Shown here one piece after another: positions 1-64,000 of a DNA stretch of 64,000 nucleotides. Below the pieces are notes generated by a model. The model searched no databases and was not told the origin of the DNA. It saw only the letters and a list, made by a program, of their open reading frames with translations. Source of the DNA: Lachnospiraceae bacterium (GTDB taxonomy: Bacteria; Bacillota; Clostridia; Lachnospirales; Lachnospiraceae); assembly GCA_015056915.1 (NCBI GenBank), contig SVFK01000001.1, forward strand, positions 219,219 through 283,218, read 5' to 3'. Numbering within the stretch: the first letter of the stretch is position 1; every line of letters begins with the position of its first letter. Made by a program: the position numbers and the translations under genes.

Positions 1-602
1 TCTCCGATAGAAAATGCCGGAGTCCCGATAACCTCCGCCGCCACTCCGGATTTCCAGCACATGCCGAGTGCCTGTTTTAATCCACTGCTCAAAAACGACT
101 TCAATGCAGGTCGATAAATATAGAAGAATTTTGTAGCCTTGGGAAATTCAAATACCTTTGCCATCTCCAACAGCTTCTTGTCTGTGCTTTTCAAGCCCTC
201 CAGGGTGCTGATATATATGATTGGAAGCACAATCAAAAAGCAGATTGCCACCGCCAGAACGGATGAACCCCACCAGATGAGAAGCAACACTACAAACACC
301 GCCACCGGAACCGTTTTGCACAAAGTTATGATAGGAGCCAGCAACGCTTCTATCAGAGAATACCGCTTACTAAGCAAGGCAAGCAAGAGTCCCATAAGCA
401 TTCCCAGCACAAATCCGGCTGTAATACGCAACAGAGACATGCACACCGTCCGCCAAAAGACAGCTTCTGTCAGCAAGCCTACCAGCGCACATACGGTCTG
501 CCAGGGCGTTACAAATAAAATTGGATTATCTACCAGCATAGCCAACAGCTGCCACACAAGCAGCCAAAATAACACAATGCCGATTTTTCTTAGGTTATTC
601 AC
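1..602 (-). CDS. ABC transporter permease (SsuC/TauC-like), truncated by the window edge
   Basis: Reverse-strand translation from GTG at 602 reads VNNLRKIGIVLFWLLVWQLLAMLVDNPILFVTPWQTVCALVGLLTEAVFWRTVCMSLLRITAGFVLGMLMGLLLALLSKRY..., typical of an ABC importer permease; it overlaps the stop of the upstream binding-protein gene. Confidence 0.85.
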   Translation of the reverse strand, partial: MNNLRKIGIVLFWLLVWQLLAMLVDNPILFVTPWQTVCALVGLLTEAVFWRTVCMSLLRITAGFVLGMLMGLLLALLSKRYSLIEALLAPIITLCKTVPVAVFVVLLLIWWGSSVLAVAICFLIVLPIIYISTLEGLKSTDKKLLEMAKVFEFPKATKFFYIYRPALKSFLSSGLKQALGMCWKSGVAAEVIGTPAFSIG

Positions 603-1596
603 AATAATAGAAATCCTCTCCCGGCAGGCTTCCACCTACCGAATCCGGTGACTGTTCATATAATACCTGCAAATATGCAGATACCGACTGTTGCATCTCC
701 GTTCCGGTAATACTGACAATATAACAATAGGGAATTGCTTTTTGAGCAATGGGCTCCTTCGCCACGATTCCGGCTTCAACCACCAGCTTGGCTCCCGCTT
801 CAGGATTGTCATTGATTGCAGCGGTACTCTCCGCATGCTCTGCAAGGAAGGTTTTCACCGCCTTTTCATTATCTTCCAGAATTTGGTTGCGCACCACGGT
901 TACTCCGGTCACCATTCTGCTACCGCTCTCACCCTGAACCTTGTCCCACTCTGCCGTCATATCCAGAACAATATTCAGCTTCTCATTTTGAGCACAGGCC
1001 GCTGTTACAAAGGGTTGAGGAAGCAAGCCAATGGCATCAGGATTCTCTGCCAATAAGGCAGCCACCTCCGTAGCCTCTGACTTATACTCCAAAGCACAGT
1101 CCTCGGCACTTAAACCATTTTCTTTCAAAAGATATTGCAGCACATAATCCGGCGTAGTACCTCTTCCTGTCAAATAAATGGTTTTTCCTTTCAAATCACT
1201 TATACTCTGTAGCGCAGTGTCTCCCGAAACCATATACAATACACCTAGCGTATTAACATCAATAACAGTAATACCACCCTCTGTTTTGTTATAAAGAATA
1301 CTTGCTACGTTGGCTGGCACCAGCGCAATATCCAATTCTCCCTTGACCATAAGGGGCAACAGCTCGTCCGCTGTAGTAGCCATAGTAAAATGATAAGCGT
1401 TTTCTGCTTTCCCTTCCTCGCTCTCTTCCATCAGATACAGCAATCCCATAGAAGTCGGTCCTTTTAAGGAACCTATGTGAAGCGCAGATGTCTCTTCCTC
1501 CGACTTCTTTCCGTTCATTACAGCTATGGCTCCCACCATTAGAAGTACCATTGCAATAAGAGCCAGTTTTCTTCTTTCCGTTATATTTTCTTTCAT
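595..1596 (-). CDS. ABC transporter substrate-binding protein (SsuA/NMT1-like)
   Basis: N-terminal signal-like segment, then LHIGSLKGPTSMGLLYLMEES...LDIALVPANVASILYNKT...GTTPDYVLQYLLKENGL; adjacent to the permease. Confidence 0.85.
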   Translation of the reverse strand: MKENITERRKLALIAMVLLMVGAIAVMNGKKSEEETSALHIGSLKGPTSMGLLYLMEESEEGKAENAYHFTMATTADELLPLMVKGELDIALVPANVASILYNKTEGGITVIDVNTLGVLYMVSGDTALQSISDLKGKTIYLTGRGTTPDYVLQYLLKENGLSAEDCALEYKSEATEVAALLAENPDAIGLLPQPFVTAACAQNEKLNIVLDMTAEWDKVQGESGSRMVTGVTVVRNQILEDNEKAVKTFLAEHAESTAAINDNPEAGAKLVVEAGIVAKEPIAQKAIPYCYIVSITGTEMQQSVSAYLQVLYEQSPDSVGGSLPGEDFYYCE

Positions 1597-1729
1597 AAAT
1601 AACTCCTTTTGAAATATTTTTCAAACAACAAAAAAAATTATAGCAAAAGAATGAAAAACTTACCAGTGTAAAAACAATTCTACTGCTCATACTATTACCA
1701 AGATAAGTGATGACAAACGCTTAAAACTG

Positions 1730-1766
1730 TTTTCAGGATAAGTGTGCGTTACACTTATCTTGAAAA
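1730..1766 (+). other. 16-bp inverted repeat TTTTCAGGATAAGTGT-GCGTT-ACACTTATCTTGAAAA
   Basis: Direct reading; one G/T pair, otherwise perfectly complementary arms. Confidence 0.7.
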
Positions 1767-1807
1767 TAGAGAGAAAACTATATTAATTAATTTGGAGGTG
1801 AATTCAA

Positions 1808-2005
1808 ATGGCAAGCAGAAGTAATAGAGTAGAAGTTCCTGAAGCAAAAGCAGCTATGGATCGTTTTAAAACTGAGGTTGCATCCGAGCTTGGTGTTAAC
1901 TTAAAGGAAGGTTACAATGGTGACCTTACTTCTAAGGAAGCAGGTAGTATCGGTGGCGAGATGGTTCGTCGTATGATCAGAAATCAGGAAGAGCAGATGA
2001 GATAA
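1808..2005 (+). CDS. Alpha/beta-type small acid-soluble spore protein
   Basis: MASRSNRVEVPEAKAAMDRFKTEVASELGVNLKEGYNGDLTSKEAGSIGGEMVRRMIRNQEEQM matches the SASP alpha/beta family; preceded by GGAGGTG RBS. Confidence 0.97.
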   Translation: MASRSNRVEVPEAKAAMDRFKTEVASELGVNLKEGYNGDLTSKEAGSIGGEMVRRMIRNQEEQMR

Positions 2006-2046
2006 GGCTCTCCGAGAATTCTCTAATGTAGCGCCTGCGGGTGCAC

Positions 2047-2079
2047 AAAAATACCACGGCTTGTAGCCGTGGTATTTTC
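2047..2079 (+). terminator. Intrinsic terminator after the SASP gene
   Basis: AAAATACCACGGC-TTGTA-GCCGTGGTATTTT stem-loop; A/T flanks could serve both directions. Confidence 0.85.
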
Positions 2080-2126
2080 TATTATTCTTGGCAATATCAA
2101 TCAAAAACAACAAGTGCCTTTTATAC

Positions 2127-3800
2127 TCATGTAATGTGTTTAGCCAGGAAGGTATCAAACGCACAGGGTCTTCCAAAGAAGTAGCCCTGAATATAATCCG
2201 GACCCATCTTACTGATTTTCTTCAACTCCTCTTCTGTTTCAATACCTTCTATACACATCTTTAAATTAATGCCATGCACCATCTCCACCATCTGCTTAAG
2301 CAATCCGTATTCATAGTCATTTTCCAAAGCCTTTACAGTAAAGGAACGGTCAATCTTAATCGTATCAGGACTCATATCATAGAGGTAATGGAAATTAGAA
2401 TAGCCTGTACCAAAATCATCCAATGCAAGACGGATGCCCGCCTCCTGCAATCCGCTGCAGAACCTTATAAAGCATTCATCTGACTCCAGAAATCCACTTT
2501 CCGTCAATTCTACCGCAATACTTGCAGGACTCAAATCATACTCCTCTAATCCCTCCAAAATATCTGACAGGATATTACTTTTCTGTATCTGAACATAAGA
2601 AAGATTGACTGTTACACAGAAATTCGGCACATACCTTTGAATATATTTGCACGCCTCCATTGCTTTATGTAATACCCAACGTCCAACCGGTATAATCAGA
2701 CTGCTTTCCTCTAACAACGGAATAAACTCAATGGGGGATACCGATCCGATTTCTTCTGTTTGGAAACGCAACAATGTCTCCGCCATGGTAAGCTTACCAT
2801 CACCGATATTCATAATCGGCTGAAAATGGGTATCAAAACCTTGGAAGCCATTATTTACAGACTGTCTCATGGCACGCCCCAGCTTACGTCTCCTCTGAAA
2901 ACCTGCATAATCTGTACTATTATAAATGTAGCTCTGATTCTTTCCTCTCTTTTTGGCCTCTGCCAACGAGAATTCAGAAAGCTTATTCAGATTATCATAT
3001 TCCTGATTGACCAAATCATCCAATCGTAAAATACCCGCAGAAAGTGTATAAAACACCTCGTATTCGTTTTCTTCGATAAAACGGTTTATTGCCCAACGGA
3101 TATCACAATAAAGGTTGTGTGCCAGTGCTTCGGACTTACCCGTAAAATCCACAATAGCAAATTCGTCAGCAACAATGCGATATAGCTTTTGTTCCGGTGC
3201 AAGCACACTTTGGATACATTCTACGGTCTTATGCAAAATCATATCTCCGTAATCAAAGCCTCTGTTCTCGTTAATTGCACGGAAATCATCAATGCCCAGA
3301 CGCATTATAAAACCGCTCTTTTTGCTATCGGCGTGTTTCTCTATCTCCTGGCGAAGTCCTTTTTCTCCCAACAATCCACTAATATTATCGGCAGCCTGTG
3401 TTTTACCGATTTCATTAATGCAGCCTACTAAGAATTGCGGTTTCCCACTTTCATCCAAGGTGACCTGTCCCCTGCAATTAATCCATACCGCCTTACCTTC
3501 CTTGTCAATCCAGCGATACCACATATTATGTGCGGTTAACTCACCCTCTACTATCTTATCTAATTCTGCCGCCAGCATATCAAAATCATCAGGATGTACA
3601 AACTTCTTATGATTACCGGATACATCATAAAATTCATTACTGTCCATGCAAAAACGCTCTACAGCACCGGGAGAAATATAATAGTAATCATTCTGCAAAT
3701 CATAAATATACAGAAAATCATCCATACTCGGATTCAATATTTCCACTATGCTACTAAATTGGCTCACAGAAATACTTTTTTTCTCATTATCCATGCTCAT
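2127..3800 (-). CDS. PAS-GGDEF-EAL domain protein with degenerate GGDEF (VADEF)
   Basis: PAS-like N terminus; GGDEF site reads RIVADEFAIV; EAL domain has AETLLRF, DDFGTGYS, IKIDRSF, EGIETEEE, QGYFFGRP. Confidence 0.92.
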   Translation of the reverse strand: MSMDNEKKSISVSQFSSIVEILNPSMDDFLYIYDLQNDYYYISPGAVERFCMDSNEFYDVSGNHKKFVHPDDFDMLAAELDKIVEGELTAHNMWYRWIDKEGKAVWINCRGQVTLDESGKPQFLVGCINEIGKTQAADNISGLLGEKGLRQEIEKHADSKKSGFIMRLGIDDFRAINENRGFDYGDMILHKTVECIQSVLAPEQKLYRIVADEFAIVDFTGKSEALAHNLYCDIRWAINRFIEENEYEVFYTLSAGILRLDDLVNQEYDNLNKLSEFSLAEAKKRGKNQSYIYNSTDYAGFQRRRKLGRAMRQSVNNGFQGFDTHFQPIMNIGDGKLTMAETLLRFQTEEIGSVSPIEFIPLLEESSLIIPVGRWVLHKAMEACKYIQRYVPNFCVTVNLSYVQIQKSNILSDILEGLEEYDLSPASIAVELTESGFLESDECFIRFCSGLQEAGIRLALDDFGTGYSNFHYLYDMSPDTIKIDRSFTVKALENDYEYGLLKQMVEMVHGINLKMCIEGIETEEELKKISKMGPDYIQGYFFGRPCAFDTFLAKHIT

Positions 3801-3883
3801 AAGTCCTCGTTATCAAAAAAATATTCTTCATTTTGGTTTTTTTCAAAAAATACATAATTTCACTATAAATTTTACCACACTTT

Positions 3884-4765
3884 TCAGAAGTTGTCCATTC
3901 CCCGACGTATATTTTGCACATAAAAATAGTCAGAAACATCTATTCCACACAGTTGTGCTATCCTATCCTTATACTCTCTTTTCCACACCCTCTTTCCCTG
4001 ATATTCCGTAAGCTTTTTTATAAACACACCCATATCCGGAATACGGCACTGCCTTTCCTCCTTCATAGCCTGCTCTATCAGACGAATTAATCCGTAGCTT
4101 ATTCCCGAATGATACATCCTTTTACAATCCTTACTTCGAAAAGTAACCTCATGCAATCTGTCACCTGTTAGCATATAATAGAGCAACGCTCCCAGAGCAT
4201 ATACGTCACTCTCTTCTCCGGTCCCACCCCCTCTCATAAATTGCTCTGGTGCACTATAGCCCCTGCTGCCTGCCAGTGTATTTCCTTCCTTTAACAGACA
4301 TGCACAGCCCACATCCACAAGCTTCACTCTGCCATCCTGCCGCAGCATCACATTGTCCGGCTTCACATCTCTAAAAAGAATCGGCTCGGACCGCTCATGC
4401 AGAAAGCTAAGTCCCTGCGCAACCTCCATAGCAATATACACCGCCTGTCTTTGGCTGAATCTTCCCCTTCGCACAAGCAATTCTCCCAAATTACTCCCAC
4501 ATACATATTCCATTATCAGATAGTGCTTGTCCGCGCTTGTCCAATCGGACACATATTGGGGAAATAGCGGATGTGCCATACATCGAAGCATCTGCGCCTC
4601 CCTCTCGGCCATTGCCCCCGCAGGACTGATTTTACAAACCTGATAACACCCCTGCATGCTATCCCACACACGCCAAACCTTCGAAAAAGCCCCTTTCCCA
4701 ATAATCTGAGCCTCCTTATATCCTCTGCTTTCCAATTCGCCAAATACTCCTTCCTGCAACTGCAT
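3884..4765 (-). CDS. Serine/threonine protein kinase (soluble, Hanks-type)
   Basis: IGKGAFSKVWRV, YQVCKISP, ILFRDVKPDNVMLRQDGRVKLVDVGCACLL, GYSAPEQF motifs. Confidence 0.93.
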   Translation of the reverse strand: MQLQEGVFGELESRGYKEAQIIGKGAFSKVWRVWDSMQGCYQVCKISPAGAMAEREAQMLRCMAHPLFPQYVSDWTSADKHYLIMEYVCGSNLGELLVRRGRFSQRQAVYIAMEVAQGLSFLHERSEPILFRDVKPDNVMLRQDGRVKLVDVGCACLLKEGNTLAGSRGYSAPEQFMRGGGTGEESDVYALGALLYYMLTGDRLHEVTFRSKDCKRMYHSGISYGLIRLIEQAMKEERQCRIPDMGVFIKKLTEYQGKRVWKREYKDRIAQLCGIDVSDYFYVQNIRRGMDNF

Positions 4766-4824
4766 TCCTATACCACCTTTCAGATTCCTTCACATAGATT
4801 GCTTGTACCTTCTCCTACCATTAC

Positions 4825-5502
4825 CTACCGTGTCACCAATAGCACTGCTCCCATATGACTTCCTCCGCACTTTTCAGCCTCATAGGAAAGCTCTTGCAAT
4901 CGACATTTCCCCTTTCCGGCAGAAGTTAATTCATTAATCTCCAAGCACGCCTCCACTTGCTGCTTGGATAGCCTTTCTGCCAGGCTTTCCGTTACTATCA
5001 GCAAGCCTATATTAGTTTCCATGGCACCTGTTAGAAATCGAAATTCTCCTACCGTTTTATTGGTCAGATAGGTACAATGAGACTTTCCGAACCTGTCGTT
5101 TAGCAGACAACCGCTTACCCGTCCGCGTTGAAATAGCCAAAATTGCTCTCCTATACATACCAAGCCCACTACAGAAACCTCCTTCGCTTGTTCAGAGATT
5201 CCTCGTCCCGAATATTCAGCCAACTCCCCATCAATCCGCGCAAATTGTTGGCGAAGCAGTCCCTCAAGCTCACCAGAACTCTCCCGTCTCTTTCTCAACA
5301 CCTCCATTCCCTGATACCGAAACCAATCCGTTAGCTGTCTGGCGTAGTACTCGTTTTCAATCCCTCTTTCACTGTTTTCTGCTGTGCAGATACAGGAAAA
5401 GAGAATGGGCAGTTTGCTCCTTCTGCTCATAAACTGTTGCAGCACAAGCGAGGTCCTTGCCGGCTTCTCCTGCTGCCAATAATAGCATGACAAATATTGC
5501 AT
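4825..5502 (-). CDS. Possible degenerate PP2C-like protein paired with the kinase
   Basis: Start reassigned to MQYLSCYYWQQ (ATG at 5502, GGAGAAA upstream). VVGLVCIGEQFWLFQRGRVSGCLLND...GLLIVTESLAERLS...GGSHMGAVLLVTR is faintly PP2C-like; next to the kinase. Confidence 0.5.
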   Translation of the reverse strand: MQYLSCYYWQQEKPARTSLVLQQFMSRRSKLPILFSCICTAENSERGIENEYYARQLTDWFRYQGMEVLRKRRESSGELEGLLRQQFARIDGELAEYSGRGISEQAKEVSVVGLVCIGEQFWLFQRGRVSGCLLNDRFGKSHCTYLTNKTVGEFRFLTGAMETNIGLLIVTESLAERLSKQQVEACLEINELTSAGKGKCRLQELSYEAEKCGGSHMGAVLLVTR

Positions 5503-5715
5503 ATTTCTCCTTTCTCTACTGTCTTTTTCTACATTGCAGGTTAATAAACCATTCCTAAAAAATAAAAACAAAACAGAAATAAAATAATATGGAAAAAAAT
5601 TGATTTGAATTAATTGAAATAGAAGCATATTCCTACGGAAGCTATGAACAGCCTCCTATAGGAATATGAATAGATTCTAAATCACAGATAAAATCGTTTG
5701 TATAGATTAAAAAAA

Positions 5716-6771
5716 CTATTTTAGAAAAATATTGGAAATATCATTGAATAATACAAATACCATAAGCACCATAAAGAACATTAATCCGATAAAATGTACC
5801 ATACCTTCCTTATCAGGCGGTACCGGTTTACCTCGAACCACCTCAATCAGCAGGAACACTAATCGTCCGCCATCCAGTGCCGGAAGAGGAAGTAAATTTA
5901 AAATTCCCAGATTCACTGACAGCATAAGCGTAATGTTCAGCATACTTGCCACTACGCTTTCCCAACCGTAATTTTTGGCTTCCTCGTAGGTCTTGCCTAC
6001 CACATTCACTGCAATACCCACAGGTCCCGCCACGTCCTCACGGCCCACCTGCCCTTGTATCAACATCCCCAGACTCTTATAGGTTGCTACGACACAATAG
6101 CGCATCTCATACCATGCATATTTTAAATAGGACAGTCCGGCTGGCTTCACAAAATCTGCATTCTGAATCCCCAACAGGTAACGCCCCTCTGTTTCATTAT
6201 ATTTGGGAGTCAGCGTAGTAGTGTAACGTTCTCCATCTCTCTCATACTCCACTTCCACTTCACCGCCGTCATAAATCTGCATAAACAAAAGCAATTCATC
6301 ATACAGATATATCCTCTCGCCATCCAATGCCACGATTCTGTCACCGGCCTGCATTCCCGCTAAGACAGCAGCGCCATCCTCTGTCACATCCGTTGCAATA
6401 GGCTCTCGAATATAAATCATATTCACCAGAATCAGTGACACGATAAACGCCAGAATAAAATTAAAGAACGGTCCTGCAAACACTGTGGAGATTCTTGCCC
6501 AAACACTTGCCTTCTGGAAAGAGCCTTCACTTACCTCTCCCTCCTTGGTCTCTAATCCGTCCTCTCCTTCAAACATACATGCTCCACCGATGGGCAGAAG
6601 CTTTAAGGAATACTTTGTGTCTCCTTTTTGAAAGGAGAAAATATTGGGACCCATACCTACTGAGAATTCCACTACATGAATGCCGTTAGCCTTTGCCAGC
6701 AAGAAATGACCCAATTCATGTGAAATTACCACCACCCCAAAGATTAAAACAAATAATATCAGTGTAGCCAT
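5716..6771 (-). CDS. rseP: RseP/SpoIVFB-type site-2 zinc metalloprotease
   Basis: HELGHFLLAKANGIHVVEFSVGMGP, PDZ segment, NLLPLPALDGGRLVFLLIE. Confidence 0.96.
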   Translation of the reverse strand: MATLILFVLIFGVVVISHELGHFLLAKANGIHVVEFSVGMGPNIFSFQKGDTKYSLKLLPIGGACMFEGEDGLETKEGEVSEGSFQKASVWARISTVFAGPFFNFILAFIVSLILVNMIYIREPIATDVTEDGAAVLAGMQAGDRIVALDGERIYLYDELLLFMQIYDGGEVEVEYERDGERYTTTLTPKYNETEGRYLLGIQNADFVKPAGLSYLKYAWYEMRYCVVATYKSLGMLIQGQVGREDVAGPVGIAVNVVGKTYEEAKNYGWESVVASMLNITLMLSVNLGILNLLPLPALDGGRLVFLLIEVVRGKPVPPDKEGMVHFIGLMFFMVLMVFVLFNDISNIFLK

Positions 6772-6775
6772 TATA

Positions 6776-7924
6776 TTACTTCATTACCCTTCCTGTTATA
6801 TATTCATAAGTCTCGGCTTCGGCAGCAAGAATTTCCTCCACGCCGGGATTGGAAATTACCTCGTGCTGCGCCATAGCCTCCTCAATCAGCTCCGGTATCT
6901 GCAAATATTTAATTTTCCTGTTAAGGAACATCTCCACCGCCTTCTCATTTGCCGCATTATAAACAGTGGGCATGCTGCCGCCCGCCATCTGTGCTTCATA
7001 AGCCAGTCTCAAGCCCGGAAAATTATCCATATCCGGCTTTTCAAAGGTAAGCTGACCCAACTCATAGAAATCAACCCTTTTGCCATCCATAGGTTTCCTG
7101 TCCGGATAGAACAAGGCATATTGTATGGGCAGCTTCATATCAGGAGTACCCAACTGTGCCATAATTGCACCATCCACATATTCTACCATGGAATGAATAA
7201 TACTCTGAGGATGTACCACCACCTGAATCCGGTCAAGATCCACACCAAACAACCATTTAGCTTCCATAACCTCGAGTCCCTTATTTACCATGGTGGAAGA
7301 ATCTATAGTGATTTTACGCCCCATCGCCCAGTTAGGGTGCTTCAGGGCATCCTCCACCTGTATATTCTCCAACTCAGATCTGGTCTTTCCTCGGAAGGGT
7401 CCGCCGGAAGCAGTCAGCAATATCTTAGCAATTCGCTCTCCGGGTTCCCCATTGATAGACTGAAAAATCGCGCTATGCTCACTATCCACAGGCAGAATGG
7501 ACACTCCACATTTTCTCGCAAGGGGCATAATAATATGTCCTGCCGTTACCAGCGTTTCCTTATTGGCAAGAGCAATATCCTTACCTGATTCGATAGCTGC
7601 AATGGTCGGTCTGATACCAATCATTCCCACAATCGCCGTAACCAATACCTGAGACTGAGGAAGAACTGCAATTTCCAGCAAACCTTCCATGCCGGATACA
7701 ATCCTCACATCCAGATCAGCCACTCTGTTACGTAGCTCACAAGCTGCCTGCTCCGTCCACATACCTGCCACAAGGGGGCGAAACTCGCGAATCTGCGCTT
7801 CCATCGCCTCTACACTATTGCCGGCTGCTAATGCTACTACCTCTAACTCCGGATTATTTCTTACTATTTCAAGGGTCTGGGTTCCGATAGAACCTGTAGA
7901 ACCCAATATTGCTATCTTTTTCAT
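6776..7924 (-). CDS. dxr: 1-deoxy-D-xylulose 5-phosphate reductoisomerase
   Basis: MKKIAILGSTGSIGTQTLEIVRNNPELEVVALAAGNSVEAM...ALANKETLV...VDSEHSAIFQ...LTASGGPFRG. Confidence 0.98.
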   Translation of the reverse strand: MKKIAILGSTGSIGTQTLEIVRNNPELEVVALAAGNSVEAMEAQIREFRPLVAGMWTEQAACELRNRVADLDVRIVSGMEGLLEIAVLPQSQVLVTAIVGMIGIRPTIAAIESGKDIALANKETLVTAGHIIMPLARKCGVSILPVDSEHSAIFQSINGEPGERIAKILLTASGGPFRGKTRSELENIQVEDALKHPNWAMGRKITIDSSTMVNKGLEVMEAKWLFGVDLDRIQVVVHPQSIIHSMVEYVDGAIMAQLGTPDMKLPIQYALFYPDRKPMDGKRVDFYELGQLTFEKPDMDNFPGLRLAYEAQMAGGSMPTVYNAANEKAVEMFLNRKIKYLQIPELIEEAMAQHEVISNPGVEEILAAEAETYEYITGRVMK

Positions 7925-7993
7925 GTTATGCCTTTCTACTTCTCTGTCTATGTAAGCACTCTGATAAAGCTGTCTTAAGGTACTTTACAATCA

Positions 7994-8818
7994 TCAAAAA
8001 CGAATCATAAGAATGGTCAAAAAGTAAATCATAGGAGCTGTGACTATCATGCTGTCAAAACGATCCATGATACCACCGTGTCCCGGAATCAATTTACCAT
8101 AATCCTTAATATTATTGTTGCGCTTAATTGCAGATGCCGCCAAATCGCCCACCATACTCATTACCGCGCCCACTGCGCAGATAAAAGCAATAATCCATGC
8201 CACATTCTGATGTGGGAAAGCCTGTTGTACAAAGAAATGTCCGTATAAGCCTCCCAACAAAGCAGCACCTGCCACACCTCCAATACAGCCCTCTAAGGAT
8301 TTGTGCGGACTTAAAACAGGGAAAATCTTCTTCCTGCCTATGAGCTTGCCTACCACATAAGCAAAGGTGTCACAGCCCCACGAGCTAATCAATATCATCC
8401 ACACCATATAGATTCCCTGAGGACAAGCCCGGGTCAGATAAACAAAGGATAACATTACCGGTGCGTACATAAATGCAAAAAATGCCGCCAACACCTGAGC
8501 CGCCTGAAATTTCGGAAAGGTGACCACATATAGAAACATCTGTGCCATAAACACAGCCACAATACACATCAACAGTAAATTAAACGCATCCGCAAAATAG
8601 ACTGCGGCATAATATACGCAGATTCCCAATAACCCTGCCACTTCCAAAGCGTTCAGCTTCTTCTTGTCTGTAGCACACAATAGCGCTTTTGTCAGCTCTC
8701 TGTATGCAATCAACGATATAAAAAGCAGGGTAAACAAAAGCGGAATATCTCCGACACTCATCGTCAACAGTGCCACCACTACTAATACGATTCCACTGAT
8801 TAACCTGGTCCAAAACAT
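7994..8818 (-). CDS. cdsA: Phosphatidate cytidylyltransferase
   Basis: Multi-TM protein ending SMVGDLAASAIKRNNNIKDYGKLIPGHGGIMDRFDSMI. Confidence 0.96.
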   Translation of the reverse strand: MFWTRLISGIVLVVVALLTMSVGDIPLLFTLLFISLIAYRELTKALLCATDKKKLNALEVAGLLGICVYYAAVYFADAFNLLLMCIVAVFMAQMFLYVVTFPKFQAAQVLAAFFAFMYAPVMLSFVYLTRACPQGIYMVWMILISSWGCDTFAYVVGKLIGRKKIFPVLSPHKSLEGCIGGVAGAALLGGLYGHFFVQQAFPHQNVAWIIAFICAVGAVMSMVGDLAASAIKRNNNIKDYGKLIPGHGGIMDRFDSMIVTAPMIYFLTILMIRF

Positions 8819-8822
8819 AAGA

Positions 8823-9542
8823 TTATTCCTCCTTTAGGCCGCCATACTTTCTGTTTCTATGATTATATGCCTCTACAGCCCTTATCAATTCTTCTTTTGT
8901 AAAATCCGGCCACGCCACCGGCGTGAAATAAAATTCTGTATAAGCCAACTGCCACAATAAGAAATTCGATATCCGCTGTTCATTGCAGGTACGAATCAAT
9001 AAATCCGGATCAGGTATTCCTGCAGTGTCCAGAAAATCTCCCAGACTCTTATCATCAATATCCTCTACCTGTAATTCGCCACTTTGCAGCTTCCTGGCCA
9101 TCTTTCTCGTTGCGCGGACAATCTCGTCACGCCCGCCATAATTGATTGCAATCTGAAAATGAAGTCCATCATTATTCCTGGTGGCTTTCTCCAATTCCTC
9201 GATACGAGTACGAATATCCTCGTCCAAACCGGTTTTGTCACCCAACACACGCACGCACATATGATTTTTCTCTGCTGTTTTGATACAGTTTTCCATGTAG
9301 TTACGCAAAAGCTTCATCAGTGCAGCCACTTCATCCCTCGGGCGATTCCAGTTCTCTGTGGAAAAGGCATAGACGGTCAAATATTGAATCCCCATCCTGT
9401 AAGCCTCTTCGCAGATAACCTCCACCGTTTTGGCTCCCTGTACATGACCGTAATTTCTGGGCATTCCCTTTGCTTTTGCCCAACGGCCGTTTCCATCCAG
9501 TATAATCGCCACATGCTTTGGCACATTTAATTTGTCATCCAT
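8823..9542 (-). CDS. uppS: Isoprenyl transferase (undecaprenyl diphosphate synthase)
   Basis: HVAIILDGNGRWAKAKGMPRNYGHVQGAK...YAFSTENWNRP...DLLIRT. Confidence 0.97.
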   Translation of the reverse strand: MDDKLNVPKHVAIILDGNGRWAKAKGMPRNYGHVQGAKTVEVICEEAYRMGIQYLTVYAFSTENWNRPRDEVAALMKLLRNYMENCIKTAEKNHMCVRVLGDKTGLDEDIRTRIEELEKATRNNDGLHFQIAINYGGRDEIVRATRKMARKLQSGELQVEDIDDKSLGDFLDTAGIPDPDLLIRTCNEQRISNFLLWQLAYTEFYFTPVAWPDFTKEELIRAVEAYNHRNRKYGGLKEE

Positions 9543-9650
9543 AACAAGCCTCCATACCCGATTGCAGTATCCTATAAACTGTATGCTCTGTCCATTCCAT
9601 TATGCACAAGGGGCGGATAAGCTTACGCATCTCCACCCCCGCAGTTTGCA

Positions 9651-10202
9651 TTAAACTGTCATAATCTCTTTGGACTTGCTCTCAATCAAAGCATCAATAT
9701 CTTTGATATATTTATCAGTAAGCTTCTGCAGCTGTTCCTCAAGTTGCTTGATTTCATCCTCAGAAACCTCTGTCTTCGCAAGCTTCTTGAAGGAATCATT
9801 ACCATCTCTTCTGATATTACGGATAGCTACCTTGCCATCCTCACCCTTCTTCTTAACATCCTTTACAAGCTCTTTTCTGCGTTCCTCTGTAAGCTCAGGA
9901 AATACCAGACGGATTACGGAACCATCATTGGAAGGGTTAATTCCGATATCGGAGGTCAAAATCGCTTTCTCGATTGCCTTTAATAAAGATTTTTCCCAAG
10001 GTGCAATCTGAATAATACGAGCTTCAGGTACGGTAACATTACCTACCTGCTGAATAGGAGTAGGAGTACCGTAGTAATCCACTCTCAGCTTATCCAACAC
10101 ATGCGGATTCGCACGTCCTGCACGAATGGTTGCATAATCTGCCTCCAGGTATTCAAATGCCTTTTTCATTTTGTCATCATATACTTGTAATCTTGCGTCC
10201 AT
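9651..10202 (-). CDS. frr: Ribosome recycling factor
   Basis: KMKKAFEYLEADYATIRAGRANPHVLDKLRVDYYGTPTPIQQVGNVTVPEARIIQIAPWEKSLL. Confidence 0.98.
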   Translation of the reverse strand: MDARLQVYDDKMKKAFEYLEADYATIRAGRANPHVLDKLRVDYYGTPTPIQQVGNVTVPEARIIQIAPWEKSLLKAIEKAILTSDIGINPSNDGSVIRLVFPELTEERRKELVKDVKKKGEDGKVAIRNIRRDGNDSFKKLAKTEVSEDEIKQLEEQLQKLTDKYIKDIDALIESKSKEIMTV

Positions 10203-10286
10203 ATTTCCTCCATTTCACCGCATCTGTGCGGGCTATTTACCTATTATATTTTGCACCCTTTCGTACAGGGCTACGGAAAGATCTGT

Positions 10287-10982
10287 CTATACAGTCACCT
10301 TAGTACCGTTAAACTTACCTTTCACCGTATTCACAATACTATTTTCTTCGTTCAATCCGAATACCCACATAGGAACCTTATTATCACGAGCCAAAATAGA
10401 TGCTGTCATATCCACAACCTGCAGATTCTTGGCAATCACCTCGTCAATAGTGACCTCATCATACTTCTTGGCTGCGGGATTCTTGTTCGGGTCGTCATCG
10501 TACACGCCATCAATGGATTTCGCAAGTAAAATAACCTCTGCATCTACCTCAATGGCACGAAGAACCACACCCGTATCTGTTGAAAAATAAGGATGTCCGG
10601 TACCACCCGCAAAAAATACTACCATACCCTTCTCAAAGTATTTGTTTGCTCTATCCTTGGAAAAAAGCTTTGTGAAGGAACCGCATTCAAAGGGTGTAAG
10701 TATATTGGTCATCATTCCTACCGAGCGGAATATCTCAGACACATAAATACAATTCATAACAGTAGCAAGCATACCAATCTGGTCCGCCTTGGTGCGATCA
10801 ATATTCTCACTGGAGCGTCCTCTCCAGAAATTACCACCGCCGATTACAATACCAACCTGTACACCATCTGCCACCAGCTCTTTTACCTGAAGAGCAACCT
10901 TTCTGACCGTTTCTTCATCAAAGCCGGTTTTCTTCTCCCCGGCAAGAGCTTCACCACTCAATTTTAACAAGATTCTACGCAT
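10287..10982 (-). CDS. pyrH: UMP kinase
   Basis: RRILLKLSGEALAGEKKTGFDEETV...IGGGNFWRGR...ATVMNCIYV. Confidence 0.97.
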   Translation of the reverse strand: MRRILLKLSGEALAGEKKTGFDEETVRKVALQVKELVADGVQVGIVIGGGNFWRGRSSENIDRTKADQIGMLATVMNCIYVSEIFRSVGMMTNILTPFECGSFTKLFSKDRANKYFEKGMVVFFAGGTGHPYFSTDTGVVLRAIEVDAEVILLAKSIDGVYDDDPNKNPAAKKYDEVTIDEVIAKNLQVVDMTASILARDNKVPMWVFGLNEENSIVNTVKGKFNGTKVTV

Positions 10983-10993
10983 TTTGATTTCTC

Positions 10994-11956
10994 CTATTTT
11001 ACTTTTGCCTTTCTGCTTTCAGGCTTGTAATCATCAAAGAAGGAAGTAGGGTTGACATCCGCATAGCACTGGGAACACATACCCTCGATAACCGCACCAT
11101 TATTAATCTGAACAGATTTCGATTTAATATTACCCATAACGATAGCAGAGGCATCCAGAATAACCGGACCCTTTACATCAATATCACCCTTAACCGCACC
11201 TGCAATAGCAGCACTTGTAGCAGAAATATTACCGATAACAACAGAGCTTGCACCAATCTTTACAGCGCCCTCACTTACAATCTCACCGTTGATTTTGGCA
11301 CCTTCCGCATAAATTTCAGCAGCCTTGGAATTACCTGTAATGTATCCTGTCACATTTAATTTGCCCAAAATATCAATATTTCCGTTAATGCTTCCTACAA
11401 CTTCTACAGAACCTTCTGAACTGATATCACCTGTAATAACCATTCCCGCCGTAATAATAGACGTTTCATCTGATACTGCCCTGTTTACATAGCTTTCCAT
11501 TTTCTTCTCTGCTCCTTTGTTCTCTACTTCTTTTTCTTCAGATTTTACACTTTCTACTGCCAATACGCTCTCTAACACACTTTCAATTTCATTGCCTTCC
11601 ACCGCAGTTTCTGCGTTCTCACTTGCCTCCGCTGCTGCCGCTTCTGCAAAAGATTCCTCCACAAGGGCTGTCGCCTCATCCACATCTACCGTGTTGACAC
11701 CCTCCTCCGGAATTTGGATGGAATCAATGTTTTTTAACATTTCCTCCAAGGATAGACCGTCGTCAAGCTCGGAAGCTGTCGAAGCTTCTTCCTCTACTGC
11801 ATCACTGTACGTTTCCTCATTTTGCAATGCTTCCGGTACTTCATCATTCTGTACTTCTTCATTTTGCTCTGCATCCACTGCAGCCACTTCTTCCTCCGGC
11901 ATCAATTCATTAACTGCCTGAGATAAATCTTCTTTCAAATCTGAAAAAAAACCCAT
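10994..11956 (-). CDS. Bactofilin-family polymer-forming protein with long acidic N-terminal region
   Basis: C-terminal beta-helix-like repeats SIITAGMVITGDISSEGSVEVVGSINGNIDILGKLNVTGYITGNSKAAEIYAEGAKINGEIVSEGAVKIGASSVVIGNISA. Confidence 0.85.
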   Translation of the reverse strand: MGFFSDLKEDLSQAVNELMPEEEVAAVDAEQNEEVQNDEVPEALQNEETYSDAVEEEASTASELDDGLSLEEMLKNIDSIQIPEEGVNTVDVDEATALVEESFAEAAAAEASENAETAVEGNEIESVLESVLAVESVKSEEKEVENKGAEKKMESYVNRAVSDETSIITAGMVITGDISSEGSVEVVGSINGNIDILGKLNVTGYITGNSKAAEIYAEGAKINGEIVSEGAVKIGASSVVIGNISATSAAIAGAVKGDIDVKGPVILDASAIVMGNIKSKSVQINNGAVIEGMCSQCYADVNPTSFFDDYKPESRKAKVK

Positions 11957-11973
11957 GGTATTTTAACCTCCAT

Positions 11974-12963
11974 TCATTCTTTGGAATTCATATCTATATG
12001 CTGAACTGGCTTAGTAGCTTCTGTAATCGGCAGGATTACAGTATCCTCCATTGCCAAAATGTTCTCGATAATAATGGGAAGCGCCTCTACTGTAGTCGGC
12101 TTATCCGCCGAATCATGCATCAGGATAATGGATGTTTCATACAATTCAATATCCTTTGTACAATTCTTTACAATATCCTGAACTGTCAACTGCTGACTGC
12201 TGCCATCCCCTGAGGAAATATTCCAATCATAATATTCCACACCCAAGCCCTCCAGATAATCAGCAAATTCCTGCATATTCACATCACTGACTGTATTAGA
12301 GCTCCCTCCGGGGAAACGGTAAACTGTACTTTTCACCCCCACCACTTCATAAACATAATCCTGCAGGCGGGTAAAATCCTCCCCAAAAGCCTCCACCGAC
12401 TGATATATTTCATGATATTTATGACTATAGGAATGCAGACCCAGAGTATGACCTCCGGCAACAATGGCCTGCATGGCCTCTTCGGCCATCTCACCTTCCT
12501 TACCTACCACAAAAAATGTCGCCCTCACCTGATACCGATCCAATATTGCCAGAATATCCTCCGTATATTTACTGGGACCGTCATCAAAGGTTAGGTAAAC
12601 CTTATGTAACTGATTTTTTGCAATGTCCTCAGTCACAACAGCTTCCATATCTGTCAGACTCCCCATATTCGATACTCCCGGTTCAGCCTTCCCTACTGAT
12701 GCCACACCCTGACCCACAGTAGAATTCTCCATAAAATCTTGCTGTGCCATCACCTGCTGTTCCTTGGATATCTGTGCCAGATTTTCGATTTGTTCTGTCA
12801 TATCATCCAGCTTTTGATTCAGGTCATGAATCTTGAAAAACAAAAAGATACACAACACAAAAGGAATCAATATCAATATCATCAGAGTAAATATTATAAT
12901 TTTCTTTAATCTCTGCACTCTTCTTCGTCTGGCAGAGGAATCAGTATAATTCTCTTCCGACAT
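11974..12963 (-). CDS. Membrane-anchored polysaccharide deacetylase (NodB homology)
   Basis: KVYLTFDDGPSKYTEDILAILDRYQVRATFFVVG...GHTLGLHSYSHKYHEIY...YRFPGGSSNT; N-terminal TM segment. Start chosen at MSEENYTD. Confidence 0.93.
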   Translation of the reverse strand: MSEENYTDSSARRRRVQRLKKIIIFTLMILILIPFVLCIFLFFKIHDLNQKLDDMTEQIENLAQISKEQQVMAQQDFMENSTVGQGVASVGKAEPGVSNMGSLTDMEAVVTEDIAKNQLHKVYLTFDDGPSKYTEDILAILDRYQVRATFFVVGKEGEMAEEAMQAIVAGGHTLGLHSYSHKYHEIYQSVEAFGEDFTRLQDYVYEVVGVKSTVYRFPGGSSNTVSDVNMQEFADYLEGLGVEYYDWNISSGDGSSQQLTVQDIVKNCTKDIELYETSIILMHDSADKPTTVEALPIIIENILAMEDTVILPITEATKPVQHIDMNSKE

Positions 12964-13043
12964 ACATTCTCTCATTCTATAATTACTTTACACTTCTGTA
13001 ACAGTATAGCATATTCCACTTTTTTGGGAAAGACAAAAATAGA

Positions 13044-13069
13044 AAAAGGACACATAAAAATGTCCTTTT
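13044..13069 (-). terminator. Terminator-like hairpin downstream of the KTSC gene
   Basis: AAAAGGACA...TGTCCTTTT inverted repeat. Confidence 0.65.
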
Positions 13070-13111
13070 ACCGTTTTATTCCATCTATTCGCTATAATCA
13101 GAGCTCTTTCA

Positions 13112-13339
13112 TTATCCTTCCGGCATAATTCTTTGTTCTGCATAACAGCCCTTGATATACCTATGAAAAAAAGATTCCGGATTGCCTTCGTACTTGAATC
13201 GATACCATATATCCTCCGGCACATCAAAATACTGCCATATCTGACCGTCATGACAAAACTCAATCTCCAACAATTTACACTGCGCATCATAACCAGCTGA
13301 TGCAATTACTATATTTCCGAATCTGCATTTCGTGATCAA
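13112..13339 (-). CDS. KTSC-domain protein
   Basis: NIVIASAGYDAQCKLLEIEFCHDGQIWQYFDVPEDIWYRFKYEGNPESFFHRYIKGCY resembles the KTSC domain. Confidence 0.7.
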   Translation of the reverse strand: MITKCRFGNIVIASAGYDAQCKLLEIEFCHDGQIWQYFDVPEDIWYRFKYEGNPESFFHRYIKGCYAEQRIMPEG

Positions 13340-13570
13340 CAGAGTAAGCCTCCTTATCTACAATTATCAACCCTGATGCAGCCGCATCCCGTCCTCCTTC
13401 GAAGGAGAACACATCTACGCTTCTTCCGGTCAAAATTCCCTTTTACCCGTAGAAATTTTCCCACCCACTGCGACAATTGCTCTTTTCTATTGTTCTATGG
13501 CAGACTCCGAAATTCCCCTATTTTACACATTCCGTTATTCAGTTTTTATGATGCCTTATTTCTTGATACA

Positions 13571-14098
13571 TTAATATGTAAACACAAAAGCTCCGGTGCT
13601 AGCAGCCCCTTCTGTATACTGTGTCACACCATCATAGGTCAAATCGGCATAATGTACGCAGGACACACGATAGGTTTCATCCTTCACAGCCCCGGTGTAA
13701 GTAACACTCACTGCCATACTGCTGGTATCTCTAACTTCAGCTCCGGTTGAATATGCAACCTCCTTCCAGCCGTACCACACCTTCTGCTCCACCTTGATAT
13801 TCTTCACACCCACCACCGGACATACATCCGTAGTACCCGTATGAGCTGTGATTCCCATACCTGAACCACTAAAACTAACAGAAATTCTACAACCAGTCAA
13901 CACTGCTCTGGTATTCTGCAGATAATCAAAATATCCCTCCGGCACCGGAACAATCTGCGCTTCCATAATTTCCACTTTGCTGTCCTGATACAGATTCTCC
14001 TCAGCAGCCGTAACGCCTATGGTAGGCATCCCTGACAAACAGGCAACCGCAAGGGTAAAACAAATCAGCTTTTTAACACGTCTCCATACTTTCTTCAT
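13571..14098 (-). CDS. Secreted protein of unknown function (possibly DUF6147-like)
   Basis: Signal peptide MKKVWRRVKKLICFTLAVACLSGMPTIGVTAAEEN, then a beta-rich secreted domain; family name is from memory. Confidence 0.65.
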   Translation of the reverse strand: MKKVWRRVKKLICFTLAVACLSGMPTIGVTAAEENLYQDSKVEIMEAQIVPVPEGYFDYLQNTRAVLTGCRISVSFSGSGMGITAHTGTTDVCPVVGVKNIKVEQKVWYGWKEVAYSTGAEVRDTSSMAVSVTYTGAVKDETYRVSCVHYADLTYDGVTQYTEGAASTGAFVFTY

Positions 14099-14267
14099 GT
14101 AACATTCTCCTTTTCTTTTGTAATTTTGATTTTAGAAGGACTTACATGTCTTTCTTAATTTTCTTTATTTAGCCCTTCTACCTTATATATGACAAAAAAT
14201 GCCTCAAAATTACAAAAAGCAAAAAAAATTTTTTAAGTTATCTAATATTATTTTTCTTTTTTAAAAA

Positions 14268-14291
14268 GAGCAGGTAATTTCTTACCTGCTC
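14268..14291 (-). terminator. Intrinsic terminator of the sigma/anti-sigma operon
   Basis: Minus strand GAGCAGGTAA-GAAA-TTACCTGCTC followed by TTTTT. Confidence 0.85.
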
Positions 14292-14305
14292 CTTACACAA
14301 ATCAA

Positions 14306-15196
14306 TTATTGAGAGATTATATCTCTATACCTTGTTACGATTTCACTAATAGTATCTTTATCTGCATTACCTTCTACATAACATTGCACATTATCCTCAT
14401 AAAAATAGTATGTATATTCCGTATATCCCTCTGGATTTTCTTTGGCTAAAAACCCTGCATCTTGACAATTCTCTGACTGAATCTCCTGTTCCTCACCAAA
14501 ATAAGTTTCTCTGTACAGAACAGTTTCACCGGAATAAATAACTGCCCCAACATAGACTCTATTCTCAGCCGCTACATCCTCATAGCAATGCTTAATCTCG
14601 TCATAATCCTCCCCCCCGGTAATCCGAATATATTGTAATTCATACCCTTCCGACTCCATTGCTTTCTCTGCCGCCGTAGTGTAGGGTCGATATTCCTCTG
14701 GAATCTCATCCTTGCTTTCGTATGTCACCTCATTAATAACATTTTTCCCACTATCCATATTTTCAGGAGAGGATATCATTGTTCTACCTTCCTCGTCCGC
14801 CTTAAGCCAGAAAAAGAACCCGTTTCCCTTTCCTGCATTTACAACTCCCAAAGAAGTACCTGCTACCATTATCACAAGAAGTAGCAATACTGCTGCCGCA
14901 ACAAAACGATGCTTCACTACAAATCTACGCAGTCTGCTGCCCTTATGAGGCTTCTTTTCCGAGGCAACTACCGCGCTTTCACCGCTTCGTTGTTCTACAT
15001 AAGCATAAAAGCGTTCCATTTCCTGCTCATTAGTTAAGGCTTCCTCCTGCTCCATAGGCTCTAAGGTCTGAATTAGATTCACAAGGGCATCCACTTCCTC
15101 TTCGTTAAATTCCTCATCCGATGCCTCCAGTGTATACCAACGCAACCGCTCCTTGGCAGCTTCTAATAATTTCATATTGTCATTTCCGTTTGTCAT
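14306..15196 (-). CDS. Transmembrane putative anti-sigma factor (DUF4367-like)
   Basis: Single TM (RFVAAAVLLLLVIMVAGTSLGVV), C-terminal extracytoplasmic domain; directly downstream of an ECF sigma gene. Confidence 0.75.
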   Translation of the reverse strand: MTNGNDNMKLLEAAKERLRWYTLEASDEEFNEEEVDALVNLIQTLEPMEQEEALTNEQEMERFYAYVEQRSGESAVVASEKKPHKGSRLRRFVVKHRFVAAAVLLLLVIMVAGTSLGVVNAGKGNGFFFWLKADEEGRTMISSPENMDSGKNVINEVTYESKDEIPEEYRPYTTAAEKAMESEGYELQYIRITGGEDYDEIKHCYEDVAAENRVYVGAVIYSGETVLYRETYFGEEQEIQSENCQDAGFLAKENPEGYTEYTYYFYEDNVQCYVEGNADKDTISEIVTRYRDIISQ

Positions 15197-15208
15197 ATTT
15201 ATTATCCT

Positions 15209-15715
15209 TTACTCTTTGTCCTTCAATGCGCTTTCTATCTTTTTCTTCAATCGCGTGACTTTTACCCGCATATTATTCTCTGAAACATTTTCCCGCTCTG
15301 CAATTTCGGCAATGGATTCACCCCAAAGGAAATATCTGCGAAACCGCAGCATTTCCTCTGCAGTCAAGGTATCCTTTATCACCATTTCCATCTCAGCCTT
15401 GCAATAGCCCTCTTCCTCATCAGAAGGCTCCAACTGCGTGGGTTCGAAACGGACCTCCGCATGTGGTTTCACCTTTCTTACGCACTCTTTTATCTTATAC
15501 CGTGCAGTCTGATATAACCAGCCCATTTGATTGGGATGTGTACTGAATACATCGTATTTTCTCACTGCCTCATAAAAGGTTTCCTGCACAATATCCTCTG
15601 CCATGTCTCTGTTCTCTATCATGGTATAAACATAGCGCAGTAGCTTTGGCTTATACCTGAGATAGATTTTATCAAATTCCTTCCGGCTTACCGCAAGATT
15701 CTTATTATTTTCCAT
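15209..15715 (-). CDS. ECF-type RNA polymerase sigma factor
   Basis: LRYVYTMIENRDMAEDIVQETFYEAVRKYDVFSTHPNQMGWLYQTARYKIKECVRK...SIAEIAERENVSENNMRVKVTRLKKKIE. Start set to MENNKNLA. Confidence 0.92.
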   Translation of the reverse strand: MENNKNLAVSRKEFDKIYLRYKPKLLRYVYTMIENRDMAEDIVQETFYEAVRKYDVFSTHPNQMGWLYQTARYKIKECVRKVKPHAEVRFEPTQLEPSDEEEGYCKAEMEMVIKDTLTAEEMLRFRRYFLWGESIAEIAERENVSENNMRVKVTRLKKKIESALKDKE

Positions 15716-15987
15716 GTATATCCACCCGGTTCCAAAATTTTTACCCAGATAATTTATCACATTCTACTGGAAAATTGTGGATATTTTAGAAATACTAAAA
15801 TTTTTGTTGGAAAAGGGACGTGCATTACATATTTTCTCATTTTGTCACCGGCAATGTATCATGTCCGCTCAACAGATTTTCTTGCATGATTTTTAAACAT
15901 ATACTATAATAAATAAGATTTATAGTCGGAGGTGTCCATATCCTCCTATCTTCATAGAAAGGACACGCATTCGTGCGGTAAAATACA

Positions 15988-17016
15988 ATGAGTTTTGAAT
16001 TTATTAAAAAATTACCTACCCCGGAAGAAATCAAAGAAGAATACGCGCTTCCGCCCGCCCTTGCCAAAATCAAAGAAGAGAGAGATGCAGAAATTCGTGA
16101 TGTCATCATCGGCAAGAGCAATAAATTTTTGGTAATTATCGGTCCCTGTTCTGCGGATAACGAGGATTCTGTTTGTGATTATGTAAACCGGTTAGCAAAA
16201 GTAAATGAAAAAGTAAAGGATAAGCTGATTTTGATTCCCAGAATCTATACCAATAAGCCTCGTACTACAGGCGAGGGCTACAAGGGTATCGTACATCAGC
16301 CCGACCCCGAGAAAAAACCTGACTTCCTTGCCGGATTGATTGCAATGCGAAAAATGCATATTCGTGCCATCGAGGAAACAGGTCTGACCGCTGCAGATGA
16401 GATGCTTTATCCCGAAAACTGGCGTTATGTTTCTGACATTTTATCCTATGTAGCAATTGGTGCCCGCTCCGTAGAAGATCAGCAGCACCGTTTGACTGTC
16501 AGCGGTTTTGATATCCCTGCGGGAATGAAAAACCCCACCAGTGGTGACTTCTCCGTTATGTTAAACTCCGTATACGCAGCGCAACACCCCCACTCCTTTA
16601 TTTACAGGGGATGGGAGGTAAATACCACCGGAAATGACATGGCACATACCGTTCTTCGCGGTGCTACCAACAAGCACGGACACAGCATTCCCAATTATCA
16701 TTATGAGGATTTGAACCGCCTGTTGGAAATGTACCAACGTATGGATTTAGTTAATCCTGCATGTATCATTGACTCCAATCATTCCAACTCCAACAAGCAG
16801 TGTGAGCAGCAGATTCGAATCGTCAAGGAAGTAATGCACAGTCGCAAGCTGAATTCTGACATCCATAGCCTTGTAAAGGGTGTTATGATTGAAAGTTATA
16901 TTGAAGAAGGTTGCCAGAAGGTAGGCGGCGGTTGCTACGGCAAATCTATCACAGACCCTTGCCTTGGTTGGGCAGACAGCGAAAAGCTGATTTATGATAT
17001 TGCAGAATATGAATAA
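15988..17016 (+). CDS. 3-deoxy-7-phosphoheptulonate (DAHP) synthase, class I
   Basis: IIGPCSADNEDSVCDYVNRLA...IPRIYTNKPRTTGEGYKG...AADEMLYPENWRYVSDILSYVAIGARSVEDQQHR...IDSNHSNSNKQ. Confidence 0.96.
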   Translation: MSFEFIKKLPTPEEIKEEYALPPALAKIKEERDAEIRDVIIGKSNKFLVIIGPCSADNEDSVCDYVNRLAKVNEKVKDKLILIPRIYTNKPRTTGEGYKGIVHQPDPEKKPDFLAGLIAMRKMHIRAIEETGLTAADEMLYPENWRYVSDILSYVAIGARSVEDQQHRLTVSGFDIPAGMKNPTSGDFSVMLNSVYAAQHPHSFIYRGWEVNTTGNDMAHTVLRGATNKHGHSIPNYHYEDLNRLLEMYQRMDLVNPACIIDSNHSNSNKQCEQQIRIVKEVMHSRKLNSDIHSLVKGVMIESYIEEGCQKVGGGCYGKSITDPCLGWADSEKLIYDIAEYE

Positions 17017-17045
17017 GTAGTATTTATTTGATTTAGTTATCAGTA

Positions 17046-17083
17046 GAGGGTGTTTACGAAAGGATTACTTCGTAAACACCCTC
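17046..17083. terminator. Bidirectional terminator between DAHP synthase and xerD
   Basis: GAGGGTGTTTACGAA-AGGATTAC-TTCGTAAACACCCTC followed by TTTAATC; genes converge. Confidence 0.88.
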
Positions 17084-17124
17084 TTTAATCTTCTATCTAA
17101 TTCCCTTTTTCTATCATTTGGCTA

Positions 17125-18006
17125 CTAGCCTCTGGGATGTGCTTTTGCATACACATCACGCAGATGATTCTTATAGATTACCGCATAAATCTGTGTAGAG
17201 GAAATGTCCGAATGTCCCATCATTTCCTGCACACTGCGTAAATCTGCACCGTTTTCCACCATATGCGCTGCAAAAGAATGCCTCAATGTATGTGGTGTAA
17301 TCTCAGTGGTGATTCCGGCTTTTCTGGCGTAAGACTTTAGCAGTTTCCAAAATCCCTGACGACTCATAGCCTGTCCGTTACAATTTAAAAACAGAATGTC
17401 CATTTCTTCATTAGCCAATTCATCTCTTCCATGCTCAAGATAATCCATCAAAGCATTACGTGCCTTGTTGCCAAAAGGAATGATTCTTTCCTTACTGCCA
17501 TCCCTGCATACGATACAATCTGTTTTCAGATTTACATCGTCCATATGCAGGTTAATCAATTCTGTTACCCGAATGCCTGTTGCATATAAAAGCTCCAACA
17601 TGGCCTTGTCACGTATTTCCTTGGGAGAATCTCCCATGGGTTGCTCCAACAGGGCTGCAATCTCACTCTCCGACATGATTTCGGGCATTTTTTTCTCTAT
17701 CTTAGGAGCCTGCAAGCCTTCGGCAATATTCTTTTCAATCATATACTCCTTCTCAAGAAATGCAAAAAACGCCTTAATAGATGCAATATTTCTTGAAATG
17801 GTAGCCGCTTTGAAATTCTGCGCCTCCAAAAAGCTTATATATGCTTGTAGCGCTGATGCATTCACATCCCTCACCTGAAGAATGCCGCTTTGCTCCAGAA
17901 ATTTCCTAAGCTTGTTGAGGTCACGTCTATAGGAAAGCTGCGTGTTCTCTGACGTATTCTTTTCATTATTCAGATATGCTATAAACAAATCTATCTCTTT
18001 GTTCAT
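17125..18006 (-). CDS. xerD: Tyrosine recombinase XerD
   Basis: Start at MNKEIDLFIAYL; RDKAMLELLYATGIRVTELINLHMDDV...TPHTLRHSFAAHMVENGADLRSVQEMMGHSDISSTQIYA. Confidence 0.94.
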   Translation of the reverse strand: MNKEIDLFIAYLNNEKNTSENTQLSYRRDLNKLRKFLEQSGILQVRDVNASALQAYISFLEAQNFKAATISRNIASIKAFFAFLEKEYMIEKNIAEGLQAPKIEKKMPEIMSESEIAALLEQPMGDSPKEIRDKAMLELLYATGIRVTELINLHMDDVNLKTDCIVCRDGSKERIIPFGNKARNALMDYLEHGRDELANEEMDILFLNCNGQAMSRQGFWKLLKSYARKAGITTEITPHTLRHSFAAHMVENGADLRSVQEMMGHSDISSTQIYAVIYKNHLRDVYAKAHPRG

Positions 18007-18195
18007 GTAACGTAGCCCTTCCTCAATTCCGGTAACACCCGCATTTTGAGACGCGGTAAGGTTAATTATAATCAGAAAACCGAGGAAAAGCAAGGAGCAA
18101 ATTTCCTATTTTTTTCGGGCTTTTCAGCACTTTTGAACAAAGGTACAATATGAGCCAAAATAGAATTATGTAAATCACAAGATATAGATATTCTA

Positions 18196-18795
18196 TCAAA
18201 AAATTTTTAAAATTTTTTCCAGAAATCCTGGATTTGCAAAACTTTCCAACAGGCAGCCCAGAATCAATCCGCACAATATCAGCACCAGCTGCATCAACCT
18301 CTTAGCCCATGACACACTGTTATCTCCACCTGTCAAGAGGCTACTTTTAAAATAAATGCTTCGATTCAATTTCTCACACCAGAGAAGTAATGCCACGAAG
18401 ACAGGAACATATACGAAGTACTGGGGCATAATTCCGGCAAATACAAATAACATTCCTTTCAAACCGTAGCGCAGCACTACCGCTGCCAAAAAAGCTCCCG
18501 CAGACATACCGTACCAGAAGGTAGCTCCAACGCATACTACCAACCCCAGATAGGTGGTTGCCAGTACCGCCAAAATGACGGCTGTCTCCAGCCGCAATCT
18601 TAAAACATAATAAAAAAGAGCACTGCTGTCAACGGTCATATACTTCATGTGGTATAAAGTGTATTCATCCAATAATCCCGTATTTTCCAGCAAAATGCTC
18701 TTTCCCAAACTCATCATCAGTATTCCTGACAGTAGGCCTGTCAGAAAAATTGCTCCAAGAGGAAGCTTCCCTCTATGTATGTAATATCGCTTCAT
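18196..18795 (-). CDS. spoIIM: Stage II sporulation protein M
   Basis: Multi-TM protein next to xerD and a NUDIX gene; LGLVVCVGATFWYGMSAGAFLAAVVLRYGLKGMLFVFAGIMPQYFVYVPV. Confidence 0.88.
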   Translation of the reverse strand: MKRYYIHRGKLPLGAIFLTGLLSGILMMSLGKSILLENTGLLDEYTLYHMKYMTVDSSALFYYVLRLRLETAVILAVLATTYLGLVVCVGATFWYGMSAGAFLAAVVLRYGLKGMLFVFAGIMPQYFVYVPVFVALLLWCEKLNRSIYFKSSLLTGGDNSVSWAKRLMQLVLILCGLILGCLLESFANPGFLEKILKIF

Positions 18796-18903
18796 GCACT
18801 CATTTCACCTGCTTTGCACTCTGTTCTGCATATGCAGCATATATTTGAACCTAAAGTCCTCCTCTAATATATGCACCTGCGAAGCGCTTCATGACGAAAT
18901 CTA

Positions 18904-19440
18904 TTACACACCATATTTGGATGCATAAGTCATAATTCCGCAAATAGTTTTTGCATCCTGTATCTTACAATCATAAATCATCTGTTTTAACTCTGCAACA
19001 GAATAAGCCTCTACATTGATAAATTCATCCTCATCCAGATGCTGCACACCCGGTCTCAAATCCTTTGCCAGATAAATATCAATTTTTTCATTGCAAAAGG
19101 CTACTGTGGTATAAATGGAAGAAAGTAATTCAACCTTATCGCAGGTATAGCCGGTTTCTTCCTCCAATTCTCTCAGGGCTGCTATAGCAGTGGGCTCCTC
19201 ACGGCCGTTCAGACCGCCTGCCGGGAGCTCCACCGTCTCACGGTCCAATGCATTTCGATATTGGCGCACCATAAGCAGCTTTCCATCCTCACGCACTGCT
19301 ACTACCGCAGCGGCTCCCTTATGGTCTATCAGGTCCCATTTTGCCACATTACCATTAGGAATCTGCATAGTGTCCTGATAATAATCAATAATTGCGCCCT
19401 TCGCTACAAGCTCACGTTTTATTCGCTTAAATTCTTCCAT
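18904..19440 (-). CDS. NUDIX hydrolase (ADP-ribose pyrophosphatase type)
   Basis: VELPAGGLNGREEPTAIAALRELEEETGYTCDKVELL Nudix box. Confidence 0.94.
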   Translation of the reverse strand: MEEFKRIKRELVAKGAIIDYYQDTMQIPNGNVAKWDLIDHKGAAAVVAVREDGKLLMVRQYRNALDRETVELPAGGLNGREEPTAIAALRELEEETGYTCDKVELLSSIYTTVAFCNEKIDIYLAKDLRPGVQHLDEDEFINVEAYSVAELKQMIYDCKIQDAKTICGIMTYASKYGV

Positions 19441-20725
19441 AATTATCCTCTAATAATTTTTCAATGCTTACCAATTTAACACAAAGCACAAACAAATCGG
19501 TTGCTGCAGCCATTTCCTCCGGAGTAGGGAACGAAGGAGCAATACGGATATTACTATCCTTAGGGTCCTTTCCATAGGGGAAAGTAGCACCCGCACCGGT
19601 CAATACCATTCCTGCCTCCTTACATTTAGCTACAATGGCTTTCGCACAGCCTTCCATTGCATCAAAGGAGATAAAATAACCTCCGTTGGGATTGGTCCAG
19701 GTTCCGATACCCAAGCCTGTCAATTCCCTATCCAGCACCTGCAGAACAGCCTCGAATTTGGGGCGCATTAAAGCAGCGTGCTTTTGCATATGGGCTTTCA
19801 GACCGTTTACGTCTTTAAAATAGCGCGCATGCCGAAGCTGATTAATCTTATCATGTCCTATGGTCTGGACGGTCATCTGACTCTGGATATAATTAATATT
19901 TTCCACAGATGAAGCGATAGCAGACACACCGGAGCCGGAGAAGGTAACCTTGGATGTGGATGCGAAAATATAGACCATATTGGGGTTGCCGGATTTCTCA
20001 CACTCCTCAAGGATGTTCAGAATCTCATCCTGCCTGTCCTCATACAAATGATGAATGCAATATGCATTGTCCCAATAAATACGAAAATCCTCTGCTGCAG
20101 GCTTTAAGCTTGCAAAACGCTTAACCACCTCATCTGAGTAAGAAATACCTGTTGGGTTGGAATATTTCGGTACACACCAAATACCCTTTACTGAGGCATC
20201 ATTATTGACATATTGCTCTACCATATCCATATCGGGACCATCATTGTAAAGTGGTATATTAATCATCTCTATTCCAAAATATTCTGTTATCTTAAAATGT
20301 CTGTCGTATCCGGGAACGGGACACAGAAACTTAACCTTATCCAACTTACACCAAGGTGTAGAACCATTCACACCCTTCATCATAGAACGAGATACCGTAT
20401 CGTACATAATATTTAAACTAGAATTACCACAGATAAGAACATTATCCTTATTAACAGACATCATTCCTGCCATAAGTCTTCTGCACTCACCAATACCGTC
20501 CAAATCACCGTAATTGCGCGTATCATTACCAAGTGCAGTTCTCATATCAGAGGTACTGTTAATAACATCAAGCATGGGCATAGAAATGTCTAACTGTGAA
20601 ATACCCGGCTTTCCTCTGGACATGTCTAATTTTAATCCCTTTCCTTTTGCCTCCTCATATGCATCAGATAACTGTGTCTTTAGTGATAACAATTCTTCTC
20701 TGGTCAAATCCTGATATGCTTTCAT
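19427..20725 (-). CDS. Class I/II-fold PLP-dependent aminotransferase
   Basis: KGLKLDMSRGKPGISQLDISMPML...WCVPKYSNPTGISYSDEVVKRFA...ASTSKVTFSGSGVSAIA. Confidence 0.92.
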   Translation of the reverse strand: MKAYQDLTREELLSLKTQLSDAYEEAKGKGLKLDMSRGKPGISQLDISMPMLDVINSTSDMRTALGNDTRNYGDLDGIGECRRLMAGMMSVNKDNVLICGNSSLNIMYDTVSRSMMKGVNGSTPWCKLDKVKFLCPVPGYDRHFKITEYFGIEMINIPLYNDGPDMDMVEQYVNNDASVKGIWCVPKYSNPTGISYSDEVVKRFASLKPAAEDFRIYWDNAYCIHHLYEDRQDEILNILEECEKSGNPNMVYIFASTSKVTFSGSGVSAIASSVENINYIQSQMTVQTIGHDKINQLRHARYFKDVNGLKAHMQKHAALMRPKFEAVLQVLDRELTGLGIGTWTNPNGGYFISFDAMEGCAKAIVAKCKEAGMVLTGAGATFPYGKDPKDSNIRIAPSFPTPEEMAAATDLFVLCVKLVSIEKLLEDNYGRI

Positions 20726-20910
20726 AATTTCCCTCCTAATGCCTTATTGAAACAAATCCACCTGTTCATTTAAGGCTCAAACGCAAGATTTTGATTTTTT
20801 CTGCTTACGTTTCGTTACAGTTTGGATAATCGTATACAATCATACATTTCAATTATAATACTATAAGATGCTCTATTTCACAAGAGGAAATTTATTTTTT
20901 CTCGAAATAA

Positions 20911-20941
20911 AAACCGTTGTACTTTAAAAGCACAACGGTTT
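20911..20941 (-). terminator. Terminator downstream of rny
   Basis: AAACCGTTGT...ACAACGGTTT stem with T-rich tail on the minus strand. Confidence 0.85.
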
Positions 20942-20984
20942 CTCATTCTTATTAAATTTTCAAGCTTGAACTGTATTATGGAAA

Positions 20985-22547
20985 TTATTTCGCATAATCA
21001 ATTACGCGGCTCTCACGGATTACATTAACTTTAATCTGACCAGGATATTCCAACTCAGCCTCAATCTGCTTGGAAATCTCTCGAGCCATAAGTACCATGT
21101 CGGCATCTGTAATCTGCTCGGGCACAACCATAACACGAACTTCACGACCTGCCTGAATAGCAAAAGATTTATCTACACCTTTGAAATTGTTTGTTATTTC
21201 TTCTAATTGCTTTAATCTGCTAGTATAGGTTTCCAATGTTTCCCTTCTAGCTCCCGGTCTTGCAGCAGAAATTGTATCAGCAGCTTGTACGATACATGCA
21301 ATCAGGGAAGTAGGCTCTACATCGCCATGGTGAGACTCAACCGCATTAATAACGGTTGCGTTCTCTTTGTATTTTCTACAAAGCTCAACTCCCAACTGAA
21401 TATGGGAGCCTTCCATCTCATGGTCAACAGACTTACCAATATCATGCAGTAAACCTGCTCTCTTAGCAAGTCGCACATCCAATCCCATTTCTGCGGCTAA
21501 CAGTCCTGACAACTGAGCAACCTCAATAGAATGCTTCAATGCGTTCTGACCATAACTGGTTCTAAACTTCATCTTTCCGAGTAATCTTACAAGCTCAGGA
21601 TGAATACCATGAACACCAACCTCTAAGGTTGCAGCTTCACCCTCTTCTTTTATCATTACTTCTACTTCTTTTTGCGCCTTTTCTACCATTTCTTCAATTC
21701 TGGCAGGATGGATACGTCCATCTACGATTAATTTTTCAAGGGCAATTCTTGCTACCTCACGACGAATAGGGTCAAAACCGGACAATATAACTGCCTCAGG
21801 AGTATCATCAATAATTAAATCAACACCTGTCATCGTTTCCAAGGTACGAATATTACGTCCTTCTCTACCGATGATTCTACCCTTCATTTCATCATTAGGA
21901 AGCTGCACAACGGATATGGTAGTTTCAGAGACATGATCTGCTGCACATCTCTGGATTGCAGATACTACATATTCTTTGGCTTTCTTGTCTGCTTCTTCTT
22001 TGGCACGGCTTTCCATTTCTTTAATCATTACAGCCGTTTCATGTTTTACTTCATCTTCAACAATTTTCAATAAGTAGTCTTTTGCTTGTTCAGAGGTTAA
22101 TCCAGAAATTCGTTCCAGTTCCTGTACGCGTTGTTCGTTCAGTTTGGATACTTCTTCCTTCATTTTATTGAGGGATTCTTCCTTAGCTGCCAAACTGGAC
22201 TCACGTTTCTCAAGTGCATCGGCCTTCTTATCGATGTTCTCTTCCTTTTGCTGTACTCTGCGTTCATAGCGTTGAGCTTCTGCTCTACGTTCCTTGATTT
22301 CCTTGTCAAGCTCATTCTTAGTACGAATGGACTCTTCCTTTACCTCAAGTAATGACTCGCGCTTCTTAGTCTCAGCAGTTTTCAGGGCTTCATCAATAAT
22401 CTCTCTTGCTTTCTCTTCTGCATTACCGATAGTATTGGCAGCGTTCTTCTTCTGGTAGGAAGTAGTAGCTATTGCCGTAATCACTGCAGTAACAAGAATC
22501 GCAACGAGAATACAGACCACTAATACTATGATAGTCGTGGTATCCAC
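20985..22547 (-). CDS. rny: Ribonuclease Y
   Basis: N-terminal TM, long coiled coil, KH domain ([50 protein letters not shown]), HD domain ([15 protein letters not shown]). Confidence 0.98.
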
Positions 22548-22785
22548 TACAGGAGCACCTCCTTATTAAATTTTCATTGTACATTTTGCTGTAAAACGAT
22601 ATAACGTCTTACATTTTATAATAGAATGTATGTACATGTCCCTCTCGAGACGCAGAAAACATTCTAACAAGCAATTTACAACAGTTAAATTTTAAACTGA
22701 AATAATAGTTATGTCAAGTACAAGTCTCAATATCTTCCAAATAATGTAGCTATTTTTTACATTATTTGTGCATTTGTTACGATTT

Positions 22786-23406
22786 CTAATAAAAATCGCT
22801 TTTCCCAAGTGCCTTGCGTATTTGCTCCGCCGAAAAGCCTTTTCTCATCAGAAATGCACAAAGCTTATTCTGTTCCTTATAATCTGTGTGCGCCGGATCA
22901 TATTTCTTTTTGGTAAGAAGATTTTGTATCATGGTCTGCTCGTCCTGAACACCACCCTGTTCCTCCCAATCCGCGAAGGCATGTTCAATCACTTCACGAG
23001 CAATCCCCTTAGCCAGCAAATCCTGCTCCATCCTCCTGCGACTTCGACTGTTCTCATGGTAGGTGATATAATCCACAGCGTAACGTGCATCATCCGTATA
23101 ATGAAAGGCGGCAACATATTCTAACGCCTGCTCTATCACAGCTTCCGGATAAAGTCCCTGCTTTAGCTTAGCGCGCAACTGAGCTGTTGTATACTCTCTG
23201 CTCTGTAACAGATTCATCGCACGCAACTTTGCCCGCTTCGGCAGTACCTCCTCCATAATCCTTTGGTAATCTTCCGGAGCTATTTCTTCTCCCTCACGTA
23301 TATGATAAATACGCAATTCGCCTTTGTATAAAACAAAGGCGAATTCCTGTTCAATATATATTTTACTACGACGCTTTGACAGCTCCACAATCTGTGTTAC
23401 TCTCAT
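22786..23406 (-). CDS. recX: Regulatory protein RecX
   Basis: RAKLRAMNLLQSREYTTAQLRAKLKQGLYPEAVIEQALEYVAAFHYTDDARYAVDYITYHENSRSRRRMEQDLLAKGI; next to recA. Confidence 0.93.
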   Translation of the reverse strand: MRVTQIVELSKRRSKIYIEQEFAFVLYKGELRIYHIREGEEIAPEDYQRIMEEVLPKRAKLRAMNLLQSREYTTAQLRAKLKQGLYPEAVIEQALEYVAAFHYTDDARYAVDYITYHENSRSRRRMEQDLLAKGIAREVIEHAFADWEEQGGVQDEQTMIQNLLTKKKYDPAHTDYKEQNKLCAFLMRKGFSAEQIRKALGKSDFY

Positions 23407-23421
23407 ATATTATCCTACCCA

Positions 23422-24477
23422 TCAATCCTTCTTAGCTGCTTTTGCTGCTTTCTCCCCACCTGCTTCGGCAGTATCCGTTACAGCATCCAAACCGTAATGC
23501 GCACGCACCTTTTGCACTACCACATTACATACTTCCGGATTATCTCTTAAGTATTGCTTCGCATTTTCACGACCCTGCCCGATCTTATTACCTTCATATG
23601 CATACCATGCACCAGACTTTACAATAACATCGCAGCTTGCCGCCAAATCAAGAATATCCCCCACCATAGAGATACCCTCACCAAACATAATATCAAATTC
23701 CGCTTCCTTAAAAGGAGGTGCAATCTTATTCTTAACAACCTTAACACGAGTACGATTACCGATTACTTCTCCGCCCTGCTTTAAGGATTCGATTCTTCTC
23801 ACATCCAAACGAACAGAGGAGTAGAATTTCAAAGCACGACCGCCGGTAGTAGTCTCGGGATTACCAAACATGATGCCCACCTTTTCACGCAGCTGGTTAA
23901 TAAAAATAACCGTACAGTTGGATTTGCTGATAACGGCAGTCAGCTTACGAAGCGCCTGTGACATCAGGCGTGCCTGCAAGCCCACATGACTATCTCCCAT
24001 ATCACCGTCAATCTCTGCCTTGGGAACCAATGCTGCCACAGAGTCCACTACAATAATATCAATAGCACCGGAGCGCACCATGGTCTCCGTAATCTCCAAC
24101 GCCTGCTCTCCGTTATCCGGCTGAGAGATATACAGATTGTCAATATCAACACCGATATTCTTGGCATATACAGGATCTAATGCATGCTCTGCATCAATAA
24201 AACCGGCAATACCGCCTCTCTTCTGCACTTCTGCAATCATATGTAAGGTTACTGTAGTCTTACCACTGGACTCCGGTCCGTATATTTCAATAATTCTACC
24301 CTTAGGAATGCCTCCCAGTCCCAGGGCAATATCCAGACTTAATGCGCCTGTAGGAATGGTCTCAACATTCATCTGTGCAGACGGGTCTCCCAACTTCATT
24401 ACAGCGCCCTTGCCGTACTGCTTCTCAATCTGGCTCAGTGCCGCATCCAATGCTCTCAGCTTGTCATCTCTTTCCAT
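23422..24477 (-). CDS. recA: Recombinase RecA
   Basis: [63 protein letters not shown]; start at [10 protein letters not shown]. Confidence 0.99.
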
Positions 24478-24499
24478 ACAAAATCTCCTTTTCCTCAAG

Positions 24500-24511
24500 G
24501 AACAAACGTTC
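24500..24511. promoter_or_regulatory. Putative LexA (SOS) box 1 upstream of recA
   Basis: GAACAAACGTTC, an inverted GAAC/GTTC half-site pair with 4-nt centre, as in Firmicutes LexA boxes. Confidence 0.7.
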
Positions 24512-24531
24512 TGTCATTACTGATAATATAA

Positions 24532-24543
24532 AACATTTGTTCG
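24532..24543. promoter_or_regulatory. Putative LexA (SOS) box 2 upstream of recA
   Basis: Minus strand CGAACAAATGTT, matching the Bacillus-type CGAACN4GTTY consensus. Confidence 0.7.
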
Positions 24544-24755
24544 TATTTGTCAATGCTTATTTTTGAAAGCTGTAAAGAATTTGTCCTTTTTGCTTTCCTG
24601 CTTTATAATTTACACTGTTTTATATCCAATAAAACTCCCTCAATCGCATCCCTCCTATTTTTTCATTTTTCTGAAATCTGAAATTTGTGGCGAAATGCCG
24701 GAACAAGAGGCATAAGAAAGATTCTCCTATGCTTTACAGAAATATCAGATATAGA

Positions 24756-24803
24756 AAATGTATCACAAATCCCATACAGACGCAAGGATTTATGATACAT
24801 TTT
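24756..24803 (-). terminator. Terminator downstream of cinA
   Basis: 18-bp stem AAAATGTATCAYAAATCC/GGATTTRTGATACATTTT with T-rich tail on the minus strand. Confidence 0.8.
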
Positions 24804-24824
24804 ATAGCTTCTGAATATTAATTT

Positions 24825-26090
24825 TTATTTCTTACCAAATGTCACCTTACTAAAATACTCCAACATACACTTGCGCATTAAAATCAATGCTGCTGAGGTT
24901 GCCCCCTCTCGTATTTTATTGCGGTTACCCTTGAAGTGATATTTCTTAACGGTTACCTTACCCTTAACAGCACAGGCGATATACACTAAGCCAACCGGCT
25001 TTTCCTTGCTGCCGCCATCAGGTCCGGCAATCCCCGTAATTGCCACCGCAACGTCAGCCTTAACTGCTAAGGCAGCTCCCTTTGCCATTTCCTCTGCTGT
25101 ATGAGCACTTACAGCACCATGCTTATCAAGAGTCGCTTTCTTTACTCCCAATAGCTTTTTCTTCGATTTGTTGGAATAGGTTACAAAGCCTGCCTTATAC
25201 ACATCGGACACGCCCGGCACATTGATTAATCTGGCAGAAAGCATACCTCCTGTACAGGACTCCGCACAGGTCACTGAAAGCTTATTGGCAACCAGCAGAT
25301 CTGCTACAGCTTTTTCCAAAGTAACATCCACATCCGTGGTATATACATCCTCGCCGAATCTGGCTTTCAATTCCTTTACCACCGGCTTAATCAGCTTATT
25401 GGCCTGCTTTTCATTATCAGCTGCTGCCGTGACACGAATGTGTACCTCGCCTGTCTTGGCATAGGTTGCAATGGTAGGATTCGTCTGTTGGTCAATCATA
25501 TCCTTTACAGTAGTCTCTACCTGACTTTCAGAAACGCCACAGATTTTCACTGTCTGGGAGCTGATAATTCCCGGTGTAAGCTTATCCAGATAAGGAGCTA
25601 CACTTTCCTCAAACATGGGAAGCAATTCGTTAGGCGGTCCCGGAAGCAGAATCACCTTAGCCCCCTCGGTTTCTATAATAACACCCGGTGCTGTACCGTT
25701 ATTATTATCTAATATAATTGCCCCCTCAGGCATCATTGCCTGTTTCCAGTTGTTTTCCGTAGGCTTAATATCCCTTGCAGCAAAATATTCTGCAATACGC
25801 TCCATGCTGCGTTCGTCCACTGCAAGCTTCCTACCGCACACCTTTGCCGCAACCTCTTTGGTCAAATCATCCTCGGTGGGACCTAAGCCACCGGACAGAA
25901 TCACAATATCCGAACGTTCCACTGCACAGGTAAGCACCTGCGTCAGACGTTCTTCATTGTCACCTACTACGGACTGAAAATAGCAGGATAATCCCAGACC
26001 CGCACATTTCTCTGCAAGATATGCGGCATTGGTATTTACAATATTTCCCAGTAAGATTTCCGTTCCTACACATATGATTTCTACAGTCAT
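24825..26090 (-). CDS. cinA: CinA-family competence/damage-inducible protein
   Basis: VEIICVGTEILLGNIVNTNAAYLAEKCAGLG...SGGLGPTEDDLTKE; C-terminal CAESCTGGMLSARLINVPGVSD. Confidence 0.96.
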   Translation of the reverse strand: MTVEIICVGTEILLGNIVNTNAAYLAEKCAGLGLSCYFQSVVGDNEERLTQVLTCAVERSDIVILSGGLGPTEDDLTKEVAAKVCGRKLAVDERSMERIAEYFAARDIKPTENNWKQAMMPEGAIILDNNNGTAPGVIIETEGAKVILLPGPPNELLPMFEESVAPYLDKLTPGIISSQTVKICGVSESQVETTVKDMIDQQTNPTIATYAKTGEVHIRVTAAADNEKQANKLIKPVVKELKARFGEDVYTTDVDVTLEKAVADLLVANKLSVTCAESCTGGMLSARLINVPGVSDVYKAGFVTYSNKSKKKLLGVKKATLDKHGAVSAHTAEEMAKGAALAVKADVAVAITGIAGPDGGSKEKPVGLVYIACAVKGKVTVKKYHFKGNRNKIREGATSAALILMRKCMLEYFSKVTFGKK

Positions 26091-26131
26091 CTATGTCCTC
26101 TTTTCCGTCTAAAGCATTCTGCATTTTCTAT

Positions 26132-26713
26132 TTATTTTGTATCTTTCATAACATCCTTATTCTTAATCAGGTAGTCAATCAAAGAGATTATTGTAAGTGC
26201 CAGGGATATCCACATAATAATATCCGTCAGAAGCCAAAGCGCCGGAATATTGGCCAGCATCAGGCACACCATAATCATCTGAAAGGTGGTTTTAAACTTG
26301 CCCCAGTAGCTTGCTGCAATCACCACTCCATTGTCAGAAGCAATCAGGCGGAAACCGCTGATAATAAATTCACGGCTGATAATAATAATAACTACCCAGG
26401 AAGGAATACGTCCCAGCTCTACAAGAGCAATCAATGCCGCACATACAAGCAGCTTATCTGCCAACGGGTCCATAAATTTACCGAAATTGGTTACCAGACC
26501 ATATTTCCGGGCAATCTTGCCATCTATCAAATCTGTCAGGCTGGCAATAATAAAGATTGCCAAGGCAATATAATCCACATATTCCATGATTCCGCCGAAA
26601 ATAGCACAAAACCAACCCCACTCATGATAACGGCCCAAGAGCAAAAGCACAAAGGGCAATATCAAAATCACGCGAAAAATAGTTAGCTTATTGGGTAAAT
26701 TCATTTTACTCAT
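26132..26713 (-). CDS. pgsA: CDP-diacylglycerol-glycerol-3-phosphate 3-phosphatidyltransferase
   Basis: MNLPNKLTIFRVILILPFV...DLIDGKIARKYGLVTNFGKFMDPLADKLLV; start overlaps the rimO stop. Confidence 0.95.
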   Translation of the reverse strand: MSKMNLPNKLTIFRVILILPFVLLLLGRYHEWGWFCAIFGGIMEYVDYIALAIFIIASLTDLIDGKIARKYGLVTNFGKFMDPLADKLLVCAALIALVELGRIPSWVVIIIISREFIISGFRLIASDNGVVIAASYWGKFKTTFQMIMVCLMLANIPALWLLTDIIMWISLALTIISLIDYLIKNKDVMKDTK

Positions 26714-28034
26714 GATACATTTCTCCAATCAAATCATATTCGTTAAAGTCCACAACCTGAACCTTTACAAAATCGCCTGTCATCAGACTTGCTGAAGTAT
26801 TTACAAACAGATAGCCATCTACATTGGGAGCATCGCGGTAGGTTCTTGCCACGTATACATCCTCATCTGCTACCTTACCCTCAATCATCACTGTCAGTAC
26901 TCTACCTATCATGTCCTCTGCCTTTTCAAAAGCGATTTCCTGTTGAAGCTCCATCAGTTCGTCACGTCTGGCTTCCTTGACTGCTTCCTCCACCTGCTCC
27001 GGCATCATTGCCGCAGGCGTATCCTCCTCCCGAGAATAAGTAAATACTCCCAGTCTGTCAAATTCCATTTCATTTACAAATCGGTACAGCTCCTCGAAAT
27101 CCTCCTGCGTCTCTCCGGGGAAACCGCTAATCAAGGTAGTCCGCAGACATATATCCGGGATTCTCTCACGCAGCCTGTTAATCGTTTGGCGAAGCTCCTC
27201 TTCTGTGGTTCTTCTGCCCATGCGCTTCAACACAGAATCAGCTGCATGCTGAATCGGAATATCCAGATAATGACATACCTTGGGCTCTCGTGCGATTGCC
27301 TCTATCAATTCATCGGTAATTTCCTCCGGATAACAGTATAAGATACGAATCCAGTAAATACCTGCAATCTGTGCCAATTCATGTAGCAGCTCCGGGAGTC
27401 TTTTTTCTCCATACAAATCCATGCCGTAAAGTGTAGTTTCCTGCGCCACCAAAATAAGCTCCTTCACCCCTGCATCTGCAAGACTCTCTGCCTCTGCCAC
27501 AAGCTTTTCCATAGGTACACTGCGGAAGCCCCCGCGCACCTTGGGAATAATACAATAAGTACAGTGCTTATCACAGCCCTCTGCGATTTTTAAGTATGCA
27601 AAATGTCCACCTGTAGTCACTACTCTCTTCTTATCTGTTACAGGTTTTGCGTTGATGTCTCGATAATAATTTTGTCCGGCTCCTGCCAGCACTTCCTCCA
27701 CTGCTGCTACTATGCTCTCAATGGCGGTGGTTCCGATTATGGCATCCACCTGCGGAATCTCCTTCTGGATTTCTTCCCGATAACGCTGAGCCAGACAGCC
27801 GGTTGCAATCAAAGCCTTGAGTTGACCGCTCTCCTTCAATTCCGCCATTTCCAGCAACGCATTAATACTCTCTTCCTTGGCATCCCCTATAAAGCAACAG
27901 GTATTCACCACCACAATGTCTGCCTCGGCTTCGTCATCCGTAAAACTATAGCCCTTTTCCTGCAACATTCCTAACATCATTTCAGAATCCACCAGATTCT
28001 TGTCGCAGCCAAGAGACACAAATAATATCTTCAT
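26706..28034 (-). CDS. rimO: Ribosomal protein S12 methylthiotransferase RimO
   Basis: FVSLGCDKNLVDSEMMLGML...EGCDKHCTYCIIPKVRGGFRSVPMEKL radical-SAM CxxxCxxC. Confidence 0.96.
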   Translation of the reverse strand: MKILFVSLGCDKNLVDSEMMLGMLQEKGYSFTDDEAEADIVVVNTCCFIGDAKEESINALLEMAELKESGQLKALIATGCLAQRYREEIQKEIPQVDAIIGTTAIESIVAAVEEVLAGAGQNYYRDINAKPVTDKKRVVTTGGHFAYLKIAEGCDKHCTYCIIPKVRGGFRSVPMEKLVAEAESLADAGVKELILVAQETTLYGMDLYGEKRLPELLHELAQIAGIYWIRILYCYPEEITDELIEAIAREPKVCHYLDIPIQHAADSVLKRMGRRTTEEELRQTINRLRERIPDICLRTTLISGFPGETQEDFEELYRFVNEMEFDRLGVFTYSREEDTPAAMMPEQVEEAVKEARRDELMELQQEIAFEKAEDMIGRVLTVMIEGKVADEDVYVARTYRDAPNVDGYLFVNTSASLMTGDFVKVQVVDFNEYDLIGEMYHE

Positions 28035-28093
28035 AAATAACCTTTCTATAAATAATGAGTAGCTGGGGCAAAGCTCCAGCTACTGCGGTGTTC

Positions 28094-28327
28094 TTATTCT
28101 TCGTCGCTAAGAATCTTAATCTTGCCCTGATTCAGTTCTTCAACAGCAACGGATAATGCTTTGGTGTCCTTACCCTCAACAAGAGGCTCTTCACCGCCGA
28201 TAATCTGTCTGGCTCTTTTGGAGGTTGCCATAACAATGGAATAACGACTGTTTACTACAGGTGCTTCACCGGGTTCAACCTCGCTGTTTACTACCTTCAT
28301 TAAATCGGAATAAGACGGATGTAACAT
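28094..28327 (-). CDS. rpoZ: DNA-directed RNA polymerase subunit omega
   Basis: MLHPSYSDLMKVVNSE...NSRYSIVMATSKRARQIIGG; upstream neighbour gmk. Confidence 0.93.
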   Translation of the reverse strand: MLHPSYSDLMKVVNSEVEPGEAPVVNSRYSIVMATSKRARQIIGGEEPLVEGKDTKALSVAVEELNQGKIKILSDEE

Positions 28328-28329
28328 AA

Positions 28330-28965
28330 TTATTCTGCTCCTTTCGCGAAACCTTTCAGTTCCTCTCTGATTTCTTTTATAAATGCTTCTCTTCTAACGG
28401 GTGCTCTGCGTGCGGCATCTACCAAATGATGAACCTCATCCACGCATACATCCAGAACGTCATTTACCACTATATAATCATAGGCTTCAATGCCTTCTGA
28501 TTCCTCACTTGCCCGGGCAAGGCGCTTACGGATTACTTCCATACTTTCCGTACCTCTACCCACCAGTCTGCGCTCCAGCTCTGCTGCACTGGGAGGTGTC
28601 ACAAACAGTAACAGACTCTCCGGAAACTGCTCCTTCACCTTAAGCGCTCCCTGTATTTCAATCTCCAGAATAACATCCTTTCCTGCTTCCAGCTGTTCCT
28701 CCACATACGCTTTGGGAGTTCCGTAATAATTGCCGCAATAGCAGGCATATTCAATGAGACCGTTCTGTGCAATGGTTGCTTCAAACTGCTCTTTATCTCT
28801 AAAAAAGTATTCCACACCGTCTCTCTCGCCTTCTCTGGGCTGTCTGGTGGTCATGGAAATAGATAATGCATAATTGTCATACTTTTGGAGCAGTCTTTTC
28901 ACCAAAGTGCCTTTTCCTGCTCCGGAAAATCCGGATATCACAATAAGTATTCCTTTATTTTTCAT
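28330..28965 (-). CDS. gmk: Guanylate kinase
   Basis: Start at MKNKGILIVISGFSGAGKGTLVKRLLQKYDNYALSISMTTRQPREGERDGVEYFF. Confidence 0.96.
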   Translation of the reverse strand: MKNKGILIVISGFSGAGKGTLVKRLLQKYDNYALSISMTTRQPREGERDGVEYFFRDKEQFEATIAQNGLIEYACYCGNYYGTPKAYVEEQLEAGKDVILEIEIQGALKVKEQFPESLLLFVTPPSAAELERRLVGRGTESMEVIRKRLARASEESEGIEAYDYIVVNDVLDVCVDEVHHLVDAARRAPVRREAFIKEIREELKGFAKGAE

Positions 28966-28987
28966 CTGTTCGGCACACCTTTCTGCT

Positions 28988-29269
28988 TCATTCACCGTCG
29001 CCGGCCTCTTCCTCTGCTCCGTCTGCACCCAAATCTGCCTGTGCTCGTCCTGCAATGGTCTCCGGCAACAGCGCCGACAACACCACCTGACTATTCTCCA
29101 TTACAAGCACAGATTTGGTCTTGCGCCCCTGAGTAGCATCAATCGCCATACCGCTTTCTTTTGCCTTCTGTACCATCCTTTTGACAGGAGCAGACTCCGG
29201 ACTTACGATAGCGATGATTTTACCTGTATTTACAATATTACCGAAACCGATATGAATTAGCCTGTTCAT
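28988..29269 (-). CDS. remA: DUF370/RemA-like regulator
   Basis: Start at [67 protein letters not shown]. Confidence 0.92.
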
Positions 29270-29317
29270 ATAACCTCTTATCGACATCTTTGCACACAGT
29301 CTGTACAAATCAGCAAC

Positions 29318-30196
29318 TTATTCTATGTTTTGAATCTGCTCACGAACCTTTTCTATTTCTGTTTTCAGTTCAATGGCACAATTAGAAATCTCCAGATCAT
29401 TGGCCTTGGATAAAATCGTATTAGCCTCACGATTCATTTCCTGAGCAATAAAATCAAGCTTACGTCCGATGCTACCGCCTTCCACGAGGGTCTTCTTGGT
29501 CGTTTCAATGTGACTACGCAAACGTACGATTTCCTCGTCAACACAGACCTTATCTGCAAAAATGGTAACCTCTGTCAGCAACCTGCCTTCATCCACGTTC
29601 ACATCTGCCAGCAAATCTTTGACCTTCTCTTCCAGCTTATTCTTGTATTCTGTGATAATTTCAGGAGAACGCTCAGAAATAAAATCTACCAGTTTAAGCA
29701 TATTATCCAGCTTGTCAATCAAATCATCTCTCAAATGCTCGCCCTCTGTAATACGGGTCTGGACAAACATTTCAGATGCACCCTTGATAGCCTTCTGCAA
29801 TTCCTTCCAAAGTTCCTCCTCATCCATGGTCTGTTCTTCCATGGTAAACACTTCCGGATATTTGGAGAGCGTAGACACCCTGATGTCATCATCCAATCCG
29901 AAATCTGCAGCCATTTTCCTCAGGTAAGTTAAGTATTCCTCTGCCAGTTCCCTGTTATAACGCACAGTGGTATTATTTTCAGAGAAATCCTCATAGGTGA
30001 TAAACATATCCACCTTACCGCGGGAAATATAATTCTTCAACTCACTACGGATAGCGGACTCAAAGAAGTTTAATTTCTTAGGCATCTTAATATTGACATC
30101 CAAATAACGATGATTGACAGATTTCATCTCTACTGTAAATTTTCTGTTATTCTCGGCAACCTCACATCTGCCAAAACCGGTCATACTCTTTATCAT
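29318..30196 (-). CDS. yicC: YicC-family endoribonuclease
   Basis: Start at MIKSMTGFGRCEVAENNRKFTVEMKSVNHRYLDVNIKMPKKL...EGGSIGRKLDFIAQEMNREANTILSKAND. Confidence 0.95.
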   Translation of the reverse strand: MIKSMTGFGRCEVAENNRKFTVEMKSVNHRYLDVNIKMPKKLNFFESAIRSELKNYISRGKVDMFITYEDFSENNTTVRYNRELAEEYLTYLRKMAADFGLDDDIRVSTLSKYPEVFTMEEQTMDEEELWKELQKAIKGASEMFVQTRITEGEHLRDDLIDKLDNMLKLVDFISERSPEIITEYKNKLEEKVKDLLADVNVDEGRLLTEVTIFADKVCVDEEIVRLRSHIETTKKTLVEGGSIGRKLDFIAQEMNREANTILSKANDLEISNCAIELKTEIEKVREQIQNIE

Positions 30197-30389
30197 AAGC
30201 ACTCCTATCCGGTATATGGATTTGTTTTTCACCACATACTTCATTTCATTATAAAGTAAGTTTTTCCAAGCGTCAAGGGTAGGGGGGCTGTTTTCCGCGA
30301 TTTTTACCGGGGCAGGCATTTCGGAAATGAGTGGATTTATTCAAAAGGCTATGCTATACTTTTGTTGGTGAAGAAAGCGAGGAATAATT

Positions 30390-32135
30390 ATGGCCTTTGA
30401 TGGCGTTACCATAGCAAATGTAGTACAAGAAATGAATCAGGAATTAATCGGCGGCAGACTTTACAAAATTGCCCAACCGGAAAATGATGAGCTGTTGCTC
30501 ACCATTAAAACCTCCAACGGACAGAAGCGTCTGTTTATCTCCGCCGGTGCTTCTCTGCCTTTGATTTATCTGACTAACACAAATAAGCCCAGCCCCATGA
30601 CTGCACCCAATTTCTGTATGCTGTTGCGCAAGCACCTGCAGAACGGTCGCATCGTGTCCATTACACAGCCCGGCTTGGAACGTATTATCCATATTGAAGT
30701 GGAACATTTGGATGAAATGGGGGATTTATGCCGCAAAACCCTTGTGGTAGAAATCATGGGCAAGCACAGCAATATTATTTTCTGCAACGAGGAGCATATG
30801 ATTATCGACAGTATCAAGCACGTATCTGCCGCAGTCAGCAGTGTCCGTGAGGTGTTGCCGGGCAAGCCCTACTTCGTTGCACAGACACAGGATAAGCTAG
30901 ATGCCCTGACCGTGGAATATCCGGCTTTCCGCGAGGCACTCTCCTCCAAACCACAGCCCACCTTCAAGGCTTTGTACGGAAGCTTTGAAGGCATCTCACC
31001 GATTCTGGCTCAGGAGCTATGCTTTCAGGCCGGTATTGATGGTGAGCAGCCCACCGCAGCCTTGGACGAAGCTGCCTACCAAAAATTGTTTACAGCATTT
31101 AAAACAATGGTACAGTCCATTCAAGCCGGAGATTTTACCCCTAATATTGCATACACCGGCACCCAGCCTGTGGATTTTGCCGCCATACCACTGACCATGT
31201 ACACTACCGGTACAGACCACACGGTGGCATATGATTCTATGAGCCAGCTCTTGGAAAGCTACTATGCAGAGAAAAATACAATCACACGCATCCGACAGAA
31301 ATCCTCAGACCTTCGTCGTATCGTGCAGACAGCATTGGAGCGTAATGTGAAAAAATATGACTTGCAGCTACGCCAGATGAAGGATACCGAAAAGCGTGAG
31401 ACCTATCGCATATACGGAGAATTGCTGAACACTTACGGTTACAGCGCACAGCCCGGCGATAAATCTCTGGAGGCAATCAATTATTACACCAACGAGCCTG
31501 TTACGATTCCTTTGGACCCAACATTGACTGCTTTGGAAAATGCCAAAAAATATTTTGACAAATATAACAAAATGAAGCGCACTTATGAAGCACTGTCTGA
31601 ATTAACCAAAGAAGTCAAAGAGGAAATTGACCATTTGGAGACTATTAGTGCAGCGCTTGATATTGCCCTACAGGAAGAGGATTTGGTAGAAATTAAAGAA
31701 GAGCTGACCGAAAGTGGTTATATCCGCAGAAAAGGCGGCAGCAAAAAGACCAAAATAACCAGTAAACCCTTCCACTATATCAGCAGTGACGGATTCCATA
31801 TTTATGTGGGCAAGAACAATTATCAAAACGAGGAGCTGACCTTTAAATTTGCCACCGGGAATGACTGGTGGTTCCATGCAAAAGGGATACCCGGTTCCCA
31901 TGTCATTGTCAAAACAGAGGGTGACGGGGAAATGCCGGACAGAACCTTCGAAGAGGCCGGACGACTTGCCGCCTATTATTCTAAAGGACGCGGTCAGGAA
32001 AAGGTAGAAATAGATTACATCCAGAAAAAGCATGTAAAAAAACCCGGCGGCGCAAAGCCCGGGTTTGTAGTATACTATACCAATTATTCTCTAATGATTG
32101 ACAGCAATATCGAAGGAATAGAGCAGGTGAATTGA
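30390..32135 (+). CDS. rqcH: NFACT-family ribosome quality-control protein (RqcH/FbpA-like)
   Basis: MAFDGVTIANVVQEMNQELIGGRLYKIAQPENDELLLTI...GSHVIVK...AAYYSKGR...VDYIQKKHVKKPGGAKPGFVVYYTNYS type motifs. Confidence 0.95.
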   Translation: MAFDGVTIANVVQEMNQELIGGRLYKIAQPENDELLLTIKTSNGQKRLFISAGASLPLIYLTNTNKPSPMTAPNFCMLLRKHLQNGRIVSITQPGLERIIHIEVEHLDEMGDLCRKTLVVEIMGKHSNIIFCNEEHMIIDSIKHVSAAVSSVREVLPGKPYFVAQTQDKLDALTVEYPAFREALSSKPQPTFKALYGSFEGISPILAQELCFQAGIDGEQPTAALDEAAYQKLFTAFKTMVQSIQAGDFTPNIAYTGTQPVDFAAIPLTMYTTGTDHTVAYDSMSQLLESYYAEKNTITRIRQKSSDLRRIVQTALERNVKKYDLQLRQMKDTEKRETYRIYGELLNTYGYSAQPGDKSLEAINYYTNEPVTIPLDPTLTALENAKKYFDKYNKMKRTYEALSELTKEVKEEIDHLETISAALDIALQEEDLVEIKEELTESGYIRRKGGSKKTKITSKPFHYISSDGFHIYVGKNNYQNEELTFKFATGNDWWFHAKGIPGSHVIVKTEGDGEMPDRTFEEAGRLAAYYSKGRGQEKVEIDYIQKKHVKKPGGAKPGFVVYYTNYSLMIDSNIEGIEQVN

Positions 32136-32144
32136 CACCTGCTC
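32121..32144 (+). terminator. Hairpin overlapping the rqcH stop codon
   Basis: GAGCAGGTG-AATTGA-CACCTGCTC followed by TATTTG; stem overlaps the last codons. Confidence 0.6.
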
Positions 32145-32159
32145 TATTTGCTACTTATT

Positions 32160-32413
32160 GTCAGAATGTCGGGGATAAAAAGTCCACCGCCCACAATGGT
32201 CAGGCTGGTTTGTCATCTACAGGAGCCTTAGTTGCCCTTAGGATTGGCAAAGATGCGTTGTTGCCCACAATTCGTCTGTTTGAGCGTAGCGAGTTTTCGA
32301 ATTGTGGGTAACGTACTTAGCAGATTTGACAATTCTTAGTGCAACTTGGCTCCGCAGCCGCAAACCGGTCTGACCATTGTGGGCGGTGGACTTTTTGTCC
32401 TCGTTATTCTGAC
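32160..32413 (+). other. Long structured intergenic element, copy A
   Basis: Positions 32160-32212 pair with 32361-32413 (53 positions, one T-T mismatch, five G-U). Conserved core 32208-32365 shared with copy B. Confidence 0.9.
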
Positions 32414-32426
32414 ATTGTCACCAATT

Positions 32427-34100
32427 CTATTTCATCAGTCTGCACTTCTTAGCCAGCTTCACCAGCAGATATCCCTTGGGGAATCCGCGCAGTTCCTGTT
32501 CTGTGAGACCTCGCATTAATATCATCATCACAAAGTATACAAGAATCGCCACCAAAATAGCCGGTATCACCGAAACAAGCATGGATGAGGTAAGCATGAA
32601 AAGTATTTCATAAATCACCCACGCCCCGGCTCCCATAAACACAGATGCCAGACCGGGTATCACAAAGGTTCGCCAAATCTCCTGCTTATAGCCTACCGCT
32701 CTACGGATAGACAACTGATTCAATACGCACATGATGCCGGAGTATAAGGTATTGGCAATAGCAACACTATATAAATCCAAATCTGTATAGAATAACAATC
32801 CTAATCCTGCTACTGTCTGTATTACCAATGCAATACCGGCATTTCTGATAGGTGTATTTACTTTACCCAAGCCTTGCAAAATAGGACTGTTCAAGGCTGC
32901 CAATGCATAGAAAATCACGGACAGTGACAGTGTCATCAGCATTTTGGCACCAAAATCCAAAGAAGCCTCCGAATTACTTGGGAACAACAAATTAGTGATT
33001 GGCTTTGCCAATACAAATAAACCTACCGCACAGGGTATGGATATCACCATTGTGGTTTTCACCGCAACACTGATTTTGTTTCTGGCTCCTGCCACATCCT
33101 TGGCCGCCACTGCCTGCGCCACGGTAGGAATCATGGCAGCTGCCATTGCTGTAGCAAATGCAACAGGGATATTGGATATCGTCAATGCCTGACCGGAAAA
33201 GATACCCCAGTTAGCTGTGATTGCTATGGTATCCAACTCTTTCATCTTGGGGTAAATCGAGGTATATATCTGTGTATTGACTGTACTACTCAAATTATTA
33301 ATAGCCGTGCTTAAAATAAACGGTGTTACCACCAACGTAATCATCTTAATAATAGAGCCATAGCTATCTACGCCCGTATGTCTGTCACGCTTCACTCTGC
33401 GCAGAATCATACCTCGGTTCACGCCGTAAATCCATAGCATAAACAAAAGTGCCACCAACACACCCACACTGGTGCCTAAAGCACTACCCATGGCGCCATT
33501 TACCGCACGCTCTACCTGTCCTTCCACATCCGCAGGATATTCCATGGTTCCCATGACATTTACAATTAATAAATATGCTGCTCCGATACTGACCACAGCA
33601 TTGGCAATCTGCTCCAGAATCTGCGAGACAGATGTCTGTGCCATACTTTTATGAGCCTGAAAATACCCGCGCAATACGCCAAGCATACCGTACACAAAAA
33701 TGGTAGGAGCAAAAACACGCAGCACGGGAATAGCCGTTTCCTCAACAAACAGACCTGCTCCAAAAAACAAAAACAGGCTGGCAATGGCACCTACTATCAG
33801 TACATAGCCCATTGCACAATAAAAAATCCGATGAGCATTCCGATACTCCTTCACCGCCAGCTTTTGCGCGATTACCTTGGATATGGCAGAAGGAATACTG
33901 TAAGAGGAAATCAGCAAAATAATGGTATAATAAGCATATGCCTGCTGGTAATAACCCAGACCCAAATCACCGATAACACTATGTAAAGGGCTCCTGTAAA
34001 GGAGCCCTATGATTCTGGTGATAATCCCTGCCGCAGCAAGGATGCCTGCCTGCATTATGAAATTATTCTTACTGCTTGTATTGCTGTTTTTGTCAGACAT
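32427..34100 (-). CDS. SpoVB/MurJ-like polysaccharide biosynthesis flippase (MOP superfamily)
   Basis: Multi-TM: FIMQAGILAAAGIITRIIGLLYRSPLHSVIGDLGLGYYQQAYAYYTIILLISSYSIPSAISKVIAQKLA. Confidence 0.93.
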   Translation of the reverse strand: MSDKNSNTSSKNNFIMQAGILAAAGIITRIIGLLYRSPLHSVIGDLGLGYYQQAYAYYTIILLISSYSIPSAISKVIAQKLAVKEYRNAHRIFYCAMGYVLIVGAIASLFLFFGAGLFVEETAIPVLRVFAPTIFVYGMLGVLRGYFQAHKSMAQTSVSQILEQIANAVVSIGAAYLLIVNVMGTMEYPADVEGQVERAVNGAMGSALGTSVGVLVALLFMLWIYGVNRGMILRRVKRDRHTGVDSYGSIIKMITLVVTPFILSTAINNLSSTVNTQIYTSIYPKMKELDTIAITANWGIFSGQALTISNIPVAFATAMAAAMIPTVAQAVAAKDVAGARNKISVAVKTTMVISIPCAVGLFVLAKPITNLLFPSNSEASLDFGAKMLMTLSLSVIFYALAALNSPILQGLGKVNTPIRNAGIALVIQTVAGLGLLFYTDLDLYSVAIANTLYSGIMCVLNQLSIRRAVGYKQEIWRTFVIPGLASVFMGAGAWVIYEILFMLTSSMLVSVIPAILVAILVYFVMMILMRGLTEQELRGFPKGYLLVKLAKKCRLMK

Positions 34101-34133
34101 GCCACACTATCCTATCAATTCATCTTCCGTCCA

Positions 34134-35579
34134 TTAGCCAATCAGCCAGTCATACATTTCCTGATATTTTCTTGCTGAAACACTCCATGAGAAATCAGCT
34201 GCCATGGCACGGTCGACAATTTTGTTCCATTCACGCTTCTTATCATAATAAATATGCTCAGCATAGCGAATTGTATTCAACATCTCATGTGCATTGTAAT
34301 TGGTAAAGCTAAATCCTGTACCGCTACTCTCATACTCATTATATGGCTGTACCGTATCCTTCAGACCACCAGTTTCTCTGACAATGGGCACCGTACCGTA
34401 ACGCAGAGACATCAACTGACTCAAGCCACAGGGCTCAAACAGAGAAGGCATCAGGAATGCATCACAGGATGCATAAATCTTGTGGGACAACGCATCTGAA
34501 TAATAAATATTGGCAGATACCTTATCACTGTACTTCCAGTCAAAGTGACGGAACATATTCTCATAACGCTCTTCACCGGTACCCAGTACTACCAACTGAA
34601 TATCATCCTGACACAGCTCATCCATTACATAAGCAATCAAGTCAAGTCCCTTCTGATCCGTCAGACGCGACACCAGACCAATCATCATCTTCTTGTCATC
34701 CTGTTTTAAGCCAAGCTCTTCCTGCAGTGCACGCTTATTCTTAATCTTTTCCTTACGGAAATTCACCGCATTATAAGGCTTTACAATATGCTTATCCGTC
34801 TCGGGATTGAAATCATCATAATCAATACCGTTTACAATACCACGCAAATCTCCGCTGCGGGCACGAAGCAAGCCATCCAGACCTTCTCCGTAAAAAGCTG
34901 TTTTGATTTCCTCTGCATAAGTATCACTTACCGTAGTAACAGCATCTGCATACACGATACCACCCTTTAACAGATTCGCATCCTTATATGCCTCCAGCTT
35001 GTCAGGACTAAAATAATATTGAGGCAGACCTGTGATACTCTGTACCACCTTGGGGTCCCATTTGCCCTGGAATTTCAGGTTATGAATGGTAATCGCAGTT
35101 TTTACATTGCGATAAAAATCGTTATTGCGGAAACGCTCATCCAGATATACCGGAATCAAGCCAGTCTGCCAGTCATGACAATGAATCAGGTCTGGCTGGA
35201 AACCGATAACGGGCAAAGCAGAAAGCACTGCCTTACAGAAATATGCATACTTTTCAATTTCAAATAAGGGATCATCACAATAAGGCTTAAATCCACCGAA
35301 ATAAAATTCATTATCAATAAAATAGTAATGAACTCCGCCTTCTTCAGCCTCCATAATACCTACATATTCATTCTTCCAGTTGTAATCCATGTAGAAATGA
35401 TTGACATAAGTAAGCTTATCCTTCATTTCCTGCTTCATGCACATATATTTAGGAATGATAACTCGTACATCAAAATATTCTTTGTCAATATACTTTGGCA
35501 GAGAACCTACAACATCAGCCAAACCGCCGGTTTTAATAAATGGAACACCTTCTGATGCTACAAATAATATTTTTTTCAT
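34134..35579 (-). CDS. glgA: Glycogen synthase
   Basis: MKKILFVASEGVPFIKTGGLADVVGSLPKYI...HCHDWQTGLIPVYL...MPSLFEPCGLSQLMSLRYGTVPIVRETGGLKDTV. Confidence 0.97.
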   Translation of the reverse strand: MKKILFVASEGVPFIKTGGLADVVGSLPKYIDKEYFDVRVIIPKYMCMKQEMKDKLTYVNHFYMDYNWKNEYVGIMEAEEGGVHYYFIDNEFYFGGFKPYCDDPLFEIEKYAYFCKAVLSALPVIGFQPDLIHCHDWQTGLIPVYLDERFRNNDFYRNVKTAITIHNLKFQGKWDPKVVQSITGLPQYYFSPDKLEAYKDANLLKGGIVYADAVTTVSDTYAEEIKTAFYGEGLDGLLRARSGDLRGIVNGIDYDDFNPETDKHIVKPYNAVNFRKEKIKNKRALQEELGLKQDDKKMMIGLVSRLTDQKGLDLIAYVMDELCQDDIQLVVLGTGEERYENMFRHFDWKYSDKVSANIYYSDALSHKIYASCDAFLMPSLFEPCGLSQLMSLRYGTVPIVRETGGLKDTVQPYNEYESSGTGFSFTNYNAHEMLNTIRYAEHIYYDKKREWNKIVDRAMAADFSWSVSARKYQEMYDWLIG

Positions 35580-35689
35580 TTGAACCCTCCACGTCAACGA
35601 AGTTTTTCACTATTATGTGTTATATTATACACTATTCTTGAAAACGTGGAAAGAGGTATTCTACAAATTTCGCTTCTTTCCCCAAGTAT

Positions 35690-36211
35690 TTATGCGCGAT
35701 AGGACAGACGTATTCTGTCTGCAATCAATGCTATAAATTCTGAGTTGGTGGGCTTGCCTTTTCCGGTGTCAATGGTATAACCGAACAACGCATCTAAGGT
35801 CTCCATCCTTCCCCTACTCCACGCCACCTCGATTGCATGGCGGATAGCGCGCTCCACGCGGCTGGGTGTGGTTTGAAACCTTTTTGCAATGGTAGGATAA
35901 AGTATCTTGGTAATGGAGCTGATCATAGCAGGGTCTTCCACGGACATCATGATTGCTTCTCGCAGATATTGGTATCCCTTAATATGTGCCGGTACACCAA
36001 TTTCATGAATCATGTTGGTCACATCCTGCTCCAGATCATGGATAACTTCGTGCTTTTCCTTCGGGCTGTCACTCTTTTCCTGTTTGCTGTCATTTTTGGT
36101 GGAAGGAACGGTAATCATAATCTGAAATTCCTTATCGCCTCTCATTAAGTCCCCCAAAATTTTGTACACCTTGTCATTATCCTTTGTAGTTGTAATGTTT
36201 AACTGTTCCAT
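35690..36211 (-). CDS. Spo0A C-terminal DNA-binding-domain protein lacking a receiver domain
   Basis: [14 protein letters not shown] start; [106 protein letters not shown] is a full Spo0A_C domain. Confidence 0.95.
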
Positions 36212-36504
36212 TAAACTACCTCCATGTCTAAAATGTCTTAAAATTCGTACCTTGCTATTATAAATTGATAATGTTTGATGCTTCAATCAAAAATCATCGC
36301 AGATTCCTGCCTACACAGTCAAATGCCGTTGCCGATTGACCTGATTCGACACAATTCCTCCAAAAGTATTGAAAAATTCTATTTCCCGCACTGCCTTCCA
36401 ATTCTTTTTCTTGTGAGTTTTCTCAAATTATTATATACTTAATTCGTTAACGCTTAGCGCAAGAATTGTCGGCATATAAGCGCATTACAGAAAGGAAATT
36501 ATTT

Positions 36505-37653
36505 ATGATCAGACAGGAAATCGGTGAAATCAAAAAGCTTTTTACTCCCAAAAACTGCTCCATTACTCGTATCTGCGGTTGCTATGTAGATGGGGAAAAG
36601 AATAAAAAAACGGAATTAAAACAGGCATTTCTGGCTCTGCCCGAAGAAGAAATGTATAAATATTTTGAGATTCTCAGAAAAACCCTTTCCGGTACACTGG
36701 GAAAGAATCTTTTAACCTTAGAATTTCCTCTGGCTACCGAGGCGGAAGGCGGCACGCAGGAATTTCTCCTGCGCCTGCGAGACAGCAGACTAAAGGACGA
36801 GGTGCTGTTGGATACGTTTTATGACAAAATAATTGAGGCCTATGAATATGTTGGCAATTACCTGATACTGGTCATCCATGACGTGTATGACGTGCCCGGC
36901 AAAACCACCGACGGCATCGGCATGGAGGATGCCTCTGACGAAGTATATGAATACATATTGGCATGTGTCTGCCCTGTGAATCTGTCTAAACCGGGCTTAA
37001 GCTATAATGCTGCAGAAAACACCTTCCAGAACCGTATCCGTGACTGGGTAGTGGATATGCCCGAGACAGGTTTTCTCTTCCCTGCCTTCAATGACAGAAG
37101 CGCAGACATTCACAGTGCACTTTATTATTCCAAGGACTCTGAGGATTTGAAGGAAGGCTTTGTGGAGCAGCTCTTGGGCTGTCCTCTTCCCTTGTCCGCA
37201 GGCGGTCAAAAGGAAACCTTCCACACTCTGATTGAAGAAACCTTAGGCGAAACCTGTGATATAGAAGTAGTTAAAAATATTCACGAGAAAATCAATGAGA
37301 TGGTGCAGGAACACAAGGAGGACCCGGAACCCTTAATCCTCAACAAAAATGAAGTCAAATCCATATTTGCAAGCAGCGGCGTGGACAATGATAAAATGGC
37401 TTCCTTTGACCAACGCTACGATGAGACCGCCGGCAACGATACCGCTCTTTATGTGAGCAACGTGGTCAACACCCGTACCTTTGAGGTAAAGACTCCGGAC
37501 GTGGTAATCAAGGTAAATCCGGAACGCACTGATTTGATAGAAACCAGGACTATTAACGGCAGAGAATGTCTGGTGATTGAATTAGGGGGAAATGTAGAAG
37601 TGAACGGAATTACGGTGAGATCCACACTACGAGATAATGAAGTAAACGAATAA
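36505..37653 (+). CDS. DUF4317-family protein
   Basis: MIRQEIGEIKKLFTPKNCSITRICGCYVDGEKNKKTELKQAFLALPEEEMYKYFEILRKTLSGTLGKNLLTLEFPL; RBS AAAGGAAAT. Confidence 0.8.
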   Translation: MIRQEIGEIKKLFTPKNCSITRICGCYVDGEKNKKTELKQAFLALPEEEMYKYFEILRKTLSGTLGKNLLTLEFPLATEAEGGTQEFLLRLRDSRLKDEVLLDTFYDKIIEAYEYVGNYLILVIHDVYDVPGKTTDGIGMEDASDEVYEYILACVCPVNLSKPGLSYNAAENTFQNRIRDWVVDMPETGFLFPAFNDRSADIHSALYYSKDSEDLKEGFVEQLLGCPLPLSAGGQKETFHTLIEETLGETCDIEVVKNIHEKINEMVQEHKEDPEPLILNKNEVKSIFASSGVDNDKMASFDQRYDETAGNDTALYVSNVVNTRTFEVKTPDVVIKVNPERTDLIETRTINGRECLVIELGGNVEVNGITVRSTLRDNEVNE

Positions 37654-37674
37654 AAAGAGTGTTGCTTGTTATAA

Positions 37675-37709
37675 AAAGCCGATTGGTATATTATTTACCA
37701 ATCGGCTTT
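37675..37709. terminator. Bidirectional terminator between DUF4317 gene and MCP gene
   Basis: AAAGCCGATTGGTA-TATTATT-TACCAATCGGCTTT. Confidence 0.9.
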
Positions 37710-37712
37710 CGA

Positions 37713-39200
37713 TTAATTCCGTTCTGTGGTTTCTTTCAAAATCTTCAACTGTTCAAAGGTTTCTTCGACAGTTTTTGAAAATTCATGCAAGCTGTCAAAA
37801 ATACTGTCAATATTTTCTTTTCCAACCTGTGTTCCGGCATGCACTTCCTCTGAAGATGCAGACAAAACAGAAATACTATCCACAATCTGCTTATTAGCAA
37901 TCAAAATCCTTCTTACCTGATGCCCCATATTATTCATGCCGGTTTCCAGTTCCAGCATACCACTTTCCACCTCAGCAAAGTTGGAAGTCACCTCATCAAT
38001 CTTCTGACTTTGTGCATCAATACTCTCTGCAGACTCCTGAATACCTTTCTGCGTATCGTCTGTAACGACATTCAGTTCCTTAATAATCTCTGTAATCTGT
38101 CCGGTAGCAGCCTTTGTCTGCTCTGCAAGCATGCGAATCTCATCTGCAACAACTGCAAATCCTTTTCCTAATTCTCCCGCTCTGGCAGCTTCAATGCTTG
38201 CATTCAATGCCAGCATATTCGTTTGCGCAGAAATACGCATAATAGTTTCAGTAATATTGGAAACCTTTTGCACATTTTCTACCAGTTGATTTACCGTTTC
38301 AGAAATCTTTGCAGTATTCTGATTAACCTGCACAGAGCGCTCATGCAGTTCATCCGCATTCTGCTTACCATTTATAATAACATTCTTTAAATTATCCGTT
38401 ATTTCTTTTGCTTCTATTGCAGATGCATTTGCTTTTTCCAACCTCTCCTGTATCTGTCCCGTCATATCAACCTGCTGGTCAACTGCTTTTGCAGTAATAT
38501 CAGAGCTATTTGCAATATCCTCCATGGAGGAATGCGCAGAATCCATGGAGACATTTATTTCCTTCAATTCTTCCAATACATTCCGAAAATCACCATCTAT
38601 TTTAGCCACAATTTCAGCAACTGTCTTAGCAACCTCTTCACGATGCTCTGCTTCCCTACGAATCACTTCCTGGTCTTCTTTACTAAAATCAATCAGGAGA
38701 CTAATCGCACGCCATGAGCCGAAGATGGTAACAAACATACCGATAGTTACGACATTAGCAAAACCAAACGCTTCGGCATCACCTGCAGCATTTAGTAAAA
38801 TGCACTTGATTATACATATGATAAACGATGCAATACATCCAATTATCACAAGCGAGGTATTTAAATATATCATAAAACCAACCACTATGGGGAATGCCAT
38901 TACCAGCGTACCTGCACCGTTTCCGAAAACAAGCACTGAATATGCCACCAGAAATGTCACCGCCATAAATATTGCTGCAATCTTTTTCCTAGCCATAAGC
39001 TTTACAACAATTCCGTTTACAATAATAATTCCCACATAAATTGCACATCTGATATAGGAATTTACCGGATTACCACCCTTTATCACATTGCTTATGTCGA
39101 TTCCCACATATATCAGATACGATATGGTTAAGATCAATAAAAGTGTCTTGTTGGTACGAAGATACTGCTCAGGTGTAATATCCTTCTTCTTCATTTTCAT
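37713..39200 (-). CDS. Methyl-accepting chemotaxis protein
   Basis: Multiple TMs, then [50 protein letters not shown]. Start at [14 protein letters not shown]. Confidence 0.95.
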
Positions 39201-39295
39201 GGATAAGCCCTTCTCTCTTGTAGTTTTTTCACGTCTTTTGTTATGGTACTTTAGTTCTATTATATGATTGTTGAGTTTTGATGTCAACTGATACA

Positions 39296-39457
39296 GCGTT
39301 TATCTCTTCGATAAGGTTTACTTCGCGGTCTGCTCGAGCCGTGAGACCTCGATTCCGCTTCGCTTCATCTCGGTCACGGGCTTCGCCCTATAAACGAAGA
39401 TAAACAGGGATGAAAATTTAAGCGAGCTTAATTTTCATCCCTGTTTATCTTCGTTTG
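39296..39457. repeat. Compound inverted repeat with a 27-31 bp near-perfect hairpin
   Basis: 39392-39418 AAACGAAGATAAACAGGGATGAAAATT is the exact reverse complement of 39430-39456; secondary hairpin CCGTGAGACC (39339-39348)/GGTCACGG (39372-39379). Confidence 0.85.
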
Positions 39458-39479
39458 CACGGCTCATGCCTTGCGTGAA

Positions 39480-39552
39480 AGCTGCTGACGGGAATCGGAC
39501 CCGTGACCTCCGCACTACCAATGCGACGCTCTACCGACTGAGCCACAGCAGC
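39480..39552 (-). tRNA. tRNA-Thr (GGT)
   Basis: Reverse complement GCTGCTGTGGCTCAGTCGGTAGAGCGTCGCATTGGTAGTGCGGAGGTCACGGGTCCGATTCCCGTCAGCAGC; cloverleaf with anticodon loop TTGGTAG. Confidence 0.95.
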
Positions 39553-39611
39553 AATTATAAAGTTGTAATGTATACACCTCTTCGTCTCTTATGCTTTCAT
39601 TCAAGACGAGA

Positions 39612-39683
39612 GCTGCTGACGGGAATCGGACCCGTGACCTCCGCACTACCAATGCGACGCTCTACCGACTGAGCCACAGCAGC
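39612..39683 (-). tRNA. tRNA-Thr (GGT), second copy
   Basis: Body identical to 39481-39552, separated by 59 bp. Confidence 0.95.
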
Positions 39684-39754
39684 TTAAACCAGATTGCCCA
39701 CTAGCAATCACTGTTCTTCATTCTATCAAATACCCTATTGTTTGTCAACAGAAA

Positions 39755-40393
39755 TTATACATTTTTTTCACACAATTCGTCCATAATTCCCTGATAAATA
39801 TAGGGCCTGAATCTTAAAGCATCTACTTGAAAACAATCTGCAGAGCAAAGACTTATCATGTACATAATCATGCGGGATGCCACAGCAGAAATAACATAGT
39901 CCGAGGGCAGGTCAGCCCTGATTTCTCCTCGTGCAACTCCACGCTCAACAATTTCCGAAAAGATTTTTATAGGCATGTAGCTGTGAAACTCTTCTGTTGT
40001 CATTTTATCGCGCACCAACTGACAATAACTGGTATTCTCTGTCAGGGCATGTATAAACCTCAGGAAATACGGTTGATTTCCTTCCTCTTTTTCAATTTCA
40101 TCCATAAGGAAATTGATTTGTTCTGACAAGGTTTCTCTCTGAATCAACGCATTACTTAATTCATCTACAATCACCTTAATCTGATACAGCAATGCACAGG
40201 CAATAATATCGTCCTTGGTTTCAAAATAATCATAGGCAGTACCCTTCCCGATACCGGCAAGCTCGGTAATCGTGGATACTTTTATGGCATTGAGATCCTG
40301 TCCTTCTGCAATCAGTTGTACTACAGCTTTATAAATCAATTGTACTTTTGGCGGCACATTCTGTGCCGCCTCCATACCTGTTATTCTTCCCAT
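39755..40393 (-). CDS. TetR/AcrR-family regulator
   Basis: IYKAVVQLIAEGQDLNAIKVSTITELAGIGKGTAYDYFETKDDIIACALLYQ helix-turn-helix. Confidence 0.93.
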   Translation of the reverse strand: MGRITGMEAAQNVPPKVQLIYKAVVQLIAEGQDLNAIKVSTITELAGIGKGTAYDYFETKDDIIACALLYQIKVIVDELSNALIQRETLSEQINFLMDEIEKEEGNQPYFLRFIHALTENTSYCQLVRDKMTTEEFHSYMPIKIFSEIVERGVARGEIRADLPSDYVISAVASRMIMYMISLCSADCFQVDALRFRPYIYQGIMDELCEKNV

Positions 40394-40419
40394 AACTATA
40401 TCCTTTTCACATATGCACT

Positions 40420-43400
40420 CTACGGTAGCTGTGCTTCCACTTCAACCTCTTTCTTCTGCTTACGTTTACGTCCGATATCAGCAAAGTTATCATAAATACA
40501 AGGAATTACAACCAATGTCAGCAAAGTACCGTACAGAAGACCGCCAATCGTTACGACTGCCATAGGCTTTGCCATTTCAGCACCCATATCATTACTGAAT
40601 ACCATAGTACAAAGTGCCAAAATAGTAGTCAATGCTGTCATCAATACGGGACGAAGTCTTGTACGTCCTGCAGTAATAATGGCTTCCTTTTTCTCCATGC
40701 CGCCTTCGCGCAGCTGATTCATATAATCAATGATTACAATACCGTTATTAACGATAATACCTGCCAGCATTACAAAGCCAATCATGGCAATTACACTGAC
40801 CTCACTATTGCTGATAAACAATCCCATGAAGCCGCCGGTAAACGCCAACGGAACCGTAAACATAATGATAAACGGTGACAGCAGAGACTGGAATTGAGCC
40901 ACCATAATCAAATACATGAATACCAGTGCCAAAACCAGCATCAGCATAACCTGTTCCATAGCATCTACAATCATTTCATTCTCACCGGAGAACACTAATT
41001 TATAACCCTCCGGCACAGGATAATCCTTCAAAGCTTCTTCCACATCAGCTGAGACCAGACCCACATTATAGCCTTCTGCAATCGCAGCACTTACAGATAC
41101 ATATCTCACCTGATCAGAACGGTTAATGGATTGTAGCGAAAGGGCACTTTCAAATTCTGCAATGTCAGATAATGCCACCTTAACCGCTTTACCGTTTTCA
41201 TCAGTGCCATTTACCTTCAAATCCTTTACAAGCTCTCTGGTCAGCTGAGTATTCTTGTCATCCGAAATATAAACATTATAGTCCTTATCAGCAGCCACCA
41301 GTGTTGTTGCACTGCTGGCTTCTGCCAGCCTTGCAGAAATCTGAGTAAATACCTGTGCTACTGTAAGACCATAATTTGCAGCCTTTTCGCGATTAATGAT
41401 AATACGTAATTCCTCATCTGATTCACCCAGACCATCATTCACCGCAGCAGTACCTTCCACAGTTTCAATGATTGAAGCAACATCACCGGCAACAGCACGC
41501 AATCCATCCAAATCACGTCCCTGTACCTGAATAGAGATACCGCTTCCACCCATTGCACTCATATCCATAGAGGAAGCTTCTACCGTGATTTCCGCATCCA
41601 GACCGGCAGTCTTCTCTTTAATAATGTCTGCAATTTCCTCATTGGTCATGGTTTTATCTTCTTTTGCCAGAACATAAATGGTCGTTGCATTACTGCTTCC
41701 ACTCTGTCCGCTGAGCATGGATGTGGATGATGTACTGGACATAGCACCTACGTTTTGTACATCCTCAATCTCCAGAATCGCTTCCACTACCTTATCTGTC
41801 AACACACCCGTTTCCTGAAGAGTAGCCTCTTCGTCTAACTGAACATTAACCGTCAACTGGGTGGAATCCATATCAGACATAAATGCAGTACCATTAGTAA
41901 AAGCAGCCGCAATGCTGATTACTAATAAAAGCACTACCAACACATATACCAGAGGCTTCACACGAAGGGAAAGCTTTAACACCTTCTCATAGAAATTAAC
42001 AAGTCCCGTGAATAATTTGCCTTCCTTTCGGCTCTTTGTCTTAGTAAGCATCTTGGATGACATTGCAGGCACTACTGTCAATGCAATAACAAGGCTGGCA
42101 AGCAGGGAATAGGCAATCGTCAGACCCATATCCACAAATAACTGTCTGGTAATACCCTCTGTAAATACGATAGGAAGGAATACGCAGATAGTTGTTAAGG
42201 TAGATGCCATAATCGCACCGGCAACCTCCCTTGCACCTTCCATAGCTGCCTCGCGCATGGAATAGCCTTCACTTCTTAAACGATATATATTTTCAATTAC
42301 AACAATGGAGTTATCCACCAGCATACCGATACCCAGTGCCAGACCGGATAAGGAGATGACATTCAAGGTTACTCCACTGAAGTACATACACACAATCGCA
42401 GTCACCAAACTGATAGGAATGGAGCATGCAATTACAAAGGTGGGGCGCAAATCCCGCAGGAACAGAATCAGTATCAAAATAGCCAATGCTCCACCGAAAA
42501 GTACGTTACTGATAATGGAATCCATAACCAGATCTATAAAAATACCCTGATCCATCAAAGGAATAATCGTCAAGCCTTCATTCTGAGTCATCAGCTTCTC
42601 AAAGCGTTCCTCCAACAAATCAGACACCACGCCGGTAGAGTAACCGGTCTGCTTCTGCATTGTAAGCATCACGCCGGGGCTACCATCCACATTGGTATAA
42701 ATCTCAGCAGAGTTGTCAGTATAGAATACATCTGCAACATCCCCCAGGGTAATTACCGGAACACCCTCCATATGCATATCCATCAGTGGCAATGCCTTTA
42801 ATTCATCCACTGTTTCAGGCTTATCTCCCACACGCACCAGATAATCGACACCGTCCTCGGTCACATATCCGGCAGGCATCGCAAAATTCTGTGCAGTGAG
42901 TAAGCCCTTAATGGTATCTACAGTAAGAATTTCATTCATATCAGCCTGGGCATAGGCATCTTTTTTGGCCTCTGCCAACTGTTCTTCGCCATCCAACACC
43001 TGTTGCTCAGCATCGTCCAACTGTTCCAAACCGGACTCAAGCTGCTCCTTTGCACTATCCAGCTGGGATTGCGCCAGCCCCATCTGATATTCTCCCAGAC
43101 TAATCTGTGTGCTGGCATTAGCAAATTCAATTGCTGCAGTCAGTTGCCCCTTTTCAACCTCCACCAGTCCTGCATTTACCTTCACCAGCTGTTCGTCAAG
43201 GGTAGCTATAGTAGACTCTACTACCTTAGCGTAGGCTTCGTAGCCCATACCATTAGTCTGCGCATTCAGGGCATTTTCCAAATCAGCTTTATTTAACATG
43301 GAAGCCATTGGCTCTGAACCTGCCGCGTAAGCAATGCCTGCCAATGCGGGTGTAACGACAGTACTCTGAGCAATTTCATTGGTCCAATCAGCTTCTGCCA

Positions 43401-44520
43401 ATGCCGATATCATTCTACCCATCATAGGGTCTGCAGACATTTGCGCTGCAATCGTTTTATAGATGTTGCTGCCCAGATAAGAGTTTTTTAAAGCTTCAAT
43501 CTGTGCCTTATACTTGGCAGCACCCTCCGCGTCGCCGCCGGACACACTTCCCTGCATTGACATAAATGCAGTAGTATAGGTAGTCGGAGCGGTAGTAAGT
43601 AAATCAATTTCCTTAATACTGTTATGCAGCTGACCGGCAGTAGCAAGACTGGTACTCATCTGCATCTTGGTCGCTTCCAAATCAGCCTTTGCCGTCAAAA
43701 GTTGAGTCTTGGCTGCCGCAAGCTGCGCTGCAGTGTCAGCCTGGGTATCCTGAAGCTCCTGCTTACCATCCTCAAGCTTCTGCTTGCCGTCATTCAGCTC
43801 TATCTGACCATTGGCAAGCTCCTGCTTACCATCTGTAATTTCCTTTCTGCTGTCCTCCAGAGTCTGCTTTCCTTCCGCAAGCTCCTCCTCAGCCTCCTTC
43901 ATTTTATCGTCAATGGCTGCAAACACCTTTTCATTGATTGCATTCACCTTATCCTCACGGATAATGATATTGACACTTTCCTCCAGAAGTCCTGTTGCAC
44001 TGACACTTGCAACACCTTCAACACTCTCCAGATCCGGAATGATTTCATCAGACACGTAAGTACTGATGTCGCCGTTATCCATGCCTTCCACACCTACCGC
44101 GGCTATCATTACAGGAAGCATATCCGGATTCATTTTAATAATAATGGGATTACCGATAGAATCGTCCCAATAGGATTTAATCTGATCCAGACTTTCTCGA
44201 ATTTCCAACGAAGCGGCGTTCATATCCGCCGACTGAGAAAATTCCAGAATGACCATAGAATAATTTTCACTGGATATTGAGCTTACGCTCTCAATATTAC
44301 TCACGGTAGCCATACTCGCCTCAACCGGCTGTGTCACCACCGTTTCTACAGTTTCCGGGCTTGCTCCGGGGTATGTAGTCATTACAATTACATAAGGCAG
44401 ACTGATACTTGGCAATAAATCTGTGGTCATTTTCATAAAGGATACCACACCCAATACAATTACCAGAATCACACCTACAAGCACTGTGTAAGGCTTCTTA
44501 ACACTAAACTTAGAAATCAT
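40420..44520 (-). CDS. RND-superfamily (AcrB/HAE1-like) transporter with coiled-coil insert
   Basis: MISKFSVKKPYTVLVGVILVIVLGVVSFMKMTTDLLPSISLPYVIVMTTYPGASPETVETVVTQPVE; GMLVDNSIVVIENIYRLR; long DGKQEL heptad-like insert. Confidence 0.95.
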   Translation of the reverse strand: MISKFSVKKPYTVLVGVILVIVLGVVSFMKMTTDLLPSISLPYVIVMTTYPGASPETVETVVTQPVEASMATVSNIESVSSISSENYSMVILEFSQSADMNAASLEIRESLDQIKSYWDDSIGNPIIIKMNPDMLPVMIAAVGVEGMDNGDISTYVSDEIIPDLESVEGVASVSATGLLEESVNIIIREDKVNAINEKVFAAIDDKMKEAEEELAEGKQTLEDSRKEITDGKQELANGQIELNDGKQKLEDGKQELQDTQADTAAQLAAAKTQLLTAKADLEATKMQMSTSLATAGQLHNSIKEIDLLTTAPTTYTTAFMSMQGSVSGGDAEGAAKYKAQIEALKNSYLGSNIYKTIAAQMSADPMMGRMISALAEADWTNEIAQSTVVTPALAGIAYAAGSEPMASMLNKADLENALNAQTNGMGYEAYAKVVESTIATLDEQLVKVNAGLVEVEKGQLTAAIEFANASTQISLGEYQMGLAQSQLDSAKEQLESGLEQLDDAEQQVLDGEEQLAEAKKDAYAQADMNEILTVDTIKGLLTAQNFAMPAGYVTEDGVDYLVRVGDKPETVDELKALPLMDMHMEGVPVITLGDVADVFYTDNSAEIYTNVDGSPGVMLTMQKQTGYSTGVVSDLLEERFEKLMTQNEGLTIIPLMDQGIFIDLVMDSIISNVLFGGALAILILILFLRDLRPTFVIACSIPISLVTAIVCMYFSGVTLNVISLSGLALGIGMLVDNSIVVIENIYRLRSEGYSMREAAMEGAREVAGAIMASTLTTICVFLPIVFTEGITRQLFVDMGLTIAYSLLASLVIALTVVPAMSSKMLTKTKSRKEGKLFTGLVNFYEKVLKLSLRVKPLVYVLVVLLLVISIAAAFTNGTAFMSDMDSTQLTVNVQLDEEATLQETGVLTDKVVEAILEIEDVQNVGAMSSTSSTSMLSGQSGSSNATTIYVLAKEDKTMTNEEIADIIKEKTAGLDAEITVEASSMDMSAMGGSGISIQVQGRDLDGLRAVAGDVASIIETVEGTAAVNDGLGESDEELRIIINREKAANYGLTVAQVFTQISARLAEASSATTLVAADKDYNVYISDDKNTQLTRELVKDLKVNGTDENGKAVKVALSDIAEFESALSLQSINRSDQVRYVSVSAAIAEGYNVGLVSADVEEALKDYPVPEGYKLVFSGENEMIVDAMEQVMLMLVLALVFMYLIMVAQFQSLLSPFIIMFTVPLAFTGGFMGLFISNSEVSVIAMIGFVMLAGIIVNNGIVIIDYMNQLREGGMEKKEAIITAGRTRLRPVLMTALTTILALCTMVFSNDMGAEMAKPMAVVTIGGLLYGTLLTLVVIPCIYDNFADIGRKRKQKKEVEVEAQLP

Positions 44521-44547
44521 TTCTTCACTCCTCTTTTATCATTCCGA

Positions 44548-44559
44548 CCGACCGGTCGG
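44548..44559. promoter_or_regulatory. Putative TetR operator upstream of the RND gene
   Basis: Perfect 12-bp palindrome CCGACCGGTCGG inside GACCGACCGGTCGGAC, 28 bp upstream of the RND start; tetR is in the same operon. Confidence 0.65.
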
Positions 44560-44651
44560 ACGAAAACTCTGTTAGATTATACTTCCGGACAACGAGAGAA
44601 GTCAATAGATTCCCCATATATATATTATAAAAAAAATATAAACCCGCCTCT

Positions 44652-45272
44652 TTAGAGCATCTTGCGGATTTTACTCTTCAATCGCTGCAGAGCATTATCC
44701 GTGGATTTCTCATCCCGCCCCAGAACCTTTGCAATCTGTGTGTAGCTCATTCCGGTCATATACAAATCAAGCACCTGCTTTTCAAAGGTGCTCAACTCAT
44801 TTTCAATCACATTCTCCAAATAAGCCACTCGTTCCTTGTCAAGAACCATTTCCTCAGGATTGATTCCTGCCTGATCAGCAAGTGATTCCATCAAGTTGGC
44901 TTCTTCCTTTCCCTCCTGCTCGGAGAGACTTCCATATAAGGAAACATAAGAATTAAGCGGTATATGCTTCTGTCTTTTGGAAGCCTGTACCGCCGTATAC
45001 AGCTGTCTGCTGATGCACAAATCTGCAAAGGTATAAAAGCTGGCATCACGACCACTGTCATAATCCCTGACAGCCTTAAACAGACCTATCATCCCCTCCT
45101 GAATCAAATCCTCACCATCTCCGCCCAGAATGTACATGGATTTAGCCTTACTGCGCACCAGATTTTTATACTTATCACATATATAATCCATTATGGGTTC
45201 TTCCCCACTGCGCAGACGATGAATCAGTTCTTCATCAGAGGCCTGCGCGTAATTTGAATAATCTCTTGCCAT
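44652..45272 (-). CDS. SigH-like sigma-70 factor
   Basis: NYAQASDEELIHRLRSGEEPIMDYICDKYKNLVRSKAKSMYILGGDGEDLIQEGMIGLFKAVRDYDSGRDASFYTFADLCISRQLYTAVQASKRQKHIPLNSYVSL; SigH-like position after cysS-mrnC-rlmB. Confidence 0.92.
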   Translation of the reverse strand: MARDYSNYAQASDEELIHRLRSGEEPIMDYICDKYKNLVRSKAKSMYILGGDGEDLIQEGMIGLFKAVRDYDSGRDASFYTFADLCISRQLYTAVQASKRQKHIPLNSYVSLYGSLSEQEGKEEANLMESLADQAGINPEEMVLDKERVAYLENVIENELSTFEKQVLDLYMTGMSYTQIAKVLGRDEKSTDNALQRLKSKIRKML

Positions 45273-45283
45273 AAATACCTTTC

Positions 45284-46024
45284 TTACAGCTGTCGTTGTC
45301 TTACGATTTCATATGCCAGCACGCCTGCTGCCACAGAAGCATTCAAAGAATCAATATCGCCCTTCATGGGGATAGCTGCTATCATATCGCATTTTTCCTT
45401 TACCAGACGACCAACACCCTCACCCTCGTTACCGATTACCAGTCCGATAGGTCCCTTCAGGTCCAGCTTGTACATGGTAGTACCGCCCATATCGGCACAT
45501 ACAAACCACAAGCCTTCCTTTTTAAGACTTTCAATAGTCTGGGACAGGTTGGTCACCTTTGCCACAGGCGTATAATTCAAGGCACCTGCAGAGGTACGTG
45601 CTACCGTTGCGGTAAGTCCCGCCGCACGATTTTTGGGAATAATAACCCCATGGGCTCCCGCCAGATTGGCAGTTCGGATAATCGCTCCCAGATTGTGCGG
45701 ATCCTCGATATTGTCAAGCAGGAAAATAAAAGGAGGCTCTCCCTTATCCCTTGCTGCCTGCAAAATATCCTCCACCTCAGCATATTCATAGGCTGCCGCA
45801 TAGGCGATAACACCCTGATGCTTGCCGGTCTCCGACATCTGGTCCAGACGCTCCTTCGTCACAAATTTGACTAAGGTATCATGCTTCTTTGCCTCACGCT
45901 TGATCGTCATAATCGGGCCATCCTGACATCCGTCCAAAATAAATATTTTATCAATGGGCTTTCCTGCGCGGTATGCTTCAATTACAGCGTTTCTGCCCTC
46001 TATGGTAAATTCCTGATATCCCAT
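45284..46024 (-). CDS. rlmB: 23S rRNA 2'-O-methyltransferase RlmB (SpoU family)
   Basis: FIFLLDNIEDPHNLGAIIRTANLAGAHGVIIPKNRAAGLTATVARTSAGALNYTPV...LVIGNEGEGVGRLVKEKCD. Confidence 0.95.
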   Translation of the reverse strand: MGYQEFTIEGRNAVIEAYRAGKPIDKIFILDGCQDGPIMTIKREAKKHDTLVKFVTKERLDQMSETGKHQGVIAYAAAYEYAEVEDILQAARDKGEPPFIFLLDNIEDPHNLGAIIRTANLAGAHGVIIPKNRAAGLTATVARTSAGALNYTPVAKVTNLSQTIESLKKEGLWFVCADMGGTTMYKLDLKGPIGLVIGNEGEGVGRLVKEKCDMIAAIPMKGDIDSLNASVAAGVLAYEIVRQRQL

Positions 46025-46081
46025 GCTTTTTACCTTTCCGTTATAATTGTTTCACTTGCTACCGTCCTATCCGGTAGCACC

Positions 46082-46522
46082 TTAGATCGTAAGTCCTGCC
46101 TTTTCAATGCCACGCTTAACAAGATATAGTACTCTGTCCGTCTGCTCCGTCAGATACAAAAAACCGATAAGTGCTTCAAAGCCTGTCGCCTTGCGGTAAT
46201 CTCCAATGCTTGCATTTTTGGCTGAGGTATAGGCCTTGGCGTTACGCCCCCGTTTAAACACTGCCATTTCCTCTTCCGTCAATTCCTCCTGCAAGGCCAT
46301 AATCATCTGCGCCTGTGCTTCTGCCTTCACGTAGCGGGTTGTCCGCTTATGCAGGTCGTTGGCAGCACGGTTACCCCGCTCTACCACTACACTGCGGATA
46401 ATCAAATCATAAATTGCATCACCGATGTACGCAAGAGTAAGTGGGGAATAGCTCCTCACATCCTGCTCCTTACATGCAAATACAGTTTTTATCTGCCCTA
46501 ACAAACTTACGCTCTCTTCCAT
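46082..46522 (-). CDS. mrnC: Mini-ribonuclease 3
   Basis: YSPLTLAYIGDAIYDLIIRSVVVERGNRAANDLHKRTTRYVKAEAQAQMI...VFKRGRNAKAYTSAKNASIGDYRKATGFEALIGFLYL. Confidence 0.95.
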   Translation of the reverse strand: MEESVSLLGQIKTVFACKEQDVRSYSPLTLAYIGDAIYDLIIRSVVVERGNRAANDLHKRTTRYVKAEAQAQMIMALQEELTEEEMAVFKRGRNAKAYTSAKNASIGDYRKATGFEALIGFLYLTEQTDRVLYLVKRGIEKAGLTI

Positions 46523-47922
46523 TTAACACCCTCACGTGTATCTTCCAGTACGATACCCTTTGCCAACAGTTCATCGCGGATTTCATCAGCCCTTGCAAAA
46601 TTCTTTTCCTTTCTTGCCGCCTGGCGTTCCGCAATCAATGCCTCAATATCTGCATCCAGCATTTCTTCCTTCTTATCTACAATCAGACCACAGATATCGG
46701 ACAGTGTTACCACCTTCTCCTTCAACGCGTCTGCGAAGGCTTTACTGCTTCCTTCCCCTGCATTGGTATTTACGAATTTAACAAGTTCAAAAATAGCAGA
46801 CAGTGCATCGGCGGTATTAAAATCATCCTCCATTGCTTCGTCAAATTTCGCTTCAAAGGTCTTTGCCTCCTCCAAAAGCTGACTCTCCTGCGCATTCACT
46901 TCCTGACTCTTGGCGTTGTCGCTTAAGTATTTCAGATTGTCCACGCTGGTAACGATTCTCTCATAACCGTTCTTGGCAGCCTCCATCAAATCCGCACTAA
47001 AATTCAGCGGACTTCTGTAGTGAGCAGACAGCATGAAGAAACGAAGCACCTGCAAGTCATATTTCTCACTGATATCTCTTACCGTAAAGAAATTGCCTGC
47101 TGACTTAGACATCTTCTTATTATCAATATTTAAGAATGCGTTGTGCATCCAGTATTTTGCAAAATTCTTGCCGTTGGCAGCCTCAGACTGGGCGATTTCA
47201 TTCTCATGATGGGGGAACACCAGATCTTCACCACCTGCATGAATATCAATTTCCTCACCTAAGTACTTTTTGCTCATAACAGAACACTCTATATGCCAGC
47301 CGGGACGACCGTCACACCAGGGAGACTCCCAATAAGGCTCTCCCTCCTTCTTGGGCTTCCAGAGTACGAAATCCAGTGCATCCTCCTTCTGGTCCTCACC
47401 TGACACCAGTAACGAACGGTTTCCACCCTGCAAATCATCCAGATTCTTATGAGAAAGCTTACCATACTCCTTAAAGCTTCTGGTGCGGAAATATACCGTG
47501 CCGTCTGCCGCAGGATATGCATGACCTTTATCAATCAGTGTCTGCACCATATCCAACATACCGCAGATTTCCTCCGTAGCCTTGGGATGTGTAGTGGCAG
47601 GCTTTACATTCATAGCTGCCATATCCTTCTTACACTCCTCAATATATCTCTCAGAAATCACGGAAGCATCCACGCCCTCTTCAATTGCTTTTTTAATAAT
47701 TTTATCATCCACGTCCGTAAAGTTTGAAACGTAGTTTACCTCATAGCCCTTATACTCCATATATCTGCGCACGGTATCAAATACAATCATAGGACGAGCA
47801 TTACCGATATGAATCAAGTTGTACACGGTAGGTCCGCAGACATACATCTTTACCTTTCCCGGCTCTAAGGGTACAAACTCTTCCTTTTTCTTGGTCAATG
47901 TGTTGTAAATTTGCATACTCAT
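46507..47922 (-). CDS. cysS: Cysteinyl-tRNA synthetase
   Basis: [51 protein letters not shown]...[15 protein letters not shown]. Confidence 0.98.
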
Positions 47923-48593
47923 CTTTTTTCTCCATTTCTAAGCTGTTTCATGTCAGCTTCCAATTCTAACAAACGATTAATCAACTCCGCATTAGCCTTC
48001 TGCAGGTTGGCAATATCCTCCCTTACAGGATCTGGTAAATCTGTCTGGTTCATGGTTTCCTGTGGCAGCGCTGTATTCTGTCTCTTCACTACCCGTCCCG
48101 GCACACCTACTACCGTAGAACCGGGAGGTACCTCATGAAGCACCACGCTTCCCGCACCGATTTTAGAGTTATCACCAATGGTAAAAGAGCCCAATACCTT
48201 GGCGCCGGCACTAATCATTACATTATTGCCTATGGTTGGATGGCGCTTACCATGCTCCTTGCCTGTTCCGCCTAAGGTAACACCCTGATATAACGTAACA
48301 TTGTCACCGATAATGGTGGTCTCACCAATGATAACACCGTTTCCATGATCTATAAAAAAGCCTTTCCCAATCCGGGCACCGGGGTGAATCTCAATCCCTG
48401 TCTTGCGTGCTCCCCGCTGGGAAATATAACGCGCCCAGAAATAATGCCCCTTGCAATACAGCTTGTGTGCCAGTCGGTAATGCAGCATTGCCTTAAAGCT
48501 GGGATACAGAAGCACCTCCATATTGGAATGTATGGCCGGGTCCCGCTCACGGATAACCCTGATCTCCTCTCGCAAATTTTTCAAAAAGCCCAT
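47919..48593 (-). CDS. cysE: Serine O-acetyltransferase
   Basis: [69 protein letters not shown]. Start chosen at MGFLKN (AGGAGAAT upstream); 48641 is an alternative. Confidence 0.95.
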
Positions 48594-48682
48594 ATTCTCT
48601 CCTATCCTTCTCAACGGTCTTTTTCCCGTATTCTGCTTCATCGCTTCGGGTGCACATCCTCACGAAGCGTTATTACCATATA

Positions 48683-48960
48683 AAAAACGGATAAATCCAT
48701 CCTTAGAGACGAATTTATCCGCGGTTCCACTCTACTTAAAGACCTAGCGGTCTTTCTCTTAATACGTTTAACGCACGCCCACGTATCCGGATACTTGCCA
48801 CACAGATACCTTTCCCCGAATCAGCTCACGGATGCACTTCCTTTCTCCCTGTGCCGAAGCCGCTTTCAGCCTGTTGACAGCTTCTCTCTGATGCCTTCAG
48901 AAAAAGTACTCTTTCCGCTCATTGCCTTTTATCTATCTATTTATCAGAATATGCAAAAAC
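48683..48960 (-). promoter_or_regulatory. T-box leader (Cys specifier) upstream of cysE-cysS
   Basis: Minus strand AGAGTGGAACCGCG T-box (48733-48720), terminator GGATAAAT...ATTTATCCGTTTTTT (48720-48683), specifier-like GAAG-TGC-ATCC at 48836-48834. Confidence 0.92.
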
Positions 48961-48996
48961 AAAGGTTTTGTCAACTTGTTTTTGTGGTTTCCTTTA

Positions 48997-49539
48997 TTAT
49001 GCATTCTGCTTCTGACAGCCGCCACAGCCCTCACAACCGTTCTGTATAGGCATTGCCGCCAAATCAAAGGGACTTGTCAGAATACAGATTGCCTGAGAAG
49101 AAATACCTTCACCCACACCGGTAAAGCCCAATCCCTCCTCAGTCGTTGCCTTCACATTAACCTGAGAAATGTCTATTTTCAACGCGTTGGCAATATTTTC
49201 ACGCATCGTATCAATATGGGGACGCATCTTCGGTGCCTGTGCAATGATAGTGGCATCAATATTCTCAATCAAATAACTCTTTTCCGCAAGTAAATCTCCA
49301 ACTCTTTCCAATAGAATAACAGAAGAAATTCCTTTATATGCCGGGTCGGTATCCGGAAAATGCTTCCCGATATCTCCCAAAGCAGCTGCGCCAAGTAACG
49401 CATCAGATATGGCATGTAACAGCACATCCGCATCCGAATGCCCTAATAAACCTTTTTCATAGGGAATCTTTACGCCGCCGATTATCAAATCTCTTCCTTC
49501 CACCAAACGGTGGACATCATAACCCATTCCGATTCTCAT
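48997..49539 (-). CDS. ispF: 2-C-methyl-D-erythritol 2,4-cyclodiphosphate synthase with Cys-rich C-terminal tail
   Basis: [65 protein letters not shown]; tail [14 protein letters not shown]. Confidence 0.97.
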
Positions 49540-49583
49540 ATTACCCTCCGTTCCAAAATACCTAGGCTTGCTTTTGACTGCAT

Positions 49584-51194
49584 CTATCTGACGTCTGCAT
49601 AACTCATAAGTGTCGCTACACCCTCATAAAGCAGTACCACGTAGCTACCGTCCTCATAGACTCTTTCTCCGCTTACCACAGCCTCTGCCTGCGCATATTC
49701 TGCGATTTCCTCTGCAGTCAACAGCAGGAACACCTCACCGGTATGATAATCCTCCTCATAATATTTCATAGGCGAGGACCATTTGAAATACTCCAGATAC
49801 TGCGGGTCACCGATATTACCGATTTCTACCTCTCCATTGGTGAGCTCTGTAATAATATTCCCATTTGTAAAAGTAGCAAATCCAAAATCATAATTATTTT
49901 CCTGCAAAAATGCTGCCACCTGACGTTTGTCCTCATTCTTATCCGCAGTAACAAAGGAAAGTACTGTCTTGGCAGTACTAAGCATCAGACAAAGCGCAAG
50001 AAGCACCGCCACCGCCACCTTATCAAAGGGAAGCTTCTCTTCTTCCAGATAAAAGGCTATTACCGGTAATGCAAATATCAGAATGGTAATATAATATCGC
50101 GGCACCATGGTACTGGTAGTAAAGGTAAACACAAACAGATTCAACCAGAATGCCACCGCCAGGAACAATGCTACAAAATAACGTTCTCCGCTAAAACGCT
50201 TCAATCCCTTTACCGTACAATATACCAGTACTCCGAACAACACAAAGGCAATCATACTGATGATTCCCCGCAGGGATAAAAAGCCCTTGTCGGGAATATA
50301 TCCAAAAAGCATTAACAGACAGCCTATGGCATTCTGCAGTCTGTCAAACAATTCACCTTGATATATGGCAATAAAGTTAGTAGCATCATAGGTTTGGAAT
50401 ACATACTGATGGCTTACCCATACCACATTTATCCCATAACCTGCCACACTTCCTACTGCACCCAGAATACTATATTTGAAATAAGCAGCCGGCGGCGTGG
50501 AGAAAATTTCTTTAAAGTATATCCTGTTCATTTCCTTGCGAAAGCTCTGAAAAGCTCCCGTCTTTAACAGACTAAAAAATGCTGTCAGCACTAATGGACA
50601 CTGGAGCGCCAAGAGGTAGCGCACACCGGACACACCGCAAATCACTGCAAGCACGATATAACATGCAAGCAACAGGCCTTTCTGCCAAATCTTATACTCT
50701 GCTTTCCCTGACAGGCGCAGGAACATGCCGAAGAACAGAAATACAATAATCACATGGGACATATAGGTATTGCCCATCTGCATATGAGTCATCATGGTCT
50801 CGGAAAAGGGCAATAATAAAATGCATGCTGTCAATGCGGTCAGACTGCCGGATACCTTGAAGGGCTTCATAAAATAGAAATAGGAAGCCAGCATTAATCC
50901 GTAAAATACAATATTGGTAATGGTACGAATCACATGCCAATCGCTCAAAATATGAAACAACGGCCCCATAACCAGCTGTGTGTAAAGGAATCGGAATTCC
51001 GTGGAGTAATACCATTCAGGCGTTGCAAACACATGTCCCGTCTCCGCAAGAATCCGGGAAAATATCATCTCAGCCGCCATATCGGAATCCAACCAGTGAT
51101 CCTGATAGAATATATTCAAAAAAACTAGCATCAGAAAAAGCAACCCCAGCAATATATATGGTCCGAATTTTACGATTTTTGCCTTCATGTACAC
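49584..51194 (-). CDS. Polytopic membrane protein, glycosyltransferase-39/PMT-like
   Basis: About 10 hydrophobic segments; [44 protein letters not shown]. Confidence 0.65.
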
Positions 51195-51281
51195 CCTCCA
51201 ACCTTGTCCGTACTACATGTGATATGATGCCGAAGAAACTCCCCATCTCAACCTCATGACATTATTGTACTCTATCTTGGT

Positions 51282-52781
51282 CTATTTTACAAAAGAATTT
51301 ATTTTTCGTCTTCTGTCACCACTGCGGTTATCTCTTCCACCGTTACGCTCTCTTCTGCCATTGCTGTATCTGTCTCCGCCTCGTCTGTCTCCGCCTCGCC
51401 TGTTTTCACCGTGTCTGTCTCTGCGCTCGTAACGACCACCTCTGTTATCACTACGAACTGCGCGACGGGGCGAGTAATCATCCGCTGCGATTTCTTCGCT
51501 CTTATCACCTACCTGATATTTCAGCATCGCCGCTGCAAGCTCCAAGGCATCGCAGCCTTCAGCATCTATTTTACGCTGCAAAAATTGCTTCATTAATTCC
51601 ATATCCTCATGGGTATGCATTTCCCATGCCTGATTCAGGTACTTATCTGCTTTAGCCTTCAATACCTTGGCTGCTCCCGGGAATTTCTTTTCCTCCACAG
51701 TAGTACGGCAGATTTTCTCTATTTCACGAATCTTAAAAACCTCACGACCGCTTACAAAGGTAAAGGAGCGACCCGTTCTTCCTGCACGTCCCGTTCTTCC
51801 GATACGATGCACATAATATTCAATATCCTGTGGAATATCATAATTGATTACTGCCTCCACATCATCCACGTCAATTCCTCTGGCTGCAACATCCGTGGCA
51901 ATAAGAATACTGGTACTGCCGTTACGAAAACGATTCATTGCCGTATCCCTCTGTGCCTGAGACATATCGCCATGGAGCCCTTCTGCCTGATAACCATGAA
52001 GCTTCAAGACCTCTGCCACCTCATCCACCTTTTTCTTGGTGTTACAGAAAATCAAACACAGCTTGGGCTGATAGTATTCCAACAAACGGATGCATGCAGC
52101 ATCCTTATCCTGACTTTTGACACGGTAATATTTCTGGGAGACCAGCGGAATGGTAAGCTCCTTTGCTGCCACCTGAATCATTTTGGCATCCTTCTGAAAT
52201 CTATGGGTAATCTCCAAAATAGGCTTGGGCATGGTTGCTGAAAAGAGCGCCGTCTGATGTTCACCGGGAATCTGTCCCAGAATCAGCTCCATATCCTCTC
52301 GAAAGCCCATGTTCAGCATCTCATCTGCCTCGTCTAACACCACCATATTCACGTGCTCGAGCTTAATCGTATGGCGGCGCATGTGATCCATCACGCGTCC
52401 GGGCGTACCCACTATAATCTGTACCCCTCTGAGGGCACTAATCTGTCTCCCGATTTCCTGACCTCCGTAAATCGGCAACACCTTAATTCCGTGCATGTAT
52501 TTTGCCAGCTTACGCAACTCCTCAGCGGCCTGAATGGCAAGTTCTCTGGTAGGACACAAAATGACAGTCTGCAGCTTGCGAAGCTCCGGATTCACCTTCT
52601 GAATCACCGGAATACCGAAGGCCGCCGTCTTGCCGGTTCCCGTCTGAGCCTGCCCGATAATATCCATTCCTTCCAAAAGATAAGGTATGGCCTGCTCCTG
52701 AATAGGAGACAACTTTTCAAATCCCATATCTTTGATTGCCCTTACAATTCTCTCATCTAACAAAGGTAATATATTTTCCAT
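51282..52781 (-). CDS. DEAD-box RNA helicase with Arg/Gly-rich C terminus
   Basis: GQAQTGTGKTAAFGIPVIQK, VLDEADEMLNMGF, SATMP, HRIGRTGRAGRTG; tail GGRYERRDRHGENRRGGDRRGGDRYSNGRRERNGG. Confidence 0.97.
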   Translation of the reverse strand: MENILPLLDERIVRAIKDMGFEKLSPIQEQAIPYLLEGMDIIGQAQTGTGKTAAFGIPVIQKVNPELRKLQTVILCPTRELAIQAAEELRKLAKYMHGIKVLPIYGGQEIGRQISALRGVQIIVGTPGRVMDHMRRHTIKLEHVNMVVLDEADEMLNMGFREDMELILGQIPGEHQTALFSATMPKPILEITHRFQKDAKMIQVAAKELTIPLVSQKYYRVKSQDKDAACIRLLEYYQPKLCLIFCNTKKKVDEVAEVLKLHGYQAEGLHGDMSQAQRDTAMNRFRNGSTSILIATDVAARGIDVDDVEAVINYDIPQDIEYYVHRIGRTGRAGRTGRSFTFVSGREVFKIREIEKICRTTVEEKKFPGAAKVLKAKADKYLNQAWEMHTHEDMELMKQFLQRKIDAEGCDALELAAAMLKYQVGDKSEEIAADDYSPRRAVRSDNRGGRYERRDRHGENRRGGDRRGGDRYSNGRRERNGGRDNRSGDRRRKINSFVK

Positions 52782-52796
52782 AATCTACTTCCTCAC

Positions 52797-52843
52797 AAAA
52801 AAGGAGAAATCATCAGCAAACGCGAATGATTTCTCCAATCATT
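52797..52843 (-). promoter_or_regulatory. Putative attenuator (antiterminator/terminator) in the helicase leader
   Basis: Minus strand: terminator GGAGAAATCAT...ATGATTTCTCC (52836-52803) followed by TTTTTT (52802-52797); competing hairpin AATGATT-GGAGA-AATCATT (52843-52825). Confidence 0.7.
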
Positions 52844-52860
52844 TCTTTACATCATTGCAG

Positions 52861-52889
52861 AGTATACCATGCGAACAAAGGAAACACAA
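52861..52889 (-). promoter_or_regulatory. Putative sigma-A promoter of the helicase gene
   Basis: Minus strand TTGTGT (52889-52884), 17-nt spacer, TATACT (52866-52861), just upstream of the attenuator. Confidence 0.55.
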
Positions 52890-53025
52890 GCATTTTCTGC
52901 ACACTGAAAAACTAAATCTTTTGTATTAAGGACCAACTTACATTCATTGACAAATCATCCCCTACAGCGTAGTATGTGATATATACATAACTTTATTACA
53001 ATACTTTACTAAAACGGAGGTTATT

Positions 53026-53901
53026 ATGAAAAACTTTTGGAAAAACACAGGTTGGACTTTACTTTGCTTCCTGCCTGTATTAATCAGTATTCTTGTACAA
53101 TTACTGTTGGGCGTTATGCTGTCTGTCGTATTCACCATTGTCGGAATGATACAATTAGGCGCCTTTGACCCTACTGACGCAGCCATGTTTCAACAACTGA
53201 ATGAGTATGTTTTGGAGCAGGCAGCCAAATATTCCGGTGCCATGATTTTCGGATACCATATTATTGCCTTACTTGGCTTTGGCCTGTGGTATTATTTTGC
53301 CTGTGGCAGACCTAAAATTACTAACCCTATAAAGGCATTCCGCGGAACTGCCTTGCCAACCGTGATTATTTTTTCTTTTGGTCTGTGCCTGTTTGCCAAC
53401 GCCTTTGTCTTAATAGCACAATATGTTGCTCCCAATGCTATGGCAGCCTACATGGAATTAATGGAAGCCGCAGGAATGGGCGTGGATATCTTTGCCATTC
53501 TGGCAAGTGTCCTGCTTGCACCTATCGGCGAAGAAATCCTGTGCAGAGGTCTCACCTATTACTATGCCCAAAAAGCTGTGAGCCGCATGAACAACCGCCA
53601 TGTTGCTTTTTGGATAGCTAACAGCCTTCAGGCAATCGGCTTTGGCATTATGCACCTGAACCTGATTCAGGGCTTATATGCCTTTATTCTGGGTCTGGGA
53701 ATCGGTTGGCTGCGCGAGCGCTATAAGAGCCTGTATCCTGCCATGCTGGCACATTTTGTGGTGAATTTCTCTTCCACCTTTATCATGGGATATCTGTTAG
53801 CTCCCATACCGGAAAGCTTTCTTTCCGCGGTACTGCTGATGGTAGCTAGTATCACCGTTTGCGCAATTGGTGTGCTACTGAGCCGCAAAGGAGAAGTATA
53901 A
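53026..53901 (+). CDS. CPBP-family intramembrane metalloprotease
   Basis: APIGEEILCRGLTYYYAQKA...NSLQAIGFGIMHLNLIQGLYAFILGLGIGWLRERYKSLYPAMLAHFVVN. Confidence 0.94.
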   Translation: MKNFWKNTGWTLLCFLPVLISILVQLLLGVMLSVVFTIVGMIQLGAFDPTDAAMFQQLNEYVLEQAAKYSGAMIFGYHIIALLGFGLWYYFACGRPKITNPIKAFRGTALPTVIIFSFGLCLFANAFVLIAQYVAPNAMAAYMELMEAAGMGVDIFAILASVLLAPIGEEILCRGLTYYYAQKAVSRMNNRHVAFWIANSLQAIGFGIMHLNLIQGLYAFILGLGIGWLRERYKSLYPAMLAHFVVNFSSTFIMGYLLAPIPESFLSAVLLMVASITVCAIGVLLSRKGEV

Positions 53902-53903
53902 GC

Positions 53904-55634
53904 ATGAAAATGTTATGGAAGCTTACTAAGGAAGCTGCACGTTATAAGGGGCTTTATATTATAGCTATTCTATCTACTCTGGGCTTAACCATTGTCAATC
54001 TGACTGCCCCAAAGATTCTGTCCACTATGACAGGTGTTGTGGAAAAGGGTGTTGATGACACCTCGCTAGATACTATTATAGGCCTTGCCATAATATTGCT
54101 GATTCTTTATCTGCTTCGTATTTTGTTTCGATTTCTGAGCAATTATCTGGCACACAAGGCAGCCTGGTATCTGGTCGGTGACCTTAGAAGCAGAATGTAT
54201 GACAAGCTGCAAAGTCTTCATCTGGGCTTTTTTCACGATAAGCAGACCGGCGATTTGATGAGCCGTGTGGTGAACGATACCAGAGATTTTGAGCTTTTGT
54301 ATGCCCATATGATTCCGGAAATGATTACCAATATAGTAACCTTTCTGGGGGTATTGATTATACTGCTTACCATTAATTGGAAGCTGGCACTCATTACCTG
54401 CTGTCCTATTCCCCTTATTCTAGGCTCCGGGATAATCTTTGCCAAGGTCGTACGTCCCTTTTTTAAAGCTTCTCAGAAATGCATGGGCGAATTGAACGCA
54501 CAGCTGCAGGACAGCCTTTCCGGGCTTCATGAGATTCAGTCCTTTGGGCAGGAGGCGTATGAAGGCGAGCGTGTACGCACCAAGAATTTTGAGCAGGTAA
54601 GAGCAATGCTTCGCGCCCTCCGTGCCAGCGCCGTATTTCACCCCTGCGTGGAATTTCTCTCCTCCGCAGGTACGATACTGGTAGTATTTTTTGGCGGATA
54701 TCTGGCTTATAAGGGACAACTGTCCGTAGAGGATATTGTAGCCTTTGTGTTGTATCTGTCCCTGTTCTATGCTCCGGTTTCCGGGCTTGCCACTTTATTA
54801 GAAAATTTACAGCAATCTCTGGCAGGAGCAGAACGTGTAACTCTGATTCTGGATACCCCCGCAGCAATCCAGAATGCAGAAGGTGCTGTAGACATCGGAA
54901 AAGTAGAAGGCGCCGTTGCCTTTGAAAATGTAAGCTTCCACTACGACAACAAAATACCTGTGCTAAAGAATGTAACCTTTTCCTGTAAGCCCGGCATGAT
55001 GGTAGCTCTGGTGGGACCCACCGGTGTAGGCAAGACCACTACCACGCAGTTAATTTCCCGCTTCTATGATCCAACACTGGGAAATATACTGATTGACGGC
55101 AAAAACATCAAAGATATTACCTTGGAAAGCCTGCGCCGCAATATTTCTCCGGTACTGCAGGATACCTTCCTCTTTAACGGTACAATTGCGGAAAACATTG
55201 GTTATGCCAAACCGGACGCTACCAGACAGGAAATAGAAGAGGCGGCTAAAGCAGCTAATATTCATGAGGACATTATGAATATGCCGGAACAATATGAAAC
55301 CAAGGTCGGTGAGCGTGGTGTACGTCTGTCCGGCGGCCAGAAGCAGAGGGTTGCCATTGCAAGAGCGATTCTTCGTCAATCGCCTATTATCATTCTGGAC
55401 GAAGCCACTGCTTCCGTAGATGTGCAAACCGAGAAGCAGATACAGAAGGCCATCAAAAACCTCGCCGGTAAGCGCACCATTATCGCAATCGCACACCGCT
55501 TATCCACCATACGGGAGGCAGACATGATTCTCGTATTGCATGAAGGAGAGATTGTAGAAGGGGGAACACATGAAGAGCTGCTCGCCCAAAAGGGCTTTTA
55601 TTACAATATGCAGCTGGCACAGGAGACAGTGTAA
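53904..55634 (+). CDS. ABC exporter (fused TM-NBD)
   Basis: Start MKMLWKLTKEAARYKG; VGPTGVGKTTTTQLISRFYD, VRLSGGQKQRVAIARAI, IIILDEATASVD. Confidence 0.96.
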   Translation: MKMLWKLTKEAARYKGLYIIAILSTLGLTIVNLTAPKILSTMTGVVEKGVDDTSLDTIIGLAIILLILYLLRILFRFLSNYLAHKAAWYLVGDLRSRMYDKLQSLHLGFFHDKQTGDLMSRVVNDTRDFELLYAHMIPEMITNIVTFLGVLIILLTINWKLALITCCPIPLILGSGIIFAKVVRPFFKASQKCMGELNAQLQDSLSGLHEIQSFGQEAYEGERVRTKNFEQVRAMLRALRASAVFHPCVEFLSSAGTILVVFFGGYLAYKGQLSVEDIVAFVLYLSLFYAPVSGLATLLENLQQSLAGAERVTLILDTPAAIQNAEGAVDIGKVEGAVAFENVSFHYDNKIPVLKNVTFSCKPGMMVALVGPTGVGKTTTTQLISRFYDPTLGNILIDGKNIKDITLESLRRNISPVLQDTFLFNGTIAENIGYAKPDATRQEIEEAAKAANIHEDIMNMPEQYETKVGERGVRLSGGQKQRVAIARAILRQSPIIILDEATASVDVQTEKQIQKAIKNLAGKRTIIAIAHRLSTIREADMILVLHEGEIVEGGTHEELLAQKGFYYNMQLAQETV

Positions 55635-55671
55635 TAGACCTGACACTTTACTTATTCCAATGAGGACTCAC

Positions 55672-56094
55672 ATGAAGATACGAGGTATTTTATCCGAAAT
55701 TCTTAGCGATTTATACCGCATACGATATGCTATACTGATTCTAATCTTATATGCTATACCTATGCAGCTTATATTCGGCACCGTATGCCCTTTTGCAATT
55801 TTATTTGGTTTTCCCTGCCCTGCCTGTGGTCTCACAAGGGCAGGGCTCCTTTTATTGAAGGGCTCCTGGAAGGCTGCCTGGGCGACGCATCCCTGCATCT
55901 TTCTCTGGGTTGCCTTGATTCTCTACCTTATTATCTCAAGATATTTTTTACGCAAAAAGACCATTCCTGCGCTTCCCCTTGCCAGCATGGTATGCCTGAT
56001 TACTCTCATTTACTTTTGTATTTGCTGTGTTAATCAGTCTACCATTTCAGTTCCTTGCGAGGGAATACTCACTTATTTCTACAGGAATGCCTGA
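55672..56094 (+). CDS. DUF2752 membrane protein
   Basis: CPFAILFGFPCPACGLTRAGLLLLKGSWKAAWATHPCIFLW; start trimmed to MKIRGILSE. Confidence 0.82.
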   Translation: MKIRGILSEILSDLYRIRYAILILILYAIPMQLIFGTVCPFAILFGFPCPACGLTRAGLLLLKGSWKAAWATHPCIFLWVALILYLIISRYFLRKKTIPALPLASMVCLITLIYFCICCVNQSTISVPCEGILTYFYRNA

Positions 56095-56207
56095 TATCTC
56101 TTGCGACAAATAATCTATTATGATAAAATATTTTCTAAGTGATGCTATGATATTTCACTTAATAACAAAAGAGGGGCTCCTGCCCCATTATGACGGAGGG
56201 TTAAACA

Positions 56208-56483
56208 ATGGATTCTAACAACACAAACAATGTAATCAACAGCATACCTGAGGAATATCGTCCCATTAGTATGTGGGGCTATTTCGGTTACCAGCTTTTA
56301 TTTGCAATTCCTTGCGTAGGTTTTATTTTCCTTTTGGTATTTGCCTTGGGCGGCACTAAAAACTACAATCTTCGCAACTTTGCGCGTTCTTATTTCTGCG
56401 TGCTGCTCATATCCGTAATTCTTGTTCTGATTCTGGCTATGACCGGTGTGGCTGCAGGACTTTTCGCTGAGATGATGTATTAA
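56208..56483 (+). CDS. Small two-TM membrane protein of unknown function
   Basis: EEYRPISMWGYFGYQLLFAIPCVGFIFLLVFALGGTKNYNLRNFARSYFCVLLISVILVLIL; GGAGGG RBS. Confidence 0.85.
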   Translation: MDSNNTNNVINSIPEEYRPISMWGYFGYQLLFAIPCVGFIFLLVFALGGTKNYNLRNFARSYFCVLLISVILVLILAMTGVAAGLFAEMMY

Positions 56484-56510
56484 AACACAGAATTGCAATG
56501 TTAGACAAAG

Positions 56511-56543
56511 AAAAAAGATGTTGAGATAATCAACATCTTTTTT
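56511..56543 (+). terminator. Intrinsic terminator
   Basis: AAAAAAGATGTTGA-GATAA-TCAACATCTTTTTT. Confidence 0.93.
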
Positions 56544-56545
56544 AA

Positions 56546-56619
56546 TAGCGAGGAAGGGATTTGAACCCCCGACACTGCGGGTATGAACCGCATGCTCTAG
56601 CCAACTGAGCTACCTCGCC
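56546..56619 (-). tRNA. tRNA-Met (CAT)
   Basis: GGCGAGGTAGCTCAGTTGGCTAGAGCATGCGGTTCATACCCGCAGTGTCGGGGGTTCAAATCCCTTCCTCGCTA on the minus strand. Confidence 0.95.
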
Positions 56620-56647
56620 ATTTCTTATAAACCAACCGAGGTTGGAA

Positions 56648-56720
56648 TGGAACCTATAGGGCTCGAACCTATGACCCTCTGCTTGTAAGGCAGATGCTCT
56701 CCCAGCTGAGCTAAGATTCC
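56648..56720 (-). tRNA. tRNA-Val (TAC)
   Basis: GGAATCTTAGCTCAGCTGGGAGAGCATCTGCCTTACAAGCAGAGGGTCATAGGTTCGAGCCCTATAGGTTCCA; anticodon loop CTTACAA. Confidence 0.95.
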
Positions 56721-56841
56721 ATTTGTCGCTGTCAACTCGCAATCGACTTTGTTAGTATACAATGAGGGCTTACGTTTGTCAACAGCTTTTTTTGTTTTTC
56801 TTCAAAAAGTTTTATATACAATTCACACAACTTTATCCATA

Positions 56842-58623
56842 TTACATCCGCTCAGGTGCACTAAATCCAAGCAAATCAATACAGGTCTCCAGAATGTCTC
56901 TGGTCAGCTCAAGCAATGCAATCCAGCCTGCTTTCTTTACAGCATTTTCCTCTGAGAGAATGGGAGTCTCATGATAAAAACGATTAAATTGGTTTGCCAA
57001 ATCATAAATATAGGCGCATATCTTATTCGGTGCACTTTCCTCATAAGCCGCTTCCATAATTCCATTGAATTTGGCCAATTCCATTACAAACGCTTTCTCA
57101 GAAGCATTTTGTGCAGTCTGTAATTGTGCTTTTTCCAAATCACCGCCCTGCTCCTTATATTTTGCAAGAATGGACTTAATACGCACAATGGTATATAACA
57201 CGTAAGGGCCGGTATCTCCTTCAAAGGAGGTGAAACGGTCTACATCAAACACATAATCCTTGGCAGGCTGATTAGACAAATCACCATACTTGACTGCTGC
57301 AAGTCCAACGATTTGAGCTGTCTTGGAAGCTTCCTCCTCGTCCACGCGATACCCCTTCGTCTCGCTGTTTTCTTTTATCTTGCGAAGCATCTCTTCATTA
57401 ATCTCGCCAATCAGATTCTCCAATCTGGGCACGCCACCCTGACGTGTCTTGTAGGGCTTGCCGTCCTTACCGTTCATGGTGCCGAAGCCGATGTGGAACA
57501 GCTCTGTCTCAGGCTTCACCAGCTTGGTCTTCTTGGCACAGCGGAACACCTGCTCAAAATATAAATCCTGACGCTTGTCCGTTACATAAATAATCTTATC
57601 CGGCTGATATTCCACCATTCGCATCTTGATAGTTGCCAAATCGGTGGTATTATACAGTGCCGCACCATCTGATTTTAAAATGATACAAGGCGGTATCTCC
57701 TTTGTATCAGACTCCTCCTTTACATCCACCACAAGAGCACCGTCACTGATATAAGCATAGCCGTCCTCTTTCATATCCTTCACCATGTCGGGTATCCAGT
57801 CATGAGCATCAGACTCGCCCTTCCACAAGTCAAATTCCACATTTAGGTTGGAATAGTTTCTCTTAAGGTCTGCGATGGATACGCGCATAATATGATTCCA
57901 AAGGGCACGGTGACCTCTCTCTCCATTCTGCAGCTTAAGGGTAGCCTCCATAGCCTTTTCCTTGTATGCAGGGTCTTCCTTTGATTTACCGCTGGCAGTA
58001 GGATAAATCTCCTCCAGCTCCGCAATGGTAAAAGGGGCTTCTTCGGGATATTCTCCCTGAAAGTCCTCATCAAAATAAGGCAGATTGGGATAACGCTCCT
58101 GCAATTCCTGGATAATGAGTCCCATGGGCATTCCCCAGTCCCCCATATGAATGTCACCAACGACGTCATGACCTACAAAGCGAGCGATTCTTTTGACACT
58201 TTCACCAATAATAGCAGGACGCAGATGTCCCACATGCAACGCCTTGGCAATATTAGGTCCGCCATAGTCCACAATAATCTTCTTGGGATTGGCAGGCATG
58301 TCCAAACCAAATTTGTCCGCAGACTCCATTCCCTGCAGATATTCCAACAAGAATTCCTCTGTTATTTTCAGATTCAGGAAACCGGGAGCTACTGCTTCCA
58401 CCTCCTGAAACACCTTGCTATTCACAAGCTTTGCAGCCACATCATTAGCAATCATAATAGGTGCCTTTTTATACTGCTTAGCTCCTGCCATAGCACCGTT
58501 ACACTGATATTCACAAAGGTCAGGACGGTTGGATACGGTCACCCTTCCCAATGCACCTTCATAGCCTGCTGCCTCAAAAGCCTTCTGCATTTCCTCTGTC
58601 AGCATATCTAATATCTTCTTCAT
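56842..58623 (-). CDS. argS: Arginyl-tRNA synthetase
   Basis: IIVDYGGPNIAKALHVGHLRPAIIGESVKRIARFVGHDVVGDIHMGDWGMPMG...GDTGPYVLYTIVRIKSIL. Confidence 0.97.
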   Translation of the reverse strand: MKKILDMLTEEMQKAFEAAGYEGALGRVTVSNRPDLCEYQCNGAMAGAKQYKKAPIMIANDVAAKLVNSKVFQEVEAVAPGFLNLKITEEFLLEYLQGMESADKFGLDMPANPKKIIVDYGGPNIAKALHVGHLRPAIIGESVKRIARFVGHDVVGDIHMGDWGMPMGLIIQELQERYPNLPYFDEDFQGEYPEEAPFTIAELEEIYPTASGKSKEDPAYKEKAMEATLKLQNGERGHRALWNHIMRVSIADLKRNYSNLNVEFDLWKGESDAHDWIPDMVKDMKEDGYAYISDGALVVDVKEESDTKEIPPCIILKSDGAALYNTTDLATIKMRMVEYQPDKIIYVTDKRQDLYFEQVFRCAKKTKLVKPETELFHIGFGTMNGKDGKPYKTRQGGVPRLENLIGEINEEMLRKIKENSETKGYRVDEEEASKTAQIVGLAAVKYGDLSNQPAKDYVFDVDRFTSFEGDTGPYVLYTIVRIKSILAKYKEQGGDLEKAQLQTAQNASEKAFVMELAKFNGIMEAAYEESAPNKICAYIYDLANQFNRFYHETPILSEENAVKKAGWIALLELTRDILETCIDLLGFSAPERM

Positions 58624-58647
58624 ATTAAAACCAAACTCCTTATTTTC

Positions 58648-58675
58648 TTAAGTTATAGCTATAACTATAACTTAA
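58648..58675. repeat. Inverted repeat upstream of argS
   Basis: TTAAGTTATAG (58648-58658) and CTATAACTTAA (58665-58675); overlapping palindrome AGTTATAGCTATAACT. Confidence 0.75.
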
Positions 58676-58707
58676 TTTTCCAAATCCCGCAATATGTAAA
58701 ATACATA

Positions 58708-59328
58708 TCACCGCTCCGCTTTTGAAAAAGCACAACCACAGTAGTTCTGCCGATACAAATCATACTCTGCAGACAGTTCTATAGAACGTTTATAACCGTT
58801 CTTCTTTTTAAAATCGGAGGGCAGCCAGCTGACTTCGTATTCGGAAGACAGCAGCTGTCCGATTTCGTTAATTTTAGCTGCATTTTTTAAGGGACTGATG
58901 GTCAGCGTGGTCGCAAAATAATCATACCCCTGCTCCTTTGCCAATTCTGCAGTCCGTCGCAGGCGCATATCAAAGCATCGAAAACATCTTTCACCGCCCT
59001 CCGGACAGGTCTCATACCCCTTAGCCATTTCAAAAAATAACTGAGGCTCGTAATCTCCTTCTATCACACTGATAGGATAGCCCTTTTCTTCTTTATTATA
59101 GGCATCTATCAGACGCTTCTGCTCTTCCACACGCTTCCGGTATTCCTCTTCCATAGAAATATTGGGATTGTAATAAAATACCGTAATGTCAAAATATTTA
59201 CACAGATATTCAAGACAGTAACTGCTGCAGGGAGCGCAGCAGCTATGCAGCAGTAATCCGGGCACAGCACCGTCATGCAATTTATTGATAATTCCTTCCA
59301 TTTCCTTTTGATAATTCACAGGTTGCAT
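58708..59328 (-). CDS. queH: Epoxyqueuosine reductase QueH
   Basis: GLLLHSCCAPCSSYCLEYLCKYFDITVFYYNPNISMEEEYRKRVEEQKRLI...CFDMRLRRTAELAKEQGYDYFATTLTISPLKN. Confidence 0.95.
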   Translation of the reverse strand: MQPVNYQKEMEGIINKLHDGAVPGLLLHSCCAPCSSYCLEYLCKYFDITVFYYNPNISMEEEYRKRVEEQKRLIDAYNKEEKGYPISVIEGDYEPQLFFEMAKGYETCPEGGERCFRCFDMRLRRTAELAKEQGYDYFATTLTISPLKNAAKINEIGQLLSSEYEVSWLPSDFKKKNGYKRSIELSAEYDLYRQNYCGCAFSKAER

Positions 59329-59408
59329 CCATTTTCCCTCATAAGCAAGTTATCTTCAGCCTCCTTATCATAACACAAAACGAAAATCTGTGCCACTCAA
59401 TGTTATGC

Positions 59409-59642
59409 CGCCGGGGTTAAATTCCACCGCCTCTAGGGCAGGTATTGTTTGTCATCTACAGGAGCCTTAGTTGCTCTTAGGATTGACAAAGCTGCGTTGT
59501 TGCCCAAAATTCGTCTGTTTGAGTGTAGCGAGTTTTCGAATTTTGGGTAACGTACTTAGCAGATTTGACAATTCTTAGTGCAACTTGGCTCCGCAGCCGC
59601 AAACAATACCTGCCCTAGAGGCGGTGGAATTCGCCCCCGGCG
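59409..59642 (+). other. Long structured intergenic element, copy B
   Basis: 59420-59451 pairs perfectly with 59600-59631 (32 bp), plus outer CGCCGGGG/CCCCGGCG. Core 59447-59604 nearly identical to 32208-32365. Confidence 0.9.
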
Positions 59643-59661
59643 TCTTATTATCATCTTATCG

Positions 59662-60306
59662 TCATGAATTGCGCATCTCATAACGGCGCTGTGCTTTCCG
59701 CCAGTTAATCAGATTGAACCAGCCCTCCACATAATCTGCTCTACGATTCTGGTATTGCAGATAGTAGGCATGCTCCCATACGTCTACCAAAAAGAGAGGG
59801 ATATATTCTGCCAAATCCGGCACATCCTGATTGGCTGTCTGTGCAATCGATAATTTACCTTCCTTATCTGCAAGGAGCCACGCCCAACCGGAGCCGAATT
59901 TCGTTACAGCAGCCTGCTTCATCTGTTCCTTCCACTGTTGATAGGATCCAAAATCTCTTGTAATGGCTTCTGCCAATTCACCGCAGGGTTCCTGCCCCAC
60001 CGGGCTTTTCATGGAATCGAAATAAAGCTCGTGATTGTACACACCACCACCGTTATTGCGAATTGCCTCTTTCACTGCAACCGGCAATGTTTCCAGACCT
60101 GTCAGCAACTCCTTCAGGCTCATTTTCTGTAGCTGCGGATAATCCGCCAGTGCATTATTCAGATTGTCCACGTATGTTTTGTAATGCTTGTCATGATGAA
60201 AGCGCAAGGTTTCCTCATCCAATACCGGCATCAAAGCATCATACTCATAGGCAAGAGGCTGTACTACAAAGGGATAGGTCGCATCTTTCATATCAATTTC
60301 CTCCAT
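59662..60306 (-). CDS. Fe/Mn-family superoxide dismutase
   Basis: LRFHHDKHYKTYVDNLNNALADYP...FGSGWAWLLADKEGKL...LVDVWEHAYYLQYQNRRADYVEGWFNLINW. Confidence 0.95.
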   Translation of the reverse strand: MEEIDMKDATYPFVVQPLAYEYDALMPVLDEETLRFHHDKHYKTYVDNLNNALADYPQLQKMSLKELLTGLETLPVAVKEAIRNNGGGVYNHELYFDSMKSPVGQEPCGELAEAITRDFGSYQQWKEQMKQAAVTKFGSGWAWLLADKEGKLSIAQTANQDVPDLAEYIPLFLVDVWEHAYYLQYQNRRADYVEGWFNLINWRKAQRRYEMRNS

Positions 60307-60458
60307 TTCTAAATTAAAAAAATTAATTTATACCCATTTAGTATATGTTTACTTATCTCTGCTATTCATTCTATCGGACATTTCCTATAAAAGCAGTTGC
60401 ACCTCTTTTATCTTATGATATACAATGGAATGGACACTAAGAAAGAAAAGGTGACAGT

Positions 60459-61613
60459 ATGCAGAAATTATTTTATAAAAATATCCATCTTGTTGATTTT
60501 ACCGCTACCGTAACAGCTTGCTTCCCTGCCGAAGCAGAGAACCAATATAACATCGTACTGGACCAAACCGCTTTTTTTCCGGAGGAAGGCGGTCAGCTTG
60601 CTGACAAGGGCACTCTTGCAGGAATGGAGGTATTAGACGTACAAATCAGCAATAATCTTATATATCATATCCTTTCCGCTCCCCTTTCCGTAGGCAGCAC
60701 TGTTTCAGGATGCGTGGACTGGGAACAGCGCTTTGATTTTATGCAGCAGCACTCCGGTGAGCATATTATATCCGGCCTGATACACTCTCATTTCGGACTG
60801 GACAATGTAGGCTTTCATCTGGGACTAAGTGAGGTCACAATGGATATGAATGGTGAATTGACCTGGGAACAGCTTCGTTTTATTGAGCAGGAAGCTAACA
60901 AGGTTGTATGGCAGAATCTTCCCATCATCATTACATATCCCTCCACACAGGAGTTAGCAGCTCTGGAATATCGCAGCAAGCTGGAATTGACTGAGGATGT
61001 ACGCATTGTGGACATTCCCGGCGTGGACAGATGCGCATGTTGTGCTCCCCATGTAGACAGCACCGGTCAAATCGGTCTGATTAAAATCACCGGTTTCATG
61101 CGTCATCGGGGCGGGGTTCGAATCAATATCCTCTGCGGCGGACGTGCTCTTGCTGATTATCAGGAAAAGCAAAGCAGTGTCACCGATATTTCCGTACAGC
61201 TTTCCGCAAAAGCAAATGGAGTATCCGATGCAGTCAACCGCCTGCGAGAAGAAAATCAGCGCTTAAAGGAGCAGGCAACAACACTTCAAATCAAATTATT
61301 AGACCTTGCACTGGAAACCTTGCCGGATCCTTCCGAATCCGACCATGCTCTTTTATTTGTAGAAGACATCAATGACATTACCATGCGCAATGCCATCAAC
61401 AACCTCGTCACCAAATACAACGGCTACTGCGGTATCTTTGCCGGAAACGACGAAAAAGGATATCGTTTCATTATCGGCAGCTCCACCAAGGACTGTCGCA
61501 AGCTTGCCACCCTACTGCGGGAAACCCTTCACGCCAAGGGCGGCGGTTCTGAACCAATGATTCAGGGCAGTGTTCAGGCTGATTGCCTGTCCATCAAGCG
61601 CTTCTTTGAATAA
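60459..61613 (+). CDS. Alanyl-tRNA editing protein (AlaX-L type with DHHA1-like C terminus)
   Basis: DQTAFFPEEGGQLADKGTL...QQHSGEHIISGLIHSHFGLDNVGFHLG...RCACCAPHVDSTGQIGLIKI. Confidence 0.93.
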   Translation: MQKLFYKNIHLVDFTATVTACFPAEAENQYNIVLDQTAFFPEEGGQLADKGTLAGMEVLDVQISNNLIYHILSAPLSVGSTVSGCVDWEQRFDFMQQHSGEHIISGLIHSHFGLDNVGFHLGLSEVTMDMNGELTWEQLRFIEQEANKVVWQNLPIIITYPSTQELAALEYRSKLELTEDVRIVDIPGVDRCACCAPHVDSTGQIGLIKITGFMRHRGGVRINILCGGRALADYQEKQSSVTDISVQLSAKANGVSDAVNRLREENQRLKEQATTLQIKLLDLALETLPDPSESDHALLFVEDINDITMRNAINNLVTKYNGYCGIFAGNDEKGYRFIIGSSTKDCRKLATLLRETLHAKGGGSEPMIQGSVQADCLSIKRFFE

Positions 61614-61620
61614 AAAAGGA

Positions 61621-61660
61621 TGCCCTTTTCTATGACTCAATAAAGCTATCGAAAAGGGCA
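61621..61660. terminator. Terminator between alaX and the ECF S-component gene
   Basis: TGCCCTTTTC...GAAAAGGGCA stem between convergent genes. Confidence 0.85.
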
Positions 61661-61703
61661 CCCTCTTTAATCATTCATTTACCTATTTAATTATCACTCT
61701 TGC

Positions 61704-62276
61704 TTAATTATCGTTCTTGCCGATACGGATAATTCTTACGATTACGGAGCTTAATACAATATTTACAGCTAACTCAATCAGGAAATTAACCCCTACCAGA
61801 GCACCTATCATGTACGCCCCTGCGGAAGCATATCCGGCTGCCGCTGCCCATCCGTTTATGGTATCCATAAAGAAGAGCACACATCCCAGCAGGAATACAC
61901 CCGTATTAGTAACAGGGCACGCGATTGCAGCTGCAATCACAGCAACATAGCGGTTTTTCTTCTCCAGTGCCAAATACACCAGACCTGCCACCAGACCGGC
62001 AAGAGTTCCTTTAATCAGTACGGTGAGTATCGTACCCGGCACATTAATAGCCATAAAGGCTGCAGAGTCGGTAAATAATACCACAATACCAAACACAGCA
62101 CCTAACCATGCTCCTGCTTTATAGCCATATAATGCCGCACCGACTACTATTGGCACAAGAACCAGCGAGATGTTGAATAGTCCTGTAGGTCTGATTACAA
62201 CTGCCAACGCCTGAAGTACTACAACGATGGCGGTCAGTAGACCTATCCCAACGAGTTTCTTTGTTTTCTGTCTCAT
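61704..62276 (-). CDS. ECF transporter S component
   Basis: MRQKTKKLVGIGLLTAIVVVLQALAVVIRPTGLFNISLVLVPIVVGAALYGYKAGAWLGAVFGIVVLFTDSAAFMAINVPGTILTVLIKGTLAGLVAGLVY. Confidence 0.88.
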   Translation of the reverse strand: MRQKTKKLVGIGLLTAIVVVLQALAVVIRPTGLFNISLVLVPIVVGAALYGYKAGAWLGAVFGIVVLFTDSAAFMAINVPGTILTVLIKGTLAGLVAGLVYLALEKKNRYVAVIAAAIACPVTNTGVFLLGCVLFFMDTINGWAAAAGYASAGAYMIGALVGVNFLIELAVNIVLSSVIVRIIRIGKNDN

Positions 62277-62377
62277 ATTTAGTTTCCTTTCTGCTATCAT
62301 TCCGCTTTCTACGGATACAATGCAGGCATATTATAATATAAGTTTGCTGTTACGTCAACACGAAGCCTCAATGCATA

Positions 62378-63613
62378 CTAATTATTGGACATCAAATCTC
62401 TATACCACTTCAAGGAGTCCATATAAGCATCTGACACAGCATCCATCTCAATATTCTTCACAACCATCTGTCTGGATACCTCTGCCCAATTTGCAGTTTC
62501 ATATTGAAGCATAAAATCATATAAAGGTGCAAATTTGCCCTCTCCGCTAATCAATGCATCACTAATATCCTTGGACACCTTCACCATCTCAAGTGCCTCA
62601 GACATCGGCTTATCCAAAATTGCATCCAATACGGAGAAAAGTCCTAACAGGAACAATTCCTCTTTCTTTACTGCCAAATCAAAAACGGGGGCCAGATTCT
62701 CAGCAAACTTTGCACGTAACAATGACACTCTGGTTATCTCATTGGGCTTATCAGAATAAAGAGCATTCACCACTGCCGTATTAATCCATTTCTTCAATTC
62801 TCTCTGTCCCAGCATAGCTGCCGCATGACGAATGGTGTTGATTCCGGAATTCACAGTCATTCTGTTTACCATCTTCAACAGGGAAATGGTAAGCGCCGTG
62901 TCTCGTCCGATGATGTCTGCCGCCTCTGTCAGCTCAAAGTTGCTATTGTTCACCATATTCAGAAGTTCGATGTAATTTACCTTCAGAGGCGTTACCTCAT
63001 GATCACCCTTGGTATATGCCACGCGATAAAATACACCTTCATACAGCTGATAACCTCCGTCAGCCTTCAATTCCTCGAAAATCTCCATGGTATCAATATT
63101 GCCTGCACAGAGCTTAATATTGGGATACAGCTTTCCAAAATAAATCTTAGCTTTATCAATGGCAATCTTCTTATTGTTCAGGAATACATAATCCACCAGC
63201 TGCAGAATAGGTCTGTAGCTTTCAAACTCTGTAACTGCCAGCTTACGAATAGCCAGCTTATAACCCTTTCCCTTCAATTCCTTCAACCGTTCCACATACA
63301 TATCAACCGGAGGAATGGTATTGTCAATCAAAAATACGATTCTGTTACGAGGTGCCTTACACTCGTTTTCCACATCTGCAAAAATTGAGATATTGGTAAG
63401 TGGCACGAATATCTCCTTATCATCAGATAAGGTCTGAATACCAATATTCTGTATCACCTCCAGTCCCGGCACACGGGACGCACCATCATACTGTCCGGTT
63501 CCCAGCAACAGGGGATTCAACAGATAATTGTTCTTTTGAGAAAAAATAGAGTACGCGCGTACTGCCATATTTTCATCAAACAAAGGAATCAACGCCAGCA
63601 ACATAATGTTCAC
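62378..63613 (-). CDS. YuxH-like protein with degenerate EAL and HDOD domains
   Basis: N-terminal degenerate EAL region; HDOD region ELLNMVNNSNFELTEAADIIGRDTALTISLLKMVNRMTVNSGINTIRHAAAMLGQRELKKWINT. Confidence 0.92.
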   Translation of the reverse strand: MNIMLLALIPLFDENMAVRAYSIFSQKNNYLLNPLLLGTGQYDGASRVPGLEVIQNIGIQTLSDDKEIFVPLTNISIFADVENECKAPRNRIVFLIDNTIPPVDMYVERLKELKGKGYKLAIRKLAVTEFESYRPILQLVDYVFLNNKKIAIDKAKIYFGKLYPNIKLCAGNIDTMEIFEELKADGGYQLYEGVFYRVAYTKGDHEVTPLKVNYIELLNMVNNSNFELTEAADIIGRDTALTISLLKMVNRMTVNSGINTIRHAAAMLGQRELKKWINTAVVNALYSDKPNEITRVSLLRAKFAENLAPVFDLAVKKEELFLLGLFSVLDAILDKPMSEALEMVKVSKDISDALISGEGKFAPLYDFMLQYETANWAEVSRQMVVKNIEMDAVSDAYMDSLKWYRDLMSNN

Positions 63614-63858
63614 CTATACGATGTCTCCATCGTCCTTTCCTTGAAGTACAGTCAATTTCAATTCTCTTCATTCGGATATACCCGAACATACTCTATGCAC
63701 ATTTTATCATATTTCTGACAATTTGACTACTTTTGTTTTTAATTTTCTAACATGTTTTTGTTTCTCTGACAATGTCATAAAATTTCATCCTGTCAGTTGT
63801 ATATTACCGAATTTTTAAACTACCATCAAAATGTTCTACTATAGGAGCTAGGAAGAAG

Positions 63859-63975
63859 TCAATTATCCGCTTCTGTTTGTGTTGCAACTTCCAAACCCAT
63901 TACGTTTTCCTCAGCATATACCGGAAGAATTATGCCAAATGCCAATACAATAACTGCCAAAAATTTTCTTTTCAT
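63859..63975 (-). CDS. Possible 38-aa secreted peptide precursor
   Basis: ATG at 63975: MKRKFLAVIVLAFGIILPVYAEENVMGLEVATQTEADN then TGA; signal-peptide-like N terminus. Not in the ORF track because it is short; no strong RBS. Confidence 0.4.
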   Translation of the reverse strand: MKRKFLAVIVLAFGIILPVYAEENVMGLEVATQTEADN

Positions 63976-64000
63976 AGTTTGTCACTCATTTTTTGAAAAA

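Follow-up and report, generated by a model that had tools for sequence, protein, structure and literature searches.

A long hairpin between rqcH and murJ in a Lachnospiraceae genome is one copy of a dispersed inserted repeat, probably a mobile element, whose apical loop recurs in many bacterial phyla

The stretch of DNA analyzed here (the window) comprises 64,000 nucleotides of contig SVFK01000001.1, from the assembly GCA_015056915.1 of a Lachnospiraceae bacterium. The gap between its convergent genes rqcH and murJ harbors a hairpin element (copy A), and a second copy of the same element (copy B) adjoins an apparent minus-strand gene for superoxide dismutase. The features of both copies are as follows, the plus strand being the one that bears the conserved loop.

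32116..32149, plus: native intrinsic terminator of rqcH, outside the element and just upstream of it
32157..32163, no strand: putative 7-bp target-site duplication ATTGTCA, left side, overlapping the arm end
32160..32413, plus: hairpin element, copy A, supported by its fold z-score, by its genome copies and by an empty orthologous site
32160..32212, plus: 5' outer stem arm of copy A, variable from copy to copy, pairing with 32361-32413
32208..32365, plus: 158-nt core of copy A, sharing 87-96% identity with the other full-length copies
32276..32296, plus: apical loop motif of copy A, CTGTTTGAGCGTAGCGAGTTT, common to several phyla
32361..32413, plus: 3' outer stem arm of copy A
32414..32420, no strand: putative target-site duplication ATTGTCA, right side
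59404..59647, plus: copy B, with a core 96% identical and outer stems that are different yet complementary
59515..59535, plus: apical loop motif of copy B, with one mismatch

Two further structures were noted elsewhere in the window: an inverted repeat of 34 nt (39385-39463; 91%, 11 nt between the arms) that adjoins two near-identical tRNA genes at 39480 and 39611, and a T-box leader on the minus strand (48702-48931; 126 bits).

In a repeat search, the arms of copy A (32159-32212 and 32361-32414) were 89% Watson-Crick paired, in agreement with the 47 of 53 positions counted in an earlier sequence-only reading of this DNA, and the internal helices listed there are present in the predicted structure. 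The RNA fold reaches -163.2 kcal/mol, whereas shuffles average -78.1 (sd 4.6), which gives z -18.5; none of 200 shuffles matched this stability, so the folding check proposed in that reading came out in its favor. No listed open reading frame of 80 or more amino acids lies inside the hairpin, and Rfam 15 returned no family at gathering score for the element, either in the window or at 18 related loci; the claims that it encodes no plausible protein and belongs to no known RNA family were thus upheld. The full stem is not followed by the T-run of an intrinsic terminator on either strand, and rqcH has its own terminator upstream; the structure is, as that reading said, far larger than a terminator.

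The label "copy A" had implied further copies, and copy B is one of them. The host genome, a 2.2-Mb metagenome-assembled genome (MAG) that is 85% complete, contains 13 full copies plus several fragments or truncated forms, about 15 in all, with cores 93% identical between copies. Families about 76% identical were found in two other species of the host genus (G016 and G024), and the copy search detected none in the other sampled relatives, except in one species from a different family, which has a 26-base match to the loop. The orientation of the element with respect to neighboring genes is random apart from a scarcity of divergent positions, and copies occur in all gene orientations. One inverted duplication (L255) was discarded because it sits at a contig end. 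The element is a dispersed inserted repeat and not a single-locus RNA: the sequence-only reading was right about size, lack of coding capacity, absence from Rfam and multiple copies, and it missed that this is a transposed repeat instead of a locus-specific RNA gene.

Several signatures of insertion were found. In two related species (G022 and G010) the rqcH-murJ gap is short and lacks the element, at an identity to the window too low to place the exact junction; G022 resembles the window in having a terminator-like inverted repeat after rqcH, though without the element. Many copies share the ends GATGYYGGGG...CCCCRRCATC, which are diverged in some copies and are retained by truncated remnants. 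Several copies, copy A among them, are flanked by A/T-rich direct repeats of 7-8 bp, the kind of trace that transposition leaves, as in the following loci.

L010: ATGTTAT
L025: ATGTAAT
L033: ATTTTTAA
L036: ATTCTTAT
L299 and L301: ATAATAT
L308: TTCAAAA

The longest flanking repeat averages 5.2 within a copy and 4.1 across copies (permutation p 1e-4, and 4e-4 when repeats of 7 or longer are counted), and exactly adjacent 7-mers are perfect repeats in 5 of 15 copies compared with 1.9% of cross-pairs (permutation p 1e-5 for the mean, 9e-5 for exact repeats). These p-values carry some analyst freedom, as the ends of the element were placed manually on the basis of the palindrome in several copies, including copy A; the repeats are clear in about one third of the copies, and this evidence comes from one genus.

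The outer arms, of about 46 nt, are only 53% identical between copies, and each outer stem is almost fully Watson-Crick paired. In at least one copy, 30 of the 35 outer pairs have changed on both sides. Double-changed pair cells numbered 102 in the outer stems against a shuffle mean of 28, and 95.1% of cells were paired versus 71.5% in shuffles, a pairing that is lost when the register is slid. Few intermediates changed on one side only (G.U type) were seen, some 10 cells in the table of individual pairs. Two copies reveal how one arm can overwrite the other. In L013, 49 of 51 positions of the 3' inner arm agree with the reverse complement of the 5' arm of the same copy, where its siblings reach about 38 of 48. 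In L267, from another Lachnospiraceae genome (G080), the distal 5' arm resembles the reverse-complemented 3' arms of its siblings (up to 42 of 45 positions) more than their 5' arms (only about 33 of 43). Judged from the sequences, this overwriting is what template-switch (quasipalindrome) correction leaves behind, a process described as creating and maintaining perfect stems (PMC8794818). Such arm conversion, seen in these two copies, is probably part of the reason why the stems are kept paired, and template switching, which supplies a DNA-level cause for stem covariation, may lie behind most of the stem change. We also considered whether the outer arms could be "spacers" captured from elsewhere in the genome, an idea rejected after the good matches of the seven arms tested proved to be only their own partner arms and sister copies. 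The family offers a natural example of stem covariation that seems to arise, in part at least, from a process acting on DNA; this calls for caution in covariation-based RNA discovery because such repeats would resemble excellent structured RNA.

The apical loop reaches far beyond this genus. An exact scan of 84,980 genomes for CTGTTTGAGCGNAGCGAGTTT found at least 117 stretches, whereas about 0.5 would be expected by chance in 257 Gb (our own arithmetic, with 20 specified bases and both strands); as only exact loops were demanded, this count says nothing on the extent of loop variation. Among the matches listed, carriers belong to at least eight phyla or lineages (Bacteroidota, Pseudomonadota, Desulfobacterota, Bacillota, Aquificota, Nitrospirota, Patescibacteria and a Gastranaerophilales MAG), and a near-match in Ilyobacter possibly adds Fusobacteriota. 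Most sites form the apex of a long hairpin, with stems that are mutually unrelated. Thirty carrier genomes held 1-45 copies each, compared with 0-1 for a reversed-pattern control. The distribution is patchy: the loop, allowing one mismatch, occurs in 14 of 196 genomes of the host's order, and it is absent from 5,426 genomes of E. coli. The element core was found in no plasmid or phage; the loop is rare in plasmids (13 records, mostly non-mobilizable and some chromosome-sized) and gave weak matches at chance level only in phages. No gene recurs near the motif across phyla. In Arcicella rosea (L228-L247) most copies are units of about 240-290 bp with inverted repeats AAACATGAGTCATCCC, which enclose the loop hairpin and a likely T-rich pseudoknot and have no clear direct repeats. 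Together these observations suggest a widespread family of mobile hairpin repeats. That the same exact 20-base loop tips otherwise unrelated hairpins across many phyla implies a common recognizer, apparently one without a name in the literature searched, and the loop may explain spurious hypothetical proteins with LFERSEF or SLRSNS, which are its translations.

To compare the two strands, the loop was swapped for a neutral tetraloop and the motif strand and its complement were folded at 79 informative non-redundant loci. With 40-nt arms the motif strand folded better at 67 of 79 loci (p 2e-10), and with 15-nt arms the difference was not significant. On the motif strand, G.U exceeded A.C mismatches in 37 loci (the reverse in 12) and A.G exceeded C.T in 55 (the reverse in 9). 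The window's own family has a small, mixed difference, with the motif strand favored in 9 of 13 copies. Because the motif strand is the more stable in these folding models, a folded single strand, be it RNA or ssDNA, probably matters across the wide family. A T-rich hairpin follows the motif hairpin in 59 of 156 cases, some 20-80 nt 3' of the motif (L043, L049, L056, L108 and others, in Bacteroidota and Pseudomonadota). In many of the 59 its loop can pair with an upstream segment through covarying partners (CTTGAT/ATCAAG, CTTGAC/GTCAAG, CTTGAA/TTCAAG, GTCGCC/GGCGAC), a predicted arrangement that is likely an H-type pseudoknot and possibly a triple-helix one. Nothing alike was seen on reading the 3' flanks of the window's copies.

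A moving enzyme was sought in the host and its relatives. Two element ends spaced 1-4 kb from each other, as expected of an autonomous partner sharing its ends with a MITE, were found neither in the host genome nor in G016. No parent insertion sequence (IS) was found either, so that one of the refutations proposed in the sequence-only reading, an IS remnant with a known parent, gained no support. The element could instead be a palindrome of the REP/BIME kind mobilized by a RAYT-type (Y1, HUH) transposase, an explanation that we consider rather improbable. Like REPs, the element is palindromic, intergenic and multicopy, and long RAYT-like Y1 proteins, called by ORF length, were counted in 15 of the 28 genomes that carry the element and in 1 of the 18 that lack it (Fisher p 0.001), in a test that mixed phyla and sampling and ignored kinship. 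Against it, the 85% complete host MAG has no Y1_Tnp match, and of 20 RAYT loci retrieved just 1 has the motif nearby, at a distance of about 1 kb from the gene; on both grounds RAYT was rejected as an obligate partner. To our knowledge, HUH Y1 enzymes make no target-site duplications, whereas repeats of 7-8 bp are seen here; for this reason, and because RAYT genes are not beside the hairpins, the association stays a lead only.

Two other explanations assign the hairpin a role in transcripts. A functional structured RNA family, with a transcribed loop strand whose loop binds protein or RNA while the stem protects or presents it, and with spread by duplication or capture by mobile elements, would account for the better folding and the mismatch bias of the motif strand, for a loop invariant across phyla and for the likely T-rich pseudoknot with covarying partners in many Bacteroidota and Pseudomonadota loci. 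We find it unlikely, although it is the strongest of the alternatives, given that orientation to neighboring genes is random, that there is no conserved locus within the patchy distribution and that insertion signatures are present. A bidirectional terminator or an mRNA-stabilizing 3' hairpin is very improbable. The position of copy A between convergent genes and its extreme fold stability would suit such a function, as would three copies in Flammeovirga (L200) that sit on the gene strand between genes of an apparent urease operon; nevertheless, nearly all copies lack a T-run after the full stem, rqcH is already served by its own terminator, and copies occur in all gene orientations.

We therefore favor, with a probability of roughly 0.65, a non-coding and non-autonomous mobile element of about 240-250 bp, MITE- or REP-like, built as one long imperfect palindrome and moved in trans. 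The reading rests on the roughly 15 copies and remnants with defined ends, the empty orthologous gaps and the flanking direct repeats; on variable stems that stay paired, arm overwriting and random gene orientation; and on a multicopy loop that tips unrelated hairpins in many phyla, with the motif strand the stabler. It is weakened by the lack of an autonomous partner, a linked gene or a host Y1 enzyme in the searches above, by clear repeats in only about a third of the copies, and by a strand asymmetry that would also suit a functional RNA. Under the mobile-element reading, a trans-acting enzyme would excise or copy the element and insert it at A/T-rich sites, recognizing the folded form by sequence at the loop CTGTTTGAGCGNAGCGAGTTT and by structure at the stem. 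On the hairpin, template switching would rewrite one arm from the other, letting stems drift while staying paired, and copies would decay by internal deletion to short stem remnants. Effects on neighboring genes, such as protection of transcript 3' ends or partial termination, are likely secondary. More tentatively, the loop CTGTTTGAGCGNAGCGAGTTT could define a pan-bacterial class of mobile hairpins whose folded single strands (RNA or ssDNA) are recognized by trans-acting machinery, with freely varying stems re-paired by template switching and, in some phyla, an added 3' T-rich pseudoknot.

Among known systems, the element resembles MITEs in being short, non-coding, intergenic and multicopy, with inverted terminal sequences, flanking direct repeats (putative target-site duplications), empty orthologous sites and internal-deletion derivatives. 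It differs from them in lacking an identified parent IS and in being a single self-complementary hairpin whose stems are hypervariable yet paired and whose apical loop is common across phyla. With REP/BIME sequences and their RAYTs (GTAG and CGTC superfamilies; PMC3733652) it shares a patchy distribution of dispersed, multicopy intergenic palindromes over many taxa; however, it measures about 240 bp against 20-40 bp for a REP, is conserved at the loop and not at a foot tetranucleotide, has direct repeats and does not lie beside RAYT genes. A genome survey has described families of repeated intergenic stem-loops (PMC2267715), but these are named per species, and the loop sequence is absent from the text of that paper. 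The double substitutions and arm homogenization of L013 and L267 recall hairpins maintained by template switching (PMC8794818), which is a mutational mechanism and not an element family. Literature searches by loop DNA, encoded peptide and topic, in a coverage that mostly excludes subscription journals, found no description of the element. MITEs and REPs are known kinds of repeat; what appears new relative to the literature searched is a loop conserved across phyla and carried on freely changing stems.

Follow-up and report, generated by a model that had tools for sequence, protein, structure and literature searches.

Fold-back hairpin elements with drifting but self-matched arms in Lachnospiraceae, probably miniature transposable elements

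The imperfect hairpins of integron attC sites are conserved in structure over sequence and carry strand-asymmetric extrahelical bases; such sites have R-box core sites and belong to cassette arrays served by an integrase. REPINs and REP sequences are not known to duplicate their target on insertion; a REPIN consists of two short REP sequences with GTAG-type heads and lies next to RAYT transposase genes. Bacterial MITEs and fold-back elements are small, multi-copy sequences, some 100-400 bp long in MITEs, with no large ORF, bounded by terminal inverted repeats and target duplications. REPINs, which are tied to RAYT transposases, are mobile hairpins with conserved REP ends and a variable stretch that keeps its pairing, and compensatory changes have been reported on both sides of their hairpins (PMC3116915). 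Paired changes in which one arm templates the other are also known from RNA genes, where template switching has been described as a way of keeping hairpins paired (PMC8794818), and from quasipalindrome correction at reporter sites (PMC7202029).

The elements analyzed here are represented by two copies, A and B, in a 64,000-nt stretch of a Lachnospiraceae genome (hereafter the window, meaning the whole of that stretch). Like MITEs and fold-back elements, the family is short, multi-copy, and noncoding, with no large ORF; it has terminal inverted repeats shared between copies, and target duplications are seen in another genus of Lachnospiraceae (G520/G206), in a sister species (G016), and at one locus of the window's own genome. 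Unlike MITEs, its interior consists of a conserved structured core and a tip found across the phylum, and between the ends and the core lies an arm that is hypervariable yet self-matched. With REPINs it has in common a mobile hairpin in which conserved parts accompany a variable stretch that keeps its pairing; however, REPINs are much shorter than the present elements (about 230-290 bp), which conserve tip and core and, in relatives, are flanked by 8-bp target duplications instead of inserting without them. The likeness to attC sites is a general one (an imperfect hairpin, a structure that is kept, and a strand-asymmetric bulge), but the tip is constant here and variable in attC, and insertion here is accompanied by an 8-bp duplication. 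In contrast to the template-switch and quasipalindrome cases, this is a mobile family with many parallel copies in one genome. We consider it probable that the copies are miniature, non-autonomous fold-back transposable elements, whose arms are kept matched by templated copying.

Both copies lie where the original prediction placed them, and the 15-16-nt arms on which it had focused form the inner portion of a copy-specific helix that extends further outward and encloses the ~157-nt core (Table 1). In copy A, the inverted repeat (32159-32212 with 32361-32414) is 89% complementary over 54 nt, and the stem comprises about 50 bp plus the core. For a 271-nt region containing this copy, the folding z-scores are -17.6 (RNA) and -15.2 (DNA), with 0 shuffles as good, and the RNA fold of copy B was likewise equaled by no shuffle. 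The arms had been described as fully complementary; this holds for the 15 nt of copy B, whereas for copy A it is strictly true as RNA only, its 16-nt arms forming 14 Watson-Crick pairs and two G-T/T-G pairs. No ORF of at least 80 aa is present within 32136-32426, and a search for the tip motif allowing up to three mismatches gave two matches in the window versus 0.03 expected. An intrinsic terminator is a short GC-rich stem with a T run after it at the end of a gene. Copy A does sit between convergent genes, with A- and T-rich runs outside its GC-rich stem, but this stem is long and copies of the family occur in all gene contexts; copy A may still act as a terminator in a secondary way. The duplication ATTGTCA at its borders is weak because its flanks contain a second, chance 7-mer repeat, and no clear target duplication was found in the flanks of copy B. 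This is a point against transposition at these two sites, and the mobility of copies A and B is therefore argued from homology. An ordinary T-box leader is also present in the window (48702-48931, minus strand, 126 bits, Rfam RF00230).

Table 1. Features of the two hairpin copies, in window coordinates
Feature	Position	Strand	Basis
Copy A, whole hairpin element (54-nt arms + core)	32159..32414	+	inverted repeat, fold
Copy A, left inner arm: CCACCGCC + copy-specific CACAATGGTCAGGCTG	32184..32207	+	homologous to other copies' arms
Copy A, conserved core, ~157 nt	32208..32365	+	13 copies genome-wide
Copy A, tip TGTTTGAGCGTAGCGAGTT, GNA mini-hairpin motif	32277..32295	+	motif search; family-wide
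Copy A, right inner arm: CGGTCTGACCATTGTG + GGCGGTGG	32366..32389	+	pairs with 32184-32207
Copy A, putative left target duplication ATTGTCA, weak	32157..32163	+	flank comparison
Copy A, putative right target duplication ATTGTCA, weak	32414..32420	+	flank comparison
Copy B, whole hairpin element	about 59409..59642	+	extent of pairing, fold z -14.9
Copy B, left inner arm: CCACCGCC + TCTAGGGCAGGTATT	59424..59446	+	sequence read
Copy B, conserved core, 96% identical to that of copy A	59447..59604	+	core comparison
Copy B, tip TGTTTGAGTGTAGCGAGTT, one mismatch to family tip	59516..59534	+	motif search
Copy B, right inner arm: AATACCTGCCCTAGA + GGCGGTGG	59605..59627	+	perfect pairing with 59424-59446

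The window's genome, a 2.2-Mb draft placed in the GTDB genus Acetatifactor, contains 13 full copies of the core by sequence search, three of which lie in reverse orientation. Each copy is enclosed by a long copy-specific helix, and the same core occurs in a genus relative recorded as Candidatus Acetatifactor stercoripullorum. Contrary to the expectation that the arms share no obvious sequence between copies, the 13-copy alignment reveals a common outline, roughly GATGCCGGGG.CAAAAGG..CCRCCGCC.ACAA.GGTCAGTATT, with an outer part resembling GATGCCGGGG.CAAAAGG and an inner part resembling CCRCCGCC.ACAA.GGTCAGTATT. The arms are thus homologous, being ~65% identical between different copies (93% for the cores), yet the left arm and the reverse-complemented right arm of the same copy are 94-96% identical. 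The central claim of the original prediction, that pairing persists while arm sequence diverges, is borne out by these values. The CCACCGCC/GGCGGTGG pair, in contrast, does not form the fixed boundary that was proposed: only some of the 13 copies carry it, and, since the arms are homologous across copies, it represents a better-conserved stretch of arm in those copies. The arms in this genome are too diverged for clean end calls.

Degraded members are also present in this genome. An internally deleted copy (L015 1500-1582, contig C4) has its core cut to about 30 nt between arms of some 40 nt that are still almost perfectly complementary; it sits upstream of an apparent rRNA methyltransferase ORF, near the end of which, about 1 kb downstream, lies a second core/arm fragment. 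On another contig (C7, L014 1270-1560), a tandem array of GCAGGCGGGGATT..CCACCCGACTTATC-like units abuts a core fragment. By crude gene calls, copies in the window's genome lean opposite to their neighbors' strand, unlike young copies between tandem genes in G520 (L239-L268), which mostly share it.

Mobility is seen in relatives, sampled at one genome per species, mostly as drafts. The G520/G206 elements have the same layout (terminal repeat, drifting paired arm, and conserved core) with ends GTTACAGTTCA..TGAACTGTAAC, and G520 alone has over 40 copies. Target duplications of 8 bp matching at 7 or more of the 8 positions flank 30 of 44 copies in these two genomes, a level reached by 12 of 5000 pairs (0.24%) in a swapped-flank control. 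Arms and core travel as a unit, one G520 subfamily having the same arm throughout. In G016, the arms are alike between copies and the ends are GATGYYRGGGTCAAAAGG; here the duplications flanking the GATG..CATC ends are TTATAAAA (L033) and ATAAGAAT (L039). One copy of the window's genome (L009) has the target duplication ATGTTAT. Terminal repeats are shared between copies in G520/G206 and G016 and have diverged in the window's genome. Within the genus, further miniature elements whose interiors differ also carry the GATG..CATC ends. A 198-bp miniature element abundant in G006 and G128 (L150-L163; ends ATGATGYCRGGGTCAAAAG, several internal hairpins, flanking repeats ATNNNAT) shares its ends with the hairpin elements of G016, its interior being unrelated. 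In distant members from G089 (L057 and L052), the arms outside the core reach about 100 nt, well beyond the usual length, and are almost perfectly palindromic.

Young copies record how the arms change. Across 17 copies of a young G520 subfamily, 39 arm changes are two-sided and 27 one-sided, against 0.8 two-sided changes expected if the arm sides were independent, and 17 of the 39 are transversions; when each distinct change is counted once, there are 22 two-sided and 23 one-sided changes, because some were inherited by several copies. One locus (L179/L180) is the same insertion in two species, and hence no transposition intervened; its hairpin shows three two-sided changes, two of which are transversions, few one-sided changes, and a one-base insertion matched on both sides. 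Core pairs of the window's genome display nine two-sided changes at about 7% divergence. At another of its loci (L013), the 3' half of the core matches the 5' half in reverse complement across some 44 nt, and pairing extends about 11 nt past the terminal repeat into the flank. One observation tells against templated copying: one-sided changes are nearly all transitions (24:3 versus 22:17 for two-sided changes; Fisher p = 0.006), a bias that selection purging bad mismatches could also produce.

The same changes bear on the explanation, one of several offered in the original prediction, that the element is a structured RNA with a basal stem required to pair but free in sequence, with compensatory selection acting on the transcript. 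The core is compatible with this: aligned across three species, it retains 45 pairs, two-sided changes being recorded at 20 of them, along with near-invariant T-T mismatches; it also has a one-sided bulge at a set place and shows a wobble excess (139 versus 54 A-C mismatches), albeit in copies that are not independent. The arms, on the other hand, lack a significant excess (77 wobble pairs versus 58 A-C mismatches over all sampled arms, p = 0.12, with related copies pooled), and wobble makes up just 2.5% of the pairs in the arms. The matched insertion and the two-sided transversions, having arisen within a short divergence, also argue against an RNA stem as the main cause, as do the occurrence of copies in all gene orientations and contexts, with no consistent orientation relative to genes overall, and the lack of any Rfam 15 match above the gathering score at the element (lax searches returned only sub-threshold matches to unrelated long-hairpin families). 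We therefore regard RNA-level selection as rather unlikely; the two-sided changes combined with the insignificant wobble excess favor copying between the arms at the DNA level.

A further, less likely reading is that pairing is selected in DNA because a recombinase or transposase reads one folded single strand, as with attC sites and IS200/REP hairpins. The evidence in its favor includes the tip, TGTYTGAGC-GNA-GCGAGTT, which is common to all members and free at the N position. Within it lies GCGNAGC, which as DNA forms a mini-hairpin of exceptional stability whatever the N, with a Tm of 78 C for GCGAAGC (PMC4686876). Exact searches found the tip in 36 of the 397 Lachnospiraceae genomes sampled and in 14 of the 399 from Bacillota, both samples including the window's own, whereas the reversed pattern was almost absent. 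At almost every site sampled, the tip closes a long hairpin, the stems being unrelated in sequence. Below the tip, at a distance of 8-30 nt (mostly 14-22 nt), a 3'-side bulge is present in 31 of 41 sampled loci, as opposed to a 5'-side bulge in 4, and so marks one strand; the insignificance of any RNA-type wobble bias in the arms is also in line with a folded DNA. G761, which belongs to a different family within the phylum, has 36 exact matches to the tip, several within 70 bases of contig ends, a hint that assemblies break at these hairpins and that their number is underestimated. Against recognition of a folded strand stand the 8-bp target duplications of the relatives. To our knowledge, such duplications characterize DDE transposases, which cut double-stranded ends, and are not a mark of the known single-strand transposases. 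Neither the neighboring genes nor the G206 repeat search yielded a partner enzyme, and we view single-strand recognition as the origin of the pairing as improbable, more so than the RNA alternative.

The remaining explanations fare far worse. It is very unlikely that the core was inserted into pre-existing terminator palindromes, with the arms as old terminators: the setting of copy A would suit such an origin, but the arms are homologous between copies, they move with the core and lie inside the target duplications in relatives, all gene orientations are represented, and no empty CCACCGCC..GGCGGTGG hairpin, i.e., arms without a core, exists in the window's genome. Thus, of the earlier proposal of a hairpin-targeting mobile element, the involvement of a hairpin mobile element stands, and insertion into ready-made hairpins is not supported; nor do the arms look like drifting flanks of ordinary terminators. 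Just as implausible is an exchangeable address or guide swapped between copies, a notion prompted by the hypervariable segment flanked by constant parts in several genomes, since the arms drift by scattered paired substitutions along recognizable subfamilies with no block replacement, and an arm-bearing query retrieved only elements and their fragments from the window's genome.

The search for a partner transposase covered near-exact ends and one transposase family, and within that scope no transposase with matching ends was found, which counts against transposition in trans. IS66, considered for its 8-bp duplications and GTAA-like ends, was rejected, as IS66 genes lacked matching ends. The repeat search in G206 gave no kilobase-scale pair of ends. 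In G006, an inverted pair of ends lies 1.9 kb apart; the ORFs inside are presumably argC-like and acetyltransferase-like, with apparently no transposase among them. No protein recurs as a neighbor near the sampled family loci. Neither the tip sequence nor similar elements were found in the literature searched, and intrastrand-triplex repeats (PMC4666352), also considered, showed no link to the element.

Miniature fold-back transposition with templated arm copying, the reading preferred here, may be pictured as follows. The element is one long imperfect palindrome, running from a terminal inverted repeat through a freely drifting arm and the structured core to the GNA tip, and then through the same parts in reverse. 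A transposase supplied in trans would presumably act on the terminal repeats, duplicating about 7-8 bp of target. Whenever the palindrome becomes single-stranded or extruded at replication or repair, one arm could template the synthesis or mismatch correction of the other, and, as the mutation patterns suggest, a change in one arm would soon be copied into its partner. The use of one arm as repair template for the other is most likely what keeps them matched. The arm would then drift because only the terminal repeats and the core are constrained in sequence, and it would remain complementary because its partner templates it; an arm drifting between constrained parts needs no special purpose. 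The conserved T-T mismatches of the core sit less easily with this mechanism, and their survival means that copying cannot be unlimited there. Together with the 3'-side bulge and the asymmetric tip, they may be kept by selection, possibly for recognition of one folded strand; the core might instead be read as RNA, or be left over from the element's own transposition.

The perfect pairing of long stems despite sequence change is a long-standing problem in the evolution of RNA and genomes. This family supplies natural replicates by the dozen, evolving in parallel within one genome and in many cases with target duplications still intact, and the rate and direction of arm-to-arm copying are thus measurable. 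It also cautions against taking two-sided changes ("covariation"), on their own, as proof of RNA structure. The tip and core that members have in common suggest an unrecognized, widely spread hairpin module in gut bacteria. More speculatively, and in our estimation doubtfully, the elements might belong to a Bacillota-wide class of hairpin mobile element without prior description, handled as folded single-stranded DNA and with arms rebuilt by self-priming. If so, the GNA tip and the one-sided bulge would mark the strand, the outer arm would be rebuilt from its partner at each movement or replication while tip and core are retained, and the core would be a module common to elements with different terminal repeats.

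Follow-up and report, generated by a model that had tools for sequence, protein, structure and literature searches.

Giant imperfect hairpins with a conserved tip form a dispersed, covarying repeat in a Lachnospiraceae genome and recur with unrelated arms in other Bacillota

The window, a stretch of 64,000 nucleotides from a Lachnospiraceae bacterium, holds two copies (A and B, Table 1) of a dispersed repeat that spans about 250 bases and contains no gene. The genes on either side of copy A converge on it, with ends at 32135 and 32427, and the upstream one is presumably NFACT-like; the copy bears A- and T-runs at the feet of its hairpin. Copy B is flanked by two genes on the minus strand. Elsewhere in the window, all on the minus strand, are a T-box leader and a pair of adjacent tRNA-Thr(GGT) genes whose Rfam scores are equal (48702-48931 and 39480-39683). 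The source genome (G000; 2.2 Mb in 24 contigs, 85% complete) carries 13 full copies of the repeat, A and B among them, together with several relics. Every full copy forms a single imperfect giant hairpin of about 100 bp, and copy A folds as one hairpin at -132.7 kcal/mol (z -15.3). A sharp-edged core of about 156 nucleotides, with a mean identity of 94% across the 13 copies, is flanked by outer arms of about 36 bp that are 57% identical from copy to copy and yet 92% complementary inside a copy. Between copies, distances in the core do not correlate with those in the arms (Mantel r = -0.20, p = 0.94), which implies either separate histories of core and arms or arms that are near saturation. The core may have been inserted into resident host terminators, although the outer arms of different copies align at 57% identity versus a shuffled mean of 32%, and hence look like diverged relatives. 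Among the relics, L016 (G000:C4:18179-18230) is a mini-form in which an arm-to-arm junction, with the two arms joined at GGAGCC, replaces the core, while L015 and L018 are partial copies.

Table 1. Features of copies A and B, in window coordinates
Feature	Position	Strand	Basis
Copy A, whole hairpin element	32160..32413	+ (motif strand)	sequence; fold; outermost inverted repeat GTCAGAAT...ATTCTGAC
Copy A, conserved core TTTGTCATC...CAGCCGCAAA	32209..32364	+	mean 94% identity, 13 copies
Copy A, copy-specific left outer arm	32173..32208	+	57% between copies, 92% complementary to right arm
Copy A, copy-specific right outer arm	32365..32400	+	arm comparison across copies
Copy A, 11-bp helix (32264-32274 with 32298-32308) and loop	32264..32308	+	covariation
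Copy A, tip motif TGTTTGAGCGTAGCGAGTTT	32277..32296	+	phylum-wide as giant-hairpin tip
Copy A, cap GC(GTA)GC within tip	32284-32290	+	sequence
Copy B, whole hairpin element, ends approximate	59404..59648	+	sequence; fold
Copy B, conserved core	59448..59603	+	six differences from copy A
Copy B, corresponding helix and loop	59503..59547	+	sequence; alignment
Copy B, tip motif TGTTTGAGTGTAGCGAGTTT	59516..59535	+	one letter off: C to T in cap, giving a T-G pair

A preliminary description of the two copies had reported six differences between their cores, two of which, C32268-G32304 in copy A versus A59507-T59543 in copy B, fall on opposite sides of one 11-bp helix that stays intact in both. Re-reading of the sequence bore out the count, the coordinates and the letters: the strands CCCACAATTCG (32264-32274) and CGAATTGTGGG (32298-32308) pair in copy A, as do CCCAAAATTCG (59503-59513) and CGAATTTTGGG (59537-59547) in copy B. 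The double change is real, but it had been read in the wrong direction, from A to B: the C-G pair is private to copy A and 28 of the 29 related cores have A-T, and copy A therefore represents the derived state. Taken by itself the change is a weak, at best suggestive, sign of structure; by our own estimate at least one compensating pair is expected among six random differences in a 156-nucleotide hairpin with a chance of a few per cent. The adjoining pairs 32266 and 32267 also covary, with C-G becoming A-T in L002 and A-T becoming C-G in L013, and three adjacent pairs of this helix have been altered separately in three copies of the same genome (L002, L013 and copy A). Double changes affect 10 of the 18 pairs of the helix and the stem beneath it.

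Covariation was assessed in the 13 cores of the source genome and in a larger set of 29 related cores, to which three genomes of the same genus (G016, G024 and G504) contribute. In the first set nine pairs show a double change that preserves pairing, versus 1.2 +/- 1.0 after shuffling, and none of 500 shuffles reaches nine. In the second, 26 of 48 pairs show double changes, a number matched by none of 500 shuffles, with 121 compensatory cells versus the 36 +/- 5 expected from shuffling. Structures slid along the 29 cores, a control that respects relatedness whereas shuffling does not, gave 8 to 12 pairs. Thus the larger alignment, which the preliminary description had proposed as a check, does contain covariation, and its reading of the paired change as selection on structure is supported across both sets of cores. 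A comparable pattern was found elsewhere in the phylum in eight orthologous hairpins of the sister species G089 and G333, whose longest flank matches are 76-91% identical: 50 double changes keep pairing versus 4 that break it, and among single changes 23 keep and 37 break it.

The tip of these hairpins has the consensus TGTYTGAG-(small hairpin)-CGAGTTT, in which a fixed internal loop, TGTYTGA / GAGTTT, is closed by a small hairpin. In Bacillota, about ten GTDB families have giant hairpins that end in this tip although their arms are unrelated. Among 399 genomes sampled from the whole phylum, 11 contain the exact loop TGTTTGAGCGNAGCGAGTTT, in multiple copies reaching 17 in one genome, and the motif read backward as a control had zero matches in the same 399 genomes. 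A slightly longer form of the tip is also present in Alkalibaculum sporogenes, a Peptoclostridium MAG and a Lachnospiraceae MAG. Most of the 116 non-redundant places within two letters of the motif lie at the tip of a hairpin whose spanning pairs number 60-120, compared to a mean of 23 in control windows (95th percentile 47, maximum 74); many of the low-scoring places sit at contig ends. Outside g1, visual inspection found no sequence shared between the arms of different genera. Leaving the inner letters free uncovered further caps, namely CCC-GCA-GGG, GCCC-GCA-GGGC, CCGC-GAA-GCGG, GGCC-GAA-GGCC, GC-GTAA-GC and GC-GATA-GC, to which covariance-model matches add ACGC-GAA-GCGT and CAGC-GCA-GCTG, and chance matches to the motif that are devoid of a cap hairpin are mostly devoid of a giant hairpin too. 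As these varied but paired caps are set between constant letters, the constant part of the tip is TGTYTGAG...CGAGTTT around a variable capping hairpin.

The cap loop is mostly GNA or GNNA; the exact motif occurs with each of the four N, and in other lineages the G-C stem is longer. Such loops on at least two G-C pairs, as in d(GCGNAGC), are extraordinarily stable DNA mini-hairpins (PMC4686876), and the cap is of this kind (GC-GNA-GC, or a GNA/GNNA loop on a longer stem) in most lineages, with other loops in G393/G435, G203 and some copies elsewhere; the mini-hairpins are, however, a physical motif studied in vitro rather than a mobile element. GA dinucleotides on both sides of the cap resemble, by sequence only, tandem sheared G.A pairs or a kink-turn. 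We set aside a triplex reading, in which N = A turns the tip into a mirror repeat (PMC4666352), since N is variable and the cap shows the covariation of a hairpin. The tip motif was also found in 6 viral contigs, in four of which a hairpin surrounds it, while two longer exact strings had no match in viral contigs. The IMG/VR contigs L211, L212 and L215, labelled viral, display the same tip on hairpins and may stem from another phylum; L212 and L215 have inner loops like those of G089 (GCGT.AA..A/TTTTAGC-like).

The elements are intergenic, situated close behind stop codons, and number in the low tens per carrier genome. With the motif setting the orientation, 61 of 83 intergenic elements have a right-hand gene (by simple ORF calls) that terminates at the hairpin; its stop codon is typically about 90-140 nucleotides away from the tip, which places it close to the foot. 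The elements carry no gene, and no gene family is repeatedly found beside them. Orthologous sites in relatives are without the element: the locus of copy A is reduced to a short intergenic stretch in G502 and G024, and at the L131 locus an ordinary terminator directly 3' of the stop codon in G333 and G400 corresponds to giant hairpins in G089 and G422. Across 138 genomes of the genus, the shortened exact motif is seen in 4 and covariance-model matches in 12, some weak ones of which may be other hairpins; these matches include separate multi-copy subfamilies in G051 and G468, and the carriers include G000, G016, G024, G051, G468 and G504. This patchy distribution is compatible with mobility or rapid turnover.

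Several further observations concern individual carriers. Giant hairpins of G089 and G333 (L131-L136) are often paired head to head at a spacing of 270-470 bp, reminiscent of REP pairs, with no gene seen between them. The gene flanks of the paired hairpins of G089 at the L131 locus are on different contigs in G333 and G400, and a rearrangement point may coincide with the pair. In L298 (G333:C6:76500-77700), the orthologue of hairpin L149, the inner core is gone and the outer stem remains, apparently through a deletion between short CGTT repeats. Many contigs of G268 (L151-L170) end inside a hairpin copy, so assemblies probably tend to break at the elements, and draft genomes would contain more of them than are counted.

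Inverted-repeat conversion, which the preliminary description had named as an alternative, does take place in these elements. In its extreme form this explanation dispenses with selection altogether: the arms would stay complementary by quasi-palindrome correction alone, and paired changes would be an artefact of mutation. Template switching produces correction of this type in E. coli (PMC7202029), and L013 (G000:C23:63198-63399) is a natural instance of it, its right arm being the exact complement of the left over about 48 bp, which yields a nearly perfect palindrome and replaces an internal loop that other copies keep. The arm-to-arm junction of L016 points the same way, as do the double changes of the 11-bp helix in the source genome, which are A-T/C-G transversions with a one-sided intermediate (L008) that is a mismatch. 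However, correction would erase internal loops and mismatches, and both are retained in nearly all copies. Moreover, the tip letters are conserved across families while the tip hairpin between them varies by lineage in stem length and pair identity, with caps that covary or lengthen amid fixed flanks, and single changes that preserve pairing are also common in orthologues. Hence conversion is not the whole story: an origin of the paired changes without selection appears improbable, and selection on the fold explains most of the covariation, with arm-to-arm template switching occurring alongside it.

Selection on structure could also act on RNA, and function of a transcript at gene ends is the chief rival to a mobile repeat, although we regard it as somewhat unlikely. 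The hairpin would then be a transcript 3'-end element (a bidirectional terminator, an mRNA stabiliser or a site for an RNase or other protein) or a small RNA of the motif strand, and covariation would be expected of it. The position directly behind stop codons, the ordinary terminator that occupies the place of the giant hairpin at the L131 locus, and the A- and T-runs of copy A all favor this, and the tip, with its two flanking GA dinucleotides, could be read as RNA as well as single-stranded DNA. The asymmetry of the strands bears on both readings. With RNA parameters the motif strand (TTTGAGCG...) gives a better fold than the complementary strand in 96 of 102 copies, and with DNA parameters in 83 of 102; in the first set of genomes helix mismatches on the motif strand are G.T in 94 cases versus A.C in 41 (p = 6e-6), independent of the direction of the neighboring gene. 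The G.T excess is absent (21:18) from a second set, whose 38 elements come mostly from other genomes and show G.A versus C.T at 17:6; mismatches shared by descent were only partly removed from these counts. Selection is likely to be specific to one strand, and the wobble favored in several lineages would suit RNA. Nevertheless, the transcript of the upstream gene mostly carries the complement of the best-folding strand; GNA triloops dominate the caps, whereas RNA would favor GNRA tetraloops, and GATA is a GNNA but not a GNRA loop; related species do without the element; and Rfam 15 yielded no family at gathering score, with just chance-level matches at E <= 10.

We could not match the class defined by this tip to any described element: the core had no match in plasmids and phages, the hairpins of three other lineages had none in plasmids, and among the titles listed by text searches of the open-access PMC literature none looked related to the tip motif. 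Integron attC sites are imperfect hairpins behind genes with conserved unpaired features, recognized as one folded strand, and the present elements share this organization; however, attC sites belong to cassette arrays and have conserved foot boxes, whereas cassette arrays are absent here and it is the tip that is conserved. The CS-6 loop of ssoA, the single-strand origin of rolling-circle plasmids, reads TAGCGA/T, and its letters equal those of the tip when N = T; ssoA is likewise a long imperfect hairpin, but N varies freely in our elements, which are chromosomal, all studied copies being on genome contigs rather than on rolling-circle replicons. REP and REPIN sequences mobilized by TnpA-REP (RAYT) proteins (PMC3116915, PMC3733652, PMC8266576) are similarly gene-less, intergenic, multi-copy palindromes with head-to-head pairs, a position behind genes and compensatory stem variants. 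Nonetheless, REPs measure 20-40 bp and have a GTAG or CGTC foot, in contrast to the hairpins of 200-250 nucleotides with a conserved tip described here, and no such conserved foot tetranucleotide appears in the alignment of the source genome's copies; a survey of REPs places GTAG repeats in other phyla and leaves Firmicutes unmentioned. A long derivative of one of these folded single-strand systems, either a REP that depends on a Y1 transposase (RAYT) for its movement or a site resembling attC on which a tyrosine recombinase acts, would agree with intergenic folded palindromes, the pairs in G089 and G333 and the preferred orientation at gene ends. It is very improbable given roughly tenfold the length of a REP and letters conserved at the tip instead of the foot; furthermore, no integron integrase (TIGR02249) scored over the cut-off in nine carrier genomes. 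A Y1 transposase (PF01797) is present in 11 of 13 carriers and was detected neither in G000 (85% complete) nor in G422. MITEs are short and non-coding with long inverted repeats, and the elements conform to this in their inverted arms and in having no recurrent neighbor gene. No parent transposon or transposase with matching ends was found, and the empty orthologous sites are too diverged to define element ends or a target-site duplication; MITEs also keep their terminal repeats, whereas the copies here differ most in the outer arms. The MITE-like bcr1 of the Bacillus cereus group, dispersed, non-coding, about 150-250 bp long and forming a long hairpin (PMC524882 as cited in PMC2267715), is alike in size, dispersal, long hairpin and absence of coding capacity, as judged by that cited description.

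Based on the fold, its covariation, the conserved tip, the copy number and the absence from orthologous sites, we tentatively favor the view that these are dispersed, gene-less, non-autonomous mobile repeats that are conserved mainly as a shape and recognized as a folded single strand. The element would be recognized in trans, most likely as single-stranded DNA of the motif strand with its GNA-capped tip, and a putative enzyme that reads the fold would both spread the elements and homogenize the core. Compensatory changes would accumulate because copies that lose the fold cease to be propagated, and occasional template switching, by rewriting one arm from the other, may aid them. The decoupled histories of core and arms are not predicted in detail by such a mobile repeat. 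A bolder version, possible though more doubtful, extends it to a phylum-wide class of giant single-stranded DNA hairpins, parasitic or domesticated, with free sequence except for the internal loops and the fixed tip, in which a putative enzyme would read the fold of one strand and copy the element behind genes, making the lineages with unrelated arms a single family by shape.

Interspersed palindromes of bacteria are usually grouped by sequence and within one species. Giant hairpins present in multiple copies in many families of Bacillota are united here by the tip motif and the fold, although their arms have no common sequence, which raises the possibility that a large class of such elements has been overlooked. 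Now that covariation has given an exact consensus of the structure and the carrier genomes are listed, the questions of whether the element acts as DNA or RNA, and which enzyme is involved, become testable. The elements further provide a setting, found in nature, where selection on a fold and palindrome repair by template switching can be distinguished for each copy.
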